Source of the DNA: Imbricaverruca yamaguchii
Lineage: Eukaryota; Arthropoda; Thecostraca; Neoverrucidae
Direction of reading: 5' to 3'
Assembly: GCA_034440575.1 (NCBI GenBank)
Contig: JAOTOL010001648.1
Location: forward strand, 743,501 to 807,500
DNA length: 64,000 bases
The notes under the pieces were generated by a model. It was not told the origin of the DNA and did not search any database. It was given only the letters and a program-made list of their open reading frames with translations. The position numbers were made by a program, and so were the translations under genes. Positions 1-64,000 of the stretch are shown piece after piece. Position 1 is the first letter of the stretch, and each line of letters opens with the position of its first letter.

Positions 1-1776
1 GATCGCGCTGCTGGCACACGTACGAGCATCACGTGACCCGCCGTACGCGGCCGGCCTGAGAGTCATGTGACCGACTGCCGACTCGACGGCGGCGTGCGCG
101 CGCAGGCCGGGCCCGACTCCGACCAGCTGACTGTCCAAGGTCACAGGGTCACAGTCGGACCCAGTCCGGCTGCGCGTGCGGTGGTGCGACTGGTCGTGCT
201 CTCTCCGTCGGCGCGTCATGATTGCTCACGACCGCTGAGGTAGGTCAGCAGCTCACGTGAGCAGCGCACGCGCTGCTGAGATGCTGAAGGTGGCCCGGGG
301 GTCGCTGTCTGCGCGCCAGAGGCGACGGCGTCGGGCTGGATGGGGTCGGATATGTCAGCTCGAGCTTGTTGGCAGTTGTTCTTTGATGGCTCATGCTTGG
401 CATCACTTGGATTCAGAGGCGTAGGCAAAGAGACCTGGGAGCCTTCCGCCCCACCCCCTATTAGCACACAAAATTGCACTAGGTAAAACGAAAATTAGTC
501 GTAGAAGTGATCGCCAGATATTGTGCAAGCCCGTACTTATTATAATGATAGACTATAATTTAACTTATATCGATTTGATAATTGTTTTTTTATAAATAAA
601 CCAATTATGGCAATAGGACGTAGCATCTTGAAACTTTGGTTAGTTCACAAATTGTTGATCAGATCGAGGTGAAAACCTGAGATATGAAATTGAAGTCATA
701 TCCCTACGACCAACGTCCACAAAACCGGAACTTATCGTAGATGTTTTTGGTAGGCGTCTGTTCCGGAGATGATCCAGATACATGCTTATCGAACCCCTGA
801 TAAGCAAAATCACGACTGTCAATCATTATTATTGGATGTGCTCGAAACACGTACTGGTGCCATAATACTTATTATCTTCTTCGGAACCAATTGTTCACTG
901 ATACTCCTGCAAAAAACTGTCCAGAAATTATTTCCGACATCGTATTCTAGCCACGTGGACGATTTTGTTATTAATTGGAAGGGCTTCAAATTTCGAATAG
1001 ATTAAAACACTTTATTTCTTAAAGATCGCTTAACCCAGAAATGTAATCGTACCTACCAGAGAGGTAGGAACATTCTCCTCCCTCATTTCACTTCGCTAAG
1101 TTTTCTCATGAACCAAATGAGGTAGACGGCCCACATTTTGGACACACCTAGATGATTACCAAGAGTGCCTTCTTGCCGAAAAAATACGTTTGGTGATGCA
1201 TGGTGAAGTTTTTTGTGTATTTATTTTCGATATTTCTTTAACACATCACAGCTTACACATAACGTGGACAATTTTGCAGTTGGCACGGAACACCAAGTTG
1301 GTCTTGAATCGTGGTGCCTCTTACAATAGCTCCTGCAACCAATACAACTCTTGACCACCGACACGGTGCGACAATCGCTACTCGGCCCCGTCAGCGCGTC
1401 CCACCTCCACAAAACATGCACTCATATGTCCGGTACCCAACACTATGGCTGCACCCAGTGGCAAGACGTTAATTCCCAGGGTCAGTTTTTATATAAAAGT
1501 TTTTGTGTTTCCAAGAAACATCTTTAATGCTAATGCAGCACATTGGCCAAGGTTCATTCTCAGACCATTTCCAAAAATATGTGTTTGTGAGAGTCATTTC
1601 TTGTCGGTGAAATTAGTGAGCATGTGTGCTGTGTTTCGGAGTTTGGTAAATAAGATGTTTCTATGGTACGCATAAAGAGGACAGTGAAATACGAAGCGAA
1701 TTGTATTTTGTTTGAAGTGCCTACATGGGCATGATCGATCGTGTAGATAATTGATGACAAGTACATTTGCGTTTAG
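1..1776. other. No gene recognised
   Basis: The first ~480 bases are GC-rich and CpG-rich, and the rest is AT-richer. Open frames are short and show no family resemblance on either strand. I see no RNA gene or mobile element until the SINE that follows. Confidence 0.5.
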
Positions 1777-1785
1777 TTGAGTCAA

Positions 1786-1903
1786 TCACGGGGACGAGTA
1801 ATCTGGGGGCAAGTTGCCCGTCGCACAATCGAAATGTTGTGGGTTTGATTATCACTTGTCGCTACTCTTCACCCTCGGCGAATTGGCGTGAGAGATTGGC
1901 GAC

Positions 1904-1973
<70 letters not shown>

Positions 1974-2027
1974 ATATATGCCACGGCTGAGTGGTCGACG
2001 TATCGTAAAACCAATAACAACCACTAA
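1786..2027 (+). mobile_element. tRNA-derived SINE, family 1, with expanded TA tract
   Basis: The left end has a tRNA-like head beginning GGGGACGAGTA, with a degenerate B box near 1840. It is followed by the family body (TGTCGCTACTCTTC, then GGCGTGAGAGATTGGCGACG) and a tail in CCAATAACAACCAC. The 9-bp TTGAGTCAA occurs at 1777-1785 and again at 2028-2036, which fits a target-site duplication. Homologous copies lie at 8976-9137 and 20362-20523. This copy differs by a long TA dinucleotide run inserted in the body. Confidence 0.8.
1906..1968. repeat. (TA)n microsatellite inside a SINE
   Basis: About 31 uninterrupted TA dinucleotides sit exactly where the other two full SINE copies have a short TACAT sequence after GGCGACG. 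The run therefore expanded after insertion. Confidence 0.95.
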
Positions 2028-2154
2028 TTGAGTCAAGCCCATCCGAAACCTTGCATGCAGCTTGTTGCCTACCTGTGCGCCTAGTATATAATATTGTGGT
2101 GGCATCGTGACACCTGCGCGACCCATAATTGAACGCTTGAATGCATTGATGCTT

Positions 2155-2640
2155 AGTTCATGCCTCAAACTTTGGGGAATATCATTCCAAACTTAAACGA
2201 ATCAAAGTTCAAAAGTTCAAGATCAAAGTTGAATGGAGTAACTCTTCCCTTGGCGTACGACTGGTTCAGGAAAATACTGCCAGAATTTAAGTCACCCATA
2301 GCAAGGATTATTGATGGGTTCGACATCAGGGTTAAGGGCATGCTATCATTAAAGTTGTCAATAAATGATTCATAAGTCATTTGGTGACAGGTTCGGTGGG
2401 AGATATGTGCAGCATATTATGATCGATACATCTATAACTTTCGCCAGACACCATATCAATTCTGCATCATCAAGTTCTGTGTGGGTAAGTCTCTTGACTG
2501 CGAGTGCTGCGCTTACATAGAGTGCAACCCCACTTCATTGGCTAGTCCTGTGCCTTGATTGGATCATAAAATTTGTCAAATTGTTTAAGGCTGGTGTGAA
2601 CTTGATCGTTAAGTTTTCACCTCTCTTAATAATTCTATAT
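2155..2640 (-). pseudogene. Non-LTR retrotransposon endonuclease relic
   Basis: On the - strand, fragments in more than one frame resemble the apurinic-type endonuclease of CR1/L2-like LINEs: a GGVALYV-like strand near 2520, then CCTYLPPNLSPND near 2400, then an AMGDLNSG segment near 2280 matching the usual GDFN/GDLN metal-binding motif. Stops and a frame change separate the pieces, so it is non-functional. No reverse transcriptase follows. It could come from the same family as the LINE at 29.7 kb, which lacks this domain, but this was not tested by alignment. Confidence 0.65.
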
Positions 2641-3081
2641 TTACACTATTTTGAATTGTAAATTGTACGACCTCATCAAGTATTGTAGGGGATGTGATGC
2701 TGTTTATATTTACGTGGCTTATTTATATTCGTGCAGGATCGACGAAAGGAGGACCGTGGTTAGTCTCAATACCTGATATGCTGATAAGTATCCGGAGGTC
2801 AGGTGTTTGATTCCAGAGATCCATGAGAGCATATTTTTCTTAGCACCAGTGCCATGAGTCCCCACATTAAATTATAGGTATCCGTTTGTATGAGTTCGTG
2901 CCACACGCCGTAAACGATGTGAATTGAGAATGGGTTGGTTCAAGAGCTTTTTCATGTCGCTACGTGGAAACGAGATACAGCAAACGAGTTGGTGGAGACC
3001 GATGTAGGCACAGTGATGAGACAAGGGTGCATAATCTAGGAACAGCGGTAGTGGACAGCGCACCCACGCTGTTGGTCTTCC

Positions 3082-3913
3082 TTAACCCGTCCCGTCTCGA
3101 GGGGGGTCTTCAACCGCAACCCCTCAGGTTTTTCGCGGATAGCGGATGAACGGCGCATGGCAGCGCGCCCAAATTTGTCATACCTTTTCCCACATCAATT
3201 TCACATGCTGATTATAAATTTTTAGGTCAGGTCATCTAGGGTCAACGAGTTAGTCAAGGTCAAGTGAGGTCACCTACAAAAACGTTCAACCAGTCGTCAC
3301 GCTTTAACGGATACAGATATCTTAATGAAACTTTCAGCGGTTGCTTATCTTTACGGATGCAACAAAACGTACGAGTTGATTTTTTTCGTTTTTGAATGCA
3401 TATAATTTTTGCGTATTTGCAAATTGCAGTTCAAATAGATGATTCTTGCTAAAGTAAGAATTTTTTATTAGAGCAAGTTGACTTCCAACAACGTTTCTCG
3501 GTCTGCTCTACCCATTGGAAATGGAAAACTTTAAAGAAAACTTTAAAACTCAGAATTTTGAAATTTTGATAGAACAAAAAAAAATTAGTGGGGCCAAAAC
3601 AAATTATAGCCCTGGTCGATTTTGCTGTCCTTTTCTTATTCCAAATAAATTGTTTTTTATATATCCCCAAAATGAACTCCCCAGAGTCAAAAACATAATG
3701 TAAGTCGTGAAAAGTCGTGAAAATCTAGCCCCCCTGGTGACGTCACTTTTGGGGGAAATTATTTTGGAGGGTGGACCCGGACCCTACTCGAGCGCTTTCC
3801 GATGACACTACTTTCGTTTCCGTGCGATGCTTAGTTTGGATTTTAGAGGGGGTCTTCAACCGCCCCCCCGAGACGGGGTGTGAGGATTTGACCGGAAAGA
3901 CGGCGCGGGTTAA
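3082..3913. mobile_element. TTAA-flanked MITE (piggyBac-like), copy 1
   Basis: The left end reads TTAACCCGTCCCGTCTCG and the right end, read inward on the other strand, TTAACCCGCGCCGTCTTT, so the ends are imperfect inverted repeats starting at TTAA. TTAA is the target site of piggyBac elements. A second inverted pair around GTCTTCAACCGC lies just inside (3106-3117 direct and 3851-3862 direct, with C/G-rich flanks mirrored). The subterminal motif CCCCTC-x-GGTTTTTCG is shared with the element at 16744-18078. There is no transposase, so it is non-autonomous. Confidence 0.55.
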
Positions 3914-5639
3914 TACACGACGGTTAGGCGTACCTCATGAACATCGCCGTTAAAGGTCAACGCACTTGATGGAGCAAATCATGGGAGCATTTCACAGAGA
4001 CAAGATATTTACGAGGACTCGCAGCATGCAAGTCGCTAACAGCGCATATATAGCTTTACGGTCACATAATCCAATTGGTTATGCCAAGATGCGAGAACAT
4101 GCCTCCGACAGCGTCCCGACAATTGCTCACCGTGGGATTACTGACGTAAGGATGTGGTGCGCGGCCCCGGGCGTGCCAGTTGCACCGCTCCAAACTGCGC
4201 GGCATCCCGGCGCGCCGATACTGCGCCGCAGCGCATCCAGCGCTTGCAGCGTCAGCGCGGATCGCTGACCGGCGCACGCGCACGGTGATCGGCGACAACG
4301 TCATAATGATGTAATGCTTATTTATTGGATAATTAGTATTATGCAACGAGCATTGTGCAAGTATTGTAGTGGCAGGCTGGCCAAATTAAATCACACACGC
4401 ACACACACACACTATTGTGCAACCACTACGCACAACAGAGGTGACCTAATAATTATCGCACAGAATAGATTCAAGATATGCATGTCTTCAGTCGCCAATA
4501 GGTCGAAGCGGTGTCTATGTCGAAAAAGGGCACTCAGCTGATAGTAGATTCTAGCCGCTCGTCCACACGCTCCCTCTGCGGCATCACCATCGCCGCCAGT
4601 CTCGGCTTCATCATCACTCACGATGCGGACACCACGAGGGGTGAAATCCTGCTGCCGGCGCACGGCGAACTACTGCGAAAACATTTGCCGAGAATGTTTT
4701 CATTAGTCAAGAGCGAAAGTTAGAGGTTCGAAGGCAATTAGATACCGCTCGAGTTGTAAACGTAATGATGTAAACGTCAAGGACGTAAACGATGTCGATC
4801 AGCAATCCGCAACGGTCAATACACGTCGTATCGGGATCATTTAAAGATAATCCGTGGCGAATGTCTTCGAACTTTGAACATTCTTAAATTTGTTTTTACT
4901 ACGTCGTGCAGTGCTGACAGACGAACATTAATGCTCCTGTGTAGATCCTTGGTCCGCTCTTAACTTGACTGTGCGTGCTTCGTGTATGACGGTGCTTGTA
5001 CATCGGCAAAGTGAACGTTGGCCACAATACTGCACACATCGCTGCGTATTGCTACAGGTTCCTTCCGCACGTCAACGGCAGTGAGTCTTCGGGTAGAAGC
5101 CAACGAACCGTGTCTGGTTATGCGTCGCGAACTGCTTGGTAGGCGTTATGCGTGCAAGTTGCGCTAGTTCCCTCTTCCCTGTCCGCCTATCTGTCGGTGC
5201 TTTCCCGACTTACCCTGGCTATGTTCAAAAGGAAGACGGCAGGGCACCCCCGCAGCGTTTTGTGTGATAATCCAAGCCCTCTTCGCGCACAGTGGTATAA
5301 AACTGGCGGGGTGATGCGTGTGGAATCTGTTCTTGGTTTTCTAAAAACTCCTCCCTGGAGACTGGCCACCCCTCATATCGATGTCGCTTACATATTTGCG
5401 GGAATTTTTTGAAAATTTCGGCAAATGCGGAATGCGGAAATTTTATTTGGGGAAATGTGATGCCATTCCTCAAGAACATAAGCTAGGGGAACTGAAACTG
5501 ATATCGTCATAGCGAAACTGCACGCCGGCCTATACGGATTGAGCAAAAGAAAACATTCGAGTTGGATGCGCCATTGTAACGAATATCTCAATGTGGACGT
5601 TTTCTCTTCCCGCGAATGCATCAGCGTGAAAATCTGAAC
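3914..5639. other. No gene recognised
   Basis: The segment holds a short CA-rich run near 4394-4411 and otherwise unique-looking sequence. Open frames are at most about 100 codons and resemble nothing I know. Confidence 0.5.
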
Positions 5640-6560
5640 TGGTTGCTGTCAACAAAACCCTGAGTTTTATTGACGTCAAACATGATGCACTACATGCTAT
5701 ATACACTACATGCTATATACAACAACTCGCTTAGTAGCCTATTGGCGCTAAAGGAGTTTTGCATGTCGAACCCGGTTGTGCAGAGCGTGTTTTCTGGACT
5801 CAGACGCTGAAAATTATGGGTAAAAAGGTGATATTCTGCTGGCTTCCGAGTCACGTGGGAATAAGCGGGAATGAGGCTGCTGATGCTGCAGCGAAGCATA
5901 CTGTTCAAGGTCGATGCATACGATGTCTTCCTCTCTTTGCGAGAGACTTCTTCCAGACATTAGGAGCACCGTTTTTAAGAAATAACATGACAGCTGGGAA
6001 TCAATGACTAGCAAGTTAAGGAAAATCAAGCACCGTCTTGGTGAGTAGTCATCGTGATCACATATAATTAGAACACAGAATTTCCGCCTGCGAATAGGAA
6101 CGCATGCAACACTCATAAATAACTTTTGAGTGGCGACCAAAGACCTCTGTGTCAAGGGTGCCACGCTCCACTATTTGTTCAGCACATATTGGTTGCGTGT
6201 CTCGCAATCATGAGCTCATGAGCGAAACGTCACTTTGGACGCATTTCCGTCTCGCTGCGGGAATTATTGGAGGACGACTCACCGTTCGTTCAATCAGGAC
6301 AGCTATTCCGCTTCCTTTCAAAAATCAAATTGTCTACAATATATGCGCCTCACCGGAATACATGCGCCTTGTCTGGTACGTGGTGAAACCATTAACCAAT
6401 ATTATACTGTACATGCGGGCCGAAATTGATTCGATAATGTATGGCATATTAAGTCGTTTCGACTTATTTTCGCTTGAATAATTCCGAATGGCTGACTATG
6501 TTATTGGCGCTGCATGACCACTGCAATCGATGCAACCCTAGGCCCCAATAAACAAACAAA
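5640..6560 (+). pseudogene. 3' end of an RNase H-encoding LINE, decayed
   Basis: A frame at 5759-6007 contains VIFCWLPSHVGISGNEAAD followed by AAKHT, which matches the C-terminal part of the RNase H domain carried by I/Jockey/R1-type non-LTR elements (W-x-P-S-H-x-G-x-x-G-N-E-x-A-D). Downstream pieces in shifted frames (SKLRKIKHRLGE near 6010, NFRLRIGTHATLI near 6080) match the post-RNase H region of the same elements. The copy ends near 6560 in AATAAACAAACAAAC, a plausible 3' tail. Stops and frameshifts make it dead, and the reverse transcriptase is missing, as in 5'-truncated insertions. Confidence 0.75.
5688..5719. repeat. Short tandem duplication
   Basis: The 16-bp ACTACATGCTATATAC is present twice in a row just upstream of the RNase H relic. 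Confidence 0.85.
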
Positions 6561-8502
6561 CTTGGCCACGAAGTCGGTCGCCTTTTTATATCCGCAATCG
6601 ACGACTCACTCGGGATATACTCCTCAGGGATTTTCTCCTGAACCGATTACAAGCTATAATTAAACACATGATCATTCTAACTGCTGCTTCCAAATGCTTT
6701 TGCATTGGTTAACAAGTCAACTAGTTCATATCTGCTGACACACTCCTCCATGCTCGCTGTACGCAGAATTCCACCACACTGACCTGGCGCCTACAGGCAA
6801 GGCCAGCTCCCCTGTCAGGGTAGGTGGGTTCAGTATGTGAACTGTCTCGACTCGGTGGCCTTATGGGGCATAGTGTTTTGCATAGCGGCCGCGGGATCAG
6901 GTTCTCGTATCAAAACATCCCGCCAGCCGGCTCGCTGCATCGCTCGGCCCGGACCCCCCCCCTCCCCGTGGAGCCCTGGCCTGCCCCGCACCGCCCTACT
7001 GGGATACAACTGATCACCACAGATGTAGACGCAGTTTAGCGCAGCTGAAACTTAGCGTACATATAGTTAATGAATCGTTGTTTTACTTGGCACTGATCTC
7101 TGGTTGTTCGCTGTTGTGTATATTTTACATAATAATTTGAACCTTGAGGTACTAAAAATTAACGAATAATCTAATGACTTAGTGTATGGTCGAATGGGGC
7201 ATTTGTGAACCGTTCGATTCACTTTTCAATCGCTTAATGCAATGATAATGTTTTCAATTATCACTGTAACTTGCCAGAGTTTTTAGAATGCGTCTTACGT
7301 TGATCAGTCGTCATACTTTGATACGTGTGAGTCTGAAAATGTGCATTATTTTATGCATGCGTAATTTGCATCTTCGCTGTGTCTGTGTCAAACCATGGAC
7401 AAATTTGTGTGAACTAAAAACTGTGACCTAGTCTTCTCCAGATATCTGTTGATGCAATGGCAGCACAAAATCATGCAAAAAAATACTCGCGTACTGCGTT
7501 TTTGTCCAGTTTTCCCTTCAGTTGTTACAATGCGCATTTGGATGACTTAAATCCTTATGCAGGTGGCTCAAAAGAAAGTGTCTTGTGTGTCTTGAGCCAT
7601 CCCAAAAATATACACGGCACCCGTGCCATAAAATATATCAATGATCATCCATAGTACATGTTCCTTATTGCGCTTGCCTAAGGACAGTGTGTTCATCTGA
7701 ATTTTATGAGGACCTGTGATTCAATAAACATCTTTCAACTGGTGCGTGATTGGATGTCAGGAGTTGTTCCTTACCAATTCGGTGAAATTGTGAATATGAA
7801 CAGATAATGTTTTGCCCCTTTGGAAGATAATTCGCGAAAGATTTTCATAGTATTGGTTATGCTGAATGTTGACATTGACACAACATGGAGGATACTTAAT
7901 TAATTTAATTGAGTTAATAGTTAATAACTAATTAATAGTTAATACCAGCTTCCGGAAGGAACTAACTAAATTTGCATAGAAAATCAATCAGTGGCTCAAT
8001 GCCTGTTAGCTGCATGAATACGTTTTTGCGTAAGTTTTATGTTATAAAAGTCCGTTTATCCGGGTGTGGTCAGGCCCCACCAAAAAATGCAGGTGAGGTA
8101 CTGACTACACGGACCCCACCGGTGATGACTCCCATGGCAGTAGCTGCAAAATACTACGCCCGGGTTACACACTTCAGCGCACATACATAAGAAAAAGCCT
8201 ATGCCATGCTACGCAGACTAACAGATGCCAGCAGGATGACAGCGTGGTGGCAGTGTTGGCATTTATAGAGACAGCACTTGCAGTAAAAGCGGCACATCAG
8301 GCCCAAACAGTCCAAACATTCTAGTAAACATTCTGCCGTGACCCTGGCTCAGTCAGTTCAGCAGAAAAATGTGTAAGGGACTCGTTATGTTGGTGTGCGG
8401 ATGCACGGGTTGTGCGGTATGATTTGCGATGTGGTGTCGCCACTGTTGTAGAACTTTTATCATCCGCTTCATGCTGATTATTATAATTTGGGTGGTGGTT
8501 GA
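6561..8502. other. No gene recognised
   Basis: AT-richer sequence with a TTAATTAA-type palindromic patch at about 7896-7950. No credible coding exon or known element is visible. Confidence 0.5.
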
Positions 8503-8668
8503 TTGTTATAATTAGGGTCGAGGTTACTTATTCTAATTGGGATCGAGGTTGATTGTTCCAATTAGGGTGGAGGTTGATCATTTTAATTAGGATAGTTGTT
8601 GAATATTCTACTTAGTGTGGATGTTGCTTATTCGAATTAGGGTGGAGGTTGATTATTACAATTAGGGT
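8503..8668. repeat. Degenerate ~30-bp minisatellite
   Basis: Five to six imperfect copies of a unit built on AATTAGGGTGGAGGTTGATT, with substitutions in each copy. The divergence suggests an old array. Confidence 0.75.
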
Positions 8669-8975
8669 GGGGTTTTCGTGAGATATTCGGGAACGGTTCG
8701 TGTTCTTTTACTGCGGCCTAATCATTTAGGATCGTGAGCATTACAGTTGCACATGTTGTCGGCGTTTTCACAGCGACCATTCGGTCTTGGTTTCGGAACG
8801 CAGCAGAGTCGGCTGGCGCCGCATCACCCAGGCAGCCATCCTTGAACACTCCGTTTACTCGGCTGCACATTCCTGTCAAATTACCTGCCCATTGATCTCA
8901 TGTTCCTGTTAATTGCTTGCATATTGAACCCCCGTGCTCCTGTCCATTACTTGCCTATTGATTCCACGTTGCTGG

Positions 8976-9137
8976 TTGGTTGGTTATTGGTTTTACGACA
9001 CATCGACGGTTGAGTTATGTAGCGTCGCCAATCTCTCACGCCGATTGGTCGCGGGCGAAGAGTAGCGACAGGTGAGGCTCGAACTCACAACCTTTCGATT
9101 GTGAGACGAGCAACGTACACCTAGGCTACTCGTCCCC
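8976..9137 (-). mobile_element. tRNA-derived SINE, family 1, complete
   Basis: Read on the - strand it begins GGGGACGAGTAGCC. A B-box-like GAGTTCGAGCC and the body TGTCGCTACTCTTCGCCCGC follow, and it ends in a CCAATAACCAACCAA tail. It is flanked by a perfect 16-bp target-site duplication GATTCCACGTTGCTGG at 8960-8975 and 9138-9153, which is strong evidence for a fairly recent insertion and fixes both ends. Confidence 0.93.
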
Positions 9138-9360
9138 GATTCCACGTTGCTGGTAATTACCTATCGTTCTATCCCTGTTTCCCACAATCACGGTCCAGCT
9201 CTAGGTCTACCTTTTGGCCATTAAATCCATGCCAACTGGCTGGACATACTCGTGGCTTTGTCACAGTGAGCAGAAATCATACCCACATATACACACACGT
9301 GTTGATTGTCCTCAATAGCCACTGCAGAAGAGTTGTCACCGTGTAATGTACAAGCGACTC

Positions 9361-9810
9361 AGCGGAGTTGGGCTGACGGAGCAGCGGAGTTGGGCTGACG
9401 GAGCAGCGGAGTTGGGCTAATGAAGCAGCGGAGTTGGGCTAATGGAGCAGCTGAGTTGGGCTAATGGAGCAGCGGAGTTGGGCTAATGGAGCAGCTGGAG
9501 TTGGGCCGAGCTGAGCGAGCGCGGAGTTGGGCCGACTGAGCGGTGGAGCTGGGCTAATGGAGCAGCTGAGTTGGGCCGACTGAGCGGTGGAGCTGGGCTA
9601 ATGGAGCAGCAGAGTTGGGGTAATGGAGCAGCGGAGTTGGGGTAATGGAGCAGCGGAGTTGGGGTAATGGAGCAGCGGAGTTGAGCTAATGGAGCAGAGG
9701 AGTTGGGTTCGCGGAGCAGCGGAGCTGGGCTGACGGAGCAGCGGAGCTGGGGTGATGGAGCAGCGGAGTTGGGCTGACTGAGCAGCGGAGCTGAGCTCGC
9801 GGAGCAGCGG
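9361..9810. repeat. 22-bp minisatellite
   Basis: About 20 copies of GCGGAGTTGGGCTGACGGAG plus CA, with frequent GCTAATGGAGC variants. The open - strand frame across it (22-residue protein repeat) is a by-product of the periodicity. Confidence 0.9.
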
Positions 9811-10907
9811 GGCAGCTCAAGTCTTATCGTACGCACTGTAGCTGTTTTGCAGGAGCAGTGCGGATGTACCGCAAAAGCATGCGGCCACACAAGGCCATGG
9901 CCAGCAAACTGGGGGGGGGGGGATCACCGGAATGGAGCTTCACCTGCTCGACGACGGGAAGGGAGGGGCAAATGACAAATGTATGTGGCTGCGAAACGTG
10001 TCGGTATTGGCTGCGAGGCTTTGTGTGCTAATATTGCCTAATAATGATTTTGCACGGTAAATTGGTGAACAGGAGTCGTTAGTTTTGATTACGGGCAAGA
10101 TGTTTCAAAATAATTGTCACATGCTATGTCCGAGCATTCGTCACTGTTCCTTTGTGTTGTAGCTGGTGTAGCTGGTGTAGCTGGGGTACCTGGTGTAGCT
10201 GGTATAGATGGCGTATGGGGCATAGATCGTTGTGTTAGCTATGTGCTGGGTTGAACACAAATGCTTTCAATTTCACTTCAAATTCGAAAAGCTAAATTAA
10301 TACGTGGTTGCATGTCGCCATCGCTCTACCATAACATGTTCCAATCTTGGCTCCTATGTACAAATGCATGTAGATACCTTCGCATTTGTATCTAGGAGAG
10401 CAAAAGTTCAGAGAACACTTCAAGTGACGCAGGGAGTCGCCAAGGGGGAGACGGCGGGGGACGTCGTACCCCCACCCCCGGGCTCGTGCTGAATCTTCTA
10501 CGAGGTCGCCCAGGTGGAAATAGAAAGCCCAATAGCACTTGCCCTGGCCAGCGAGGCTGTTGTCCAGTGCAGTAGCCCGCCGGTGGTATGGGCTGCATTT
10601 TGCGACCCTGTAGATGCGCTGAGAATCTGAAGCATGTTCATTTCACAGCCAGTCGCTCAAAATCAACACAATTTGTCCCATTGCTTACATATTCTCCAAT
10701 ATTCTCCGCATTCTCCAAGCCATCATAAGGGAATTATATGTTATTATGAAGTTATCCTTTAGTTAGTATTATTTGTGAAGTATTGCATTCATGCATGAAG
10801 GATCTGATAGCCTCGCGGCCCATGAGCGGCGTTTCAGTGTCGCTTCGGTAATCTCGGTGTGTCTGGTAATGGTGGATGTGCGCAATTATTGGAATTATGC
10901 GAACCAC

Positions 10908-10914
<7 letters not shown>
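9811..10914. other. No gene; G-run and short 9-bp repeat
   Basis: There is a run of 13 G at about 9910-9922. Around 10158-10210 there are six imperfect copies of a 9-bp unit (AGCTGGTGT). No coding exon is recognised. Confidence 0.6.

Positions 10915-10951
<37 letters not shown>
10915..10951. repeat. A37 homopolymer
   Basis: An uninterrupted run of 37 A residues. It could be the 3' tail of a + strand retroposon, but I recognise no element body upstream and no flanking duplication. Confidence 0.9.
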
Positions 10952-10953
<2 letters not shown>

Positions 10954-11103
10954 CCTACTAGGCAGGCACAGGGACGGGTCCAGGAACTGGCGTGGGGCAC
11001 TCGTCTGGAGGTGCGCTGCTTCTTCGAAGAGACACCAGTGCGAAAGTACTTGAATGGGCGCCTTCGGCTGAAGATTAGTTGATCGGGGGAGGAGAACGCA
11101 TGA

Positions 11104-11470
11104 ATGAACGCATACGGGGCCTTATGGACGCACACTGGGCCGCATGAACGCCTACTGGGCTTTGAGAACTTGTATGGACCTTTGCGACGCGTACGGGCGC
11201 TTACAGACGCCTACGAACCTCTACGAATGTCTGTCAGCCCTTACAAACGTTTAAGGGCCCTTGCGGATGTTTACGGGACCTCTCGAATGGCTGCCAGCCC
11301 TTACGGACGTCAGTGGGCTCTTACGAACGTGTATGGGCTCTTATGAACGTGTATGGGCTCTTACGAATGTGTATGGGCTCTTACGAACGCTTACGTCCTA
11401 CGAATGTCTACCGTCGTTATTACGAACGCCTGCCGCTCTGCGAAAGTCTACGGGCCCTTGCAAGCGTTTA
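11104..11470. repeat. Degenerate ~20-30-bp minisatellite
   Basis: Variants of CTTACGAACGTGTATGGGCT recur. The cleanest copies (about 20 bp) are at 11318-11390, and longer diverged ones precede them. Confidence 0.75.
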
Positions 11471-12275
11471 CTTACCCCTTACCACATACTGAATCAATGT
11501 CTTTTCCAATGAAGTTTTGACATCCTGCTTCTAGTTGTATGCTTCTGGTTGTACCCATTCCTGGTTTGTAACATTGCCACGTTTGCATACAATTTGAAGG
11601 GGGAGTGGATCCGACAATCCCGGACTCCAATGAAAAGCTAAAAATGTATATAAAACTATTACTGAAAGGAAAACCGGACCCTTTACTGAATAATTTTGCC
11701 GAAATCAAGGAATTTTAATATTTCGGGTAGTCCAAGCCCGGCTAGCCAAATTATCCCCTTCTTGGGCAATTCCTTGCTATATCCTTAAGGTTAGGCAATT
11801 GCAATGCACTGAGAATCATTTCAAAGCACTTCATCTGTAAACATTTCAACTTCAAATTTGCTCGGGCGCAACTTACGGGACCCGGCTGGTGACCCGCCCA
11901 GGAATATATATCACTGGACGACAATGCTGCTGCACCCATAGATCTCGACATTTCTCGGATTCCACGAGCTGCTAATTGAAGACTTGGCCAGTGCAACAGA
12001 GGTGTCAAACCAACCGCTGCGTGTGACATCCCACAGTGGACGGAGGCGTCCACAAATCCAAACACCCAACTGACGAACGGTAGACGGAAGTCTGGACCGA
12101 CACGTCGTTGGTGGCCGTGTCCGGTCATCGCCGCCATACACACGTGACGCGCACGTCTACGCAGTCTGCTCGATCTGCAGCCCAGCGCCGGCGGTGGTCG
12201 CACCGCGGCGGGTCAATTTGTATTCCTGCCGTGTCTGCCGCCACAGACTGGCTCGGCCGGCAACGGCAGCGGCTG

Positions 12276-12413
12276 GCTGGCTGGCTGGCTGGCTGGGCGG
12301 CTGGCTGGCTGGCTGGCTGGCTGGCGGCTGGGTGGCTGGGCTGCTGGGCGGCTGGCTGGCTGGCTGGCTGGATGGATGGATGGATGGCTGGCTGGCTGGC
12401 TGGCTGGCTGGGC

Positions 12414-12447
<34 letters not shown>

Positions 12448-12490
12448 GCGGCTGGCTGGCTGACACACTGTCTGTCTGTCTGTCTGGCTG
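12276..12490. repeat. (GGCT)n compound microsatellite
   Basis: Long GGCT runs are interrupted by GGGC, GGAT and CTGT patches. All three reading frames stay open, giving Gly/Trp/Leu/Ala or Ser/Gln/Pro repeats with no sign of being protein. Confidence 0.93.
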
Positions 12491-12493
12491 GGT

Positions 12494-12745
12494 GGTAGCG
12501 TGGCAGCGTGGCAGCGTGGCGGCGTAGCGGCGTGACCGAGTAACAGCGTAACAGCGTGGCGGCGTAGCGGCGCGACAGAGTAACAGCGTGGCAACGTGGC
12601 AACGTGGCACAACGTAGCGGCATGAAGGCGTGACAGCGTGGCAGTGTGGCAGCGTGATGGCGTAGCGGCGTGACCGAGTAACAGAGTAACAACGTGGCAG
12701 CGTAGCGGCGTGACCGAGTAACAGCGTGGCGGCGTGGCCCAGCTC
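12494..12745. repeat. Compound minisatellite, GTGGCGGCGTAGC-type
   Basis: Mixed units of 8-9 bp (GTGGCAGC, GTAGCGGC, GTGACCGAGTAACAGC) form a higher-order pattern of about 40-90 bp. Confidence 0.85.
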
Positions 12746-13024
12746 GCTCGTGCCCACCCCCGGCTCCCAACCCCCCGGCCAGTACGATCCAATGCGCCGC
12801 GTGACTATTTTCGGCCGGCGCCGGCCCCGTCGGTGCTCCACACGTGCCCGTGATCACGTGGTGTGACTGAGCCGACGAGCATGCGGAGCGCGGCTGCAGG
12901 CGGGCCGTCGCTTCCGGTATACCGCCCCCACATGACGCCACAGGCCAGCTGAGCTGCTTAGCTGGTGTCTACCGTGGGGGGGGGGGGGAAGTTTAGGGTG
13001 CGTCAACCCCGTTGGATTATATTG

Positions 13025-13552
13025 CGTGTCTATCGTGTAGAGAAACGGGTATCTACCGCATAGATCAACAGGTGTATGCCGTGTAGATAAATGAGCATCA
13101 CCCGTGTAGATAAGCGAGTATCTACCTGTATATAAGCGGGTGCATACCGTGCATATACCCACTTATCCACCAGTGTAGGATATCTACCATGTAGATAAGC
13201 GGTTACCTACTGTGTAGATAAGCGGGTATCCACCGTGTAGATGAGCGGGTATCTACCGTGTAGATAAGAGGATATCTATCGTGTAAAGCAGGGGGTATCC
13301 ACCGTGCAGAAAAGCAAATATCCGCCATGTAGATATGCGACTTGACCATGTGGATAAGCGGTTGCCTGCCATGTAAATAAGCGAGTATCTAGCATGTAGA
13401 TAGCGGGTATCTTTGATGTGGTTAAGCAGGTATCTACCGTGTAGATAGGCAGATATCCACCGCATAGATAAGCGGGCATTTGCCGTGTAGATTAGCGGGT
13501 ATCTACTGCGCATATTAGCGGTTAGATGACGTGTAGATCAGCGGGTATCTAT
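13025..13552. repeat. 23-bp hairpin-forming minisatellite
   Basis: About 23 copies of a 23-bp unit. The consensus unit contains a perfect inverted repeat, GTAGATA / AGCGGG / TATCTAC, so each copy can fold into a 7-bp-stem hairpin. Copies differ by a few substitutions. Confidence 0.92.
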
Positions 13553-13564
13553 CCTTGTGGTAAC

Positions 13565-13935
13565 CGGACAAATGTACGTAAAGCAAAGTTACGTATGGCA
13601 GATGTACGTACATTTGCGCATACGTACATCTGTTCACGTACTTTTGCGCATACGTCCATTTGCGCTTACGTACATTTGCGCATACGTACTTTTGCGCATA
13701 CGTACTTTTGCGCTTACGTACATTTGCGCATACGTACTTTTGCGCATACGTACTTTTGCGGTTACGTACATTTGCGCATACGTACTTTTGCGCTTACGTA
13801 CATTTGCGCTTACGTACTTCTGCGCATATGTACATTTGCGCATACGTACATTTGCGCTTACGTATATTTGCGCATACGTACTTTTGCACATACCTACAAT
13901 TGCGCATACGTACCTTTGCCATACGTACTTTTGCG
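13565..13935. repeat. 16-bp double-palindrome minisatellite, block 1
   Basis: About 23 copies of TGCGCA TACGTA CNTT, i.e. two 6-bp palindromes joined by a 4-bp spacer. The array resumes at 14845-14911 and 15048-15120, interrupted by a hAT-like MITE and then a SINE. Confidence 0.93.
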
Positions 13936-14708
13936 CATGGATGCGGAGCCGGAGCCGGAGCCGGAGCCGGAGTCGCCGGAGCCGGAACATTTTTCCCGGA
14001 GCCGGAGTCGGAGCCGCCGGGACATTTTACTCGTAGCCGGAGTCGGAGCCAGAGCCGTCAAAAGCAGGGCGGCTCCGACTCCGAAAGAGGTGCAAATTGA
14101 ACAAAATTAGCAAACGTGAAATGAACACATACCTAGTATGGTATGGTATGGGATGAAAATGCATTTTTAAAAGCCTAAATGTTTAAATATGAGTAACATG
14201 TAAAAACATCATCAAATAATGGTAGAATAACCAATAACCATATTCTAGCCTTAGTAGTCAATGCAAGAGTTCCATGTTTAGTTTAGTTAAGTTCATCGTT
14301 TCCATCATCAACGGGTTGTTGTACCTTATTAGAGATGAGGTCAAACATTACAATTTACAACAATGGTGTTCCTTGGACCGTTCACGGGATGGGGTGTGTT
14401 GTTGATTCGAGTCTCTCATCTTCTGATTGCCTCAATACGGCACGAAGCGAGCGTCAGTTTGGTGGTGGATTGGAGTTTAGGGGCGCGTCGACATCTAGGA
14501 TCATTTTGCGCCCATGTGAGCGTCAGTTTACGAGAGCATAACACCGAAAAGTGATATGGGTGGGGGCGGGTGTTTATTTAAGATAGATACAGGGTTTATA
14601 TGGGAAAGTTGCTTATAATTGTCTGAAGTTTGCGCCTCTGAGTGGTCGCGGCTAACTTTTTTTTACATCCCCTCTAGCTCTTAATGGATCGAGCACATTT
14701 GGGATGTA

Positions 14709-14740
<32 letters not shown>

Positions 14741-14844
14741 CCTGGGCATTTTTTGGAGCCGGAGCCGGAGCCGGACCGGGATACTTCCCCGGAGCCGGAG
14801 TGGGAGCCGGATCCATCCAAAATTTTCCCGGCTCCGCATCCCTA
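13936..14844. mobile_element. Non-autonomous hAT-like element (MITE)
   Basis: The ends are inverted repeats: CATGGATGCGGAGCCGG on the left and, read inward from the right, TAGGGATGCGGAGCCGG (15 of 17 identical). Both subterminal regions are rich in GGAGCC hexamers. The 8-bp CTTTTGCG flanks both sides (13928-13935 and 14845-14852), the duplication length typical of hAT transposons. The flank is itself tandem, but the right side repeats these 8 bases instead of continuing the unit, so a true target duplication is the simpler reading. The interior has no transposase frame. Confidence 0.72.
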
Positions 14845-14911
14845 CTTTTGCGCTTACGTACATTAGCCATACGTACATCTGCGCTTACGTACACTTGCCA
14901 TACGCACATCT
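14845..14911. repeat. 16-bp minisatellite, block 2
   Basis: Four diverged copies of the TGCGCA TACGTA CNTT unit continue the array to the right of the hAT-like element. Confidence 0.85.
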
Positions 14912-15047
14912 GCGCGTACCAAAGGTCCCGGGTTCGACTCTAGCGCCACTCAGGTATTTCCCAATCCCGCGGCCCACCGGCGAAACAGTGTGGGCGGCGC
15001 CATTAGCCGTGAATGTGCATAAAGTGTGTCGTGAACCAACCAAAAAC
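14912..15047 (+). mobile_element. tRNA-derived SINE, family 2, 5'-truncated
   Basis: A GGGTTCGACTCTAGCGCCACT segment (B box) is followed by the family body: CCCAATCCCGCGGCCCACCG, then the GCGCCATTAGCCGTGA segment, ending GTGAACCAACCAAAAACAAC. It is inserted within the 16-bp array. ACATCTGCGC occurs on both sides, but as array sequence it is weak evidence for a target duplication. Confidence 0.75.
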
Positions 15048-15120
15048 AACATCTGCGCTTACGTACATTTGCTTACGTAGATCTGCCATACGTACATTTG
15101 TCCTTACGTACATTTGTCCT
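15048..15120. repeat. 16-bp minisatellite, block 3
   Basis: Four to five copies of the same unit resume after the SINE, showing that one array was interrupted twice. Confidence 0.85.
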
Positions 15121-16429
15121 AGAATCATCCTTGTCGACAGAGAACGGAGCGCCCAATTTCAACTGGTTTCGGTGTTCGCGCCACGTGGTGAGCTGTCGAC
15201 GGAGCACGTGTGACATGGCGCGCCGGAAGTATGGCGCGCCAGAAGTGTAGCGCGCCGCGACAAGCTCGTTCTTTCAAACATGTATAGGAATACTTCACGG
15301 GAAATGTGGCGATGGGAGCTGTGAAAAGTATATATTTCAAAAATGTGTGTGATTGTGAGGGAGGAGAGCGGGACTTTGAACGCTGACATCAATATATTCA
15401 TGTTTGGTTAGTTATTATGGCTTTAGGGCGCATCGACTACATTGGTCATGTAGCGCCCAGATATTCATGTTCCAACGCTTGACAGTCAGGTCACTCAGTT
15501 CGACTTGAGAGCCAGCATGATGCGCAATTAGGCCCACCGGACAATCAAGGGCAATTGCTGAAGGCGCAGTTCGGTCCCACATTGGCCGTTGTGTATCACA
15601 CTGGAGGGCGTTTCATGTAGCGCCTCAACGGCCGCCTGTCTTCAGACTTGTAGGAAGAGCCAATGTCACCTCAGATACGACGCATTCATCGCATATTTTC
15701 ACACACAGAAAACAAAAGATCAAACTTATTCACCATATGTTTTGGCTACAAGCCGTTCGGTTTTCCGTCCCGTTGCATTGCGTGGTGCGCCAAAGGCTAC
15801 CTGATGGCCAGGCTAGATGCGAAGTGTCTGGCAAGTTTCACACGAACACGCCACTAAACACAGCCTGTGAGCAGGTCTGTGTGCTTCACAGGAAGCCCGT
15901 CATGAGAGCCCGTGAATATCCACAGGAAGAACTGATGGTAGAGATTAAAGAGAGTGGGTTGCAATACTAAAAGAATGAGAGAGGGAGAGGGAGAAAGACA
16001 AAGAAAGGAAGACATGAAATGTAGCATGGAAGCCAATGACGCTTGACAAGCGTAGTTGTCTGGTCGGGTCGAGCCAGATCGGGTCGCTCATATAGTGAAG
16101 TTTCTTCCGTGCATATAAGTATATTCGCTGGAGCTTCGCATTCTGCGGTACGTGGCCTTTTATGACGAGGGTGTATGCACAACAACATCCACATTTGGCC
16201 CCCACCCTGGTTCGCTACCAGGGAAGGCGAATATTGAACGCTACATGCCGGTGTTTTCTGAAATTATTTCGGGGAAATGCATGGAGACGATCGGCGGGCC
16301 CGAATGGCTTCGGGACCCACCACATAGGGTCTTACGTCAAAAGCTAGAGCTATTGTGGGAGGGAGGATGGGGAACAAGACCTCGCATGCATACCTACAAA
16401 TCGACACTCATGGCTGAAGGTTAGATTCT
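15121..16429. other. No gene recognised; one family-4 core
   Basis: Mostly unique sequence. A copy of the dispersed core listed separately lies at 15405-15460. A frame at 15589-15970 region is open but resembles no known protein. A (GA)-rich stretch occurs at about 15975-16010. Confidence 0.5.
15405..15460 (+). repeat. Dispersed family-4 core (subtype B)
   Basis: TTATTATGGCTTTAGGGCGC, then ATCGACTACATTGGTCATGT, then AGCGCCCAG. The same core recurs at 37590, 44823, 48404, 52990-53126 and 60885. Confidence 0.7.
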
Positions 16430-16755
16430 GGAGTTTAAGTAGAGGGATAGCACCCCAGCATCCCACCAGCGATTTAAAGAGAGGGCTAACGCCCCAGCAT
16501 CCCAACGGCAGTTTTAGGGAAGCGATAGCGCCCCAGCATCCCACCGGCAGTTTTAGGGAAGGGATAGCGCCCCAGCATCCAACCGGCGGTTTTAGGGAAG
16601 GGATAGCGCCCCAGTATCCCACCGGTGGTTTAAGAAAGTGATGCTGTCCCAGCATCCCACAGTTGATATGAAAGCGATAGCGCCCCAGCGTCCCACCAGC
16701 GGTATTTGGGAAGGGATAGCGCCCCAACATCCCACCGGTGGCTTTAACACGCGCC
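16430..16755. repeat. 39-bp minisatellite
   Basis: About eight copies of a 39-bp unit (TTTTAGGGAAGGGATAGCGC followed by CCCAGCATCCCACCGGCGG), diverging toward both ends. A - strand frame of 13-residue repeats crosses it only because 39 is divisible by three. Confidence 0.9.
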
Positions 16756-18078
16756 CTGGAGGGGGTGGGAAATCCGCCCACCCCTCTGGTTTTTCGTAAA
16801 TAACTCTAGATTTTACCGGCAGATATACGCCATTGTTTGTGTACCTCCTAATAAATGACCGGCGCGTTGTTTAAAGTTAGAAAAAATGAAAATCGACCGA
16901 AAATTTTTCGGGTTAAGGGTTGCTAAAGTAAAAAAAAAAAATTTAAGCTCCAGACCACAAATATCGGCGCTGACGCGCTTCCCGAATATTGGCAAAAAGG
17001 AAGTGTTCTTCGCAAGACTAGCGACTTGTTTGATGTGCATTGTCATGCTATATTGTTTCAAAGTAATGTCAAGTCACCGAGGTCAAGTCAGGTCAAGTTC
17101 ATGACAGGTTAACACACGCCCTGGAGGGGTGATGACGAAATCCAATCCCTCCGATTTTTCGTACATAACTCCATATTGTACCGGCCGATATACGCCAGTT
17201 TTTGCGTACCTGCTTAGAAATGACCGGCGCATTGTCTTAAAGCAAGACAAATGAAAATCGGCCAAATTTTTAAGTTAGGGGCCGTTAAAGTAAAAACAAT
17301 TCGCAGCGCCAGACCACAAAAATCGGCGCTGATGCGCTTCCCGTATATTAGCAAAAGGGGAGTGTTCTTGACAACACTAGCGACTTGTTTGATGCATATT
17401 GTTATGCTATATAATTTAAAAGTCATGTTAGGTCGCCGACGTCAAGTCAGGTCAAGTTCATGACAGGTTAATGAAACCAAACTTGGTCAACTGGAATGTT
17501 GTCATAAATGCAAATGACTCATGCGATTGATGTCCCTTTACATGTTACTCCCTACACATCCAGAAATCTACTGTTTGTCATTGTGTGCCTAAGCGTTTCC
17601 ATACTTTATTCATGTATTTCACTCCTTTCTTTGCGAAGCCGGTTGTGCCGAGCCGCCCAATGGAGCAGTCGGGTTGGCAGCCCGGTTCAGGTAACTGGAG
17701 CAGGTAATGACCTAATAAGGTGCTCCTATATAGGTGACCTGAAGTCAAATGGCGGATCTGGCATCTGTATTGCATCATTAGTAATGTCCAAAACATCATT
17801 AATGCCAATTTTGGAGCATTTAAACACAATCACAGCGACCCATAACAATGACAAGCCAAGCCACGCAAAACCAGAAAATTTTGTTATTTTGACCTCATTT
17901 GACCTTGAAGAAATTGACTTAATGTCATTAAATTTGCACACAATAGAGTTCACTATCGTGCCCATCTGCCATACGAATTTCGCTGCTCTAGCCTTAATAG
18001 GAGCCGAGATCTTAGGGGGCGGAATCCGCCCCCCTCCAGTGCGCGCAATTTTCAGAGGCCCTCCAGGGCGCGTGTTAA
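16744..18078. mobile_element. TTAA-flanked MITE (piggyBac-like), copy 2, with internal duplication
   Basis: The ends are a perfect 20-bp inverted repeat including TTAA: TTAACACGCGCCCTGGAGGG at 16744-16763 and its complement at 18059-18078. Inside are two tandem copies of a ~365-bp segment (about 16744-17108 and 17109-17473), the second also starting with TTAACACACGCCCTGGAGGG, one mismatch from the end. It shares CCCCTC-x-GGTTTTTCG with the element at 3082-3913. An open + frame of about 290 codons (17508-18386) runs past the right end and shows no transposase motif, so I treat the element as non-autonomous. Confidence 0.75.
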
Positions 18079-18573
18079 GAAAGGGTCCCCAATATGGCAT
18101 AATTTCGTCTGGCAAGGTTTGTCTGGAGCGACTTACAACTGACTTCACTTGGGTCAAATCCGAGCATTCCGAGCTCGCTCTCTCCCCCAGTAATGCTCAA
18201 GCAATGGGCTGCCGCAGGCAACACCGTAGATGCTCTGCATCATGGATGTGCCGTCTGTCCCAGGATAGGGATGGAAGTGTGTCGGTTTTCTGCCATTTTC
18301 GTGAAAAATTAACGCTTTCGGTCAGATTCATGTCCGACTTTTGGAATACCTTGATCCGGTCAGTCGCGAAATGTCAACGTGTCTAAATACTGTTTCAGCT
18401 TCCCACCTTATGTGATTTGTCGGAGCATCACTTTCCAATCAACTGAATATACTCGGACAAGGGAGCGGCATCAATCTAGATGTGCCCCAGCTGCAGGCGA
18501 TGGTTCCCCAGATGCTGCCGCGGTGACGACGGTCAGGTGGTATGGCCGTCCTCGTCTCTGACGATACCGGTCT
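18079..18573. other. No gene recognised
   Basis: Unique-looking sequence between the MITE and the satellite. No element or exon is evident. Confidence 0.5.
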
Positions 18574-20066
18574 GATGGCATGTCTGAGGAGACAGGTCCG
18601 CTGCGATGGTCCAGCTACAGACCACGGCTCCCTGGGCACCGTTGCGATGACGACCGTCAGACGGCATGTCTGAGGAGACAGGTCCGCTGCGATGGTCCAG
18701 CTACAGACCACGGTTCCTTGGGCACCGTTGCGATGACGACCGTCAGACGGCATGTCTGAGGAGACAGGTCCGCTGCGATGCCAACTCGGCATGTCTGAGG
18801 AGACAGGTCCGCTGCGATGGTCCAGCTACAGACCACGGTTCCTTGGGCACCGTTGCGATGACGACCGTCAGACGGCATGTCTGAGGAGACAGGTCCGCTG
18901 CGATGGTCCAGCTACAGACCACGGTTCCTTGGGCACCGTTGCGATGACGACTGTCAGACGGCATGTCTGAGGAGACAGGTCCGCTGCGATGGTCCAGCTA
19001 CAGACCACGGTTCCTTGGGCACCGTTGCGATGACGACTGTCAGACGGCATGTCTGAGGAGACAGGTCCGCTGCGATGGTGCCACCTTTGACATGCTAACT
19101 GAGAGACCACGGTTCTGGGCACCGTTGCGATGACGACCGTCAGACGGCATGTCTGAGGAGACAGGTCCGCTGCGATGGTCCAGCTACAGACCACGGTTCC
19201 TTGGGCACCGTTGCGATGACGACCGTCAGACGGCATGTCTGAGGAGAAGGTCCGCTGGGATGCCAATCGCATGTCTGAGGAGACAGGTCCGCTGCGATGG
19301 TCCAGCTACAGACCACGGTTCCTTGGGCACCGTTGCGATGACGACTGTCAGACGGCATGTCTGAGGAGACAGGTCCGCTGCGATGGTCCAGCTACAGACC
19401 ACGGTTCCTTGGGCACCGTTGCGATGACGACTATCAGACGGCATGTCTGAGGAGACAGGTTCGCTGCGATGCCAACTCGGCATGTCTGAGGAGACAGGTT
19501 CGCTGCGATGCCAACTCGGCATGTCTGAGGAGACAGGTCCGCTGCGATGCCAACTCGGCATGTCTGAGGAGACAGGTTCGCTGCGATGCCAACTCGGCAT
19601 GTCTGAGGAGACAGGTCCGCTGCGATGCCAACTCGGCATGTCTGAGGAGACAGGTCGCTGCGATGCCAACTCGGCATGTCTGAGGAGACAGGTTCGCTGT
19701 GATGCCAACTCGGCATGTCTGAGGAGACAGGTCCGCTGCGATGCCAACTCGGCATGTCTGAGGAGACAGGTCCGCTGCGATGCCAACTCGGCATGTCTGA
19801 GGAGACAGGTCCGCTGCGATGCCAACTCGGCATGTCTGAGGAGACAGGTTCGCTGTGATGCCAACTCGGCATGTCTGAGGAGACAGGTCCGCTGTGATGC
19901 CAACTCGGCATGTCTGAGGAGACAGGTTCGCTGCGATGCCAACTCGGCATGTCTGAGGAGACAGGTTCGCTGCGATGCCAACTCGGCATGTCTGAGGAGA
20001 CAGGTTTGCTGCGATGCCAACTCGGCATGTCTGAGGAGACAGGTCCGCTGCGATGCCAACTCGGCT
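18574..20066. repeat. Two-level satellite, 86-bp and 39-bp units
   Basis: To about 19440 the unit is mainly 86 bp, each starting GGCATGTCTGAGGAGACAGG. From 19440 to the end it is a 39-bp unit, about 16 copies, that keeps roughly the first 35 bp of the 86-bp unit and ends GATGCCAACTCGGC. Single 39-bp units are also embedded in the 86-bp block (18751-18790 and, truncated, near 19240). ATGCC-AACTC-GGCAT forms a short inverted repeat across the 39-bp junctions. Confidence 0.95.
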
Positions 20067-20361
20067 GGATGGCGTGCGGAGCCGGCCGCGGCTCGTGTCT
20101 GTAATCGGCGCAGCCGCGTGGCCCCGGGCGAGGTCGGCACTACCGGCGCCAGTGCCGAACTGCGCCGCAAACTGTGCCTCCTGTCGTCGGCCGCCGGCCG
20201 TGCCTGCCGACAGCCCTGTGTACCGTGCACCGTACAGTTCGTGTTGTCCGTGGAGATCCCAGTTGGAGTTCAGTGCGAGCCTCTGTCGAAGTCGGAATGA
20301 AGCGGCGTGGGTGTGTCGTCTTCGTCAGTTGTGTTGACGCCGCCACCTGTAGAGAGGTGTG

Positions 20362-20523
20362 GGGACGAGTAGTCTAGGGGTAAGTTCCCGTCTCACGATC
20401 GAGATTGTGGGTTCGAGTCTTACCTGTCGCTACTCTTCGCCCGCGACCAATTGGCGTGAGAGATTGGCGACGCTACATGATTCAACGATCGACGTGTCAT
20501 AACACTAATAACCACCACCACCA
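20362..20523 (+). mobile_element. tRNA-derived SINE, family 1, complete
   Basis: The head GGGGACGAGTAGTCTAGGGG carries an A-box-like segment, and GTGGGTTCGAGTC serves as B box. The family body follows and the copy ends in ACTAATAACCACCACC. The flanks CTGTAGAGAGGTGTG (20347-20361) and CTGTAGAGAAGTGTG (20524-20538) are a 15-bp target duplication with one mismatch. Confidence 0.92.
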
Positions 20524-20769
20524 CTGTAGAGAAGTGTGCGGAGAATCTGAAGACTTCATCTATCGAGCACTGTCTTGAGCGTAATGTTCAAGAAGTGCCT
20601 GAGGACTGGCTTTTTCACGTTGGTTCTCTCCGTTCAACAGCCGTGGCCTGTGATGCCAGGTTCCAGATTAGGAGTGGAGCAATGTATCACTTGACTCGTG
20701 CTGCTGCACCATTAGGTCAGAGGCTTAATGGGTTACCTTCCATCCAAGAAAGATACGCTATGTGTTACG

Positions 20770-21080
20770 AAAAACAATTTCTTGTGTCGAAGTTTCTGCT
20801 TCTCTTTGCTATAATATTTGTGCAAAAACATCGAGGTAGGGCTGAGGAATAGGATGTTCAGATATGCTAACGACATCAAGCTGGTAGGAGTGGCTTACAG
20901 AAGTGATCAATCTAGTAATCATTCAACTAGACATGGAGGACCTAAGAAGTAGGCTGATGAATGCAGATGTCTCTTAGCTATGAAAATTGTAAGGTTATGC
21001 ATCTGGGCGAACGTATGGGTCAATCAACTCATTTTACTTCGCACATTTCTCAGGATTAAAACGGTTTCGTATCCACGAAA
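20770..21080 (+). pseudogene. CR1-like reverse transcriptase fragment
   Basis: Pieces in different frames match the catalytic end of a non-LTR reverse transcriptase: RYANDIKLVG near 20860 (for the usual Y/F-A-D-D-T-K-L) and YENCKVMHLG near 20975 (for the conserved K-C-K-V-M-H-L-G). Stops and shifts lie between them. The catalytic ADD is AND in this copy. Confidence 0.65.
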
Positions 21081-22290
21081 ATTCATCCAGTTTTGTAGAT
21101 GTGCTGATATCATTCGTTCCCGATACAAAGGTTGCCAAATGCTTGTTTTTCCTTTCTGGGGGCTTTCCGCAAAGGGTGGCTTATTTCCTCGCTACATGCA
21201 ATTATTATCGGGCTAGTGGGCGATGGCGGGATGGGAGTTAGTCAACGCCGTCCTTCCACCACAGTGTGCTTTATTTAAAACCAAACAGTGTGACTAACCT
21301 GCGCCCCACTGGCGTCTGGAGTCGAACTCATCCCACTAGAGGAGTGGTGGGGTGAAGATTTCCTTCTGTGCCGAAAACTCAGAAAAGGCGCCCAGAAAAC
21401 GTCCCAAAGCAAGATGAAGTCCCAGGAGACGACAAACCATCGGTTGGAAGTACAGAAAGAGTACAGAATTGGCACAGAAAGGGAAAATTGTCATGGCATG
21501 TGCCACTCAATATCCCAGACCTATATCGAGGCACTCTCCTACACAAAGCTGCGCTACGTTCGGTGCTAGATTCTGGTTTATGTGAATTGTACACACTGAA
21601 TAGCTGATGGCTTGGGCAAGCAATTGCTGTGCATTTTCCTGGCGCCATTAGCCGTGAATGTGCGTAGAGTGTGTCGTGAACCACCCAATAAACATCTGTA
21701 CATTTTCCTCAGTAACGGTACAGCCAAGGCCTCGTGAAAATGTCATCATGCATTATTTTTTTATAACGCTTCGTGCACATGGAAAGCACCTGTAATCCTT
21801 GTCAGAGCTCTACACTAATGTCGACTGGTCGATAATCATCCGTTCAATATCGCCTAACTGCTTGGCAAAATTAGGCCTCAATTATTGCCATCAAATTTAA
21901 GCGCATCAATTTAAGTGGGTTGTTCGATGAGCATGACTTGGGCCGTAACGAAACTCGGCTTGGAAATTGTTTTTGAAAAGCCAAGAATAATTTTAAGCAC
22001 CAATGAAGATCACTTATTTGAGTCACTTAGTGCCGGTCTGGCCCGAATGGCACGGGTCCCATCAGGCGGCCCGCTTTTGAATGTGATCGGAGCGTAAGTA
22101 GCTGATTGCCGCGATAATCATGCAAAGAAATGTGTGACGTCAAAGCCGGTGCTTCTGGTCGGCAAATGGCGGAGATAATTTTAGCTCGCTCCTTATTTGA
22201 AGGCTATTTCAAGAGCTATGGCAAGCAAATCCTCCCGGCGCCGCCGCACACTCCAGTTATGGACTCGCGTGCCACGGGCGACACGTGACC
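21081..22290. other. No gene; one short SINE remnant
   Basis: Apart from the family-2 3' fragment at 21641-21696 I see nothing identifiable. Frames near 21368-21684 are short and unplaced. Confidence 0.5.
21641..21696 (+). mobile_element. SINE family 2, 3' end only
   Basis: It holds only the last ~55 bp of the family (GGCGCCATTAGCCGTGAATG through GTGAACCACCCAATAAACAT). The flanks TGTGCATTTTCCT (21628-21640) and TGTACATTTTCCT (21697-21709) form a 13-bp target duplication with one mismatch, so this is a severely 5'-truncated insertion and not a deletion remnant. Confidence 0.8.
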
Positions 22291-22293
22291 GCG

Positions 22294-23409
22294 CTGGTGC
22301 AGGCGACACTGCACTGGTCTGTGTGGTGCAGGCGACACTGCACTGGTCTGTGTGGTGCAGGCGACACTGCACTGGTCTGTGTGGTGCAGGCGACACTGCA
22401 CTGGTCTGTGTGGTGCAGGCGACACTGCACTGGTCTGTGTGGTGCAGGCGACACTGCACTGGTCTGTGTGGTGCAGGCGGCACTGCACTGGTCTGTGTGG
22501 TGCAGGCGGCACTGCACTGGTCTGTGTGGTGCAGGCGACACTGCACTGGTCTGTGTGGTGCAGGCGACACTGCACTGGTCTGTGTGGTGCAGGCGACACT
22601 GCACTGGTCTGTGTGGTGCAGGCGACACTGCACTGGTCGTGTGGTGCAGGCGACACTGTGTGGGCAGGCGACACTGCACTGGTCTGTGTGGTGCAGGCGA
22701 CACTGCACTGGTCTGTGTGGTGCAGGCGGCACTGCACTGGTCTGTGTGGTGCAGGCGACACTGGCACTGGTCTGTGTGGTGCAGGCGACACTGCACTGGT
22801 CTGTGTGGTGCAGGCGACACTGCACTGGTCTGTGTGGTGCAGGCGACACTGCACTGGTCGTGTGGTGCAGGCGACACTGCACTGGTCTTGTGGTGCAGGG
22901 CACTGCACTGGTCTGTGTGGTGCAGGCGACACTGCACTGGTCTGTGTGGTGCAGGCGACACTGCACTGGTCTGTGTGGTGCAGGCGACACTGCACTGGTC
23001 TGTGTGGTGCAGGCGACACTGCACTGGTCTGTGTGGTGCAGGCGACACTGCACTGGTCTGTGTGGTGCAGGCGACACTGCACTGGTCTGTGTGGTGCAGG
23101 CGACACTGCACTGGTCTGTGTGGTGCAGGCGACACTGCACTGGTCTGTGTGGTGCAGGCGACACTGCACTGGTCTGTGTGGTGCAGGCGACACTGCACTG
23201 GTCTGTGTGGTGCAGGCGACTGCACTGGTCTGTGTGGTGCAGGCGACACTTCACTGGTCTGTGTGGTGCAGGCGACACTGCACTGGTCTGTGTGGTGCAG
23301 GCGACACTGCACTGGTCTGTGTGGTGCAGGCGGTACTGTACCGGTCTGTGTAGTACTAGTGGCACTGCACTGGTATGTGTAGTACTGGTGGCACTGCACT
23401 GGTATGTGT
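22294..23409. repeat. 29-bp minisatellite
   Basis: About 38 copies of a 29-bp unit (TGCACTGGTCTGTGTGGTGC followed by AGGCGACAC). Most copies are identical; a few have GGC-for-GAC or 1-4-bp deletions. The last three copies are diverged. Because 29 is not a multiple of three and no copy has stops, all frames stay open for hundreds of codons on both strands. Confidence 0.97.
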
Positions 23410-25440
23410 GGTTCATATGGCACGGAATCTCAAATATAAGGACACGTTGATGTGGGACGCATATCTTACCACTGTCCATGCAAATTTATCGTCGTGCTAC
23501 CAGTCTGCATATGAGAAGAAAAAATTGCTCGCCGCATCACTTCAATGTCCCTGTGCCCAAACCCCAATAATGTACTACGACAAGAACAGGATGCAGAATA
23601 AATTTATCAGACACGTTCCTGGCGTCAAGGCCAAGGTTCACGTTTTTAATAATTGTCCTTCGGTATTACACTATCGAAGCTTCACAGTTCCAGTGAAGAC
23701 AGGGCAGGAACACTGGGTTACGTTTGGGCAATTTCAGCTGCTGATCACACAGTGTGATCGTCAATGACCTCGCCGCCCGTTCACCGCCACGGACGATGTT
23801 ACTCCGCAGCCTGTCCCGCTCGTAACACCTTGGTTCGCGTACAAATAATGGCACGCCTTGTGGTCCGGTTCTACAAACGTTCCAGTGCCTACCGCACCCC
23901 GGCAGGCGGGTAAGGATGTTGTCCTTTGCTGGATACTAAGCCATGTTGCTATCGTGTGAAAGTGTATGGTTGATGCAGCGATGAAGCGTGCAGCACGGTA
24001 AGCATGCACTGGTAGTGCACTTCACTTTACTTCCTGCCGCTCATTCCGTCCGGGATATGTATCGTCACTTCCTTACAGGGAAGATACCAACTGGCATAGA
24101 ATATCATTCATTGCAAGCCTCAGAACTTGAACCGGCAACCGGTATTCTAGGAATCGCGGGAGTCTGAAAATAACTGCAGTGAGTCGTACTAGCCTAGTGC
24201 TGATGGACACTCACACGCCGCCGCCCATTGGTACCTGTTGACGAGCGGAATTAGGCAAGAGTGCGGCTGGGCACGCGTACGCCGCCCATGGATACCTGTT
24301 GGTGAGCGGAACAGACAGAGTGCGGATGGGCACGCGTACGCCGCCCATGGGTGCCTGTTGAAGAGCGGGGTTGAGCGGATGGGTGCGTGTACACCACTGC
24401 CTATGAATGCCTGCCTATCGATTGACGTGAACCAGGTCAGGCTGCGACGGTTGCGACGTGTGACCCGTTGCGTCACACTCCGGTGTCGTGTCGTCAGTGT
24501 GTGCCACAGCCGACACGGCACGGCGTCAACTGCGTTCTTGCTCAGCTTGCTGAAGTTCTAAGTATCGACTTATCGGCTGTGCATACCGACTGCTTATGCA
24601 TTTGGCTGTATATCCTGGATTAACCGTGCTGTCACTTTCTCGCCGTCGCAATATGCTACAGTGCAGCATGGTGTACGGTGTGTCTTCGTGTTTGACCGTT
24701 GCATGCTGATGATCTAGATATAAAAGTAGTCCGATTAGCATTACCAATGTGGACAGTAGATTTGCGGTAGGTGTTTGCCAGAACTGTGACATTGTTTAGT
24801 TATTCACTCTAAATGACTTGGTTTGGTTTGTGAACTGAAAAGTTCTAGCGTGCTAGTTAGACATCAGCAGCGTCATAATGTATACACAGGGCCCTGGCTA
24901 TGATGAAGAAAAACGTGTGAAACGGAACAGCATTCACTGTTGGGCATACATGTATATACCCGTCCGTTGGTGAAGCGGCTGTTAAGCCTGGCAGGTGTAA
25001 GAGCCGTGACGAATAATGCCGACTGTGCCATGCTCTTTCGGTTTTTGTTCCGTGTGGTATCTTTCCAGCGTACAATGAATCGAAACCGATGAAGTCGAGG
25101 TCTGTGTGCTGCCTCTGCGCCCAAGTGGCGACGCTATCGTCCTGCGACCGCCAGTCTGGTAGCGTCACACATTCCACGTCTGCATAGTGACCCTGCCGGC
25201 CGGCGCAACTGCGTCACGACCGGCCGCCGGGTGACGTCACGGATCGTTGCCATGACCGGCGGTTGGCACGATACGCGCCCGTCGTAGTCGCAGTCCCGAA
25301 CCGTCTGGCAGTCTGCCGAGCGCGTGACGTCACAACCGGCGGCAGTGGCCGGTATATGAGGCCGTACGGCCGCCGGCGGGCAGCGTGGTGTCGGTAGTGG
25401 AGCGGGGTCTGCAACCGTGCCGGGGGCGGCCCGCTGCACC
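23410..25440. other. No gene recognised; small ~60-bp repeat
   Basis: A + frame at 23375-23767 (130 codons) runs out of the satellite into unique DNA. It resembles no family I know and is probably chance. About 24205-24400 carries three imperfect ~60-bp copies (GGGCACGCGTACGCCGCCCA). The part after 25140 is CpG-rich. Confidence 0.5.
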
Positions 25441-25441
25441 G

Positions 25442-25608
25442 TGGGCGGTGGACGGCGGACGGTGGACGGCGGACGGCGGACAGTGGACAGTGGACGGTGG
25501 ACAGTGGACGGTGGACGGTGGACGGTGGACAGTGGACGGTGGACAGTGGACAGTGGACGGTGGACGGCGGACAGTGGACGGTGGACGGTGGACGGTGGAC
25601 GGTGGACT
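25442..25608. repeat. 7-bp minisatellite (GTGGACG)n
   Basis: About 24 heptamers of GTGGACG, GTGGACA and GCGGACG types in mixed order. Confidence 0.95.
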
Positions 25609-25819
25609 GTCGCAAGGGTCTGGCTGGATATTCTGAACGTGAGCCACGTGGTGTGTACGATGTTGTCGCACGTGCGGTCGGCTGTGATGTGGCGGAGTGT
25701 GTGATTGGGTGTTGGCGGGTGTGCCGTGTTCTGACCTGAATAGTCACCAATAGTCAGCTCGTACTATTCACAGTCCCCCGGTCCGTGACTCAGGCCAGCT
25801 GTGCTGTCAGGTTCGAGGC

Positions 25820-25964
25820 TTGTTTGTTCGTTGGCTGACGCCGCCCACACTGTTTCGCCGGTGGGCCGCGGGATTGGGAAATGTTCTAAGTGGCGCGGGT
25901 GTTGAACCCGCGACCTCTGTATCCAGAGCTCAACACCTTAACCACTCGGCCATACCCGCCCCGT
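25820..25964 (-). mobile_element. tRNA-derived SINE, family 2, complete head
   Basis: On the - strand the head reads GGCGGGTATGGCCGAGTGGT, with A box TGGCCGAGTGGTTAAGG and B box GGGTTCAACACC, like a class II (Leu/Ser-type) tRNA. The family body CCCAATCCCGCGGCCCACCG follows, and the copy ends toward 25820 in a CAAACAA tail. The body fused directly to the tRNA-like head marks it as a SINE, not a tRNA gene. Confidence 0.85.
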
Positions 25965-25969
25965 CGGGC

Positions 25970-27380
25970 GCTGCAGTATCTTTTGCGGACGTTTCGCACC
26001 TCGAGGCCCGGTGCTCCAATTGAGTCGTGTACGGCGCTAATGGATGGGACGAGTTCCGGATGGACGGCCGGAGGTATTCCGGAGTCGCTCCGCGGGCGGG
26101 CGTGGATCGTGCGGCTGTGTTGACGTCCAATCCAAGCAGTTCACAGCATGACGTGGCTCGCCCGACAGTCCGCATTTCATGAAAAATTAAATGAGTCGAA
26201 GAATCTGAATATTCCCTCAGTCATTCGGTCCTGGCGGGACCCATGAGTTTATGTGATAAATAAACGGGTCTCTCAGCCATGATAGGCTGAGCATAAACTG
26301 CCAGTTTTAACTTCAAGTCTGAATGCAAAAATCGTCAAAATCGTATAGAATGTGCATGGAATTGGAGATCATGCAACATCTACTGGCCGAGTGTTATTAG
26401 TGTGCCACATAGCGCATAATGTTCGTGTTCAATCCGTCCTTTGTCACGAATGGAAGGATACAGAATGGATTAGCGGGCGATTTTACGTGTATCGTGTGGA
26501 AAGTCATTGCAATGTGGTGTAGTCACTCGTGTGGTTCCATGTTAACTTTGGGGTATCTGGCAAACCTTCCGGCAGGGGTTGATTAAAAAGACAAAATGAT
26601 TTCTTGGCACTATACATGGACACAATGGGCGGCCAGAAAAGGATTGGGTATCCATTCCATAGGGTCCAATGTAATTTTTGTCTGTGTGTTGGGGAGGGGT
26701 TAATGTCAACATTGAGGGGAACTTTCCCCTAAAAAGTATATGAAGCATCACCCATTCCAAACATCCCCAAATATGTCATTATTCACTTGCGTACTTTAAC
26801 GCGACGCAGGTCTGCCTTACAAGTGATGCCAGATTGACAACAATGTACAATAGGAATTATGTATGAAAGCATACCTCGTCACTGCACGTTTTGAACGGGT
26901 AGGTGAAAGGTAGCACCCACTAGACTGCCCATCTGAGCGGCAGTCATTCATAAGTTCCTCAACTCACATGTGCCCAGTTCAAAAAGCGCCAAAGTGTCAA
27001 AATATGTGAAATTTGGTTTCATGCGTCCTAAAAGATGCCAGATAACTAACAAAGTACGAGCGATCGGGTAAGCTCACGAATACCCGAGCTCATAGTTACC
27101 ACGTTTCATAAGTTATAAAATGGTTATTAATTATACGGCTAGATGCACTGTAAACGCCCAACGGCATCAGCAGCTTACCGGTGTGCCGACAGATGGCAGG
27201 AGCATGCAGTGCCTGCATTGCTCCAAAAAAGGTTAGCCTAGGCAAGGTGTTTATTTTTAGCACTTACGTCAAGGGATACTTGTGATCCCATCCTGTCCCC
27301 GGAATTGTTAGACGTTATCTGACGGCTTTAGCACTTATGAGCCGCGGAATTTGTGAGCTGCGGTACTTGTGACACGGACG
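25970..27380. other. No gene recognised
   Basis: Unique sequence, GC-rich at the left and AT-richer after 26170. No exon or element is identified. Confidence 0.5.
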
Positions 27381-27589
27381 CATCTCAGCCGGCCAATGGG
27401 GCTCGGGCGGTCGGCTGGTCGGTGATTGGCTGCTGACCGGAGCGTCGCCGCGGGCTGTTTGGGGTCGGACGGCGATGCGGCGGGCCCGTGACCGCCGCCA
27501 GTGGGAGGGCGCCGACGGCGGTCGGTTGTCTCGCTGCCGACCGGGTCGTGGAAGGTTGTGTAGTGTGCCGTGTGCCGTGCTGTGCGCCG
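27380..27589 (+). promoter_or_regulatory. Possible CpG-island promoter with CCAAT boxes
   Basis: A CpG-dense stretch begins abruptly after AT-richer DNA. It contains a CCAAT box at 27393-27397 and an inverted one (ATTGG) at 27425-27429, spaced about 30 bp apart, roughly 165-195 bp upstream of the start codon proposed at 27590. This arrangement is typical of TATA-less metazoan promoters. No transcription evidence is available. Confidence 0.35.
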
Positions 27590-27678
27590 ATGCTGTTGTG
27601 GACGACATTGCGCCAGGCACTCTGTTCCAACCGCGCAGGTGCTGCTTTCGAGCTGCAGAGGGACCAGAACATCACGAG
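27590..27678 (+). CDS. Candidate first coding exon, product unknown
   Basis: Beginning at an ATG after GCGCCG, 29 codons plus two bases run to a good 5' splice site (AG|GTATGC). The peptide (starting MLLWTTLRQALCSNRAG) is basic, amphipathic-looking and free of acidic residues until residue 20, which would suit a mitochondrial presequence. That is only an impression. I do not recognise the protein and could not find the next exon. The CpG-rich DNA with CCAAT boxes upstream is the main support. It may be a chance frame in GC-rich sequence. Confidence 0.3.
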
Positions 27679-27944
27679 GTATGCAATTCACTTGGATATT
27701 TATGATTGTCGGTTCCTTTCGGCCACGGTGGTTGATATATGGAGCTATCCAAAGCTGCCGAGACGGTTTCCTCACCTGCCACACAGCCGCCATCGCAAAC
27801 CTGGGCGCGAGCGGCGAATTGTTTTTTGAGGGCATGGCGTGTGTATCAGGATGTTTTTTTTCGGAGTAGGTGCGGCCACGCGGTTGAATCAAGTCCAGGG
27901 AATGCTCGCATTCGATGTAATGATTTGACCCACTGCAATTACTC

Positions 27945-28100
27945 AATGTTCCGGTTCGTGACCTTCCCGGCCCCTGACCTTCCAGGTCCGTGGCGTTCCT
28001 GGTCCGTAACCTTCCCGGGGTGTGACCCTCCTAATGCGTGCTGCTCCCAGTTCAAAATTATCCCGGTTCGTGACGCTTCCGGTGCGTGTGAATCTTCCGG
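27945..28100. repeat. Degenerate ~17-bp minisatellite
   Basis: Eight or so imperfect copies of a unit like CCGGTTCGTGACCTTCC, much diverged. Confidence 0.7.
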
Positions 28101-28303
28101 CAGCAGTGGACGGCGAGCCGGCCGGATTTGGCGCGGTACGGCCGATGACTGGCGGGAAGCCCTCGGCCACTCTTATCAGCCAGCCCTCATCACACACTGC
28201 GCGCTGCAATAATGCTCCTCCCAACAAACCGCGCCCAATCTAGCGTGCTATCACCACGGCGGTCCTCGATAGCCGGCTATGAAGCTTTGACGCGCCGGTC
28301 GTC

Positions 28304-28432
28304 CCCTGGACTGGCAAGCCAGAGGTACGGGGTTCGACTCCCCGCGATGCCCGCCCTTCCTGCCAGGGTGAGAGGCAGGCGACGCCTCAGCTGCTGAGTG
28401 CGTCGTAAAGCCACAATCCAATCCAATCAAAT
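28304..28432 (+). mobile_element. tRNA-derived SINE, family 3
   Basis: It is headed by a tRNA-like half, CTGGCAAGCCAGAGGTACGG, with B box GGGGTTCGACTCCCC. The body GCCCGCCCTTCCTGCCAGGG follows, then CTGAGTGCGTCGTAAAGCC and an AATCCAATCC tail. CCGGTCGTC at 28295-28303 and 28433-28441 is a 9-bp target duplication. Related copies lie at 58976-59125 and 58527-58610. Confidence 0.82.
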
Positions 28433-28441
28433 CCGGTCGTC

Positions 28442-29530
28442 TCTAGAATAATCTTCTGGGGGCCCAGGTCTGCTGGGCCTGGTGTCTGCTCCTACAGCGC
28501 ACACTGTCCGGTTGAAGGGGCGGCTGCACACATGTGGACAGAGCACGTGGCGCACACTCGCCCCCCTCGCCGTCGACGGGGGGAGGATGTTTGTGTCGAC
28601 TGAACACTGACGTGTGGCTCTCGGTGCGCGTCCGCCTGGGCGGCGCCGGACATTGTCATGCAGATGGGGGAGCACTTCGATCCATGGGTGATGATCTGCA
28701 TTCATCGCGTAGTATCTGAGTCATGCGGCGTGCAGCGGTTGCATCAGCTTCCTTTACGCAACGGGCTGGGGTGGGCGCGGCGTCACGGGCCGCTCGAGGC
28801 CACGTGACACGTCTGGGGCGGTCAGCTGACGCTCATGACGACGCTCACAAGCGTGCCAACCAGGCTGACCTTGCGACGACGAGCTGGCGCCAGGTTCACG
28901 GCCGTCCCCCCGACCGGCTGACTGGACGGCCGCCCCGCCCTCCCGGCTGGCTGACCGGATGTGCGTGCGTGTGCGTGTGCGTGTGCGCTGTAGTTAGGAG
29001 GGGCCAGCGAGCCAAGCGTGCGCCCAGGCCCCTCTCCCCTCAGAGGGAGGGGAGAATGTGCGCGGCGACTGTTCCTCCCCGCGTCGGGTTCGTTGGCCGG
29101 AGAGCTGGTTGCGCGACAGGCTGCCGGAAGAACTGCCGCCTCCGCCGCCGTCTGGTCTACCGCGATTGGTGATTAGTGCTCTGCACTAAGTCTTGCTTTT
29201 TAGGTAAAGTATTTCACCTTTTAGTGTTGCATCCGTGTATTTAAAAACAATTTTCCAACCGCTCTACACGGCGAGTTGCATTTACCGAACGCACGCATTG
29301 TAAGGGGTGCAGTGGAATTGATTTGGCAAATAGAACAATGCAAATTTGACATTTTAATTATTATATTATAATGTATTAATCATATCTGTAATTTATTTTA
29401 AAGTTTAGGTTTGTGACCGAACGTGTTGGTTCTTTTTTGTTAGTGGGGAGGGTGCGTCCTGGCGTGAAGTAAAATGATGGCTGTGGATACAGTGAGCACC
29501 GGTTTAAGTTCGATATTTCCTGCCAAATTG
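28442..29530. other. CpG-rich stretch, no gene recognised
   Basis: Between 28450 and 29170 the DNA is CpG-rich and includes a short GTGCGT run near 28965-28985. A + frame of 149 codons (28723-29172) is open, but its Arg/Ala/Gly-rich product resembles nothing known and fits chance in GC-rich DNA. After 29200 it becomes AT-rich. Confidence 0.45.
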
Positions 29531-29539
29531 TCCGGTAGC

Positions 29540-29558
29540 CTCGCCCTTTAAGGGCGAG
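29540..29558. repeat. Perfect short palindrome
   Basis: CTCGCCCTT-T-AAGGGCGAG has 9-bp arms separated by one base, just upstream of the 42-bp minisatellite that holds the LINE. I see no downstream U-tract or gene end that would make it a terminator. Confidence 0.8.
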
Positions 29559-29571
29559 ACTACTTCGTTCA

Positions 29572-29685
29572 CGCCAACTGCAACTGGTCTGTATCTAGTA
29601 TATGCTAAATTAACGCTAACTGTGGCTGGCCTGATATGCTGGATTCACTCCAACTGTGATTGGCCTATATATGATATGGAAATTA
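29572..29685. repeat. 42-bp minisatellite, left block
   Basis: About three diverged copies of a unit around CACGCCAACTGTAACTGGCC, continued by CTGGTATATGCT. The same unit resumes at 31919-32075 on the other side of the LINE. Confidence 0.75.
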
Positions 29686-31918
29686 TCAAGGATAATTTGG
29701 TAAAGGTTCCAAACTTCAACAGAGCAGACATTGACGGCATGAGAGTGGCTTTAAGTACCATCAGATGGGAAGAAGAATTCTCCCATTTAAATGCCTGTGA
29801 AATGTGGGAAAAGTTCAAATCTCGCTTGAAGGAAACTCAGATTAGACATGTCCCCCAAAAGCAAAGACGCAAAAGAAGGGTAGGAAAGCCAGCATGGCTT
29901 ACACCAGACTTGATAAAAGCAATTAAGGCTAAGAAAACTGCATTTAGAGTCTTTAAAGAAGCCTCAAACGTCGATAATCTAAAGGCGTATCGAAAAGCTA
30001 GACACTGTGAAGCAAAAAACCAGAGCAGCAAAGCGTGCAAAAGAACTGGATTTAGCTAGAAACTGTAATGGGTACAGTCAAAAGTTCTTTAGTTTCTACA
30101 AGCTGAGTAAAGTTTCTGGCACAATTGGTCCACTGGAAGTAAACGGGACTACATTGGGTGAGGATAGTGAGATGGTCGAGGAGCTGAGCAAGCAGTTCAA
30201 ATCAGTGTTTACATTGGAAGATATGACCAATCTGCCGACCGTACACCATAGTTCAGTGACATGGGATCTGATAAATGATGTTAATTTCATTGATAGTGAT
30301 GTTGTTTACAATCATATCAGGAAAATAAAGCCAAACAAGGCAGCAGGACCTGATGATATTTATGCTAGGGTGTGGCGGGAAACTGAAAAGGAACTGGCAT
30401 TTCCACTTAGTATAATATTTTGTAGATCAGTTTCACAAAATGAAATTCCAACCGATTGGAAAAGGGCAAATGTAGTTCCTATTTTCAAGAAAGGAGAAAG
30501 AGGGAAAGTTGAAAACTATAGGCCAGTAAGTCTCGCATCCCTAGTCTGCAAGGTACTCGAATCAATTATCAAGGATAGAATAGTTAGGTATCTGGAAGGT
30601 AGCAGATTGATTCAAGATACTCAACATGGGTTTAGAAAAGGACGATCGTGTCTCACAAATCTCTTGGACTTTTTTAACTTCGCCACAGAACAATTTGATC
30701 AGGGAAATCAGGTTCATGTAGCATATCTTGACTTTAGTAAGGCCTTTGACAAGGTACCCCATAAACGGTTAATGATACAGCTTCAGTCCCATGGTATTGC
30801 AGGTAGCATCTTAAAATGGATAGAGTTGTGGCTTTCAGATAGACAGCAAAGAGTGATGCTAAATGGTACAAAGTCATCATGGCAAAATGTTCTTAGTGGA
30901 GTCCCCCAGTGGTCAGTACTGGGGCCACTCCTCTTCATTATATTTGTAAAGAACATTGAATGTTGCCTAAGCAGTGAAGCTTTGATACTTGCGGATAATT
31001 TGAAGGTCTTTAGGGCAATAACAGGACAAGATGAGCATATCTCGCTGCAAAAAGACTTAAACGAACTTGTGAAGTGGTCAGAAGAATGGCAAATTAAATT
31101 AAATTTTGATAAGTGCAAAATCATGCATGTACGTAAGCAGCATATGAAGGCTCCATACTTGATGGGTGGCCAAGTGCTATCAGTAACTCAACAGGAGAAG
31201 GATTTAGGTGTTATTCTAAACACAAAACTGGGGGCATCAGAACAGACCAGGGAAGCCAGGAAGAAGGCACTGAGAATGCTCGGGGCAATAAATAGGAATG
31301 TATCATACAGAAGTGAGGAAGTGATCAGGAAGCTTTACTGTGCATACGTCAGGCCACATTTGGAATACTGCATCCAAGCTTGGTCTCCTAGCTATGAAAA
31401 AGATTGTTGGCTTTTAGAGAGAGTACAAAAGAGGGCTACAAAAATGGTTAATGGCATAAGCAACCTGGCATATGAGGAAAGATTGAAGAAATTGAATATG
31501 TTTTCACTTAGATATAGAAGGCTGAGAGATCTCATCGAGGTTTTTAAATTTGTCCGTGGACTGGAGAGGGGATACCTTGGGGAAATGTTTGAATTGAACA
31601 GAAATTATGCAATTAGAGGTCATAAATTCAAAATTAAAGTTAACCACAGCAGAACAAGGTTAAGGCAAACTTTCTTCACCAACAGGGTAGTAGAACACTG
31701 GAACCAGCTGCCAGAAAACATTGTCGGTAGCAGCACATTGAACATCTTTAAAAACAGCATAGACAATCATTATAAGAATAGAGGGCTTGCTTTTCAGTAT
31801 TACAGGGAGGGCTGATTGACAGATTTGGTGGGCAACTGGTTCAGTGTACAGAGTGCAACCAAGAAGGGCCCTTGTGGCTCATAGTTGCACTAATCTTTTA
31901 TGTCTTTATGTCTTTATG
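29686..31918 (+). mobile_element. CR1/L2-like LINE, 5'-truncated, inactive
   Basis: The element starts inside the linker between endonuclease and reverse transcriptase (frame at 29622-30059, NLVKVPNFNRADIDGMR), then shifts frame near 30002-30015 into a 602-codon RT frame (30007-31815). The RT core carries YRPVSLASLVCKVLE, GFRKGRSCLTNL and the first catalytic Asp in YLDFSKAFDKVPHKRL. The second catalytic motif is ADN (30991-30999) where ADD is required, and SGVPQGS reads SGVPQWS (W at 30910). The C-terminal region (RLRDLIEVFKFVRG, VVEHWNQLPENIV) is typical of the clade. The 3' end is an 8-bp (TTTATGTC)-type microsatellite, as seen in CR1 elements. It is dead by truncation, frameshift and active-site change. 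Confidence 0.92.
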
Positions 31919-32075
31919 TGTTGGGTCCACGCCAACTCACTGACCTTTATCTGGTGTATGCTGGTTTCACGCCAACTGTAACTGGCCTGGATCTGGTATG
32001 TGCTCGATCCACGCCAACTGTAAATGGGCTACATCTGGTATATGCTGGGTCGGCCGCCTGCATCTTGCTTATGCT
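31919..32075. repeat. 42-bp minisatellite, right block
   Basis: Three good copies (for example TTCACGCCAACTGTAACTGG, then CCTGGATCTGGTATGTGCT) and one diverged copy. It matches the block left of the LINE, so the element sits within the array. Confidence 0.85.
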
Positions 32076-34768
32076 TTTTCCGCGCCAGCTCAATCGGTTG
32101 AGCACACATCAGCCTCTCTGATTTTGACGACATTGTGTCGGAAGTTCTCATGCTCTGATCACGAAATTGAAACCTTTTAGGATTCCGTGACCAGCCGTTT
32201 TTAGTTGTCAATGACGTCAAATGTTGGTATGGTACCGAGAACTGATCCAGAAAATAACAGCAATATATTTGCAAGGAGTAGAAATTTCCAAAAATTGAAT
32301 ACGTTAAGACGCAAATATAGTGTCGTCGACAATGTGAAAGCATAGGGTACTTATAACCTTGATTTGTCGTCGGTTGCTTGAACTCTAGTAACGGATGACA
32401 CCAATACTTGCATCAATTTATGGGAAAATGCGCATACCATTTTAAATTGGCATCAATTAGCCATTCGATGCAATTAATAAATTAACCACAAAATTGGTAC
32501 CAGCTGGAACAGTGCCGAAGCGACGTCAAGCAACAAGTTTGGAGCCGCACCGGGACCAGTTTCCCAGTGCGGACCCGCTTCCTAGGCGCCCACCCGCTTC
32601 CCCCAGTCTCGTGTCCTGTTGCCCCAACTAACACAATCGTCCGTTTCCGTATGCTGTGTTGGGTGAGGTGTGCCAGATAAATGTGGCCACCCGAGTAATT
32701 TTAGTCGTGAATATGTTTCTTAGCGGTTCGGAATGTTCTGTGACGGCCCACGTCTCTCTATAGACCTTCCGGTATTTGAATATAACAGATGGTGGTTTTC
32801 AATGCGATGTTAGCTCATTACTATTTTTCGCTATTTTCTTGACGTTTTAGCCGAATAAGTGATCAAGTAGCAACATGTTAACAGGCTTTCTATGTTACCC
32901 CATTAGGATTCATCTGAAATTATGAAACTCAACTATATATCTGGATCGAACGACAATTATCCTCTTGACATCTCTAACTAGGAAACGCGCACGGGATGGC
33001 CCATTTCACTCTGAAGTTGGTGCCTATTTTCCTTCGGCAATCAAGAATAGTCACGTTTTTGTTTAGAGCGAGTACACTACCCACGAATGTATCAACACCA
33101 GCGACGCGAATATGCTCTGTGCCTCAAATTATGCCATGTGGTGCTTTCAGTAGTTAAATGAGAACATAACTTGGACACATATCCGCGTTATGTCCAATTC
33201 AAGTGTTGTTCTAGAAAGTAGTACGCATATTGTGTACTGTATGGTGATTTAATTGCGTATGTTCACAGCTCTGGAAAGCGTGACCAGTACCTCTTGACCT
33301 ATGACTCGCATCTCCCTTGATTGTCAATCCTTCCCCAAAGTGAAGCACTTACAATTTTTGCAACTCTGCAAGTGAAAATACCGTTTGATTAAGATTGAGC
33401 ACGAACCCATCTGCAAACTGAGCAGGCTGCAGAACTGAATAGTTTAGCTCTCTAAAATGTGTGATTAAGCTTGGTTAACGCTTCAATGGCCCATGTCTTC
33501 CTGGCTTTTCCTACTGTGCGGGGCGACGCCAGATGGAGTGGCGAGAGATCTATCAATTTGGCGCCTAGTTCGTGGTCGTATTGGTTGTCCACTAGAGCTC
33601 GCGTAGTTCATCAGTGGTCTGGTATTAAACACATCGGCCTGCGTCACATCTGTTGCGCAGGACATGATGCACTGAAGCTAGAGCCGTGAACCACCCAACA
33701 TACACCGACACGCTAATGGCTTGTGTGTTTGACAGGATCTCGAATGACGTGTCCGTTGACGTTTTGAACTCGTTTACACGCGGCAGGCATGCTGATCTGA
33801 TGCAACGAAACGTACGGATGCATGCGACGCCATAGGCATCACACATGCAATGTCTATAATGTCACCAAGTTTTGGGGCATATGTTCACCTGTCGCCCGCT
33901 GAGGCATCGCCCTTAAAGAGGGAGGTTCAATAAATGTTGGCCCCGGGTATCTGCATAACGCTTACAGCGCGGTCATAAATAACGTTAAATATGCGTCGAT
34001 GGAGATCTGAAGCGGCCTCCCCACAACGTCTCCTCTCATGGACATGTATGCTATTTAGTCATGTGAAGAGACACGAGCTTGGTACAAAGCTTGGCGAATC
34101 TTGGAAAACTTGTGGCACGGTTATTGGATGCCTTGTAGTGTTTGTCTTCGATTAGTGATAGGTGACAGAAGTCTGACAGACATGTCAGTCAAAGTATTGA
34201 AGTTGGCTCCGTAATTGACGTCCTCTCACATAATCCGCCATGTGCACGGTTCACTTTCCCGCGTCTGCCCCTCATCCCGATCTACCTGTTTGATCTGGAC
34301 GGCGTCGGTGGCGTCGGATGCTCTGAGTGCGCGAGGGTAGATTCCTCGGTGCCGCTCCGACTATCTGGGCGCCAATGGACCACGTGTCTGAGCTCGACGC
34401 GGTCGGGGGCACGGTCTGCGCCGGTCGCCGGCCTCCCTGCAACAGTTGTGCCGCGTCACTGTTTGCTGTCTGGTGCCGTTTCGCCGCCGGAGGTTCAGCC
34501 CAGACTGTCTGCGCCCCAGCATTCACAGCGGCACCGGTGGACTTAATTGGGGTGGTCCGAAATGAAACCGGGACTCGCTGCACCCGTGTCGACGGTGAAG
34601 CAATACTTGCGTCATCTGTTTGAATGTGTGCAATAAGAGCCGCGATCGTCGTGGCTTGTGAGTACAGGTAGAAAAGTAATCCAAGCCTTGCAGAGACTGA
34701 TCGAAGTAGTTTTACGACAGAGGGTCACCGAAGGCGAATCACTCCAGCCCGGGAGGCACCCCGGATAG
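32076..34768. other. No gene recognised
   Basis: Mostly AT-richer unique sequence with short frames only. A TGGTGAACC-type SINE family-2 tail fragment may be present near 33685-33705 (GTGAACCACCCAACATACAC). From 34270 to 34620 the DNA is GC-rich without a recognisable exon. Confidence 0.45.
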
Positions 34769-35719
34769 GTGTCGCCACGGGTGTCACTACGGGTGTCACT
34801 ACGGGTGTCACTACGGGTGTCGCCACGGGTGTCGCCACGGGTGTCGCCACGGGTGTCGCCACGGGTGTCGCCACGGGTGTCGCCACGGGTGTCGCCACGG
34901 GTGTCGCCACGGGTGTCGCCACGGGTGTCGCCACGGGTGTCGCCACGGGTGTCGCCACGGGTGTCTACGGGTGTCGCTACGGGTGTCGCCACGGGTGTCA
35001 CCACGGGTGTCACCACGGGTGTCACCACGGGTGTCACCACGGGTGTCACCACGGGTGTCACCACGGGTGTCACCACGGGTGTCACCACGGGTGTCACCAC
35101 GGGTGTCACCACGGGTGTCACCACGGGTGTCACCACGGGTGTCACCACGGGTGTCACCACGGGTGTCACCACGGGTGTCACCACGGGTGTCACCACGGGT
35201 GTCACCACGGGTGTCACCACGGGTGTCACCACGGGTGTCACCACGGGTGTCACCACGGGTGTCACCACGGGTGTCACCACGGGTGTCACCACGGGTGTCA
35301 CCACGGGTGTCACCACGGGTGTCACCACGGGTGTCACCACGGGTGTCACCACGGGTGTCACCACGGGTGTCACCACGGGTGTCACCACGGGTGTCACCAC
35401 GGGTGTCACCACGGGTGTCACCACGGGTGTCACCACGGGTGTCACCACGGGTGTCACCACGGGTGTCACCACGGGTGTCACCACGGGTGTCACCACGGGT
35501 GTCACCACGGGTGTCACCACGGGTGTCACCACGGGTGTCACCACGGGTGTCACCACGGGTGTCACCACGGGTGTCGCCACGGGTGTCGCCACGGGTGTCG
35601 CCACGGGTGTCGCCACGGGTGTCGCCACGGGTGTCGCCACGGGTGTCGCCACGGGTGTCGCCACGGGTGTCGCCACGGGTGTCGCCACGGGTGTCGCCAC
35701 GGGTGTCGCCACGGGTGTT
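34769..35719. repeat. 12-bp minisatellite, ~79 copies in three blocks
   Basis: The unit is ACGGGTGTCACC or ACGGGTGTCGCC. To about 34997 most copies are the GCC type (with three ACT types and one shortened copy). From about 34998 to 35574 some 48 consecutive copies are the identical ACC type, and the final dozen are GCC type again. The long open frames on both strands (Thr-Gly-Val-Thr, Arg-Gly-Asp-Thr repeats and others) follow from the 12-bp period. Confidence 0.98.
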
Positions 35720-36699
35720 GGCGCGATTTGTCAGGTCCATGCGGGAGTTCGAGACCCCGCTGTATTTATTGGGGGCATCTGTCTTCCTCAAAATCAGCTT
35801 GCTTCCCTTGATGTGAATCCTAAGTACCCCACTATGGAACATCAATTGGCGTGGTCAGATCTCTAGTCCACTGGAGCTCCTGTAGGCGTATCGAGAGCTA
35901 AAGCTTGCTGAGGCCTCTAACGAAAGCGTATTTAGTCGCATAAAAATGGCCTAAACCCCTTAAAACGGGCTGCAACACTTAAGGCGTAAGTGTTGGTCCT
36001 CCATCCCGTTCTTCATGCCCAACACTTGCATTTTTTATTCTCACGTTCGAAAAAAATCGAATAAGATTTTAAAAGGTCCCTACTAAAAATAATGGTCAAA
36101 ATACGTGGGCATTTTAATTGTAGGTGTAGGCTGAAGCCCATAAAAACATTAGCCCCCTCGTCTCGTTCTTGTTGCGTCCTTGCTGGTCCCCAGCTGGCAA
36201 AGAAAGTTGAACTTTGGCGCGCTTCGCGCGCTGAAATGGGGCTCCTCTAGCGTTCCTCTGGTCAGTGGCGTCGCCACAAAATACTCCCAGGGGGCAATGG
36301 TGAAAGAGGGCCTCCTGCTCCCCGAAAGGGACCTGCACTATTTTATGGTCTCCTATTGTTTTTAGGCTCTTAGTATGGTTCCGGAATGTGAAGCATGATT
36401 TCATATTGATGCCTTGTTTGTTCTTGGCGTGGTGCGTCGTTTGCGCAAAACTCAATAGTAATAATTTTTCGCTGAGAACTGAGTCATGCACAAAAGTATA
36501 AATAAGTAAATGTGGATAAATACCTAAGTGCCAAAACAAACCAATGTCTTAATGCTTTCTCGACCAGAATAATTATCCCGCTGGCCTCCAGATTGCGGCG
36601 GGCTGGCGGGGCTGGTGCTGAGCACATCTTAAAAGATATCTCCGATTAATCAACCCACTTCTATGTCCACCAAATCAAGCTGAATACAGTTAGACATCT
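35720..36699. other. No gene; possible transposon relic and hairpins
   Basis: AACACTTA-AGGCG-TAAGTGTT near 35970-35990 is a perfect 8-bp hairpin. Near 36215-36300, GCGCGCTTCGCGCGC and CAGTGGCGTCGCCACAAAAT followed by a G-run resemble the ends of widespread metazoan DNA transposons beginning CAGTGGCGTAGCCA. I found no matching second end, so this stays tentative. Confidence 0.4.
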
Positions 36700-38745
36700 T
36701 TGATTAAATATGCTCCTAGATTGGCTACCGAACCGAGGCCCTGCCTCAGTGTACTTTTTTTTACCCATTTCGTTTTTCTTCGTCTACGGATGTGTCTTAG
36801 GGCTCCAACCTATTTTTGTCGGGGCCTGAACATATGTTCGAAACCCCTGCTCGTTTCAGGGTTTTGTTGTTTTTTGTGCACGAAGGATCTTTTTAGGTGT
36901 CTGGGCGTTTTCTAAGACATCGATGTGTTTATTTAGTGCTCGTCTTTTTATTCATTTTCGGATGCTGCTTTTTCCGACCCAGGCCTTTTTCAGGCGCTTG
37001 GGCGGTCGCACTGTGTGGCTTGAAGGCTTCCAGTATATTATTCTTAGAGCTCCCATTATGTTTCTTTGGGCCTGTAACGCATGTTTTGAGGTCCTGTCAC
37101 CTTTTGCGAGACTGCACTTTGGAGGGCCAGTTTCATTTTCGCTCCCTGTTGTGCTCTTAGGGCCCCGCTCTGTTTATTTGGGGCTTTTGACGCACATTTG
37201 TGGGCCCCAGTGCGATTTTCATGCCTCTGTGCAATTTTCATGGGTCCCAGCGCGATTCATCGCGCTCAGGCGCATGGTTCCGGAGACCCAACGCCAGTTT
37301 TCTGGGCTCAACACTACTTTAGTGGATCTCTTCTGAAATTTGTTGTCACAATCCCGGCCTGATTTTTCGAACCCCCGGCGCCATGATTTTGTATCTCGCC
37401 TTGTTTTTTTCTAGCTCCGGTATGTTTTTCAGGGCCGTACGCGATTCGTGAAGGCGTGTGATATGTTCGGTCCTCTAGTCATTTTCCTGACCCGCACTTT
37501 TTTAAAATCCCTCCTGATTTTGGGGTCTCCGACTTGATTTCTTTTCCCGATGCTGATGCAATTTTCGGGGTCACCCTGTGCTTATGTAATGTAGTCGATG
37601 CGCCATAAAGCCCTAATAACTAACTAACTGTGCTTATGTACGGCCCTAGACGCCAATCTTTAGGAGCCCAGACATGAATTGTTGGTGCCCAAGCCACACT
37701 TTTGGGACTACTGATGGGAATTGTGGGTCCCGAGCGCGATGTTTTGGGGACCGGTTCGAGTTTTCGGGGCGCGTTTCACTTAGCTGTGGCCCCAACGCGA
37801 TCTCGGTGGTTCCTGTTCCAGATTTTGGGGCCTCTGATTTGGATCCCCTGCGCGAATTCTGGTGGACCGACGCGAATTCTGGTAGTCCCAGCGCGACTTT
37901 TAGGGGCCCGGCACGATTCTTGGGAGATTATCTCGCTTAGGAGGAGGGGCATTTGCCCCTTTGATATGTCACCGCGGCTACCGAAGTAGCTTTTTTCAAC
38001 CGATGGCACCTTTCGGAGTATAAAAGCACTCCAGGTCATTTTTCCGGACCTGTTCTTAATTTTCCGTTTCGGGATCGATTCGATCGAGTCTCTGAAGTTT
38101 TTGGACATATATTTTTTTTTTTGGAAGGTCCTTATGTGATATTTTTGTGTCCTGGTATGATTCTTCGGTCTCCCGGTGTATTTATTTCGGTGCCCTGTCA
38201 AATTTCTTCTCAACGGGTTTTTGGGGGACTTTGACCCGATTCTTAAGGCCACAGTGGCATTTCGGGTGGGAATTTATTTTTGGCACAGCTGCAACTTTAT
38301 GGGCCCGGTACGACCTTTCAGGCCCCCAGTGGGATTTTCAAGGACTGCGACGCGACTCGTTTCGTCCAATATAATATTTTGCGTCCTGACGTCATTTGCT
38401 TGGATCCCTAGCACGAATATTAGCGACCTCGACACTTTTGGGGTTTTCCAGGTGTTTTGGGAGACTTTCCGGGTCATTGTTGGGGCCCCAGAGTGATTAT
38501 CCATGTCCGGATTGATTTCGTTTCCGTTGCTTCATTTGTGTCCCAATGAGACTGTTGGGTGACGGCACGATCTGTCGTGCCCCTAACGTAATTTCCATGG
38601 TCTAGGCGTGATTTTATGGTACACCCAAGCTCAGCGTAATTTTCAGGGGCCCCGGCCAGGTCTTTTTGGGGCCATGTCGTGATTTTCAAGTACCCTGGCA
38701 CGACTCCTGCAATTTTTTAGGGGCTTTTTTTTCTTTTTCCTTCTT
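36700..38745. repeat. Long degenerate repeat, GGGGCCCCAGCGCGATTTT type
   Basis: Dozens of poorly conserved ~28-32-bp copies of a unit like TTTTGGGGCCCCAGCGCGAT, present throughout with heavy divergence. One family-4 core fragment is inserted at 37590-37618. No coding signal. Confidence 0.7.
37590..37618 (-). repeat. Dispersed family-4 core fragment (subtype B)
   Basis: On the - strand: TTATTAGGGCTTTATGGCGC, then ATCGACTAC, matching the copy at 15405. It sits inside the degenerate repeat. Confidence 0.6.
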
Positions 38746-39835
38746 TTTCAAATTAGGGGTCTCCTCTCGCGTCTTGTGGGCCTCCTGCTCTGCGTTTTGG
38801 TTCGAGCTTTGCTTATTTTAAGGGTGGCCTCTTCTCTCCCGGTAGACTTCTCCTCTCTCCCAGGTGGCTCCTCTTCTACATAACAAGCGACCTTTCCTAT
38901 CTCGGTTGCCTCGTCATTCCCCGGGGACATTCTTACCAGTCTTGGAGCATTCTTTCTCGCCTGGAAGACTGTCTTATTTAATGGTCTCTCTCTCCTGTGT
39001 TAGGGGCCATCTCGTTCATAGGGTCTCATTTCCAATCTGGTGTTATCCTCTTCCGAATTAGGTGCCTCCTGCCACGTTTCTGAATCATCCTTCTCTATCT
39101 CGGTGAAGCCTTGCCCGTTTTAGTGTCTGCTTTTGAGTCTCTGAACCCTCATCTCGTATCCACTGGCTTTCTCTTTCGCCTTGGGGCCTCTTCCCGTACT
39201 GGGGTCTCCTTTGCTATCCTGGTGGCCTCATTTGCAATCCTGGGGGCCGGCGCCCCCCCCCCACAAATTCTTGGCACTCTTGATTCCTGGGGTATCCTAT
39301 CCTCTTCTAGGTTGCACCTTTTTCAAGTTAGGGGCCTCCTCTCACGTCTTAGAGGCCTCGATACCTGTGTTTGGAGCCTCATTATCCTCTTAGCAGGGTG
39401 CTTTTGCGTCTTAGTCCCAAATCTTCCTTTCTAGAGCCTCATCTTCCAAAATATGGGCATCATCTGGCTAGTCTCGGCGACCTTCTCTCATTCCTGCGGA
39501 GAACTTCTTAGCCATCTTGGGCTCCCTCTTGCGTCCGGAGAAATATCTCCTTAGCATTCCACATTTTCTATTGTTGGGGCCTCCTCCATCTTGGGAGCAT
39601 CGTTCTCCAATTTAAGATTATCATGCCACCCATCTGAAGCCTTCTTGTCTAACCTGGGTGTCTTCTTGCCCGCCACGTTGGCATCTTTTTAGATATGTGG
39701 GCCTCCTCCCAATATCTGTCTTGTCTGTTATAGGGATCTGACTGGATTTCTATGGGGTCTCGTTGCCAGTCTTGGGGTCTCCTTGACAGTATGATCTGTC
39801 TCGTTGCCCTCCTTGCTCACCTTTCCTGTGCATTT
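38746..39835. repeat. Long degenerate repeat, TTGGGGCCTCCTCTC type
   Basis: The T/C-rich unit of about 30 bp (variants of CTTGGGGCCTCCTTTC) recurs across a kilobase and directly precedes the PP1-subunit gene. It differs from, but may derive from, the preceding array (both carry GGGGCC cores). Confidence 0.65.
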
Positions 39836-40066
39836 CCGGGTAGGGGCCTCCTCAACTTCTAGGGGGCGGCGCTCCCAGCCTCACGGCAAGGGGCAACTTC
39901 CCCTCCCCCGGTGGCTCCGCCCCTGCCTCTGGTACAAACGCTGGTCGTCTAATTTCGTATTTAATCGTCGTTTTTGTGTTCGGTATCCCACAATTATCGC
40001 ATTGAGAGGTGGCGCCACTGACGCTGGTGTCTGTTTCGCAGATGGCGCCTCGGGCAGCGGCCAGCT

Positions 40067-42241
40067 ATGGAGATTGGGCTCGGAGCCGACGCCGAGCCTG
40101 AACAGCTCGCTGGTGCCTGGCCCGAGCTGCACTCTGCGTCGCACCCGTCTGCCCCGCGCTCCGTCTTTCACACACCCTCCGTCATGGCCGGCACCCCGCC
40201 GGCAGCCGAGCTGGCCGACGCCGAGCAGTTTCTCGAGTTAGACGACTGTAGCAGCGGGGGGCCGGCGAAGGTCACCGACGCTGGCTGTGCCCCGTTGCCG
40301 GCGAGCGGCAGCAGGCGGCAGCCGTCGCCGGGCCGGGCCGTCGCGGCGCCCAGCGCGTGTCAGCGGTCCGCTAGCCTGCCGACGTCCGCTGCCAACGGCA
40401 GCGGCCGGAACGACACCCACCAGCGGTCTGGGAACGTGCTGGCGTCCACCGCCAACGGCAACAGCCGGAACGGCACCTGCCAGCGGCCGGGCGGCGCGCC
40501 GGCGGCCGACTGCGTGTTCGCCTCGCCGGCCGCGGGCGGCCGCCAGCTGTCTCCGCCGCCGGCCGACCACGCGTCCAACGGCAACGGCAACGGCGCCGGG
40601 GGCAGTAACGGCGTGCATCGGCGATCGGCCGGCGTGCCGGTGCCGGGCGGCGGCCGCCAGGTTGCCGTGACCGGCACGCCCGACCAAAGCCCCGGCGACA
40701 AGGTGGACGCCTGGCTGCGCACCTGCCCGTCCGACAGCAGCGCCGAGGACGAGGCCGAGCCGGCCGACTCGTCCGACGAGCTGCAGTTCGCCGTGCGCGA
40801 CGACGGGCTGGCCAGCGAGCTGGAGGACAGCTCCGCCGAGGAGGAAATGGTGGACGCCATCTCCTGCCAGGAAGTCGGCGTCATCCACCACCTTCTTGTG
40901 CAGGGCTGTCTCATGCTCGACATCGAACTGCCCGAGGCCGACGGCGCAGACGGCGCCGCCGACCGTCTACCGCCACCACCGCCACTGCCGGAGGAGCCCC
41001 GCGAGACGCCCGTCGTCGGCCGCCAGTCTGCCGAGCCGGCCGCCAGTGGCGGTGGTGTCGGCTACACCGCTCTGCAGGTGGTGGTCGGTGAGGCGATGGA
41101 GCGGGCGGCCGCCCGTGCCGTGCCTGGCGCAGCCGAGCAGTCCGTTCTTCACGCGACCGGAGCAATAGCCCGATCGGATGTCTCTGGCAAAACAGGGGAC
41201 AACGGATACTCGCCGGAAGAGGCGAACGGCTGTGAGGTGAAGAGTAGTGCCGCGGGTGGTCATCTGGGGGGTGACGAGGTGCAGGACGAGAGGGACGTAA
41301 CCGAGGCGGTGCGAGATGCCAAAGTGCGGGAGATTGCGGAGGTGCTGGGAGTGCGGGATGTGGGCGGAGACTGTGCGGGGGCCAAGGCGGACGTCGACGA
41401 CCCAGAGCTGCTGGAGGCGCTGGAGGGGGTGCAGCACAGCGTGCTGGAGGGGCCGGATTCGGCCGACGTCGACACCGGCGAAGAGGATGCCTCTGTCAGC
41501 GCCAACTCATCCGACTTCATGTCGCTCCACTTCCCGAAGCGCAGCACCTCGCTCAAGTCGGGCAAGACGCCGCCCTGCACGCCCAGCCACAAGAAGTACG
41601 TGCGCTTCGCCGACGCGATGGGCCTGGACCTGCAGCGGGTGCACCTGTTCCGCGACGAGGTGCCGACCGTGCCGAAGGCGGCGTTCCGCGGCCTGGAGCC
41701 GGGCTCGCCGCCGCCGTCGCCGCTGCCCGACACGTTCCAGATGACGTTCGGCACGGCGGCGACGGGCGGCGGCAGCAGCGCGGCGCGCGCCGGCGGACGC
41801 CACCTGGTGCCGCTGTTCCTGCAGCCGGGCGGCGGCGTCGGCTTCCTGGACCGGCTGCACCGGCAACGCGTCAGCCTGGAGAGCGTCGTGTGCTGCGACG
41901 AGCGGCTGACCGTGCGCGGCGTGGTCCGCGTGCTCAACATCGACTTTCACAAGGCGGTGCGCGTGCGCCACACGACGGACGGCTGGCGCTCGTGGCGCGA
42001 GGCGGCCGCCGAGTACGTGCACGGCTCGTGCGACGGCCTGTCCGACCGGTTCGCGTTCACGCTGCCGGCCGGCGCGCTGGCCGCCGGCCAGGAGCTGCAG
42101 TTCGTGGTGCGCTTCGACTGCCTGGGCGAGACGCACTGGGACAACAACGCCGGCGCCAACTACACCGTGCAGCTGATGGGGCCGCCGCCCAGTCCGCCCC
42201 AGTACAGCCCGCCCGGCGGCTGGACGGCCGGACGCTACTGA
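40067..42241 (+). CDS. Glycogen-targeting regulatory subunit of protein phosphatase 1
   Basis: The 724-residue product would tether PP1 catalytic subunit to glycogen, promoting dephosphorylation of glycogen synthase and phosphorylase. Residues 509-515 (KKYVRFA) are an RVxF-type PP1-docking motif. About residues 585-705 are a CBM21 domain, with VRHTTDGWRSW and the signature HWDNNAGANYTVQL near the end, close to the family's W-D-N-N-x-x-x-N-Y glycogen/substrate-binding motif. The N-terminal ~500 residues are low-complexity (Ser/Gly/Ala/Asn), with an acidic Ser/Asp patch at about 222-270 and tandem Q-R-S-G-N-type repeats at 105-150, much longer than in the ~300-residue vertebrate R3B/R3C forms. 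A consensus 3' splice site ends at 40041, in frame with this reading frame, so an upstream exon may exist. Met40 (40184) is an alternative start. No intron is needed within the frame. Confidence 0.9.
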   Translation: MEIGLGADAEPEQLAGAWPELHSASHPSAPRSVFHTPSVMAGTPPAAELADAEQFLELDDCSSGGPAKVTDAGCAPLPASGSRRQPSPGRAVAAPSACQRSASLPTSAANGSGRNDTHQRSGNVLASTANGNSRNGTCQRPGGAPAADCVFASPAAGGRQLSPPPADHASNGNGNGAGGSNGVHRRSAGVPVPGGGRQVAVTGTPDQSPGDKVDAWLRTCPSDSSAEDEAEPADSSDELQFAVRDDGLASELEDSSAEEEMVDAISCQEVGVIHHLLVQGCLMLDIELPEADGADGAADRLPPPPPLPEEPRETPVVGRQSAEPAASGGGVGYTALQVVVGEAMERAAARAVPGAAEQSVLHATGAIARSDVSGKTGDNGYSPEEANGCEVKSSAAGGHLGGDEVQDERDVTEAVRDAKVREIAEVLGVRDVGGDCAGAKADVDDPELLEALEGVQHSVLEGPDSADVDTGEEDASVSANSSDFMSLHFPKRSTSLKSGKTPPCTPSHKKYVRFADAMGLDLQRVHLFRDEVPTVPKAAFRGLEPGSPPPSPLPDTFQMTFGTAATGGGSSAARAGGRHLVPLFLQPGGGVGFLDRLHRQRVSLESVVCCDERLTVRGVVRVLNIDFHKAVRVRHTTDGWRSWREAAAEYVHGSCDGLSDRFAFTLPAGALAAGQELQFVVRFDCLGETHWDNNAGANYTVQLMGPPPSPPQYSPPGGWTAGRY

Positions 42242-44377
42242 GCGCCGCCGCCCCCCAGACTGTGTTGCACGCGATGGCCGATGGGTGGCGCGCGCGGCGC
42301 CGCACCGCGGTCGACGTCTCGCCAGTGTTTGCCCGCCGGCGTCTTCACCGCGCCCAACTGTGTGCCGTGTGGTAGCGGCGTTGCCTTGTAATTGGTGTTT
42401 TGCCACAAGGGGCTGGGTGCAGTGCGTCCGTTTTAACGGTAGCTGCTTCAATGGTCACCGGAGAGTTTTTAACGTTTACCATTGGCGACAAGTGCTGTCC
42501 GTCCCCGCAGTTTACATCGAGTGGGGCCGGGACGACGTATCAACGAAGGCGATGCCGGCCAAACGCTCTGCTGCCGGTGCTCAAGGCGTCCTCGGATGTT
42601 GGGATAATGTGCTTCGCGAAATAAACGCTCACATGTTTCGGGCCGTGCAATGTGCAAATCGTTCGTCGGTGCGGTCCCGCACATTGGCACGCGCACATCT
42701 GGGGGGGGGGGGGCTCTATCTACAAACTGCGCACTGCACGTCAATTGTTAGTTATCGAGGGAGCTGCTTTCACAGCGGGTGTGATCGGAGCTCGTACTCG
42801 CCGCCTGGTGACTTAGACTGGTCTTCGCCTGGCTCGGCTGTCCCGCGAGTTTTGTCCCGGCGACCGGAGGAAAACCGGCCCGACCAGGTGGGTGGGGGAA
42901 CCACTGCATGCTGTCTCGCACCGCCACGTTGTCCTCGGCCGTTCACAAAATGCACGGCTGCCGTGGTCAGCGCCACCGGGGTGTATTACAACTTGAACAC
43001 TTGCTCACCCTGCCGCGATGCAATTTACAATGCTGTCCACCCCTGCGGAGGTTGACGCTTTGTATGGCTGTGCCCGCGGAACGGGCCACGCCGCAAACAC
43101 TCATTCGCACGCCCGCCGGTTCGGATCGGAGAAAATGGCCTCCGGTGTCGTTCAGCTGTCAAATGTCAGGTGCGACACGAGCTCGGCCACATACGCTCCC
43201 GTATCACTCCATCCCATCCGTACCTGCATCACTTCATCCGTACCGGCACCACTACATCTCATCAGTACCTGCGTCACCCCACCCCGTCCGCTCCCCGCAA
43301 TGCTGCCCAACCCGCGCATTGGGTTGGCGTATCCCACCAAACGCACCGCACGACCCATGCCAACTGATTCCCCATCAACAAAATCAACGAACACGGTGAA
43401 CGGCAACGTACGAACGGCAACTGTTGTCTATCGGCCGGCGACACGGGCCGGGCTCGCTCGTCCGTGAAGCGTCGCGTTGCGATGGCAACGCTGCGGGTCC
43501 GCCGAGACGGCACCCCGCCCCATCCGGTCCGCGCGCCAAACCAGGTCCGGCGCTCCGTCGCGCCCAGCTCGGCGCAGCTTGTTCCGCTGTTTGGCGTGAA
43601 GTTGGACGGATTGGTGAGCATCGGTGACTGGTCGCCCGCTGTGGAGTCCGGTGGACTTGAACGCCCGGGCCGCGAGTCCGATCGATATTGGCAGGATCTG
43701 AGGAGCCTGCCAAGCCAAGTTTGGCGCATAATCGACCGCTTGTTTGCCAATGTTGGCGAGTTCCGAACAGGTTGAACTTGGCGAAATGCTGGGCTATTTC
43801 AGGTACCTGAAACAAATCCCAGTCGGTCACGATTGACCCGAAATAAAATGAAGTAAATCGCGACTGCTGGTATATGCGGACACGATAAAACTGCAGATAT
43901 AACTCCGTGCCTCCGGTCCGAAATTTAGAACCACTAGTCCTGTACCATGGTCCACAGTGGCGCCGCCCACCCAAACCTGTCTGGCAGACAGCAGCGCCGT
44001 GCTCAGGTGGGGAATCTGTGGGTTCGCCAGGCACAGCCTGTGTATCGCCATTCTGCTGCGTGGCCACGGCAACCGTCACACGTCACACGCCATTCGCGTC
44101 GCGCTACACCACGTATGCCACATGCCACACATCGCGTCTACAGGCCGTCACACAGCTCGGGTGCATGCGCTGACCACCGCCCGGCGACTGGCTCAGTGCG
44201 CGCTCACTGTGTTGCGTTCGTGTCGCCCGGAGAATGGGGGGAGCGTGACCGACAGCAGCAGCAGCGAGAGCTGACCTGGCCCCAGCCGTGGCCCAACGGC
44301 CCCACAGCGGAGAAAGTCGGCAACATAGTCGACAACTTCCACACGATCTGTGTGCCCTGGCGGCCGGCCCTACTCAC
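42242..44377. other. 3' flank of the PP1-subunit gene and intergenic space
   Basis: The first part is presumably 3' UTR. AATAAA occurs at 42620-42625 and again near 43840 on the + strand, either of which could direct polyadenylation. A G-run of about 11 lies near 42702 and a short imperfect repeat of CATCCGTACCTGCATCACTT at about 43205-43290. No RNA gene or exon is recognised. The last exon of the convergent kinase gene might lie here on the - strand. Confidence 0.5.
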
Positions 44378-44449
44378 TTGGCGGCCCAGTTGGTGCGGCC
44401 GTGCAGCGCCGCCTTTGAGCTGGAGACGCCGGTCTGACCCACCTGCGAC
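44378..44449 (-). CDS. Kinase tail exon 8: second HGRTNWAAK copy
   Basis: Acceptor AATACAG, then one base that completes the Lys codon left open by the previous exon (AA|G), 23 codons ending LHGRTNWAA, and a split AA before GTGAGT. Read without splicing it would stop at once (AAG TGA). The end repeats the previous exon's HGRTDWAN in amino acids and in most nucleotides, so it looks like a duplicated exon. Used together, the two exons give a protein with two copies of the C-terminal signature. The exon after this one was not found. Confidence 0.65.
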
Positions 44450-44822
44450 CTGTATTTGTTATACCTTGGGCGGAGACAGAGAGCCAGGTCAGTGTGGTGC
44501 CGCGGGGCGTTACGTGTGGCGTGCCAGGCACACGGCACACCCACGGCACACCCACACACTGCACACCCACGGCAAACGCGGTACACGGACTTAGTGGTGG
44601 TGACATCGGCTGTGCTTATAGATGTCGGCGACAGTGCGTGGCACGCTGAAAACCACAGTGGCGTCAGCTGAAGACGACCACAGTGATGCCACTGAGGGAG
44701 GATCCCCGCTGAATTGACTGCGTCGGTCACTTCACCCTGAATGAAGGGAGATTTCCCGCTCAGGAATTATTGAATGAAAGAAGATGTAGTTGTGGTTTCC
44801 TTCCCTTCATTCAGGGAGAAGT

Positions 44823-44884
44823 GATTGGTTGATTATTTGGGCTTAACGGCGCGCCGACTGCGAGGTTATTTAGCGCCTATGGGG
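44823..44884 (+). repeat. Dispersed family-4 core (subtype A)
   Basis: TTGATTATTTGGGCTTAACG, then GCGCGCCGACTGCGAGGTTA, then TTTAGCGCCTATGG. It lies in the intron between kinase exons 7 and 8, antisense to the gene. Confidence 0.75.
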
Positions 44885-45224
44885 AAGAAGTGAAACAATC
44901 GGGGTACTGCATATGCACCTCGTATCTTCCTCTTTCTGGTTAGCTTGACCTGCTCCGATCTGTTCTAGCTTGAGCAGAAACAATTGCAACCATGCAACGC
45001 AGCAAGGCAAAGCAATCCTGCTGTACAACCACCTGGTTGAAATGTCCCCACCCAAAACTTTTCCGTTGCTTCCCACCGTGTGGCTATTGCCACCGCTTCC
45101 AACCATGTTCAGGCGGCCCAGAAGCATGCAGCGTCAGACGACGTCCATCTCACACAGTCGCCTGCGGCGGCTTAAGTGGTCGGTGAGGTCAGAGCTTTAG
45201 CTCAGCACGAGTGGGGCACCTGGC

Positions 45225-45450
45225 TCCACCCCAGGGCAGACAGACGACACACCTCCGCGCCCGACTATACCCAATGTGAGCAGCTACACTGATTATGAAG
45301 CAGGCCGCCCGGCCATGGCCAAGGTAAGCAGCAATGCTCAGTGGGAAGCGGCACCTATAGCCGCCCGGTTATAGCCAATGTGAGCAACTACCAGACTAGG
45401 AAGCAGGCTGATCTGTCATAGCCAACGTAAGTCGTTATACTGATTAGGAA
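45225..45450. repeat. Imperfect ~55-70-bp repeat
   Basis: Three to four diverged copies built on GCCGCCCGGTTATAGCCAAT, GTGAGCAACTAC and ACTGATTAGGAAGCA. It lies within a kinase intron. Confidence 0.65.
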
Positions 45451-45970
45451 GCAACACCCATGGCTTCGCTATTGTATTCGTCAACGACAAATTTGGGAAA
45501 TTGCCACCTGCCCAACACTCGTCAAGGTGAACCCAAGCCAAGCCAAGCCAAGCCAAGCCAAGCCAAGCACACTGCCAAGCAGTGCAGCAGTCTTAGAGTG
45601 AGCGTACTGCTCCCTGCACTGGCCAGCTCCCGCCATTTTCATCATCCACAAAGCCCGCCACCAATCGGTTTAATGCCGCATCAGCTGCTCCATCCGGAGG
45701 ACTTCTTCAGGAACAAATCGCTGTAAGGGCTTTGCGATGCTTACTTTGTGGGCTCTATGTGAATGCATGCAGGAATACAACGGGGACAAAACGTAGGATA
45801 ATATAGGCAATGATAAAATACATGCAGAAATCCCGCTAGAAGACCAGCGTCTCTAATCTACACTCATGAGGCTAACGTGAGCTTGTGTGGCTCTCCGTTG
45901 GCGGCGGCACAGCCATGCCGCTCGTATTCCGCCCCTGAACCTGTCCTGCTGCGGGCGAGGGGGCGCTCAC

Positions 45971-46118
45971 TTGTTGGCCCAGTCGGTGCGTCCGTGCAGA
46001 TTGCCGGCGGAGGCGTTGGTGGCGCGCACGCCCGACGACCTCATCGAGACGGAGCTGTTGTAGTAGGAGCTGGACTGCGCCAGGCCGATGCCAGAGTCCT
46101 GTGCGCCCACACTGCCGC
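45971..46118 (-). CDS. Kinase tail exon 7: C-terminal HGRTDWAN signature
   Basis: Acceptor CCGCCAG, two bases completing Gly, then 48 codons (GSVGAQDSGIGLAQSSSYYN through LHGRTDWAN) and AA before the donor GTGAGC. The Ser-rich stretch followed by H-G-R-T-D-W-A is the conserved C-terminal signature of MAK and CILK1, where it lies within about ten residues of the stop. If the intron were retained the protein would end immediately after Lys (AAG TGA). Confidence 0.85.
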
Positions 46119-46639
46119 CTGGCGGACACGGTGCAAGTCATATATCGTTGTTAAATCATGCGCCATCAAAACGCAATGCTAATATCGTGAGAGAAACAGG
46201 GTGTTGCGTCATACTTGAAGCTGCTTCTATGTAATCAATACGATATGGCTGCTTTGCTGTATGGGGGGCAGCGTGTCACTGGTTGAACCGTTTGTGCCCT
46301 TCACCAAAACTGGCACATATGACTGCGCGTGCTCAGCTGTGCTCCACCAGACTCCAATTAAAAAATCGCTGGTCCTCGACGACGCAACTGCAGGCACAGA
46401 ACAAACACAACACCAGGGCGCACCCGGTGAAAACAGCATGTGTGTACGTGTGTCTGCCAATCTGACCGTGACAGCTGGCGGTGATCACGCAAGCAGCCCG
46501 TCAATCTGCCCGCGACCGTGACGGTTGGCAGGGAGCACCGGGGACCATGCCAACAGTCCGCCAACCCGCCGTCCATGTGGCCCGCGACCATGACAGCTAG
46601 CAGGGACCAGGCCGCTGGAAGAACCCCGGGTTCTTCTAC

Positions 46640-46675
46640 GGCGCATGTGACTACATTGGTCGTGAAGCGTCGCCA
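46640..46675 (+). repeat. Dispersed family-4 core, degenerate
   Basis: TACGGCGCATGTGACTACAT followed by TGGTCGTGAAGCGTCGCC is a diverged version of the core at 15405. Confidence 0.45.
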
Positions 46676-46834
46676 CTCTCATGACGAGCGATCGCCAGTA
46701 ACCCGAAAATCCAGACAACCGCTGACATCTACGAGCCCTTCTGGCGACGGAATAAAAACGCCATCCGCACCCACCACCACGTTGCTGACACGAGACAGAC
46801 CTAACCATGCTGCCGACACCGCGCACCGACATCC

Positions 46835-47370
46835 ACTGGCCGTACTGCGCGCCCACACCCACTGACCGTACTGCGCGCCCACACCCACTGACCGTACTGC
46901 GCGCCCACACCTACTGACCGTACTGCGCGCCCACACCCACTGACCGTACTGCGCGCCCACACCCACTGACCGTACTGCGCGCCCACACCCACTGACCGTA
47001 CTGCGCGCCCACACCCACTGACCGTACTGCGCGCCCACACCTACTGACCGTACTGCGCGCCCACACCCACTGACCGCACTGCGCACCCACACCTACTGAC
47101 CGTACTGCGCACCCACACCCACTGACCGTACTGCGCGCCCACACCCACTGACCGTACTGCGCGCCCACACCCACTGACCGTACTGCGTGCCCACACCCAC
47201 TGACCCACTGACCGTACTGCGCGCCCACACCCACTGACCGTACTGCGCGCCCACACCCACTGACCGTACTGCGCGCCCACACCCACTGACCGTACTGCGC
47301 GCCCACACCCACTGACCGCACTGCGCGCCCACACCTACTGACCGTACTGCGCGCCCACACCCACTGACCG
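46835..47370. repeat. 26-bp minisatellite seeded on a splice donor
   Basis: About 20 tandem copies of CGTACTGCGCGCCCACACCC plus ACTGAC. On the kinase strand each copy reads GCGCAGTACG|GTCAGTGGGT, which is identical to the last bases of kinase exon 6 and its 5' splice site. The array begins directly at the exon (47369), so every unit carries a copy of the donor. One copy is interrupted by an 8-bp partial duplication near 47205. Confidence 0.95.
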
Positions 47371-47547
47371 TACTGCGCGTTGCGCGTGTTCTGTCCGGCC
47401 ACGTATCTGGCCTTGTTCATGTAGACCTGCTTGGCCGAGATGCCCATGTTCTTGGAGCTGGAGCGGGCCGCCGCCTCGACGGCGATCGTCGACGGCACGA
47501 TCGCCATCGTCCTGGAGAGCATCTGGCTCAGACGCAGGTGGCTGGGG
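47369..47547 (-). CDS. Kinase tail exon 6
   Basis: It starts after CCCGGCAG with one base completing a Gly codon, has 59 codons (PSHLRLSQMLSRTMAIVPST through QNTRNAQY) and one base, then GTCAGT. SAKQVYMNKARYVAGQNTRN matches the S-A-K-Q-H-Y-L-x-x-S-R-Y-L-P-G segment of MAK and CILK1 tails. The phase joins exons 5 and 7 exactly. Both borders touch minisatellites: 26-bp units carrying the donor on one side and 15-bp units next to the acceptor on the other. Confidence 0.88.
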
Positions 47548-47550
47548 CTG

Positions 47551-48305
47551 CCGGGTCAGGACGGATCCGGTCAGGACGGGCCGGGTCAGGACGGGCCGGG
47601 TCAGGACGGGCCGGGTCAGGACGGGTCCGGTCAGGACGGGCCGGGTCAGGACGGGCCGGGTCAGGACGGGCCGGGTCAGGACGGGCCGGGTCAGGACTTC
47701 CGGGTCAGGACGGCCCAGGTTGCGACGGCCCGGGTCACGACGGGCCGGGTCAGGACGGCCTAGGTCGCGACAGCCCGGGTCAGGATGGGCCAGATCAGGT
47801 CGGGCCAGATCAGGTCAGGCCGGGTCACGACGGGCCGGGTCAGGACTTCCGGGTCAGGACTTCCGGGTCACGACGGACCAGGTCAGGACGGGCTGGGTCA
47901 GGACGGCCCAGGTCAGGACGGCCCAGGTCGCGACGGGCCGGGTCACGACGGGCCGGGTCACGACGGGCCGGGTCACGACGGGCCGGGTCACGACGGGCCG
48001 GGTCACGACGGGCCGGGTCAGGACGGGCCGGGTCACGACGGGCCGGGTCAGGACGGGCCGGGTCACGACGGGCCGGGTCACGACGGCCCAGGTCGCGACG
48101 GGCCGGGTCACGACGGGCCGGGTCACGACGGGCCGGGTCAGGACGGGCCGGGTCAGGACGGGCCAGGTCAGGTCGGGCCGGGTCAGGACGGGCCGGGTCA
48201 GGACGGGCCGGGTCAGATCAGGTCGGGCCGGGTCAGGACGGGCAAGATCAGGTCGGGCCAGATCAGGACGGGCCGGGTCAGGACGGGCCGGGTCCGGCCA
48301 GGACA
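47551..48305. repeat. 15-bp minisatellite at a splice acceptor
   Basis: About 50 copies of GGGCCGGGTCAGGAC and variants (GGTCACGAC, GGTTGCGAC, AGATCAGGTC). On the kinase strand the common unit reads GTCCTGACCCGGCCC, and the last one merges with the acceptor of exon 6 (CCTGACCCGGCAG). Many units contain CTGAC, which fits the metazoan branch-site consensus. Confidence 0.95.
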
Positions 48306-48403
48306 GGAGTCGGCACACGCCGCGTGAAGAAGGTCGCGTGACGATTGCTTAGCGGTTTGCACCCGTGCACGGCGGCCTAGCGGCCCAGGGTAGATGATGG
48401 TGT

Positions 48404-48462
48404 ATTGATGATTTGTTTGGGCTTGCGGGCGCACCGACTACAAGGTCATTTAGCGCCCATGG
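48404..48462 (+). repeat. Dispersed family-4 core (subtype A)
   Basis: GATTTGTTTGGGCTTGCGGG, then CGCACCGACTACAAGGTCAT, then TTAGCGCCCATGG. Confidence 0.75.
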
Positions 48463-49384
48463 TAGAGGACGGTGCGGTAGGGCAAAGACGAAGATTGTGG
48501 GAATGTGTCGTTACCAGCCAGGAGAGCCAGAAAACCAGCCCTACAATGGTTCACACGAGGACAGTACAAAGGTCCATATCGCCACAGTCCTTCCTTCTCC
48601 GTCGATACCAAAAATACCGGACCATAACACAGCCTCCTTAAAATCATGTCGCTGCACAGCGTCGATACTCAGTGCTAACACAAAACAACAGACATTTTGC
48701 ACATTCAGCCATTCCGTATAGTTAACCGCGCACCGTTCGTGCTTAAACAGTGCATTTGCGTAGTTGGCACATGGTAGGCCTCCTCAGTTGCATATAATCA
48801 GAAAACTACGCCGAAAAGTTAGAGCTGTGCTTTGACCTGCTGAACTCGGGGATGATAATGTTTGAGGCCATGAGTCCGGAAAGCATAGTTTCGACCGTTT
48901 GCTTGGCAAGAAGAGCCATACATCTCACATTTGCAGATATTGGATGGTTACGTTATAGTATGTAATAGGGATGAACCAAATCGGACAAAAACCTAACTCC
49001 GTGATATTTACATTTGATTTTTCCTTAGTTGATTTTGAATGCATTAAGTAAAACAGTGGTTCTTAACCGTTTTCCCTCTTCACACCTCATTCAAATCACC
49101 AGCTAGTTCATGCATACCCTGTCAAATTTGATGAAAAACGATATGAATGTCTGTTGTATTAATAATAGCATCATCGTGATTCCTTAAACCTTTACATTTG
49201 AATACCACATTTAAAAATTCAAGCAGACACATACATAGCAAAACTCAGCATCGTCTGTTTGGAATCTAATATATTCCTGACATCAGCACCCCCTCCCCGG
49301 AAAAAAGAAGCAAAGCAGCACCAGTATGAATTACAAAGGCTACAAATTACACGCATAATTATTTATACTTCCAAATTACAACTA
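48463..49384. other. Kinase intron, no further feature seen
   Basis: Unique AT-richer intron sequence. I searched the - strand for a further tail exon and saw none; the phases of exons 5 and 6 already match. Confidence 0.5.
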
Positions 49385-49520
49385 ATTATAATTACAAAAT
49401 ACAAATAATCACAATTACAAATTACAACTAATCATAAGTACAAATTACAACTAATTATAATTACAAATTACAACTTATTATAATTACAAATTACGACTAG
49501 CTATAATTACAAATTACGGG
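49385..49520. repeat. AT-rich ~23-bp repeat
   Basis: Six or so copies of AATTATAATTACAAATTACA plus ACT in the kinase intron. Confidence 0.9.
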
Positions 49521-49574
49521 AATAAGTATACCTACTAGGGTGTCCTAAGGTGTACTAAGGGCGCCGTCACCTAC

Positions 49575-49739
49575 CCGACGCCCTCCTTCTCCATGTCGTC
49601 CCACTTGGAGGCGCGCCGCGCGGCCTGGTCGGCGCCGAACGAGCCCCGACTGGGCCTGGAGGCCGGCGCCGGCGCCGCCGCCGGCACCGTGCTGCTGCTG
49701 CCGCCGCCCAGCTTCTGGCCCACCTGGAAGTAGGGGAAC
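49575..49739 (-). CDS. Kinase exon 5: end of catalytic domain and start of tail
   Basis: The acceptor GCGGCCAG is followed by one base completing Arg, then FPYFQVGQKLGGGSSSTVPA and onward to KWDDMEKEGV, with GG before GTAGGT (in-frame TAG if not spliced). R-F/Y-P-Y-F-Q-V-G-Q is the family's boundary between C-lobe and tail. The tail is Ala/Pro/Ser/Gly-rich. Confidence 0.9.
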
Positions 49740-49865
49740 CTGGCCGCCCGCCCGGTCGCCGGTCACGCGCTGTCGCCACACCTCACGGGGATGGCTGGTT
49801 GGTTGGACTCGAGGCACACCGACTGCGGGTCACGTGCCACTGCCGGTCGCGGTCGCAGGCAGCAT

Positions 49866-50535
49866 GTGGCTGCCAGTCACCAACACAGGTCATAAGTCAC
49901 CAACACAGGCCACTACCAGCCATCAATACAGGTCACTACCAGTCATGGTCACATGCTACTGCCAGTCACCAACACAGGTACAGTTGCCAGTCACCAGTCA
50001 CCAACACAGGTCACTGCCAGTCACCAACACAAGTGCATTTGCCAGTCACCAGTCACCAACACAGGCCACTGCCAGTCACCAACACAGGTGCATTTGCCAG
50101 TCACCAACACATGTCGCTACCACTCACCAGCACAGGTCATAAGTCACCAACACAGGTCACTACCAGCCATCAATACAGGTCACTACCAGTCATGGTCACA
50201 TGCTACTGCCAGTCACCAACACAGGTCACTACCAGTCATCAACACAGGTCACTACCAGTCACTAACACATGTCACGTGCAGTCACCAACACACGTGACTA
50301 CCAGTCACCAACACAGGTCACTGCCAGTCACCAACACACGTGACTACCAGTCACCAACACAGGTCACTGCCAGTCACCAACACACGTGACTACCAGTCAC
50401 CAACACAGGTCACTGCCAGTCACGGCCACACGTCACTGCCGGTCACCAACACAGGCCACGTGCAGCCACAGTCGCAGATCAGATGTCACCATCAATCACC
50501 ATCACAGGTCACTGCCAGCTACGGTCACAAATCAC
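49866..50535. repeat. 23-bp minisatellite
   Basis: About 28 copies of CCAGTCACCAACACAGGTCA plus CTG, with variants (GCCATCAATACAGG, GTCATGGTCACATG). It lies upstream of kinase exon 5 in its intron. Confidence 0.93.
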
Positions 50536-51104
50536 CCGTAAGCAGCCATCGGAAATGCACGCGAGTGTGTCCAGCGTGGTTAATTGTGGAAGCGTCAGCG
50601 TCAGCACACCCAGCTCAATTATCTACAAGACTAGCCAACGTGAATACCACATAGTATTATTTCAACACCGAAGCAGAACATGGATCCATGGAGACCTCAG
50701 ACCAGCGATTCTCGTCGTGGATAAATTTCCATAGCGAAATACCCGGCTTCGAAGTGGCAATGAAGGCATATGATGATGCAATGACAGACTGCTATCATTT
50801 CATCAGCTCAGGCGGATTAATGTGTGAGGCACGATGAATTAGTGGACGAAGATTTGGGTCACAAACAAAGAGACGACATGAAGGTTGAGGACCGCGGCCT
50901 TTGGCCATCCCTTAATATCACGCCCACACGTGTAAATTGGTTGACAATCATGTTCTGGGGGCCCACCAGCAGTCCTAGCTATGCAGCACATAGCACTAAA
51001 CTGGCGCGGAATGTACCTAAGCACAGTACGGTTGAATTTAAGTTGAATATATATATTGTCTTGGTTCATAAGCCATCCGTGGATCCCAAGCAGTCATTTG
51101 GGCA
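50536..51104. other. Kinase intron, nothing recognised
   Basis: Unique-looking sequence up to the mariner relic. Confidence 0.5.
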
Positions 51105-51690
51105 CAACCCCGCCGTGGATCTCAGACATGATGCCCCTGTCGGTGGCTAGACGCACGCGCGCTGGCGATCCCCTCATCATGATTCTCGGAACCTCCAAAT
51201 CAACCTCGCGGGTCGATCGCGATAGCATTAGCTTCAGTCGGTTATCCGAGCATGCTCGCCGGCCTCAGTGACACAGTCCCTGCCTGATAATCTCCCGTAA
51301 CTGTTCGATGGGCCTGATTTGGGGTGCTCGGGGCGCGTACATTGTGTAGTACAATCGGCACCGCTGCCTCCATCAGCAGCTTCAACGTCTGGCGGGCGCA
51401 TCGGGCACGACGATTCGGATATTTGGCATAAAAAATGGTATAAAAACTTGATGCAGGCACTCTTCCCTGTACTCTTTGCCGATCAAATGGGCTCTCTCGG
51501 GATATTACCGGATCTGATATCTCAGTGGACTGATGGTTATCCACACCAGCAATTTCTTTTGGAACTTGTTTTCCGATATGCGCTGGACCTTGGGAATGAC
51601 ATCACCACCAGCAAACACACAAAAGCTGGAGGGGCACTGAATTCCGCTAATTTGACGTCATTTATTCGTAATCTGCATCTACTTCCACAG
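51105..51690 (-). pseudogene. Tc1/mariner-type transposase relic
   Basis: On the - strand, consecutive fragments separated by stops and shifts match a mariner-like DDE transposase: ISENKFQKKLLVWITISPL (51520-51580), KEYREECLHQVFIPFF (51420-51480), YAPRAPQIRPIEQLRE (about 51300-51350, the usual P-x-x-P-I-E-x-x-W block) and REVDLEVPRIMMRG (about 51165-51215). It lies in the kinase intron, in the same orientation as the gene. No terminal inverted repeats were identified. Confidence 0.8.
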
Positions 51691-51699
51691 AGCTTTTGT

Positions 51700-52230
51700 C
51701 ATCGGACTGCACGATAGACTACACTGTTTGACTTGCTTTACATCTGTTTGACCACTAGCCTTCTCATCTGTTACCGTTGGTGTTTTCGTGCTTACCCTGT
51801 ACCGAAGTCCACCCTCTTGAAGCACCAAATCGCCATGTGCTTTTGAAATTTAAATGTGGCCAACGACTTTTGGGAGATGCCAGGCTTCCCTTGGGAGACC
51901 GGTGGGAGATGCCAAGCTTGCCTTGGGAGACCTGTAAGAGATCCCAAACTTCCCCCGGGTGGTGGATCGTCACCTGTCACAAGTTCACCAACGTCTCTGC
52001 CGAGCCAGTGCTGTACGACCCAGCTCCACCTCCACACACAGGCGGCGGTATCCGCACTCACAAAACAAAAACACCACACAAACTCTAAACAAACTGAATT
52101 GGGAATGTGTACGGCCTCGAAAGCACCCCCCCCTCCCCCCCACGCACCACCACACAGCCGACGTTTGCGAAAATGCGCAGCCCCCGCGCCCGGTCGACAC
52201 CGCACCGTCCGCGTACAGACACCGGCTCTG
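51700..52230. other. Kinase intron with GGGAGATGCCA repeats
   Basis: About 51875-51950 has four imperfect copies of a ~25-bp unit (TTGGGAGACCGGTGGGAGAT). Otherwise nothing is recognised. Confidence 0.55.
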
Positions 52231-52232
52231 AC

Positions 52233-52408
52233 CTGAGCGCCTGCTGAGCGGTGGGCCTCCTGTTGGGGTTCCAGCGCAGTAGGTCGCTGATCAGGGTGAT
52301 CGCCTCGGGGCTGGCCGTCGGGATGAGCGTCTCCAGCGAGGTGGGGCTGAACTGCGGGAAGGTGAAGTTCATCGCGCTCGACAGCTGGTAGCCCTCCGGC
52401 CAGTCGCG
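52233..52408 (-). CDS. Kinase exon 4: C-lobe (RDWPEG to QQALR)
   Basis: Acceptor TTGGCCGCAG, then 58 codons [20 protein letters not shown] through [13 protein letters not shown], and AG before GTCAGAG. W-P-E-G-Y-x-L-A/S-S-x-M-N-F-x-F-P-Q, L-I-P-N/T-A-S and D-P/N-x-K/R-R-P-T-A-x-Q-A-L are family signatures; the conserved Arg of subdomain XI is present. The acceptor side (52415-52480) has a short GCGTCGGGTCAG repeat. Confidence 0.95.
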
Positions 52409-52829
52409 CTGCGGCCAACGCGTCGGGTCAGACGGGTCGCAGGTCAGCGCGTCGGGTCAGAGGTCGCAGGTCACACCGGGGTCGGCGATGGACTAGTCAC
52501 GCTGCTGATACCACGCCGACTCGGACGGCACCGCAATTCACGGCGTGAGGTGTCAGGTCTGAATCGGAGGCGACGGGTCAGCACTGGGCCACACACGCGG
52601 TTTCAGAACACGGTCAGACGTCAGAGATCAACATCAGGTGAGGAACACGATCAGTGATCAAGTCGGAGGTCACGTAAACGCCAACAGTCGCAGGTCGTGA
52701 ACAGGGGCAAGATTAGACGTGGCAAGTCGAATGGTGTGCACAAAAAGAGCTTATCATAATGTGATGGCAAACATCGCACCCCATTGCGGGTAATGCATAA
52801 CCCCGTGTTGTACTCAAAATAATGCTTCG

Positions 52830-53290
52830 AAAGCTCACGACCACGTCTACCATAGATTGCAATATCTCTATAGGTTCTGACCACGCTCACCATATATTAC
52901 AATACATATATAGGTTCTAAACCCACGCACCACAGATAATAATACATCAATATGTTCTGACCACCCTCACCATAGATTAAGATACATCTACAGTTGGTTA
53001 GATAGTTATTTAGACTTTCTGGCGCACCGACTGATTGATTGATCATTTGGGTTTAAGGGCGCGCCAACTACTAGGTCATTTAGCGCCCATTCACACCGAC
53101 TGTATTGGTTATATAGCGCCCAGACATATATAGGCTTTGACAGCGTCCACCATATATTACAATACATCTATAGTTTCTAGCCACGCTCACCTTAGATTAT
53201 AACACATCTATAGGTCCTGATCACGCTCATCACAGAATATAATTCATCTATAGGTCCCGACTATGCTCACAATAGATCATAATTCCCTAT
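52830..53290. repeat. ~40-bp AT-rich minisatellite interrupted by family-4 cores
   Basis: About eight diverged copies of ATAGATTATAATACATCTAT followed by AGGTTCTGACCACGCTCACC. The array is interrupted at 52990-53126 by two family-4 cores. Confidence 0.85.
52990..53126 (+). repeat. Dispersed family-4 core, nested pair
   Basis: A subtype-B-like start (GGTTAGATAGTTATTTAGAC, TTTCTGGCGCACCGACTG) is interrupted by a complete subtype-A core (GATCATTTGGGTTTAAGGGC through TTTAGCGCCCATTC). It then resumes CACCGACTGTATTGGTTATA TAGCGCCCAG. This looks like one copy inserted into another, with CACCGACTG repeated at both borders. Confidence 0.7.
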
Positions 53291-53689
53291 ATCAGAATTT
53301 TCAGCGAATGCATATATATGTCACAAACATAAAACATACCAAATTTTGCATAGGTGTTTAACGTCTAACTTCCTAGGCAAAGATAAGGTTTCACGGCACA
53401 AATCATGGGACAGTGTCATGGGCACGAGGACGAAGGTCTGGATCAAATCAGAGACCGTATCGACATCAGGGACCAAAAGGAAAGGTGCGGTCTGACACCA
53501 GCGGGTGCCTTGGGACTGTGTCGTAGGTACGATGAAGGTTTGTATCACATCATGGAGCATAGTGGTGTCAGGGATGAACAGGCAAGAAACGACCCAACGC
53601 CAGCGTTACGCTAGAAAACACAGCTTCCCATGGAGGCTAGATGATGGTGAATATTGCCACCACTGCGGTTCGACCCCACCATTTGGCAC

Positions 53690-53861
53690 CTTGTCTGGTG
53701 TGCCAAGCACCGAGCAGATCTTGAAGATCTCGTCGATCTCCGAGCTGCCGGGGAAGAGCGGCCGGTAGGTGTACACCTCGGCCATGATGCAGCCCACCGC
53801 CCAGATGTCGATCGGACTGCTGTAGATGGTGGAGCGGAGCAGCACCTCCGGCGCCCGGTAC
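53690..53861 (-). CDS. Kinase exon 3: APE motif and CDK-like C-lobe
   Basis: Acceptor CTGACCTCAG, one base completing the Trp of STRW, 57 codons [20 protein letters not shown] through [10 protein letters not shown], then GTGCCA as donor (a weak but GT-type site). R-A-P-E is subdomain VIII, and [13 protein letters not shown] subdomain IX. Length and sequence agree closely with MAK and CILK1. Confidence 0.95.
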
Positions 53862-54055
53862 CTGAGGTCAGGTCAGGTCATGTCATGTCGCAGGTCGTGG
53901 GTCACGTCATGTGATGCGAAGCAGCACGTCCAGGGAACGGCAGCTGACGTGAGGTAAGGTCAGGTCAGGTCATGTCACAGGCCTTGGGTTACGTCCCGTG
54001 GTGCGATGCAGCACGTCCAGCACGTGCAGACGTGAGGTCAGGTCAGGTTGCACAC
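53862..54055. repeat. GGTCA pentamer repeat at a splice acceptor
   Basis: Two patches of (AGGTC)n, at 53864-53895 and 53945-53980/54030-54050, lie at and upstream of the exon 3 acceptor. On the transcribed strand they read CTGACCTGACCTGACCTCAG. Confidence 0.8.
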
Positions 54056-54059
54056 CACC

Positions 54060-55585
54060 TCTGGCGGGGCGGAGTAGCATCCCCGTGACGTGGTGCGCAC
54101 AGTTGGGCCACATTCGACGGCACGAGTGACACCAGGAAGCCACGAGCACATGGCCACAGTTTGACAAAGAGTAGGTCATCGCCACATAGCACTGTCTTAT
54201 CCGATCTGTCACATATCCACAACTATGCAAGCAAGTTAGCGTTTAAATTAACGTTGCCATTGCGTCGGGCCACAATGGGCCGGCTGTGAGCGATGGCTGC
54301 CCTTTGGCGACAAACTTTCCGCAAACAGCTGGTCGGAGGCGAACCACTACATCAAACCCAAGCCGGACATGACGCGTCACAGCCCACAGCATTGGTCCTG
54401 GACTGGGTCAACCGCGCCACTAGTGTAGCGGAATTTTACACCGACGGCGGGCAGCAGCACATGCTGGGACTCCACGTCTTCTGTCAACAGCCGTCACAGA
54501 TACACCGACCGGGGTCCATGTGTCGTCGCTACCTAGGCTGCTTCAGCTGCAAGGCCACACCCGAAGTTTATTTAAAACGTCGTCTTACAGAGGGCAATGC
54601 TGGCGCAATGTCATTGGCCTTGGCGGTCCACGCATTGCATTACAGTAATTAGCAGTGTCGATGCACCACTGGTTGACTCTGACTTGATGCTGGGCGATCA
54701 ATTTACTGTATGAACTGCAATACTTCACCTACACCCTCAACGTTCATGTTGATAAATTATCAGTGAAGCGTGATTATGACTGTGCAGCTTTACCAACGAT
54801 GCCGTTAAATATCGAGATTGCAGAGGTTATAAGTTTCTGGCAGTGATATGGGGAAATGAAGTGTCGGCCAGCAACAATAGCATGCCAGTATATTTCCGAT
54901 CGGAAACGAAAACAAGCCCAATGAACGGTGTTCTTATATTTGAAGCCATCTCCCCGTCTATAACCTGAAGACGACTTGTTCTTGATATGACGCAGAATAG
55001 TTTTCTTAGTCTTTCATGCTAAAGCTGTCTCATTCATTTTGAAACTAGCTTGCTATCGGACCGAAGCTTAGTACTTTCCATGATTCGTGAACACATAACA
55101 TAAAGGAGGATAGCAGTGTTTTTCTTTTGTCATCAACATCTGTAACTAGTTGTTAGTTCTTTTCGCAGGACATCATTTTAACAACAATCTGTTCCTTAAA
55201 ATCCTCAGATTCCTCATAAATCCGATGGAAAATGCAAAGTTTGTCAGAATTTTCCTCAGGTAGAAATGGAGTAACCTAAATAGCACTGCAATAGGTCGGA
55301 ACTGAACCCACCTAAGTATTCCAGCCGGCCTCGTCCATCAGCTTGTATTGTTCATGGTCAGGTATTGTCATACTCTGAGCGCAGTAGTCCGCCATTTTAC
55401 ATGCCCACATATCAGTCCACAAGCACACCACCAAGGAACCACAATGCCCACACCCAAGCTGGAGTTTCACCAATACACCACAAATGGTACAGTTCTCGTC
55501 TAAACTTGGTCTGCACACAAACACAACGGAGCCCCAATTCCACCAATTGACACCAACGAGCAAACAAGCCCATATCACGGCCGGA
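54060..55585. other. Kinase intron, nothing recognised
   Basis: Unique sequence. A + frame at 54293-54652 and a - frame at 55312-55578 are short and unlike known proteins. Confidence 0.5.
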
Positions 55586-55765
55586 GTCGTATCAGCACAT
55601 CAGACCAACATAATGATGGTATCGGCCCAGCCATATCAGCACATCCGATTAACGTAACGACGACATCGGCTCAATCACATCAGCACATCCGATAAACATA
55701 ACGACGGCATCGGCCTAGTCATATCAGATCAGCATAACGGCAGCATCGGTTCCACACCAACACCA
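55586..55765. repeat. ~38-bp minisatellite
   Basis: Four to five copies of ATCAGCACATCCGATAAACA plus TAACGACGGCATCGGCC, in the kinase intron; a short (CACGT)n patch follows to 55790. Confidence 0.85.
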
Positions 55766-56469
55766 CGTCACGTCACGTCACGTCACGCCACGACCACATA
55801 AGTCTGACCGCGAACACACCACAAACCCGGGCGGCCACAGTCGACCTGAAACCCGTTCGAACGGCCACATGAAACGCGCGTCAGTCACATCGAACTGTTG
55901 TCTGCCTGGTCCCCTCCCCCGCCCACATCCCACAGCTCGCTGTCCGTCGGGACGTAATGAGGCTCGGGCGGGTCACGCCACGAGCTGTCCAGGCCTGATA
56001 CGTGGCTATCCAGCACGAGGTCACGTGCATCGCCAGCACGCACCGGACGCCGACCTTGAGAGTCCAGGCGAGCTGCCGCCGTGCCGGCCGCTAATCAATG
56101 TGCGGTATCGATTAGCCGAGTCATTATTCGCCATCGACATGACTATTCCGGTATCCCCTCCCACCCCACCCCCACCCCATTCGCTAAATCGCCGCAGAGT
56201 AGTGGGATTCATCGCTCTTCCTGGTTGACCATGACAGCGACAAAAACCTGGCATCCCTCCGGCCGCATTTACAGTGGCAGGTTCCTGCCGAGTCTGGCGC
56301 CTGCTGCACGCGTGGCGGGTGTGGAAGGACCCTGAGACCCTCTATAGCGCCCGGTGCATCCGCATGGGCCACGCAGTGTCGCTACTCTCGCGCCGAACGG
56401 CTGCGCGGAAGCCGAAATACCAATCAAACGGCGAGATGCGAACCCTTGGATCATTTTACAACGCAATCA

Positions 56470-56605
56470 AACCGCTACGTCACAGCGTCGCCGACCTCTC
56501 ACGCCGATTGGTGGCGGGTGGACTCGGTAAATGCCGGCGGTTGAGATTCGAACCCGCGAGATGCGAACCCGAGACCCCCCGATCGCGTGTCAAGTGCGCT
56601 GCCCA
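56470..56605 (-). mobile_element. SINE family 1 relative, diverged
   Basis: On the - strand, CGCGGGTTCGAATCTC (B box) is followed after a non-matching stretch by the body CACCAATCGGCGTGAGAGGT and CGGCGACGCTGTGACG. It lies just past the donor of kinase exon 2, in its sense orientation. Confidence 0.55.
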
Positions 56606-56652
56606 TGCGGCTACCGGCTCCCCACAGTCGTCGCCGGTCGGCTGTCCAGCGC

Positions 56653-56675
56653 CGCCGCCGCCGCCGCCGCCGCCC
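56653..56675. repeat. (GCC)n next to a splice donor
   Basis: Eight to nine GCC triplets abut the donor of kinase exon 2, and a matching GGC run lies 30-50 bp beyond its acceptor (56820-56838). Confidence 0.85.
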
Positions 56676-56681
56676 ACTCAC

Positions 56682-56791
56682 CAGCGGGTGGACACGTAGT
56701 CGGTGTAGGGCGGCCGGGAGCGGATCTCGCGCGCCAGTCCGAAGTCGGCGATCTTGATCAGGTCGGGACCCATGCACAGCAGGTTCTCCGG
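56682..56791 (-). CDS. Kinase exon 2: DFG and TDY activation loop
   Basis: Acceptor GTCTGTGCTGCAG, then 36 codons [20 protein letters not shown] through [10 protein letters not shown], and TG before GTGAGT. It contains the catalytic Asn (PEN), the Mg-binding DFG and the T-D-Y motif that in MAK and CILK1 is phosphorylated on Thr by CDK20/CCRK and on Tyr by autophosphorylation. All residues expected for activity in this stretch are present. Confidence 0.97.
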
Positions 56792-56919
56792 CTGCAGCAC
56801 AGACACAGAGCTGTCGGCTGGGCGGCGGCGGCGGCGGCGACCCGGCCGTTATTTACACAATGTCACCGGCCAGAGCTGTGGGAGCTCATCGCTTTGGTAA
56901 CGACGAGCGCCAACTGGAA

Positions 56920-57140
56920 CCAACGTCACCAGGACCAGCACCAGCACCACAATACACCCCACCCAGTAGGTAGTTGACAGAATAGCTTCCCATACGGCCA
57001 CGCTATGGCTGGGTCCACCAACACACACCACGATACAGCCCACCCAGCGTGCAATTCGCAGAATAGCTTCCAATAAGGCCACGCTATGGCTGGGTCCACC
57101 AACACACCACGATACAGCCCACCCAGCGTGCAATTGGCAG
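56920..57140. repeat. ~83-bp tandem repeat, ~2.7 copies
   Basis: Units around CAGAATAGCTTCCAATAAGG, CCACGCTATGGCTGGGTCCA and CGATACAGCCCACCCAGCGT are tandemly repeated within the kinase intron. Confidence 0.88.
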
Positions 57141-57247
57141 AATGGCTTCTAACACGGCTCCGCCATAATCGGCTTAGTTTGGAAGAGATCAGTCGATTCC
57201 TGGTACCGGCTTTACAACGCGTCGACTGTTTTGAGTCATATACACAT

Positions 57248-57364
57248 AGAGCCGCCAATCCTTTACGCCGATTGGTCGCGGGCGAAGTGTCGACAGGTGG
57301 GCCTCGAACCCACAACATTTCGGATGGGATACGGGCACCTTACCCCTGCACTACTCGGCCCCGA
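57248..57364 (-). mobile_element. SINE family 1, partial
   Basis: On the - strand: GGGGCCGAGTAGTGCAGGGG head, GTGGGTTCGAGGCC B box, then CGCGACCAATCGGCGTAAAG. It has lost part of the body (the CTACTCTTC segment) and the tail. Confidence 0.7.
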
Positions 57365-57724
57365 CCGGTCCACTGGGCTGCGACATCCGTCAGCTGCACG
57401 GTCACCGGTCACCGGCCGGATATCTCTACACACCGCAGTGCAGGGACACCAGCCCGACACACCGAGTTCTGTTTAAAGCCAGGCAGGACGAGGTAGCAGA
57501 AGCTGTGACACAGGCACACGCCTGCACTTCTGAAACTACTCAGAACATCAACCACTTCTTTTGGTTTGCCTTCGAGGTCAGGTCAAACGGGTCGATTTTG
57601 GGCCACTCTCAGCTGTCCGATCATCTAACTAGTTTTAGGGGTTGGTCATGAAACAAGTGTGGCTTCGTGGCTTCCTACGAATGTTATTTATACTAAACAC
57701 TTCCGAGAGCTTTTGATTGATCCA

Positions 57725-57910
57725 TGCTGCATATAGCCCATACTGGTCCACACAGCCCATCTTTCAATAATCCATACAGCCAATCCTTCACTCATCCACA
57801 ACGCCAACCGTTCACTGATCCATTCTGCCACTCTTCACGGACTCATACTGTAAGCCCTTCAAGGATCCGCAGTCGACAGTGGACCTTTGCTGATCCATAC
57901 AGCCCTTCTA
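57725..57910. repeat. ~30-bp degenerate minisatellite
   Basis: Six imperfect copies of CTGATCCATACAGCCCTTCA in the kinase intron. Confidence 0.75.
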
Positions 57911-58095
57911 TCCTCGACACCGGCAGCTCTCTGGTCACACCTCGAATCTTCTGTCAGACTTCCCCGCTGATTACACGACCAGCAGATCTTAAGCAGGCCA
58001 CCACTGATCTCTTCGGACCCCGTGCGGGTCACTTGTTTAGGCCTCACTGCGGCATCTATGCCGCAAAAATGCTGCTCAGCTCCAATGCAAGCTAC

Positions 58096-58365
58096 ACCAC
58101 TGTGGTCCGGTACTCCCGCTTACCTTCATGTCACGGTGGAACCACTGCGGTCTGGTACTCCCGCTTACCTTCATGTCACGGTGGAACCACTGCGGTTTGG
58201 TACTCCCGCTTACCTTCATGTCACGGTGGAACCACTGCGGTCTGGTACTCCCGCTTACCTCCATGTCACGGTGGAACCACTGCGGTCTGGTACTCCCGCT
58301 TACCTTCATGTCACGGTGGAACCACTGCGGTCTGGTACTCCCGCTTACCTTCATGTCACGGTGGA
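58096..58365. repeat. 45-bp minisatellite made of exon end plus donor
   Basis: Six units of exactly 45 bp, starting at 58096, 58141, 58186, 58231, 58276 and 58321. On the kinase strand each is TTCCACCGTGACATGAAG (codons F-H-R-D-M-K) followed by 27 bp beginning GTAAGCGGGAG. The 58321 unit contains the real exon end; the other five lie in the intron. Copies differ by one to four substitutions (one has GAG for AAG before the donor). No stop occurs in the coding phase until 58076. Confidence 0.97.
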
Positions 58366-58451
58366 AGAAGCCGTGTTTGTGCATGAAGGCCAGACCCTGC
58401 AGGACCTGGTACATGATGTTGCGTATCGCCGGCTCCGAGAGCACCTTGTCC
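58349..58451 (-). CDS. Kinase exon 1 in window: catalytic loop HRDMK
   Basis: Acceptor TGATTGCAG, one base, then 34 codons [20 protein letters not shown] through [10 protein letters not shown], and donor GTAAGC. The catalytic Asp and Lys of H-R-D-x-K are intact, and the next exon supplies PEN, giving HRDMKPEN as in MAK. Upstream exons with the N-lobe are outside the window. The last six codons and the donor are tandemly repeated in the following intron. Confidence 0.96.
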
Positions 58452-58526
58452 CTGCAATCATTCCAAGGTACGCCGGTCATCAGGCAGCCGTATGCCTAGT
58501 CCAGTGTTGGTGCAGAGCAACTGATG

Positions 58527-58610
58527 TGCCCGCCCTTCCTACTAGGGTGGGGCAGAGGACACCATATGGCCTCAGCTGCTAAGTGCGTCGTCGCAACCGC
58601 CTGCGTAGCA
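58527..58610 (+). mobile_element. SINE family 3, 3' part
   Basis: GCCCGCCCTTCCTACTAGGG followed by CACCATATGGCCTCAGCTGC and AAGTGCGTCGTCGCAAC. The head is missing. Confidence 0.7.
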
Positions 58611-58975
58611 ACTAACACCGACATTTGTGCTATCGTTAATGCTGTCAATTATCACAGCCACCAAAAAAAAACATCGCAAAACCACAAGTAGCAATGTCAA
58701 CAACAATGCTAATGTAATATCAGTGCCTACGGCGACCGGACGTTTTACCAGCATTACAAGGTAACGTCTTCACCTCGACAAACAAAAACGCAGCAAACTG
58801 CCCGGCTTTGGTCGAAGCGAGGAGACACCTGTCACCAATAATGGATGTAATTATCACCAATAATGGACGACTACGACAAGGCGAGCGTGTGATTCGCGGT
58901 GGCTTCCACCGGTCGTGCGCAGCTCTCCCAGGTGGATCGAGACTGAGGTTCAGGACGCCCACACATTGCGCAGTA

Positions 58976-59125
58976 GCCGTAGCTCAGTGGCTAAGCTGGG
59001 TGTTCAGCATGCACCAGAGATGAGGAGTTCGATTCCTCGCGCCGCCCGCCCTTCCTGCCAGGGTGAGGGGCAAGCGACGCCATATGGCCGCAGCTGTTGA
59101 TTGTGTCGTAATGTCACAAGCGCCC
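58976..59125 (+). mobile_element. SINE family 3, complete head
   Basis: GTAGCCGTAGCTCAGTGGCT is an A-box-containing tRNA-like head and GAGTTCGATTCCTCG the B box. The body GCCCGCCCTTCCTGCCAGGG is shared with the copy at 28304, and the end is GTGTCGTAATGTCAC. Because the tRNA-like head runs straight into SINE body, it is not a tRNA gene. Confidence 0.8.
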
Positions 59126-59644
59126 GCGTAGCGATGCGTCTACATTTGAAAATGCAGATGCAAAACAACACGTAATAGGAAACATATTTGCATGCACTTG
59201 AGTGGACTCATTTCTATATGCATCTTAACCGACCTATGTCAACTGCATCTTAGAAAATTACGATAAGCATAATGCAGCATCATGGATATCACAACACAAC
59301 ATCGGCTTCTCTTATTTTCAGGTCTGTGCAATCCTGCTAGACACCACACGACGTTAAGGTGTCTTGCTTAGCTATACTCCAATACAGCACAAGGAAGTTA
59401 ATGTTATTAGACATGTCTTTGCCGGCAGAAATCCAAATTTTTCCCGGCAATTTTTGCAGCCAATTCACATGTGACGCCGAACTGAAAAGCAGTGTAGCAA
59501 CACTGTTGCACACAGGAAAACCAGCTGCTGCAAAAACTATTGGATTGCGCGATGCCAATCGCTTGTGCATTGCGGCGGCCACGACCAGCGGCGGGACGGC
59601 CGATTTTGACCGTCCGACAGCCTCATCCAAACACTGCCTGCGGT
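59126..59644. other. No gene recognised
   Basis: AT-richer unique sequence upstream of the next array. Confidence 0.5.
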
Positions 59645-60790
59645 CGCTGCGGTGTCACTGCCGGCTGACGGCGTGGCACCTGTGCCACCGCTGACCGTGT
59701 CACTGCCGGCCGACCTGTGCCACTGCTGACTACTGCCGGCCGACGGCGTGACACCTGTGACACCGCTGACTGTGTCACTCCCGGCCGACGGCGTGACACC
59801 TGTGACACCGCTGACTGGGTCACTGCCGGCCGACGGCGTGACACCTGTGACACCGCTGACTGTGTCACTGCCGGCCGACGGCGTGACACCTGTGCCACCG
59901 CTGACTGTGTCACTGCCGGCCGACCTGTGCCACCGCTGACTACTGCCGGCCGACGGCGTGACACCTGTGACACCGCTGACTGGGTCACTGCCGGCGACGG
60001 CGTGGCACTGTGCCACCGCTGACGGGCACCACGGCCACCCACCGCTGACTACTCCGACCAAGCTGACACCTGTGACAGGACTGTGTCACTGCGGGACGGC
60101 GTGGCACCTGTGCCACCGCTGCTGGTACCACTGGCCGACCTGTGCCACCGCTGACTACTGCCGACCAACGGCGTGACACCTGTGACACAGCTGACTGTCA
60201 CTGCCGGCAGACGGCGTGGCACCTGTGCCACCGCTGACTGGGTCGCCACTGGCCGACCTGTGCCACCGCTGACTACTGCCGACCAACGGCGTGACACCTG
60301 TGACACAGCTGACTGTGTCACTGCCGGCAGACGGCGTGGCACCTGTGCCACCGCTGACTGGGTCACCACTCGACCTGTGCCACCGCTGACTACTGCCGGC
60401 CGACGGCGTGACACCTGTGACACCGCTGACTGTGTCACTGCCGGCCGACGGCGTGACACCTGTGCCACCGCTGACTGGGTCACTACCGGCCGACCTGTGC
60501 CACCGCTGACTACTGCCGACCAACGGCGTGACACCTGTGACACCGCTGACTGGGTCACTGCCGGCAGACGGCGTGGCCACTGCCACCACGCTACGGCGTG
60601 ACACCTGTGCCACCGCTGACTGGGTCACTACCGGCCGACCTGTGCCACCGCTGACTACTGCCGACCAACGGCGTGACACCTGTGACACAGCTGACTGTCA
60701 CTGCCGGCAGACGGCGTGGCACCTGTGCCACCGCTGACTGGGTCACCACTGGCCGACCTGTGGCACCGCTGACTGTGTCACTACCGGCCG
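59645..60790. repeat. 45-bp minisatellite with higher-order pattern
   Basis: About 25 units of 45 bp or shortened forms (CCGGCCGACGGCGTGACACC, TGTGACACCGCTGACTGTGT, CACTG). Short units (CCGACCTGTGCCACCGCTGAC) alternate with full ones, giving a higher-order period in places. GTGTCAC and GTGACAC flank the GC-rich centre as a perfect 7-bp inverted repeat. Confidence 0.95.
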
Positions 60791-60884
60791 ACTGCGACGC
60801 ACGAGGTGGGAACTGGATACTGCAGGCAAGCGACGACACTCCCCGCAGCATGGCGGCACTGACCTGGCTCCTGGACGCGCTCCT

Positions 60885-60945
60885 TTGATTGCTTATTTGG
60901 GCTTCAGGCCGCGCCGACTACGAGGTCATTTAGCGCCCGTGGACG
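60885..60945 (+). repeat. Dispersed family-4 core (subtype A)
   Basis: TTGATTGCTTATTTGGGCTT, then CAGGCCGCGCCGACTACGAG, then GTCATTTAGCGCCCGTGG. Confidence 0.75.
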
Positions 60946-61895
60946 CGCCCCTGGGAGATCGGCGTCATAACAAGTGGGTTTTCTGCCATCCTCCCCGAGA
61001 ACGGAGATAATGGTCCGAGTGGAAAAATACGCACACGGGCCCGTCGATGTGCATGGGGGTAGTTCCGCACGAACATCCACATGAATCAGCACTGGTGGTC
61101 GCCAATCGGGCAGCAGCATACTCGATCATAGTTGCACATTTCTGCGACATCGAATTACAGCGGCGCAGCGCTCAATCATAGCCACAACCAGAGTCAATCA
61201 TGGCAACAGCTATGATTGACACCGCACTGATTGACATTGACACTGATAGCACACTGTAACGAGTCCCTCCATCACCGAATCACTGCGGCGCAGTCCTAAC
61301 CACAACCAAAGCCGAGCATAGCCGGAGCCGGAGTCAATCTCAGCGCACGGCGTCCAGCTCGGTCAGCACGCGATCCGACCGTGGCCGGCGGCGGCGACCT
61401 CGACCGGCCGTCAGGCGACGCTGTACCACGCCTTCAAGGTCTTCCATTGACCCGACTGTGACGTCGGCGCCGGCGGGGTCACCGGAAGCGGGTCCACTCA
61501 CCGCCCGGGATCAGAGTGCACGCTAATAGGGCTGAAGAGCGAGCGACTGTAGGGCTGTGTGTGAGGAGGGTGAGGAGAAAAAGGCGGATTTTATCGGGGT
61601 GGGAGAGGAGGAGGGACAGACGACGTACATCCTGAGGCGTGTGTATCGTGACTGTGAAAGGTCACCGGGTGGACTTCGCCGTCGGTACCAAGGCCGGTGT
61701 CAGCCCGAGACGGCGCACGGCAGCGACTGCGGCTGCCGCTGAGGTCACCCGTGAGGTGTCACGAGGCGACACCACCCCGTCACCGTCACCGGCAGTCAGC
61801 TGGCCAGCCACGTGTCGGCGGTCGTCTGGGCGGCGAGCGGCGTGGCCCGACGTGGTGCTGTAACACCAGGTCTGGACACACCTGCCGGTAGATTC
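60946..61895. other. No confirmed gene
   Basis: A possible 53-bp - strand exon (61502-61554) is discussed under findings. Repeated CAATCATAGC-type words occur at 61125-61260. The rest is CpG-rich without recognisable coding sequence. Confidence 0.4.
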
Positions 61896-62190
61896 GGGCA
61901 CACTAGACTGCCGACAGAGCAGACTCCGCCACAGCATACTGGAGAAGCACAGACTGCGCCACACCAGGCTGGCGGCAGACTAGGCCACACCAGACTGGAG
62001 ACAGGACAGACTGCGCCACACCAGGCTGGCGGCAGACTAGGCCACACCAGACTGGAGACAGGACAGACTGCGCCACACCAGGCAGGAGGCAGACTCCGTC
62101 ACCAGACTGGAGGCAGGACAGACTCCGCCATAGCAAACTGGCTGCAGGGTAGACTCCGCCACACCATACTGGCGGTAGGGCAGGCGCCGC
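61896..62190. repeat. ~54-bp minisatellite
   Basis: Five imperfect copies of CTGCGCCACACCAGGCTGGC, then GGCAGACTAGGCCACACCAG, then ACTGGAGACAGGACAGA, with half-unit variants. Confidence 0.88.
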
Positions 62191-62615
62191 CACGTAGAGC
62201 GCTGCCCGGGCCACCTCGCGTCACGTCACGGCAAGTTGGCTCGGTTGCTCCAGGCTGTGCGAGGCCGTGGCGGGGCTTTGGCGACATTACCAGTCACTCC
62301 AAGGCTCTGGTGATCTCACACTGCCCGAGTCTGCGCTACGCATCAACATACCAACAGCGTCGAGCAACTTCCGGGTTGCGAACAAACAAAAACGCACGTG
62401 CATGAAAAGATACGCCTGGGGAAAAGCAATGCAAATGCCAGCTTGGTTCTATATTTCCTTCACAACTTTTTGGACTCACTGGGAAGTCGAGCTCCCCAAA
62501 ATGAACGACAACCTACTAAAACCATGCGACAACCCACCTTTGTCCAGCTCGCACACTTTGCTGGCTGAAAAACAAGGCATGCATTTACAATCCTTCACAA
62601 CCAGCTCGATGATAG

Positions 62616-62784
62616 AGGCGGGGATGGCCGAGTGGTTGAGGTGTTGAGCTCTGGGTATCAAAGGTCCGGGTTCAACACTCTCACCACTCGGAACATTTCC
62701 CAATCCCGCGGCCCACCGGCGAGACAGTGTAGGCAGCGCCATTAGCCGTGATCGTCGAGAACCACTCAATACAAACAAACAAAC
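62616..62784 (+). mobile_element. tRNA-derived SINE, family 2, complete
   Basis: The head GGCGGGGATGGCCGAGTGGT has a class II tRNA-like A box, and GGGTTCAACACTC is the B box. The body CCCAATCCCGCGGCCCACCG follows and the tail is (CAAA)n-like. The flanks AGCTCGATGATAG (62603-62615) and AGCTCAATAATAG (62785-62797) are an imperfect 13-bp target duplication. Confidence 0.88.
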
Positions 62785-62797
62785 AGCTCAATAATAG

Positions 62798-63189
62798 CTA
62801 ATGACGATCGGATATTCCTTCTTTGCATCACCCATGCACCATAATCGGTGTCTAGTGCACCAAACGCTAAGATCAATTGGTTTCACCTCGGTTCGTCTAG
62901 TACGCTAATAGCACTGTTATTGGACCGATCTTTTATTGCCAAACCTTCAAATACAGCATCACTAAAAACGGTCGCACCGAAACTTACCGACATCACAGCG
63001 GCTCCGGGTTAGATTGCTCTCCTCAAATATGCAGACAAAGCTGATACCACTGCAATTAAGAGCTGAACTGTAGCTAAACTGTTCGCATAGTAAGGAATGT
63101 TATGCTTAGGATCTCGGACATTGCCATGCAACCATGAAAACTAGTGGATGCAATGGATGTTTCTGAATGGCGCATTTCCCTGGGACGGC
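62798..63189. other. No gene recognised
   Basis: Unique sequence between two SINE copies. Confidence 0.5.
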
Positions 63190-63375
63190 CAAATCAGCCA
63201 GCTTGTCAACAAGCGTTTGTCTGTGTTTGTTGGGCGGTTCACGACGCACTTTGTGCACGATCACGGCTGATGGCGCTGCCCGCGCTGACTCGCTGGTGAG
63301 CCACGGGATTGTGAAGTGTTCCAAGTGGTGCGAGTGTTAAACCCGGGACCCTCGTGTTCAGAGTTAACCACTGTT
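63190..63375 (-). mobile_element. SINE family 2, diverged
   Basis: On the - strand: GGGTTTAACACTCGCACCAC (B box region), CACTTCACAATCCCGTGGCT, AGCGCCATCAGCCGTGATCG and GTCGTGAACCGCCCAACAAA. It is more diverged than the copy at 62616. Confidence 0.7.
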
Positions 63376-64000
63376 ATATTTCAACTTCTAGCCGCTCTAA
63401 CCTCATCCTCGACGCTTGTCAAAAGTCAATTTTATTTTCACATCGTTTCCTCGATTTGGACCAATGTACTACCTGTTTCAAATGAAAACATGCGTCTTCC
63501 TCATTTTCTTTTTGAATTGCATGTCAGTGCCAGGAAGGGTTTATAGAAGTCAAGTACACGGCGCACAACATTGCTTCAATTTCGGTGTCCGCATCGCGAG
63601 TGGTGTGAATACTGGGGAGAGGGCCGTACCTACTCCGAAGCCACTGCGTTAGAATCGCCAGGCGGGCGATCAGATGGGATGTGATGGGAGAGCGAGCTGA
63701 CCAAAGTGCGTATCGGCTGACGCACGACGAGTCTGCACCGCTGGCGGTCCGCATATGCCCAGAGCAGTGGTTGTAACGCAGCGGCCACTGCGAGCCGGCC
63801 GGGCTGCAGTTAACCACGTGCAAACTCGTGGTGCGGCCAGCGAGCAGTGCCAGACACCGCGCGACATCTGCATCAAGCCGGCTGTCTCTGGCTGTCGGTG
63901 TGTGCATACACTAGTGGATGCCTTCGATCATCCCCGGCATCACTAGGGGCTATAAGCGACATACGTCGAGAGCAGGCTAAGATAGTCGTTGCTGTTATCC
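63376..64000. other. No gene recognised
   Basis: Unique sequence to the window end. Open frames on both strands are at most ~130 codons and unplaced. Confidence 0.5.

Follow-up and report, generated by a model that had tools for sequence, protein, structure and literature searches.

A six-copy minisatellite across the exon-intron boundary of a MAK/ICK-type kinase gene in the barnacle Imbricaverruca yamaguchii

The window, i.e. the whole stretch of 64,000 nucleotides of Imbricaverruca yamaguchii DNA that was analyzed, contains on its minus strand eight exons (A-H, 58451 to 44378; Table 1) which form one open frame of 379 residues when joined through their first donors. To judge from its protein matches, the gene is a kinase of the MAK/ICK (RCK) type whose closest named relatives are barnacle proteins. 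In detail, the 191-aa piece encoded by the joined exons A-D matches the Pfam domain Pkinase (2e-49) and, in the best 120 of 6,776 matches, has the ICK protein of Amphibalanus amphitrite (P0001) on top with 91% identity over 98% of the query. When exons A-F were used as query (298 aa scored; best 120 of 5,212 matches), the five best proteins covered the whole query, namely P0198 (80%), the A. amphitrite MAK protein P0199 (80%), the Pollicipes ICK-like proteins P0200 (78%) and P0201 (75%) and P0001 (73%); four of them are named barnacle proteins and P0198 is barnacle by inference. Among the matches listed, the next one with full coverage is P0204 (64%), and lower matches include insect proteins with up to 85% identity over 67% of the query. 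The copy in the window is closer to P0198-P0200, and the ancient genome duplication reported for barnacles (PMC11331182) could be the source of two barnacle MAK/ICK copies.

An exon for the N-terminal lobe (GxGxxG, VAIK) was not found by tblastn in 58452-64000 and probably lies beyond the window, while at the other end orthologues extend a few residues past exon H. The ends of exons G and H (45966-45999 and 44373-44406, minus strand) carry the same motif, LHGRT(D/N)WA(N/A)K, with 88% identity over 34 bp, and paired motifs resembling it also occur in P0198-P0200. Elsewhere in the window, a long plus-strand ORF at 40022-42238, possibly a single-exon gene, contains a CBM21 domain (3.8e-26), which is the kind of domain found in glycogen-targeting subunits of protein phosphatase 1. 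A retroelement is likely at 29983-31812, where a plus-strand ORF of 610 codons encodes a reverse transcriptase domain (RVT_1, 9.1e-32). At 34768-35718, a 12-bp unit is repeated 79 times (98% matches, TRF); in this stretch, five of the six frames stay open for more than 320 codons, and one of the minus-strand frames reads RGDT repeatedly.

Table 1. Exons of the kinase gene and repeats at or near their boundaries, given in window positions
Feature	Position	Strand	Evidence
Exon A, RDKVLSE...FHRDMK	58349..58451	-	tblastn with barnacle proteins, 94-97% identity to P0001, P0199, P0200 and P0201
Exon B, PENLLC...VSTRW, joined to A	56682..56791	-	tblastn, open frame
Exon C, WYRAPEV...GTPDK	53690..53861	-	tblastn, open frame
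Exon D, RDWPEGY...QQAL	52233..52408	-	tblastn, open frame
Exon E, FPYFQVGQKLGGG...EKEGV	49575..49739	-	tblastn, open frame
Exon F, PSHLRLSQML...NTRNAQYG	47369..47547	-	tblastn, open frame; orthologues continue NAQYG-(S/N)
Exon G, GSVGAQDSG...LHGRTDWAN	45971..46118	-	tblastn, open frame when joined
Exon H, YNKYRSQVGQ...LHGRTNWAA	44378..44464	-	tblastn, open frame when joined
45-bp minisatellite at exon A, six copies, 18 exonic and 27 intronic bases per unit, each with GTAAGC	58097..58366	-	TRF, in-phase copies, identity
Donor-spanning array at exon F, 26-bp unit, about 21 copies, including the last 11 exonic bases of F	46821..47379	-	TRF
87-bp repeat, 2.2 copies, ends 2 bp from exon C acceptor	53863..54048	-	TRF
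15-bp array, 49.5 copies, ends 3 bp from exon F acceptor, intronic bases only	47550..48294	-	TRF

At the end of exon A, TRF reports a repeat at 58096-58366 with a period of 45, 6.0 copies, 97% matches and a score of 514. Read in phase on the minus strand, copies 1-6 occupy 58322-58366, 58277-58321, 58232-58276, 58187-58231, 58142-58186 and 58097-58141, and the first intron bases after their donors are 58348, 58303, 58258, 58213, 58168 and 58123, respectively. Each copy consists of the codons TTC CAC CGT GAC ATG AAG (GAG at the end of copy 3) and, on the intronic side, of GTAAGC plus 21 more bases, and the GTAAGC donor as well as the sequence AGGT is present in six of six copies. Only four substitutions separate the 270 bp from the consensus, one each in copies 3 and 4 and two in copy 6, and the single one within the exonic part turns AAG into GAG, i.e. 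K into E, in copy 3; the mean pairwise identity among the six copies is 97.0%. Upstream of copy 1 lies the authentic exon (CACGGCTTC) and upstream of each other copy CAGTGG, and downstream of copy 6 a stop is soon reached in the coding phase. The splice signal is thus repeated in all units, which span the exon-intron boundary, as is characteristic of the boundary duplications known from amphioxus as 'mirages'.

These data bear out the original prediction of six in-frame 45-bp copies, made of six codons plus 27 intronic bases and each provided with a near-identical donor. Its view that copy 1 is the real exon end also holds, since barnacle proteins read HRDMK-PENLLC and PENLLC is encoded by exon B. 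It had placed the array at 58096-58365, which is the right location but one base out of phase, and the donor at 58349, which is the right site, although this base is the last of the exon and 58348 the first of the intron. All copies are indeed free of stops in the coding phase; this openness is, however, weak evidence, because 73% of simulated 27-nt spacers starting with GTAAGC remain open and a length divisible by 3 is a one-in-three event.

The gene contains a second donor-spanning array, at exon F, where the first intron base is 47368. Its donor cores read GTCAGT in 20 of 21 cases and GCCAGT in one; in detail, TACG|GTCAGT occurs 18 times and TGCG|GTCAGT twice, one of the 21 cores departing from these. 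Exon F ends with NAQYG, which is present in all five of P0198, P0199, P0200, P0201 and P0001. A 26-bp unit cannot be divided into whole codons, so two thirds of the later donors would shift the frame, as one would expect of arrays that are not under selection for coding. The 87-bp repeat near exon C consists of intronic bases only, and its upstream copies lack the AG. In the A. amphitrite protein P0199, SVAGTESGIALT is found twice after NAQYG, and a 3' splice site that was translated could account for the residues in between; to go by this gene model only, another barnacle seems to have undergone a duplication on the acceptor side.

Repeats are plentiful in this region. TRF gave 95 rows over the 64 kb, and repeats with a period of at least 10 cover 12,489 of the 64,000 bp (19.5%). 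Within the kinase gene they make up 27.9% of the intron bp as against 29 of 1,140 coding bp, and all of these coding bases belong to exon ends, 18 to that of exon A and 11 to that of exon F, no other such repeat in the gene containing any. Among rotated exon sets, 47 of 4,692 held as little repeat (0.9% in a run with slightly rougher ends of exons G and H). The other intronic minisatellites of the window belong to the same size class as the exon A array and differ from it in that, within the gene, only the arrays at exons A and F include coding bases.

A test for a concentration of minisatellites at splice boundaries gave no clear sign of one. Its statistics rest on repeats with a period of at least 10, so that the CGC run following the donor of exon B and other short repeats are left out of them. 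Over exons A-H, repeats enclose two of 16 boundaries, compared with 3.1 expected from the window coverage, so that no targeting of boundaries is needed; five of 16 lie within 15 bp. For exons A-F, two of 12 boundaries are inside repeats, with 2.3 expected over the window (rotation p 0.67) and 3.4 within the gene (p 0.89), and five of 12 are at most 15 bp away, with 2.6 (p 0.15) and 3.8 (p 0.33) expected, respectively. The exon A array itself is far above chance, yet such arrays are common in the window. The pattern fits repeats that arise anywhere, are lost from exon interiors and persist when they merely overlap an exon end.

Relatives provide information on the intron and on the array. Among 77 of 86 candidate fragment matches to exon A plus the array, HRDxKP is uninterrupted in 71 and interrupted in six. 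Fifteen of the 71 stop exactly at TRW, as genomic ORFs ending at the donor of exon B would, suggesting that A and B are one exon in at least some other animals. Two of the interrupted fragments, P0121 and P0122, which are taken as barnacle by their likeness to P0001, run from HRDMK into 93 and 73 unrelated, repeat-free residues; they thus read past the end of exon A, and the intron between A and B is common to these relatives while the array is absent within the stretch seen. In P0157, HRDIK is followed by 32 unrelated residues, with the break at the end of exon A in an apparently different lineage, whereas P0184, P0189 and P0191 are interrupted at other places. The HRDMK|PEN intron (58348-56792, minus strand) may therefore be phylogenetically restricted, and its gain may have occurred in or near barnacles. 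HRDMK-PENLLC without an insert is found in the five best full-coverage proteins, whose species are not known to carry the array.

The six donors of the exon A array are identical from -3 to +6, apart from the GAG of copy 3, and their calculated U1 pairing is -9.5 or -9.6 kcal/mol, so that donor strength gives copy 1 no advantage. The donors of exons B-F range from -5.3 (C) to -11.4 kcal/mol (E), that of exon F having -5.4. Folding of exon A together with the array revealed no unusual stability (z -0.73; 19 of 100 shuffles at least as stable) and no sign that the later donors are hidden; Rfam (gathering threshold) yielded 0 matches and ARAGORN 0 genes. When identical donors are duplicated, the intron-proximal one is often favoured. 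According to PMC5585400, intron-proximal donors are activated by SRSF1 and intron-distal ones by hnRNP A1. Such rules do not plainly point to the first donor, and a tendency towards intron-proximal sites speaks against its dominance. Joined in silico, the product of donor n contains n-1 added 15-residue units and its last copy rebuilds FHRDMKPEN, or HRDMEPEN with donor 3. In-frame isoforms with one to five extra units are thus possible on paper. The number of added units agrees with the original prediction; it puts them inside the catalytic loop, but since the unit ends with FHRDMK the insert can just as well be placed before an intact loop. The substitutions among the six copies show no sign of selection on the extra ones.

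How the array is used can be read in different ways. With stochastically competing donors, all six AGGT sites would be used at some rate and a ladder of products with 0-5 extra 15-residue units would result. Six equal AAG|GTAAGC sites (GAG in copy 3), a unit divisible by 3 without a stop and an intact final FHRDMKPEN in every product but that of donor 3 speak in favour of it. On the other hand, units of 45 nt are probably below the length that can itself be spliced out, and no second HRDxK was seen in the 314 proteins collected from the listed matches, nor in the 77 fragment matches to exon A plus the array, which counts for little as the array-bearing species is apparently outside that database. 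The production of ubiquitin ladders from human UBC through tandem dual-specific AGGT sites may serve as a precedent (PMC10809524), although the units there are coding and 228 nt apart, and the authors of the amphioxus work state that repeated AG/GT signals could be cryptic sites (PMC3087553), whereas splicing is reported there to be undisturbed by mirages (PMC3087553, PMC3902484). All in all, we consider such competition unlikely but worth keeping in view. Rather doubtful is a ladder that depends on copy number, in which an allele would mix kinases with zero to five extra units and the array length would set the active fraction.

Errors of assembly, by which the copy number would be wrong or the array spurious, are a known hazard of tandem repeats, and the BflGb6 array of amphioxus appeared aberrantly assembled in a genome draft (PMC3087553). 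However, three copies carry private substitutions, 270 bp are easily spanned by long reads and TRF finds many other arrays in the window, which makes an artefact very unlikely here. The suggestion that donor choice might act as a regulated switch that inactivates the kinase found no support. With 15n residues inserted next to the catalytic loop, the enzyme would probably lose its function; but the array is missing in two barnacle-like relatives, the extra copies show no constraint, their lone exonic change being Lys to Glu, the donors do not differ distinguishably and the sister array at exon F, with its 26-bp unit, is out of frame. A regulated switch of this kind can hardly be upheld.

We favour, with a probability of roughly 0.7, a young, boundary-spanning, 'mirage'-like minisatellite which stems from ordinary repeat turnover and of which mostly donor 1 is used. 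A 45-bp stretch astride the 5' splice site of exon A would have been duplicated in tandem and then expanded into the intron, in a region rich in minisatellites where arrays would be purged from coding sequence and survive where they overlap just an exon end. The spliceosome would most often choose the first donor, which adjoins the body of the real exon, for pairing with exon B, giving the normal HRDMK-PENLLC kinase, and copies 2-6 would be removed with the intron. We infer this origin, as well as the dominance of donor 1; the latter is preferred because amphioxus mirages are reported with undisturbed splicing and because disabling a conserved kinase is expected to be costly. The array is probably harmless. 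As far as the sequence tells, it is real, has an ordinary cause and belongs to a known kind, its putative consequence for splicing being unusual.

If donor 1 alone is used, the array is a well-tolerated repeat of modest interest. Should a splicing ladder exist, the arrays at exons A and F would constitute a natural experiment on the choice among identical tandem donors. One intron with six identical in-frame donors and another with about twenty frame-shifting ones would offer a natural test of position versus exon context. Boundary-spanning minisatellites, known from lancelets, would moreover be extended to a crustacean, in which a single gene has two of them on the donor side.

The original prediction knew of no described case. 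This stands for the HRD motif within the literature searched, but not for the kind, which is not new, as boundary-duplicating minisatellites have been published in amphioxus. Beyond amphioxus none were recognised among the papers listed (titles and the starts of abstracts), and others may exist. Among barnacles, the Pollicipes genome paper reports that RepeatMasker masked 3.2%, nearly all of it simple or low-complexity repeat, and the main text of the Balanus improvisus paper does not mention 'tandem' or 'minisatellite'.

In amphioxus, mirages are described as minisatellite-like duplications of exon-intron boundaries in Adh3, TnC and the globins BflGb6 and BflGb9, and similar imperfect duplications in PGBD5 (PMC3087553, PMC3902484); such duplications have been proposed to feed intron gain (PMC3087553). 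As in the exon A array, the tandem units hold an exon end together with its splice signal and adjoin the authentic boundary. Either the donor or the acceptor side can be affected in amphioxus, the exon A array being on the donor side, and the likeness of units is comparable in range, with 81-100% in BflGb6 and a mean of 97% here. The barnacle case differs by its crustacean host, its frame-keeping, stop-free unit and the HRDxK exon end of a kinase. Haplotype differences in length were seen in amphioxus and undisturbed splicing was inferred from RT-PCR, whereas the barnacle array is known from one sequence. Human UBC likewise has tandem AGGT sites at a frame-keeping spacing, but with coding units, and its ladder splicing has been demonstrated by RT-PCR (PMC10809524).
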